13,704 nt of DNA from Candidatus Aerophobota bacterium (GTDB lineage Bacteria > Aerophobota > Aerophobia > Aerophobales > AE-B3A), in contig DAOVGK010000065.1 of assembly GCA_030672445.1 (NCBI GenBank), forward strand, positions 1-13,704. The letters are read 5' to 3'. Of this stretch, positions 1 through 13,704 are shown piece by piece. How positions within the stretch are numbered: the first letter of the stretch is position 1; every line of letters starts with the position of its first letter. The translations under genes and the position numbers were made by a program. A model generated the notes under the pieces. That model was not told where the DNA came from, ran no database searches, and saw only the letters and a list, made by a program, of their open reading frames with translations.

Positions 1-144
1 TTTTACTGTTATGCTGAGATCAAGGATGTGTATCTGATTTCTTTCCTGATAAATGTAGAGTTTCATCTTAGGATTCCAAGCACTCCTTCGATGACCAAAA
101 TGAGCCCCAGCCTCTAATAGCTCCTTCATAGTAACTGTAGACAT
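1..144 (-). CDS. rpsB: 30S ribosomal protein S2, N-terminal part (runs off the window)
   Basis: The 48 visible codons read like the N-terminus of ribosomal protein S2, which joins the head of the small ribosomal subunit late in assembly and is needed for S1 binding. The start region holds the family signature [14 protein letters not shown], followed by WNPKM and the Y-I-Y-x-E-R-N-x-I-H-I-L-D-L block. The ATG at 142-144 is preceded by an AGGAGG ribosome binding site (154-159 on the complement) nine bases upstream. The gene begins 20 bases after the homoserine dehydrogenase stop codon, so the two are probably co-transcribed. The remaining roughly 180-200 residues lie beyond base 1. The N-terminal match is unambiguous, although no full-length check is possible. 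Confidence 0.95.
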
Positions 145-164
145 TTGTTTCTGCCTCCTAATGG

Positions 165-1439
165 CTAGAAAATTCCTTGTTCTACTCGAATCAGCAAGGA
201 TTTTCCCCTTACTATAGTTAAATTATCTATTTTACGAAGGGCATCCTGGATATCGTCTTCTCTTGCCCGATGGGTAAGGATTATTACCGGCACCACCCCT
301 GGTGGTTTTTTATTTTCTCCTTTTTGCAGGACCGACTTAATGCTTATATTATGATCACCTAAAATTCCAGAAATTTTTGCTAAAACCCCCACCTCATCCA
401 GAGCATTAAATCTTAAATAATACTTGGTCTTTATCTCCCCCATTTTTTTAAAGGCCAGATATCTCTTCGGTTGAGGATAGATTAACTTCCTTCCCCGGGC
501 TACGCTAACTAAATCTTCTAGAATTGCTGTGGCAGTAGGGTATTTACCGGCTCCCGGTGCCTGCATTCCTATCTCTACTCCTACTTCGTCCCGTAGCTCG
601 ACTCCATTCTCTATCCCATCCAGACGAGCTAGACCTCGTCCCCACGGCAGAAGAGCAGGATGGACACGAGCCTCCAGCTCACTGGCTTCTCTTTTGGCAA
701 TAGCTAGAAGTTTAATTCTATATCCCAATTCTTTTGCAAAGATAATATCTTGGTGGGAGATCCTTCTAATCCCTTCTATAAAAAGAGAATCTAACGGAGG
801 AAAATAACCCAGGGCTAAACCAAGTAGAACAATTAGTTTATGAGCAGTATCGTAACCATCAATATCATCTGAAGGATTCTTCTCAGCATAACCAATTTCC
901 TGAGCTTTCTTGAGAATGGGAGAAAAATCTTCGCCTTTTTTTTCCATCTCTGTCAAAATATAGTTGCAAGTCCCGTTAAAGATACCAATCAATTTCTCGA
1001 ACTGGAAAGGTGAGGAAATTAAACTTTCTATAAGACGATAAGCAGCAATGTTAGATGCTCTCACTCCTAGATAACACCCGCTGTCCAGCGCTTGCTTGAA
1101 AATCTCACTCCCGGCTTGGGCCAGGAGAGCCTTGTTAGCGGTAATTACATTCTTACCCCTTTTTAGAGCTTCTAAAATTATTTCTTTAGCTGGATCTATC
1201 CCCCCCATCACCTCCACCACCGTATCAATCTTAGGATCAGCCAAGATTTCCCTAGGATCTGCAGTCAATCGATACAAAGGAACCGGGACAGGTCTTTTTT
1301 TATCCAGGTGCTTGACCGCAATCTTTTCCAGGACAAACTTATGGTGGTCTTTCCCCTTTTTTCTTGACAAAAGCTCAATTACTCCTCCTCCCACCGTACC
1401 TAGTCCAAATAAACCCAGGTGAACTACCTTCTCCTTCAT
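165..1439 (-). CDS. hom: Homoserine dehydrogenase with C-terminal ACT domain, unusual active-site-proximal motif
   Basis: The product resembles homoserine dehydrogenase, which reduces aspartate semialdehyde to homoserine with NAD(P)H on the way to threonine and methionine. An N-terminal Rossmann motif GLFGLGTVG, the ITANKALLA strand, the [11 protein letters not shown] motif and the catalytic segment GYAE...[10 protein letters not shown] are all visible. They are followed by a C-terminal ACT domain (about the last 85 residues), a common site of threonine feedback control. The highly conserved [YF]EAxVxGxIP stretch is replaced by [10 protein letters not shown], so the family's cation-binding glutamate is lost. 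I place the start at the ATG at 1437-1439 (AAGGGA seven bases upstream, [12 protein letters not shown] as usual for the family). A TTG at 1488-1490, with AAAAGG before it and abutting the upstream stop, would add 17 residues. It lies between the phasin-like gene and rpsB. Confidence 0.88.
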
Positions 1440-1491
1440 CACTAAATCCCTTTTGCCCGAGATAGTATCATAGCTGTCTTTGCCTGTCAAA

Positions 1492-1788
1492 TTAACCTTT
1501 TCTCTTTTTCTCCAAAGTCGCTATCCTCTTTTCCAATTTCTGGATATCATTCTTGGTAGCTACATTCATTTGAGAAAGCATATTTTCCACTTTCTCCCTT
1601 ATTTTTCCTTCTATCTCTTTTTTCTTTTCCTCGCCTTTCTCAATTATCTCTGTCAAAAGCTCCTTTTTTCCCTTCTGAGTGATCTCTCCCTCTTTAGTCA
1701 ATTCTTCTATAAATTTCACAATCTTCTCCTCAGTAAGGACCAGAATTCCCAGGCCTGATAACAAAAACTTACCTAACAGGCTTTCCAT
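1492..1788 (-). CDS. Phasin-like coiled-coil protein (polyhydroxyalkanoate granule/regulator family)
   Basis: This small protein of about 98 residues has a short hydrophobic N-terminus (roughly LLGKFLLSGLGILVLT), a lysine- and glutamate-rich helical middle, and a C-terminal coiled coil (NDIQKLEKRIATLEKK). That layout resembles the small phasin-like proteins annotated as polyhydroxyalkanoate synthesis regulators. No granule synthesis gene is visible here, so its actual role is unknown; it may simply be a helical scaffold or membrane-associated protein. Two ATG codons are adjacent (1786-1788 and 1789-1791). An AGAGGTGAG ribosome binding site sits too close to the first, so the second is the better start. 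It is the first gene of the operon that continues into hom and rpsB, and has its own promoter at 1853-1880. Confidence 0.65.
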   Translation of the reverse strand: MESLLGKFLLSGLGILVLTEEKIVKFIEELTKEGEITQKGKKELLTEIIEKGEEKKKEIEGKIREKVENMLSQMNVATKNDIQKLEKRIATLEKKRKG

Positions 1789-1852
1789 CATCTCACCTCT
1801 TTACCTCTTTTTATGAATTTTCAAAATCTTCGGGTTTTCTCCTTCTTTGTTT

Positions 1853-1880
1853 ATTATACAAAAAGTTCGCCAAAGGTCAA
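1853..1880 (-). promoter_or_regulatory. Sigma-70-type promoter for the phasin-like/hom/rpsB operon
   Basis: On the complement there is a TTGACC -35 box (1875-1880), a 16-base spacer and a perfect TATAAT -10 box (1853-1858), about 65 bases upstream of the phasin-like start codon. It is back to back with the promoter for yidD, with 25 bases between the two -35 boxes. The call is from sequence match only. Confidence 0.75.
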
Positions 1881-1905
1881 AGCTAATGCGATCAACCTCC
1901 ATCAC

Positions 1906-1935
1906 TTGACAAAGAGAGATAAAGTAAAGTATAAT
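1906..1935 (+). promoter_or_regulatory. Sigma-70-type promoter for yidD-yidC-mnmE
   Basis: TTGACA (1906-1911), an 18-base spacer and TATAAT (1930-1935) form a near-consensus promoter. Transcription would start near 1942, only about 13 bases before the first yidD ATG. That makes the leader very short or points to a later start codon. Confidence 0.8.
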
Positions 1936-1954
1936 AAGATCAAGGGGAAGTGAA

Positions 1955-2197
1955 ATGTACGCTCACAATTGGCTGGGTGTGATGGGAGTTAGAAAAATGG
2001 GGATAGGAGCAATAATCTTTTATCAACTATGCATCTCTCCATTTCTTCCTCCCTCCTGCAGGTTTTATCCTACCTGCTCAGATTACTGCCGAAAGGCTAT
2101 AGAAAAATACGGTTTGTTGAAGGGAAGCTGGCTGGCTATAAAGAGGCTCATAAGGTGCCATCCCTTCAACCCAGGGGGCTATGATCCGCTAAACTAA
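1955..2197 (+). CDS. yidD: Membrane protein insertion efficiency factor YidD
   Basis: YidD is a small, membrane-associated protein that assists YidC-dependent insertion of inner-membrane proteins. The family core is complete: [20 protein letters not shown] with its cysteines, followed by [25 protein letters not shown] and NPGGYDP near the C-terminus. Family members usually begin only about ten residues before FYQ, so the ATG at 1997 ([10 protein letters not shown], with GGGAG upstream) or the one at 1982 are credible alternative starts. The ATG at 1955 is preceded by AAGGGGAAG and follows the promoter by a very short leader. yidC begins 12 bases after the stop. Usually rpmH and rnpA precede yidD; neither is visible here. 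Confidence 0.93.
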
Positions 2198-2209
2198 GAG
2201 GGAGAACTT

Positions 2210-3712
2210 ATGGAGAAAAATATTATTCTAGCTATTGTGTTATCAGTGTTGGTGGTGGTGGTCTGGACTTTTATCTTTCGCCAGACTGCCCCACCGAAAG
2301 AAGAAAGAAGACCTTCGCCGGCTCAAGAGGAAAGAATTCCTCTTCCCCGAATTCCACTGTCCCCGGAGGCAGTTGAGGAATTGGTTCTAGAAAACGATTA
2401 TTTGAAAGTTACCTTTGTCTCCAGAGGAGCCAGGATCAAGTCCTGGTATCTAAAGAGCTCTAAGAAAGAGTTAATAGCTTATGAGAGGTTTGGTTTGGGT
2501 TTAAATCTATTCTTACCGGAAGGGATGGAAATAGATCTAGATGGAAAGAACTTTCAGTCCACATTGGATGAAACCGCGAAAAAAGCCGTCTTTGAGTGGC
2601 AGGATAGCGAAAGAGGATTTAAGATAGTTAAAACCTTTCAACTTTCCCAGGAAGGAGAATATGGACTGTGCGTCATTGAAACTGAAGATCTTCCTCTAGG
2701 CAGCGAATACCACCTGACCTGGCCCAAAGGTATCGGAACCAAAGGCAACAATATAGAACAACTGGTTTTTTTCAAGGGGCAGCTTCAAGAACAATTCAAG
2801 CAAGGAACCAGACAGGATTACGGTCGGGGAGTAAAATGGATGGGGCTGCGGCAAAAGAAGGACCTGATCGTGATACTTGCCTCTCTCAACCAACCCCTGG
2901 GGGGGATGTTTAAAGATGATTATTGGGGGCTCAGGGATGAGCGACGCCAAAGTAGATGGATAATCTATGCCGGTCCGGGGAATGTCTTCAAAGTCAGATT
3001 AGCTAACCAAGTAATAAAAAAGTTAATTGGACAGGATTATCATCTATCTTCTGCAGTTAAAGTCAGTACCTGGGGCTATCTTTCCGTGGGGCTAGGAAAC
3101 GTTCTTCTCTTCTTTTACAGCTTCACTCATAACTATGGATTAGCCATCATTCTTTTAACTCTTCTCATTTATGGAGCTTTGTCTCCTCTAACTTTCAAGC
3201 AGTTTGAATCCATGCAGAGAATGCAAGTTGTGCAGCCTGAACTAAAGGCTATTCAAAAGAAATTCAAGAGTGATCCTAAGCGGCTGCAGATAGAGATGAT
3301 GAAGGTGTATAAAAAGCATAAGATTAATCCTATGGCCGGATGCCTTCCTATGTTAGTTCAACTACCCATTATCTTTGTCCTCTACCGGGTTCTTCTTAAT
3401 TTCCCTTTTTCCGAAAATCCCTCCTTTTTGTGGATAAAGGACCTGGGTAAGCCCAATATTCCTCTGCTTTTAGCTCTAGGAGGAGCCATGTTTCTCCAGC
3501 AGAGAATCTCCCGAAAGGCCCAACCGGCTGCTCAACAGGAAGGGATGGCTAAAATGATGCAGTTTTTCCCCATTTTTATTATAGTCATGTTATGGTCACT
3601 TCCTTCCGGGGTAATGGTCTACTGGTTTACCTCTACTCTTGTCTCTATAGCTCAGCAGTTTTTCATTACCAGAAGACGGGTCCTACCGAGCCCGGCTAAG
3701 GTAGGAAGATGA
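2210..3712 (+). CDS. yidC: Membrane protein insertase YidC (long, P1-containing form)
   Basis: YidC inserts and folds inner-membrane proteins, alone or with the Sec translocon. This 500-residue protein has one N-terminal membrane segment (about residues 4-23), a proline- and charge-rich linker, a large periplasmic P1 domain (about 55-285), and a five-helix insertase core (about 288-488). In the core LSPLTFKQ, a cytoplasmic coiled-coil hairpin (VQPELKAIQKKFK), INPMAGCLPMLVQLPI and PSGVMVYW are conserved. The large P1 domain is typical of diderm bacteria. Tyr321 occupies the position of the conserved groove arginine (Arg366 in E. coli). A GGGAG ribosome binding site precedes the ATG, and the stop overlaps the mnmE start by four bases (ATGA), indicating translational coupling. 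Confidence 0.96.
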   Translation: MEKNIILAIVLSVLVVVVWTFIFRQTAPPKEERRPSPAQEERIPLPRIPLSPEAVEELVLENDYLKVTFVSRGARIKSWYLKSSKKELIAYERFGLGLNLFLPEGMEIDLDGKNFQSTLDETAKKAVFEWQDSERGFKIVKTFQLSQEGEYGLCVIETEDLPLGSEYHLTWPKGIGTKGNNIEQLVFFKGQLQEQFKQGTRQDYGRGVKWMGLRQKKDLIVILASLNQPLGGMFKDDYWGLRDERRQSRWIIYAGPGNVFKVRLANQVIKKLIGQDYHLSSAVKVSTWGYLSVGLGNVLLFFYSFTHNYGLAIILLTLLIYGALSPLTFKQFESMQRMQVVQPELKAIQKKFKSDPKRLQIEMMKVYKKHKINPMAGCLPMLVQLPIIFVLYRVLLNFPFSENPSFLWIKDLGKPNIPLLLALGGAMFLQQRISRKAQPAAQQEGMAKMMQFFPIFIIVMLWSLPSGVMVYWFTSTLVSIAQQFFITRRRVLPSPAKVGR

Positions 3713-5094
3713 GTCTGGAAGATACTATTGCCGCTCTTTCCACCCCGGTAGGAGAATCTGGCATCGGGATTGTGCGAATGAGTGGAGGGAGGTCTTTTTC
3801 GATAGCCAAGAAGATTTTCCGACCTCCCCGGGGAAAGAAGATTGACTGGACTTCCTCCTTTAGAACCCACTATGGATGGATAGTTGACCCTGAGACCGGA
3901 AAGCCTGTGGATGAGGTATTGCTTACCTTAATGCGAGCTCCTAAAACCTATACCCGAGAAGACATACTAGAAATTAACTGTCATGGAGGCCCAATTCCTT
4001 TAAGGAAGACCCTCAAACTCACCCTAAAATTTGGGGCTCGTCTGGCTGAACCAGGTGAATTCACCAAAAGAGCCTTCTTGAAGGGGAGAATCGATCTTTC
4101 TCAGGCAGAGAGTGTGTTAGACATAGTTGAAGCAAACACAGAGAAAGATTTAGAGATAGCCCTTAATCAGCTGAATGGAGACCTATCCAGCAAGATTAAT
4201 GGAATTAAGAAAGAAATGGTTGATCTTCTCTCATATTTGGAGGCAGAGATAGACTTTGGCTATGAGGATATTGCGCCGCTATCGAAAAAAGAGAAAAAGA
4301 GCCGGCTCAAGCATATTCTTATGATGATTGATTCTCTGTTAGAAATCGGTAAGACAAGCAGAATCTACCGACAGGGTTTAAAGGCGGTAATTATAGGAAG
4401 AGCCAACGTAGGTAAATCAAGTCTTTTGAACACTCTTCTTCAGAAGGAAAGAGCCATCGTTAGTTATACCCCTGGAACCACCCGTGATACCATAGAAGAG
4501 ATGATCATCATCAAAGGATTCCCTTTATGGATAATTGATACGGCAGGACTCAGAGAGGTTAAGAGCCAGGTCGAAAAAGAAGCAGTGAGAAGAACTCGTT
4601 CCAAAATTGAGGAGGCTAATATAATATTGCTAATAGTGGATGGGAGTTGCCCTCTGAGTCAAGAAGACGAGTCTATTTTTAGAGGAATAGAAAAGATGAA
4701 GACATTGGTGGTTATAAATAAGGTGGATCTACCCCAGAAAGTTGACAAGGAAAGAATTAGATATTTTTTCCCCTGCCAGAGAATGGTGGAGATTTCGGCA
4801 ACTCAAGAGATTAATCTAGCCCAACTCAAAGAGAAAATAGCTAACTTTGCTCTAGAGGAAGCTACTCTTCCTACTTCTAACCTCCTTATCATAAACCTCA
4901 GACAACAATGCGCTCTTGAACAGGCAAAACAAAATGTAAATAGGGCACTCGATGGCTTAAGGGAGGAATTTTCGGAGGAATTAATAGCCTTTGATTTGAA
5001 AGAAGGGATCTCCCGGCTGGGAGAGATTACTGGAGAAGTGGTAACTGACAAGATCCTGGATCAAATCTTCTCTCATTTTTGCATCGGGAAATAG
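3709..5094 (+). CDS. mnmE: tRNA uridine-5-carboxymethylaminomethyl modification GTPase MnmE
   Basis: MnmE (TrmE), with MnmG, modifies the wobble uridine of several tRNAs. The protein is 461 residues, the usual length. The N-terminal dimerisation/formyl-THF-binding domain carries STPVGESGIGIVRMSG and the AEPGEFTKRAFLKGRIDL motif. The inserted G domain has G1 GRANVGKSS (230-238), G2 GTTRD (256-260), G3 DTAG (277-280) and G4 NKVD (337-340). The C-terminus ends in the obligatory FCIGK with the modification cysteine. The start ATG overlaps the yidC stop, so both are probably co-translated. It is the last plus-strand gene before the convergent L34-like gene, whose stop lies 11 bases away. All diagnostic residues are present. 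Confidence 0.97.
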   Translation: MSLEDTIAALSTPVGESGIGIVRMSGGRSFSIAKKIFRPPRGKKIDWTSSFRTHYGWIVDPETGKPVDEVLLTLMRAPKTYTREDILEINCHGGPIPLRKTLKLTLKFGARLAEPGEFTKRAFLKGRIDLSQAESVLDIVEANTEKDLEIALNQLNGDLSSKINGIKKEMVDLLSYLEAEIDFGYEDIAPLSKKEKKSRLKHILMMIDSLLEIGKTSRIYRQGLKAVIIGRANVGKSSLLNTLLQKERAIVSYTPGTTRDTIEEMIIIKGFPLWIIDTAGLREVKSQVEKEAVRRTRSKIEEANIILLIVDGSCPLSQEDESIFRGIEKMKTLVVINKVDLPQKVDKERIRYFFPCQRMVEISATQEINLAQLKEKIANFALEEATLPTSNLLIINLRQQCALEQAKQNVNRALDGLREEFSEELIAFDLKEGISRLGEITGEVVTDKILDQIFSHFCIGK

Positions 5095-5105
5095 TAGTTG
5101 GCCTA

Positions 5106-5219
5106 TTAAGAAATTCGTTTTCTTTTTTTCCTTCGCTTAGCTTTAATGATCCTACTTGACCGGTTACGGTAGCCTACCCGCTTTCGATTAGACAGGTGTT
5201 TCCTTCCATACTGAGCCAT
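5106..5219 (-). CDS. 37-residue highly basic protein, ribosomal protein L34-like (divergent, shortened)
   Basis: The complement encodes 37 residues beginning MAQYGRKHLSNRKRVGYRNR and ending in a run of Lys and Arg (KAKRRKKRKRIS). A strong GAGGAG ribosome binding site lies three bases before the ATG (5217-5219), which argues that this is a real gene. The order SNRKR, then G-[YF]-R-x-R, then R-[IV]-[IL]-x-x-[KR]-R-[RK], then a basic C-terminus ending in R-[IL] matches the layout of bacterial ribosomal protein L34. The match requires deletion of about six residues of the usual MATKNG-type linker. L34 is normally the head of the rpmH-rnpA-yidD-yidC-mnmE cluster; here the gene sits at the far end, on the opposite strand. 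It could instead be another small rRNA-binding protein. Confidence 0.5.
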   Translation of the reverse strand: MAQYGRKHLSNRKRVGYRNRSSRIIKAKRRKKRKRIS

Positions 5220-5249
5220 TGTCTCCTCGCTATCTCATTTTGCCTAAGA

Positions 5250-5337
5250 GAAAACTTATCAGGGGTTAGCCAGAAGTCCTTTTTCATTGACCACTGCTCA
5301 CCGATCCCTAATCCCTGATTTAGCAGATGAAGTTTTC
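5250..5337. promoter_or_regulatory. Long two-part inverted repeat in the leader of the L34-like gene
   Basis: GAAAACTT (5250-5257) pairs perfectly with AAGTTTTC (5330-5337). The adjacent ATCAGGGGTTAG (5258-5269) pairs with CTAATCCCTGAT (5308-5319) with one G.T pair on the plus strand (A.C on the minus strand). This gives about 20 stem pairs interrupted by a ten-base bulge (5320-5329) on one side, enclosing a 38-base loop. CTGCT and AGCAG inside the same stretch could form a competing pairing. It occupies the 140-base gap between the Mth938-type gene and the L34-like gene, so on the minus strand it would be a 5' leader about 30 bases upstream of the start codon. It may be an autoregulatory leader, an RNA processing site or a terminator-like block. 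No known RNA family is recognised. Confidence 0.5.
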
Positions 5338-5359
5338 CATTGAAGACCGTCTTTCAGAC

Positions 5360-5698
5360 CTAGCAGGTTAAGTGAAGAGCTGCGATCGTTTTCTTCGTTT
5401 TACAGAGCTGGTTATAGATCTGGCAGGCTGATGGGGTAGGTTTCACTCTTATCTCTATCCCCCGTGACTGAACCCACTCTTGGGTAGTAGCAGGAATTCT
5501 CATTAGTCCAGGATTTCCTGTACCAATAACGAGAACTTCTGGATTCTGCTTTACTACCTCTTTTAAATCTTCAGGCAGGAGCAGATGTCCCTCTTTTCTC
5601 CACCAATGATCATCTATTTTATCTGGATAGATGATTACATCAGAGGTATATCGCTTTCCATCTATGATAATATGCCCAAATTGGTAAGAATCAATCAT
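5360..5698 (-). CDS. Mth938-like (NDUFAF3/DUF498 family) domain protein
   Basis: The 112-residue protein matches the single-domain Mth938-like family. It opens with a FGHIIIDGKRYTSDVIIYPD strand pair, followed by WWRKEGHLL and the diagnostic VLVIGTGNPGLMRIP loop. After that come a segment on intermediate helices (TPSACQIYNQL) and a short C-terminus. Eukaryotic relatives assist assembly of respiratory complex I, while the bacterial members have no settled biochemical role. The ATG at 5696-5698 has only a weak purine-rich upstream signal. The gene lies 79 bases downstream of HU on the same strand, separated by a strong hairpin, and 140 bases before the L34-like gene. It may be read through from the HU promoter. 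Confidence 0.85.
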   Translation of the reverse strand: MIDSYQFGHIIIDGKRYTSDVIIYPDKIDDHWWRKEGHLLLPEDLKEVVKQNPEVLVIGTGNPGLMRIPATTQEWVQSRGIEIRVKPTPSACQIYNQLCKTKKTIAALHLTC

Positions 5699-5728
5699 TT
5701 TTGACTTTCTAAGATTCTCTTAAAGGGA

Positions 5729-5759
5729 AGCTAAGGGAGTGAAATAATCTCCCTTAGCT
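5729..5759 (-). terminator. Perfect 11-bp hairpin after the HU gene
   Basis: AGCTAAGGGAG (5729-5739) and CTCCCTTAGCT (5749-5759) form a perfect 11-bp stem with a nine-base loop, 18 bases beyond the HU stop codon. On the HU strand the stem is followed by TCCCTTTAAGAG rather than a clean U run. It may therefore be a weak terminator, or a 3' stabilising/attenuating hairpin that leaves read-through into the next gene. Confidence 0.6.
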
Positions 5760-5777
5760 CCTCAGCGGTTTTTTTGG

Positions 5778-6050
5778 TTACGCTACCGCTTCCCTCAGGC
5801 TTCTTCCAGGTTTAAACTTAGGTACATCTTTGGCCGGGATACTTATCCTGGCTCTAGTCTGAGGATTCACGCCCTGACGGGCTTTTCTCCTCTGTACCTG
5901 AAATGTACCAAAACCAACCAAAGTAACCTTTCCCCCTCTAGCCAGAGAGTTAGTAATTGCTGAAGTCATGGCATCCACAACGTTATTTACATCTTTCTTG
6001 GCTAACCCTACCTCAGCAGCCACCGCCTCTACTAATTCGGCTTTATTCAT
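5778..6050 (-). CDS. HU family DNA-binding protein
   Basis: This 90-residue protein is a standard HU-type histone-like protein, which dimerises, bends DNA and compacts the nucleoid. The N-terminal helical dimerisation part starts MNKAELVEAVA. The V-T-L-V-G-F-G-T-F hinge follows, and the DNA-binding arm contains the R-x-x-x-x-x-N-P-Q-T motif seen as RQGVNPQTRARISIPA. The protein ends with VPKFKPGRSLREAV. A near-perfect ribosome binding site (AAAGGAGGTGA, complement of 6057-6067) sits seven bases before the ATG at 6048-6050, suiting an abundant protein. It has its own promoter at 6158-6186 and a strong hairpin after the stop. Whether it is HU rather than IHF cannot be decided from the sequence; the length and lone-gene context favour HU. 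Confidence 0.96.
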   Translation of the reverse strand: MNKAELVEAVAAEVGLAKKDVNNVVDAMTSAITNSLARGGKVTLVGFGTFQVQRRKARQGVNPQTRARISIPAKDVPKFKPGRSLREAVA

Positions 6051-6157
6051 CCTATCTCACCTCCTTTGCGCATTTTTCAATTCTGATCCAAATTTCAATC
6101 GACCCTATAAAATCGCTTCTAATAAAGGATTATAAAGATGCTATTTTTCAGTTTGTG

Positions 6158-6186
6158 AATATAGCACAAGGAGAGAAATTCGTCAA
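6158..6186 (-). promoter_or_regulatory. Sigma-70-type promoter for the HU gene
   Basis: On the complement TTGACG (6181-6186), a spacer of exactly 17 bases and TATATT (6158-6163) form a good promoter, giving an HU leader of roughly 100 bases. It is divergent from the nusB-fusion promoter, with 32 bases between the -35 boxes. Confidence 0.75.
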
Positions 6187-6218
6187 GTCCCCGAAATGAG
6201 TAGGACTAACATTGGAAG

Positions 6219-6247
6219 TTGACAAAATTAAGGATATACGGTATTTT
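6219..6247 (+). promoter_or_regulatory. Sigma-70-type promoter for the NusB-nucleotidyltransferase fusion gene
   Basis: TTGACA (6219-6224), a 17-base spacer and TATTTT (6242-6247) lie 41 bases upstream of the ATG. A second TTGACA occurs at 6256-6261 but has no convincing -10 at the right distance. Confidence 0.7.
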
Positions 6248-6288
6248 GAAACCATTGACAACAAATAACCGGGCAAGGATTTTCAGAG

Positions 6289-8046
6289 ATGAAAAATCGC
6301 CGAAAGGCTAGGGAACTTACTCTCCAAATCCTCTACCAGATGGATGTAAGAGAAACTCCAGTAGAGGAGGCTTTAAATGTTATCCTTTCCCGATACCGAT
6401 TCAGGGCCGAAGTGAAGGAATTTGCCGAAAGACTCATTCGGGGAACCTCCCAGTTTCTCCTTCCTATCGACTTTCTAATAAAGAAATACGCCAAGAACTG
6501 GACTCTGGAACGCATGGCTACTGTGGACAGAAACATCCTTAGATTTACCATTTACGAACTTCTTTTTTTAGAAAATGTTCCTCCCATAGTCAGTATAAAT
6601 GAGGCTGTAGAAATAGCTAAACGCTACGGGACGAGCGATTCGGGAAAATTTGTTAATGGTATCCTGGATAAAATTCGTCAGGAAAGAGGTCCGGGAAGCT
6701 TCTTAAATTGGACTTACCTTAAAAACAGTCTCCAGAAGGATCCTTATCTCAAAGAACTCACCAGAATAAAAGGAAAGGAAAAACTCTGGTTAGTAGGAGG
6801 ATGCCTTCGTAATCTTCTGCTAGGTAGAGAAAAAAAGGATCTCGACATAGTGTTGGATGATCCGGAATTCAGAATTGTCCAGCTTTTTGTAAACCAGGTG
6901 AAGGCAAGTCTAGTTGTCTTAAATTCGACCTTGAGAAGAGTTGTCTTTCCTGAAAAAACCGTCATAGACTTCATTCTAAAAAAATCTCAAAGTTTGAAGG
7001 CCGATCTTCTTCAGCGCGATTTTACCATTAATGCCCTTGCTCTGGATCTGGATTTCCTCGATATGCCTCACTTAGCCTTGATAGATCCTGAAACAGGGCT
7101 GGAGGATTTGATAAATAAAAAAATTAAACTATTGAGAGAAAAATCCCTGGAGGAAGATCCTCTTCGTATGCTCCGTGCTTTTCGCTTAGCTTCCCAACTT
7201 GACTTTGAGGTGGAGGAAAAGGTTATCCATTTGATTTCCAGTAAATCTTCTCTTATTAAAAAAGTAGCCGGGGAGAGAATAAGAGATGAACTATGTCTTT
7301 TTCTGAAAAATCCTTTTTCTCACAGATGTCTGGTAAATTCTTCAGCAGGAGTCTTACTAGAAAAAATATTCGGACAAGCTCCAAATTTAGAAAACCTGAA
7401 AAGATTAGAAATTTTGTTGTCAAACGAGAAAATGCTGTCCAGGAATCTTAAAGAAAAGATTGATCTTCATTTGGAGACTGACGAAAAGATGATGATTTCA
7501 CGCAGGGATCTATTAAAAATTATGGCCCTGATTTTCTCCCCCGCACAGGAAAAACTCACTCTATCTTCTGCGGGGAAACGGTTAAAACTTAGCCGGGCTC
7601 ATATAAAAATCATGCAAAGAGTTGAACAGCTCTATCCTAAATTGAAAAAGATTATAGGCAGTCAAAAAAATACTCAACTTATAGCTGAGTTCCTAATAGA
7701 AGCGAAGAAAGAGTTGGTCGAAATTTCTTTACTCCTTCTAGCGGTAGATGTTAGTCAACCAGTCTCCTCGAGGCTTGTGATTCAACTGCTGAAAGAATAT
7801 TTTAAAAAATCTTCCCTTATTCTTCATCCACCCAAGTTAATTGGGGGAGAAGAACTGATGAAGTCATTGAGGATTCTTGCGGGGCCTGATATCTCTTATC
7901 TTTTAAGTAAAATCCACCAGGCCCAGGTAATGGAGGAGGTTAAAACAAAAGAAGAGGCCATCGAATACGCCAAGAAAATAGCTCATGAAATCGGCAAAGG
8001 AAAAGAGCAGAATCATATGATAGAGGCACCGCTACCGAGCAAGTAA
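6289..8046 (+). CDS. Fusion protein: NusB antitermination factor + class II CCA-adding/poly(A) polymerase-type nucleotidyltransferase
   Basis: One uninterrupted 585-residue frame joins two normally separate proteins. Residues 1 to about 133 are a complete NusB, the RNA-binding helical protein of the rRNA transcription antitermination complex. They contain the basic N-terminus RRKARELTLQILYQMD and the canonical VDRNILRFTIYELL...IPxxVSINEAVE..K..KFVNGILDKI signature. After a short linker, residues about 160-585 form a class II nucleotidyltransferase. They contain LVGGCLRNLL (168-177), the metal-binding DLD (184-186), QRDFTINALALDL (242-254), the nucleotide-selecting EDPLRMLRAFR (289-299), ERIRDEL (329-335) and a helical tail. 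No HD phosphohydrolase motif is seen. The enzyme would add or repair tRNA CCA ends or add A tails; which of these cannot be told from sequence alone. No stop or frame change separates the halves. The ATG follows a modest AAGGA. Confidence 0.9.
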   Translation: MKNRRKARELTLQILYQMDVRETPVEEALNVILSRYRFRAEVKEFAERLIRGTSQFLLPIDFLIKKYAKNWTLERMATVDRNILRFTIYELLFLENVPPIVSINEAVEIAKRYGTSDSGKFVNGILDKIRQERGPGSFLNWTYLKNSLQKDPYLKELTRIKGKEKLWLVGGCLRNLLLGREKKDLDIVLDDPEFRIVQLFVNQVKASLVVLNSTLRRVVFPEKTVIDFILKKSQSLKADLLQRDFTINALALDLDFLDMPHLALIDPETGLEDLINKKIKLLREKSLEEDPLRMLRAFRLASQLDFEVEEKVIHLISSKSSLIKKVAGERIRDELCLFLKNPFSHRCLVNSSAGVLLEKIFGQAPNLENLKRLEILLSNEKMLSRNLKEKIDLHLETDEKMMISRRDLLKIMALIFSPAQEKLTLSSAGKRLKLSRAHIKIMQRVEQLYPKLKKIIGSQKNTQLIAEFLIEAKKELVEISLLLLAVDVSQPVSSRLVIQLLKEYFKKSSLILHPPKLIGGEELMKSLRILAGPDISYLLSKIHQAQVMEEVKTKEEAIEYAKKIAHEIGKGKEQNHMIEAPLPSK

Positions 8047-8196
8047 CGAAGGCATAAATCCATTGCCAAACCAATTTATAACTCCCCTACCCAGCCGGAG
8101 AGCTTTAATAGTTTGGCCAGTCCAGGTTAAAAACAACTTCTGCCATAAAGTGGTTGCAATTTGCATTTTACTGAAAAAAAGAAAAGGAGGTGTATT

Positions 8197-8640
8197 ATGG
8201 AGTGGTTTAAAGGTGGGAAAATAGAGGATATTATTTTCGTGAGACTGGACTATGGAGATGACATTCACAAATGTGTGGAGGAAGTAGCTAAGAAAGAGGA
8301 TATTCAAACGGGGGTAATTGTTTCTGCAATTGGGACTGTGGATAAGTCCCGAATGCATAGCATAAACACTACAGATTTTCCACCTGAGGATGAAATTATG
8401 GAGTTTGTGGGACCCGTTGAGGTTGCCGGAATACATGGCATAATTGCTGATCATAAGCCCCATATGCACTTTACTTTTTACAATTACAGAACCAACAAAA
8501 CTACAGCCGGTCATCTGGAACCTGGTTGTCGAACTCTTTACCTTGCAGAGCTTGTCATCCTGAAAATCAAGGAAGCACCCCTTACCCGAGTTCTTCATCC
8601 AGAAAAGAAGGTTATGCAGCTTAAGAAAAAAGCTAGCTAA
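8197..8640 (+). CDS. PPC/DUF296-domain protein
   Basis: The 147-residue protein matches the PPC (plants and prokaryotes conserved, DUF296) domain. VSAIGTVDKSRM aligns with the family's SxIGTVxxAxL strand, VEVAGIHGII with its central glycine turn, and PHMHFTFYN with the conserved His-x-His metal site. AGHLEPGCRTLYLAELVI forms the terminal strand. In plants the domain accompanies AT-hook DNA-binding motifs; free-standing bacterial members have no firm function. The start is the ATG at 8197, with a near-ideal AAGGAGGTG ribosome binding site six bases upstream, rather than the earlier ATG at 8161, which has none. It lies 150 bases after the fusion gene, in a gap with no clear promoter, and 49 bases before the oxidase gene, so those two may form an operon. 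Confidence 0.88.
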   Translation: MEWFKGGKIEDIIFVRLDYGDDIHKCVEEVAKKEDIQTGVIVSAIGTVDKSRMHSINTTDFPPEDEIMEFVGPVEVAGIHGIIADHKPHMHFTFYNYRTNKTTAGHLEPGCRTLYLAELVILKIKEAPLTRVLHPEKKVMQLKKKAS

Positions 8641-8689
8641 AAAGATTATCTTCTAGGGAAGCTCAAGATAAGGAAGGAGTTTTCATTGT

Positions 8690-9802
8690 ATGGCTGATAT
8701 TGACATAACTATAATTGGTGCAGGTGTCGTAGGTTTGGCAATTGCCAAGGAGCTTTCCGAGAAATACGAAAATATTGTTGTGCTGGAAAGGCACAACAGT
8801 TTTGGACAGGAAACTAGTAGCAGAAACAGCGAAGTTATTCACTCTGGTATACATTATCCACCGGGTTCTTTGAAAACTAATTTGTGTATTGAAGGCAATA
8901 GAATGCTCTATGATATTTGTGAAAAGAATGATATTGGTTATAAAAAATTGGGCAAATTTATTGTAGCTACAGACGAGGAAGAAATCGGTGTATTGGAAAC
9001 CTTGAAACAAAGAGGCGAGGAAAACGGTGTGGATGGTCTTGTATTTTATGAACCAACTGATATTAAGAAAATAGAGCCCTATGTAAATGCGAAATTAGCT
9101 ATATATTCTCCTAACTCAGGAATAATAGACTCTCATGGTTTGATGAAATATTTTGCCGATGCGGCAAAATCTAAGGGTGTTCTTATGGTATATAATTCAG
9201 AAGTCACTGATATAAACAAAGAAAACTTTGGATTCAAGTTTAAAGTAAAGAATTCAGATGGAACGATAGAGGAGTTTACTACAAAAATTTTGATAAATTC
9301 GGCAGGTCTTCACTCAGGCAAAATAGCAGAAATGGCCGGCATAGATGAGAATGGCTATAGATTGCATCTTTGCAAAGGAGACTATTTTTCTTGGAATAAA
9401 AAATTTCTACATCATTTGATATATCCAATACCTGAAAAACTTTCTATTGGCATACACGCTGGTCTGGATTTAAATCACGACATTAAATTCGGGCCTAATG
9501 CTTACTTTGTAGACGAAATTGATTATGGTGTAGAATCGGAAAAGGAAGAATTTTATAATTCTATTAGGAAATATCTCCCTACCATAGATTTGAATGACCT
9601 TTCACCGACTATGTCTGGTGTAAGAGCAAAATTACAAACACAGAATGAAGACTTTAGAGACTTTGTAATCTCTCATGAGTCTGAAAGAGGTTTAACTGGT
9701 TTAATAAACCTTATTGGGATAGAATCCCCAGGTCTCACAGCCTCTCCTGCTATAGCAAAATATGTTTCAGAGATGATAGATACTATTTACCATAATTTGT
9801 AA
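8690..9802 (+). CDS. FAD-dependent oxidoreductase, L-2-hydroxyglutarate oxidase (LhgO)-like
   Basis: The 370-residue flavoprotein has an N-terminal FAD-binding Rossmann fold (IIGAGVVGLAIAKEL, with GxGxxG at 10-15) and the ribose-binding Glu33. The LhgO/DAO-family substrate-side block SSRNSEVIHSGIHYPPGSLK is also present, followed by IEGNRMLYDICE. These fit L-2-hydroxyglutarate oxidases and dehydrogenases, which oxidise L-2-hydroxyglutarate to 2-oxoglutarate. Related L-glycerol-3-phosphate or amino-acid oxidases are not excluded. A late NLIGIESPGLTASPAIAKYV motif, typical of the C-terminal FAD-contacting segment, is intact. AAGGAG lies ten bases before the ATG. The gene is visibly more AT-rich than its neighbours to left and right, suggesting a separate origin. 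It follows the PPC protein in the same direction and is the last gene before the tRNA fragment. Confidence 0.85.
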   Translation: MADIDITIIGAGVVGLAIAKELSEKYENIVVLERHNSFGQETSSRNSEVIHSGIHYPPGSLKTNLCIEGNRMLYDICEKNDIGYKKLGKFIVATDEEEIGVLETLKQRGEENGVDGLVFYEPTDIKKIEPYVNAKLAIYSPNSGIIDSHGLMKYFADAAKSKGVLMVYNSEVTDINKENFGFKFKVKNSDGTIEEFTTKILINSAGLHSGKIAEMAGIDENGYRLHLCKGDYFSWNKKFLHHLIYPIPEKLSIGIHAGLDLNHDIKFGPNAYFVDEIDYGVESEKEEFYNSIRKYLPTIDLNDLSPTMSGVRAKLQTQNEDFRDFVISHESERGLTGLINLIGIESPGLTASPAIAKYVSEMIDTIYHNL

Positions 9803-9843
9803 AATGTTTAAGAACTTGAAACCTATTATCCTAAACAGATTCC

Positions 9844-9889
9844 TGGTGCGCCTGGCAGGACTCAAACCCGCGACACGCGGCTTACGAAA
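9844..9889 (-). other. 3' fragment of a tRNA gene (probable tRNA-Thr, anticodon CGT), candidate attachment-site scar
   Basis: On the complement the stretch reads as the 3' half of a tRNA. The anticodon loop TTCGTAA is followed by GCCGC (anticodon-stem 3' strand), a five-base variable region, and a T-arm stem GCGGG/CCTGC around TTTGAGT. Acceptor strand CAGGCGC, discriminator A and a CCA end complete it. The matching 5' acceptor (GCGCCTG), D-arm and left anticodon stem are absent from the preceding bases. It is therefore a fragment and not a working tRNA. tRNA-Thr is the best reading because of the CGT anticodon and the G1-C72/C2-G71 pairs implied. Such 3' fragments are the classic residue of integrase-mediated insertion into a tRNA gene. 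The rest of the gap up to 9991 shows nothing else recognisable. Confidence 0.65.
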
Positions 9890-9991
9890 CTAAATTCCCC
9901 CGATTCTGATAGTCCCACCAAATAAGGGAATCCTAAATCTAGACTAACTTCTAGCATTTGTTCCCACCAATTTAGCTGATAGTGAGTTCTT

Positions 9992-11242
9992 TCATTCCCA
10001 AACGAGCGGAGGGCATCCTCCAAACGGAAACCCTCTTGGAAACAAAACTTCAATAAGCCTGGTGCTTCGTTTTCCGCCTCTTATCTTGATATGAGGATTC
10101 TTGAGCACATCTCTGATGTCACTATATCCAGTTACCAAAGGGTTCAGATGAGCCAACGGAATATCAAATTGATGGTCGGCTTTGATGCCATCGGGGTTCA
10201 CGGATACTCGCCCACGATCGATCTTCAAAACCACAGATTCTCCCTCACTTAGAATCTTCAAATTACACCGTGAGTCATGAAGTTCGGAAGATCGAAGTCT
10301 GGCTTCAAATTCCTTCTTCATCTTGGTCAGAAGTGACGCCAGATTTAGAACGAGTGCCATCGCGGCTCCGCTGGCACGATTTATTCGGATTTCACCACCG
10401 CATCGGAAGGCAAAACGAGAGAAAGGGTGATCGGGATGGATAATGCAATGGAATTCCTTCAAGTCTTTCTCTTTTGCTAGTTCAATGAGACTGCTAAGAA
10501 TAACCATACAAGCTTCATCGTTTAGAACCCCGATCTCATGGGCACATGGATGATGACCCCGATCGGTTCCGAGAGCGCGGTAGCCGGTCACTCTATCCTT
10601 TTTATCTGTGAGAACCTCGAGTTTGACCTCAGAACCTCCCGGCTGCCATTCAGACATTGTGGGTGAGCGGACTTCCGCACATGTTCTGCGAGCGGAGTTG
10701 GCGTGATAGATGGCGGTCATCTCTTTTAAGTCAACTTCCGTGAAAGGTCTGAACCGGTGTGGACCCTTTTCCATTGAGGTGCTTTGCTCAGAATTGATAA
10801 CCAGCTCTGGCTTCAGCATTGCTGGTGAATAGCCGTAGCGCAGATAGAGCCACGGTATCCCCCACAAGATGGTGAGATCGAAACCCTGGTCCTTCATGTA
10901 ATGAATAGCATCTTTCATTATTGCTGAGCAGTAACCCTTACCTTGGTATTTTGGGTGGGTTGCTACCGGAGCTACAATGGCTCCGTCTACAACAGCGGTG
11001 CCAATTCTCAACGGTCGTCGTATAAGCATCATCGCACTCACGATCTTCCCGTTAACCTTCGCTATCCTTAAGTCACCCTTCTGGAACTTGGGATCTTGAG
11101 CTGTGGTGACCTTGATGATCTTGGACTCGAGTTCAGAGTGCTTGAACGCCTTATCAACCACATCACAGACTTTCACGTATTCTTTCAAATTCGCTGCTTG
11201 AACCATTATTTCGGAGCCCAATTCGCGGGACTTATCCACCAT
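9992..11242 (-). CDS. Eis-like GNAT N-acetyltransferase with C-terminal sterol-carrier-like domain
   Basis: The 416-residue protein has a GNAT acetyl-CoA fold followed by a long C-terminal half resembling the SCP2-like region of Eis-type acetyltransferases, which acetylate aminoglycosides or lysines of proteins. The acetyl-CoA loop is clear: VAPVATHPKYQGKGYCSAIM, with Y-Q-G-K-G at 99-103. Downstream, FDLTILWGIPWLYLRYGYSPA corresponds to the family's WGxxxFYxRxGF block. The ATG at 11240-11242 has GGAG ten bases upstream. The alternative ATG at 11204 has no good signal and would remove 12 residues. Its 3' end lies about 100 bases from the tRNA fragment. It is the first of several minus-strand accessory genes, with a promoter-like repeat at 11381-11414 upstream. 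Its actual substrate is unknown. Confidence 0.82.
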   Translation of the reverse strand: MVDKSRELGSEIMVQAANLKEYVKVCDVVDKAFKHSELESKIIKVTTAQDPKFQKGDLRIAKVNGKIVSAMMLIRRPLRIGTAVVDGAIVAPVATHPKYQGKGYCSAIMKDAIHYMKDQGFDLTILWGIPWLYLRYGYSPAMLKPELVINSEQSTSMEKGPHRFRPFTEVDLKEMTAIYHANSARRTCAEVRSPTMSEWQPGGSEVKLEVLTDKKDRVTGYRALGTDRGHHPCAHEIGVLNDEACMVILSSLIELAKEKDLKEFHCIIHPDHPFSRFAFRCGGEIRINRASGAAMALVLNLASLLTKMKKEFEARLRSSELHDSRCNLKILSEGESVVLKIDRGRVSVNPDGIKADHQFDIPLAHLNPLVTGYSDIRDVLKNPHIKIRGGKRSTRLIEVLFPRGFPFGGCPPLVWE

Positions 11243-11380
11243 TCTCTCTATTCTCCGTCTGTACTTTCATCTGATATATCCCTACCTAAGACGCCACCCG
11301 TTTATGTTGACTATCTCATACAACTGGATAGCATAGCGAGCCTTAGTCAGAGAAAGGTCTCACCAGTGCCTTCTTGACGC

Positions 11381-11414
11381 AACCCAAGCCAAATCCCAGC
11401 ACTTGTCAATCTGT
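11381..11414 (-). repeat. Copy 1 of a 34-base direct repeat carrying a promoter-like box, upstream of the Eis-like gene
   Basis: This block matches 13526-13559 at 30 of 34 positions; the core 24 bases (11391-11414) differ at one position. On the complement it contains TTGACA (11404-11409), with the sequence TGGGTT 17 bases further on as a poor -10 box. It sits about 140 bases upstream of the Eis-like start codon. The surrounding 344-base gene-free gap (11243-11586) otherwise holds a TTAACTC/GAGTTAA palindrome at 11545-11559 just beyond the RimJ-like gene, which may be its terminator. No ORF is recognisable there. Confidence 0.65.
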
Positions 11415-11586
11415 TTTGATGGTTCTCTTGGAGATTCGGTTTGGCGGTTCGGGTTTTTGTGGAAAAGGAGCAATTTGGGCAGAGTGAACAAACGAACCTA
11501 GCCGCCAATCCGTAGTTATGCACAGTGCGGCGCTGCGACGCTATTTAACTCCGAGTTAATTTATGCAGAAACAGCTCGGTGTTTAT

Positions 11587-12135
11587 CTAGAGCGCTTCCC
11601 ATTCATCCTCCAAGATAGCATATAAAAGAGAATCACGCCATCTTCCTTTTATCAGTAAGTTCTCACGAAGATAACCCTCCTGCTGCATGCCTATTTTTTC
11701 CAAAACCCTGGCAGATGCAGTGTTTTCCGGATCACATGTAGCGAAGGTTCGATGTAGTTTGAGGTGGCAAAAACCATATTCAAGGACTGCTCTTGCTGCT
11801 TCAGTGGCGTAGTCCTTTCCCCAGAAATGGCGGTTGAAACAGTAGCCGATCCACCCCTCGCGGTATTCTGGGTTTGATACATGGAGTCCAAAACTGCCAA
11901 TAAGGCGATTCTCTTTTTTTAGGATTACTGCGAATTCGTGGTTTCGACGCGGATTTTCCTGCTGGTAGGAAATTGCTCTTTGGATGAAACCCCGACTGTC
12001 CTTTTCCGTATTAGGACCCCATGTCAAGTAGCGAACAACTTCAGGATCGGAGGCATACTCGTGCACGGCCTGCCAATCTGACTCGATGAATTCGCGTAAA
12101 ACAAGGCGATCGGTTGTTAAGAAAAAATTCCTCAT
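11587..12135 (-). CDS. RimJ/RimL-like GNAT acetyltransferase
   Basis: The product is a single-domain GNAT acetyltransferase of the RimJ/RimL group, which acetylates N-terminal or amino groups of ribosomal or small-molecule targets. It starts with the usual TDRLVLREF...DW strand and carries a GSFGLHV beta strand. HFWGKDYATEA is the acetyl-CoA-binding loop; the usual WGKGYATEA glycine is replaced by Asp. The family C-terminal signature follows as ENTASARVLEKIGMQQEG. The real substrate cannot be inferred. I prefer the ATG at 12133-12135, preceded by AAGGGT five bases upstream, giving 182 residues. An upstream ATG at 12219 would add 28 residues that do not fit the family and overlap the methyltransferase remnant. 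All neighbouring accessory genes run in the same direction. Confidence 0.87.
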   Translation of the reverse strand: MRNFFLTTDRLVLREFIESDWQAVHEYASDPEVVRYLTWGPNTEKDSRGFIQRAISYQQENPRRNHEFAVILKKENRLIGSFGLHVSNPEYREGWIGYCFNRHFWGKDYATEAARAVLEYGFCHLKLHRTFATCDPENTASARVLEKIGMQQEGYLRENLLIKGRWRDSLLYAILEDEWEAL

Positions 12136-12173
12136 TTTGACCCTTGGAAAAGCCATCCTATATTTTACCGGAT

Positions 12174-12188
12174 CGAAGATCATCTTCG
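12174..12188. promoter_or_regulatory. Palindrome upstream of the RimJ-like gene
   Basis: CGAAGAT and ATCTTCG flank a central C, giving 7-bp arms within the region just upstream of the preferred RimJ-like start codon. TAAAAT follows on the complement as a possible -10. It could be an operator, but the same bases are part of the 5' extension of that frame. Support is the symmetry alone. Confidence 0.3.
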
Positions 12189-12191
12189 GGG

Positions 12192-12488
12192 CTATTGTTT
12201 TCTCAAAAAAAGCCACCACTTCGGGTCAAAGTCTTCTACCGCAAGAGACTCAAACTGCAAATCTGCCTCTTCAATCCATTGTCTTGTTAGGTCGATTAGG
12301 TCGACGAAAGCACTTCGGACGGGCACAGATCCTCGCCAGTCTAGTTCTTCAGGGATTACATAGTAGTTTAGGACTAAATAGCCCCCTGGCTTTAGCGTCA
12401 ATTGAATGACTTTAATTATTTCAATTTCCCCTCTTTTGATTTTCTTTGCCATTTCTCTTAAGTTAATTCTAGTGCCTCTTAAGAACAA
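12192..12488 (-). pseudogene. C-terminal remnant of a class I SAM-dependent methyltransferase
   Basis: The 98-residue open stretch carries a late methyltransferase motif (IQLTLKPGGYLVLNYYVIPEE, typical of the strand after motif IV). It ends with a closing DFDPKWWLFLRK. The usual N-terminal glycine-rich SAM-binding motif (as in DLCCGPG) is absent, so a working enzyme is not encoded. The homologous-looking frame continues upstream as SSRYSIIDESLFL to a TAA at 12533-12535. Further upstream, to about 12657, other frames carry protein-like runs such as KVDLVCNPSKHHLVIL and GELVYSEFHILSVLHK. Several frame changes or deletions may therefore have broken one ancestral gene. The only start codons are a TTG at 12486 and an internal ATG at 12452, with weak ribosome signals. 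A small unrelated gene remains possible. Confidence 0.45.
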
Positions 12489-12660
12489 GCTCTCATCGAT
12501 GATAGAATAACGAGATGATGTTTGCTGGGATTACAAACCAAATCTACTTTTTGCAGGTTTGGAGGACCTGGAGTGTACGGAGACTCCCTTTATGCAGCAC
12601 ACTTAAAATGTGGAACTCAGAGTATACCAGTTCACCCCACCGAGATCTCCGGGCCATGTT

Positions 12661-13425
12661 CTATTTCTGTGCAACGATAACTAGTCTCTCCGCCTTGTGG
12701 TCGTAAGGAGTACCCTCAAAACCACCATAAGCGTCCACAGCTTTGAAACCGGATAGCTTCAGGAGAGCCGAGAGTTCGGTAGCAGAATAAAGACGATGGT
12801 TGACCTCAAACTCCTCCCGCTTTTGTCCCTTGAGAAGGATCCAGCGATTCTCTATCCGGGACCAGTCCTTGCTTACCCTGTGTTCTTTCATGATAATGAC
12901 ATCCTTCTCTTCATGCCAGTCACGTTCACGAAAAATACGGGCCAATACCTCTTTTCCCATCAGATCCAGAAGTAGTTTTCCGTCCTCCTTTAGTGAGCAG
13001 TAAGTATTGAGAAGAACCTTTCGGTCATCCTCGGGATCTTCGAAATAGCCAAAAGAACTCCAAAGATTTATTATTGCATCGTAACTAGTGGGCCTGCAAA
13101 AACGTCTCATATCCTCTTGGACAAATTCAATGGTGAGCCCTTCAGCATCTGCTTTTTCCTTTGCCCTTCTCAAATAAAGGGCGGTTCTGTCCACTGCAGT
13201 AACCGAAAAGCCACGACGAGCTAACTCTATAGAGTGCCTTCCCGGGCCACAACAAAGATCAAGAATCTTGGCCGGGGGAGCAATATTGAGTAAAACAGTC
13301 GCTTTTTTAATCTCCTCCGGAGCAACTGACCAACGCTCTTCATTAAATAACATTGGGTAGAATGTCTCCCAAAAGTGATCATCTCGATGCCACATTTTAT
13401 TTTCTCGTCGCCGAGTAACTGCCAT
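12661..13425 (-). CDS. Class I SAM-dependent methyltransferase
   Basis: The 254-residue protein has a complete Rossmann-type methyltransferase core. Motif I is KILDLCCGPGRHSIEL (residues about 53-68). Motif II holds the acidic VDRT (D79), and EDMRRF is motif III. Motif IV is IINLWSSFGYFEDPED, and KEDGKLLLDL is the post-motif strand. A mixed C-terminal segment ends in ERLVIVAQK. The substrate is not indicated. It resembles the many small-molecule or cofactor-type methyltransferases with an L-[WF]-S-S-F-G-Y-F motif. I prefer the ATG at 13423-13425 (AAGGA eight bases upstream) over an upstream start near 13554 that would add 43 non-conserved residues. The ATG at 13393 is less well served. A TTGACA-bearing repeat copy lies upstream at 13526-13559, giving a leader of about 100 bases. 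Confidence 0.87.
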   Translation of the reverse strand: MAVTRRRENKMWHRDDHFWETFYPMLFNEERWSVAPEEIKKATVLLNIAPPAKILDLCCGPGRHSIELARRGFSVTAVDRTALYLRRAKEKADAEGLTIEFVQEDMRRFCRPTSYDAIINLWSSFGYFEDPEDDRKVLLNTYCSLKEDGKLLLDLMGKEVLARIFRERDWHEEKDVIIMKEHRVSKDWSRIENRWILLKGQKREEFEVNHRLYSATELSALLKLSGFKAVDAYGGFEGTPYDHKAERLVIVAQK

Positions 13426-13525
13426 TTTAGTTTCCTTTTTAATCGTACATTGCTTCCGTGACTGGAACCGGTGAATCTCCCCTTTCCTTCCTTGGAAAGA
13501 CTTCCTATGTTGTCCTCTGGGAACA

Positions 13526-13559
13526 AACCTAGGCGAAATCACAGCACTTGTCAATCTGT
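13526..13559 (-). repeat. Copy 2 of the 34-base direct repeat, putative promoter of the methyltransferase gene
   Basis: This copy matches 11381-11414 at 30 of 34 positions. On the complement it reads TTGACA (13549-13554), a spacer of exactly 17 bases and TAGGTT (13526-13531) as -10. This is a better promoter than copy 1. It begins 37 bases beyond the purC fragment stop. Confidence 0.6.
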
Positions 13560-13596
13560 ATTGGGGACCCCGGAAGGAAATTGAGAAAGCCCAGAA

Positions 13597-13704
13597 TCAT
13601 CGGGAAGACAAATCTTTGAATCTCGCGGTTATGTCATCTTTAAAGTACATGTAGACTGTCTTCTCATCTTCTGGATTGTTATAGATAATCTTCGTCTTTC
13701 CTTC
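13597..13704 (-). pseudogene. purC: Truncated purC (SAICAR synthetase) N-terminal fragment
   Basis: Reading in from the right edge of the window on the complement, 35 codons match the beginning of phosphoribosylaminoimidazole-succinocarboxamide synthase, which joins aspartate to CAIR in purine synthesis. EGKTKIIY with its ATP-binding lysines and MYFKDDITA are the usual family opening. The family then continues with an F-x-G or G-D-G-x-K-K-type segment. Here the frame instead runs through ARFKDLSSR to a TGA at 13597-13599, so roughly 200 residues of the family are missing. The start codon lies beyond base 13704. No remaining part of PurC is visible in the window; the following 37 bases to the repeat look non-coding. 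A recombination or deletion break is the likely cause. Confidence 0.75.

Follow-up and report, generated by a model that had tools for sequence, protein, structure and literature searches.

A single gene joins NusB to a probable CC-adding nucleotidyltransferase in Aerophobetes bacteria

The window, by which we mean the whole 13,704-nucleotide stretch of DNA analyzed here, carries on its plus strand an open reading frame (6289–8046) of 585 residues. This single stop-free frame holds both NusB and a class II nucleotidyltransferase, each of them whole. From sequence comparisons, we consider it likely that this one bifunctional protein is both the sole NusB and the sole CC-adding tRNA nucleotidyltransferase of Aerophobetes bacteria. 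The gene and its parts are as follows.

6289..8046, plus strand: fused gene, nusB and probable CC-adding nucleotidyltransferase; 585 amino acids plus stop
6275..6279, plus strand: possible ribosome-binding site AAGGA, 9 nt 5' of the ATG; read directly from the sequence
6295..6681, plus strand: NusB domain, residues 3–131 (TIGR01951)
6682..6780, plus strand: junction, residues 132–164, of near-fixed length; predicted helices at 141–150 and 152–160
6784..7125, plus strand: nucleotidyltransferase head domain, residues 166–279 (PF01743)
6796..6846, plus strand: motif A, from G170-G171 to the catalytic D184 and D186; invariant in 32 aligned fusions
6970..7014, plus strand: shortened flexible-loop region of 15 residues (228–242), from D227 (third carboxylate) to RDF; from the alignment and loop counts
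7015..7023, plus strand: motif B, R243-D244-F245; invariant in 32 aligned fusions
7156..7167, plus strand: motif D, D290-P-L-R293, the nucleotide-selecting residues; invariant in 60 aligned rows (50 fusions, 10 relatives)
7201..7332, plus strand: RNA-binding neck region, residues 305–348 (PF12627)
7525..7965, plus strand: C-terminal body/tail domain, residues 413–559 (PF13735), without the HD motif of HD-type relatives

Domain scores bear out the claim of the sequence-only reading that this is a real in-frame fusion of a complete NusB and a complete class II nucleotidyltransferase. Pfam places NusB at residues 5–129 (E = 2.6e-36), PolyA_pol at 166–279 (5.3e-16) and PolyA_pol_RNAbd at 305–348 (1.3e-6), all above the curated cut-offs, and tRNA_NucTran2_2 at 413–559 (2.5e-6), narrowly above its own (28 vs 27 bits). 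The N-terminal half has the NusB fold and scores 144.6 bits against the NCBIfam nusB equivalog model TIGR01951 (cut-off 88.35). It is 46–47% identical over 137 residues, the whole domain, to the stand-alone NusB of Thermotoga maritima (1tzt); in contrast to stand-alone NusB proteins (TIGR01951/PF01029), the fusion continues C-terminally into an enzyme of some 450 residues. The NCBIfam nucleotidyltransferase models match the protein far under their cut-offs (e.g. PRK13299, 114.3 of 290). The class II motifs are all present, namely the DxD of motif A, the RDF of motif B and the DxxR of motif D, and G170, G171, R174, D184, D186, D227, R243, D244, F245 and D290-P-L-R293 are invariant across 32 aligned fusion proteins, so the key motifs are intact, as had been read from this one sequence. 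The structure model of the fusion protein has a mean pLDDT of 89.9 and a pTM of 0.84.

The fusion is real and old. In G001, the nearest genome compared, which has 36% of the window's sampled words in common with it, the same unbroken frame occurs at 98% identity. Across 17 genomes of the phylum, a NusB domain was found in 12, in one copy each and always within the fusion frame, in frames of 568–590 residues, or 339 at a contig edge. A profile of the fusion recovers the same 12 genomes, with 11 complete copies and one at a contig edge, none with internal stops. The fusion is present in all four genomes with a completeness of at least 90%. Neither NusB nor the short-loop enzyme was found in G003, G006, G007, G008 or G012, each less than 90% complete, and this joint absence of both parts fits one missing gene. 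Neither NusB nor the short-loop enzyme was found on its own in any of the 17 genomes, nor was there among them a case of separate, adjacent nusB and cca genes, which the sequence-only reading had named as an observation that would speak against it. A search of the phylum genomes also showed no RsmB-type NusB domain, with one PF01029 match per genome that has NusB.

The layout, whose recurrence had been put forward as a check, also recurs at the protein level. Among the best 120 of 1309 matches in a protein search, PF01029 and PF01743 are both found on 65 of the 66 rows P0002–P0067, at 43–97% identity; the single exception, P0017, begins without a methionine and looks truncated, as do P0068 and P0069. 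The next match listed, P0070, is 30% identical and is without NusB. Six of the fusion rows listed bear an organism name, five of them Candidatus Aerophobetes and one Patescibacteria (P0048). The length filter of this search cannot return a stand-alone NusB, and the absence of NusB outside the fusion is a result of the domain search of the 17 genomes. In a contig scan with two NusB-derived patterns, five of the best 80 of 568 matches are fusions, all from Aerophobetes, while the remaining 75 extend no more than 60 residues beyond NusB; rarer NusB-enzyme fusions may occur outside the phylum. In a tree of 72 rows (34 fusions, 31 of 51 short-loop relatives and 7 of 16 DHH enzymes), the fused enzyme halves form one clade with a support of 100/100. 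The short-loop relatives do not form a single clade, and the long-branched P0089 groups with the DHH enzymes.

Because the fusion recurs across genomes and protein clusters, we reject the idea that two genes were joined by an error of assembly or sequencing, and assign it a negligible probability. Twelve separate genomes hold the fusion free of internal stops, 65 protein clusters carry both domains among the matches listed, and the length of the junction is nearly fixed; nothing was found in support of an artefact. The earlier judgement that such an error was unlikely is borne out by the matching frame in G001 and by the recurrence in 12 of 17 genomes. From D127 to G170 the spacing is 41–43 residues in all 50 aligned fusions, and the model is confident across the junction, with pLDDT block means of 93–96.

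We also considered a separate enzyme made from an internal start. No in-frame ATG, GTG or TTG occurs at codons 126–185 in the window. Across 12 stretches from relatives, TTG or GTG codons do occur at codons 126–185, and codon 168 recurs in six; these codon 168 starts are without a ribosome-binding-like site at the normal distance. Such a site lies nearer in single cases (codon 178 in L157, 177 in L163 and 185 in L159), and starts at these codons would remove the motif A glycines. For the window, which has no start codon there, we reject a separate product; in these relatives we regard one as unlikely.

The length of the flexible loop is informative on the specificity of the enzyme half. According to two papers, this loop switches the pocket of class II enzymes from CTP to ATP, and a short or missing loop is a hallmark of bacterial CC-adding enzymes (PMC7014341, PMC3925840). 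Between the third carboxylate and RDF, 68 of 69 fusion rows have 14–15 residues, and the remaining row, P0069, begins after the loop. Counted in the same way, the loop has 19 residues in the Aquifex CC-adding enzyme, 29 in both the Aquifex A-adding and the Thermotoga CCA enzymes, and 31 in the CCA enzymes of Bacillus stearothermophilus and Planococcus, so that the fusion is without the long loop of full CCA-adding enzymes. The basic/acidic motif before the loop was not seen, by eye, in the aligned fusion rows.

In the fold comparison, the entries 3wfo–3wfs are the highest-Z matches to the enzyme half, tied with CCA enzymes; the enzyme half ties with the Thermotoga CCA enzyme and comes near those of Planococcus. 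Matching PDB titles to PMC3925840, we equate 3wfo with the CC-adding enzyme of Aquifex and 4wby/1vfg with its A-adding enzyme. Like Aquifex aeolicus AaS (3wfo–3wfs, taken as CC-adding), the fusion has a class II core, a short loop and an aligned C-terminal tail stretch; unlike it, the fusion carries NusB, and its rows are without the HD motif that 3wfo keeps. The nearest non-fusion relatives among the matches listed are stand-alone short-loop nucleotidyltransferases, namely P0070 and its kin, many of them HD-type, at about 30% identity. These have no NusB, and the short loop is seen in all 10 that were aligned; an aspartate at the third-carboxylate position followed by a 15-residue loop occurs in 48 of 51. 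By eye, the HD motif is kept in seven of the 10 aligned relatives vs none of 50 aligned fusions. P0070 itself matches 3wfo at 3.4e-59.

A second nucleotidyltransferase is encoded in 16 of the 17 genomes, including all 12 that bear the fusion, in frames of 859–921 residues, with one cut at 441. The one member scanned carries DHHA1, CBS and nucleotidyltransferase domains, and a DHH domain that falls slightly short of its cut-off. The loop of this second enzyme has 29 residues in 15 of the 16 genomes, the sixteenth being missed by the pattern. The member compared with references is closest to the Thermotoga CCA enzyme (259 bits), followed by the Aquifex A-adding enzyme (227 bits). Encoded CCA is missing from 41 of 82 sampled tRNA genes in seven genomes (ARAGORN finds in 30 loci, identical copies dropped), and with half of the sample lacking it, the need for CCA addition is real. 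The shortening of the loop that A addition requires, together with the presence of another enzyme with a long loop, makes CC addition the most likely activity of the fused enzyme, rather than CCA addition or poly(A) polymerase activity. The earlier label of a CCA-adding/poly(A) polymerase-type enzyme therefore holds for the class II assignment and gives way to CC addition as the probable activity. The presence of a short-loop enzyme in the same genomes suggests an A-only activity for the DHH-CBS enzyme, which would be its natural A-adding partner.

Two other readings of the enzyme half have to be weighed against CC addition. The fused enzyme could make the whole CCA alone, with the DHH-CBS protein as a second CCA-adding or repair enzyme; its intact catalytic residues and its fold scores, tied with the Thermotoga and near the Planococcus CCA enzymes, would allow this, and Dictyostelium is reported to have two CCA enzymes (PMC7432833). 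The shortness of the A76 loop in 68 of 69 rows, the basic/acidic motif not seen by eye and the long-loop partner in 16 of 17 genomes make this improbable. Alternatively, the fused enzyme could tail other RNAs, either poly(A) polymerase-like or by adding C, guided to rRNA by NusB, and CCA would then be made by a Thermotoga-like DHH enzyme alone. Some related short-loop proteins among the matches listed are named ‘poly(A) polymerase’, NusB is an rRNA factor, and the compared DHH enzyme is closest to the Thermotoga CCA enzyme. We nevertheless give this reading little credence, as the fusion reaches only 78.8 of the 305.65 bits required by the PcnB subfamily cut-off, and the title of 3wfo, the solved short-loop relative that we equate with the CC-adding Aquifex protein of PMC3925840, calls it a tRNA-processing enzyme.

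The NusB half probably has its usual boxA target, given that boxA-like sites, NusA and S10 are present. NusA and S10 were found in all 17 genomes. According to PMC6614801, NusB–NusE binds boxA, and such elements occur in the leader and the spacer of E. coli rRNA genes. A 16S gene was found in seven of the genomes, six of which hold the fusion, while G008 shows none. In all seven, the 16S–23S spacer contains tRNA-Ile, tRNA-Ala and then a boxA-like site, TTGCTCTTTGA, 11–102 nt past the tRNA-Ala gene. A first scan, with the E. coli boxA core and covering three of the seven loci (the four in the other orientation being left out), gave one mismatch in each spacer site; in two loci the leader site, near -60, could do no better than tie for the best match, and in one another site was better. 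With a core adjusted after the result of this first scan, the spacer site has no mismatch in six loci and one in the seventh, a result that no more than 2 of 300 simple shuffles match. The leader site, at -56 to -63, has 0, 0, 0, 1, 2, 2 and 2 mismatches to the adjusted core, scores equalled in 0 to 17 of 300 shuffles. In four of the seven genomes with 16S, a DHH-type gene lies about 5–8 kb upstream of 16S on the same strand (G004:C41, G008:C1, G009:C17 and G010:C58); the remaining three carry it on a contig other than that of 16S.

In RsmB/Fmu (1sqg), too, a NusB-type fold stands N-terminal to an enzyme that modifies RNA, but there the enzyme is a different one, an rRNA methyltransferase. By this analogy, the NusB half could serve the tRNA enzyme as a handle that binds RNA, without a role in antitermination, as the NusB-like domain may be in RsmB, a reading compatible with CC addition. 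We regard it as very improbable: the fusion passes the NusB equivalog cut-off (TIGR01951), whereas the RsmB models stay under theirs, its NusB is the only copy in every genome where NusB was found, and NusA, S10 and boxA-like sites are present.

Taken as a working NusB joined to a CC-adding enzyme, the protein would act in two ways. Its NusB half would pair with NusE (ribosomal protein S10) and bind boxA in rRNA transcripts, and its C-terminal half would add C74 and C75 to tRNAs, to which the DHH-CBS enzyme would then add A76. In the likeliest arrangement, both activities proceed in parallel, and the fusion holds them at a fixed proportion. The joint role in stable-RNA maturation proposed earlier, a coupling of the rRNA and tRNA activities, is plausible. 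A more specific and rather unlikely version is that NusB–NusE holds the CC-adding enzyme on the boxA of nascent rRNA operon transcripts, so that tRNA or rRNA ends are CC-extended or checked at release. The idea arises because the spacer boxA-like site lies close after tRNA-Ala; counting against it, 11 of the 14 spacer tRNAs already encode their own CCA. If true, a single molecule would tie transcription antitermination directly to the maturation of tRNA 3' ends.

Both halves belong to known families, and it is the arrangement of known parts that is new. We found no description of a NusB–nucleotidyltransferase architecture in the open-licence literature; both Pfam domains are already listed for these proteins in the protein database, so that the layout is recorded there, though we found no discussion of it. 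A factor for rRNA transcription and another for tRNA 3' ends, both of them housekeeping proteins, appear here fused in one chain throughout a phylum, and a search of 17 genomes found neither of them apart. So lasting a fusion hints at joint work or matched amounts, a link that we did not find in open-licence papers, and it offers a simple system for asking if antitermination on rRNA is physically coupled to the maturation of tRNA ends.

The earlier statement that both families are normally stand-alone needs qualifying for NusB, as a NusB-type domain also occurs in RsmB (1sqg) and in P0112, a NusB–PHP fusion. At four of 75 stand-alone nusB loci (L050–L124, including many short ones), nusB is followed 5.6–7.4 kb downstream on the same strand by a nucleotidyltransferase gene; these four are from Omnitrophota (L078, L087, L105 and L121). 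By eye, the run there reads ribH, nusB, PHP (in three of the four), ribD and ribE, with a recombinase-like gene near the end. P0112 fits the joining of such neighbours as nusB and PHP, and nusB and the nucleotidyltransferase may once have been near neighbours too.

Around the fusion gene in the window, HU-like and DUF498-like genes, named by eye, lie at 5360–6050 and are divergent from it. Among 12 stretches examined, several of which are short contigs, HU is found in seven and DUF498 in six. At the other end, a 188-residue mechanical open reading frame on the minus strand (8032–8598) runs antisense across the end of the fusion gene and a PCC-domain gene, and is likely spurious.
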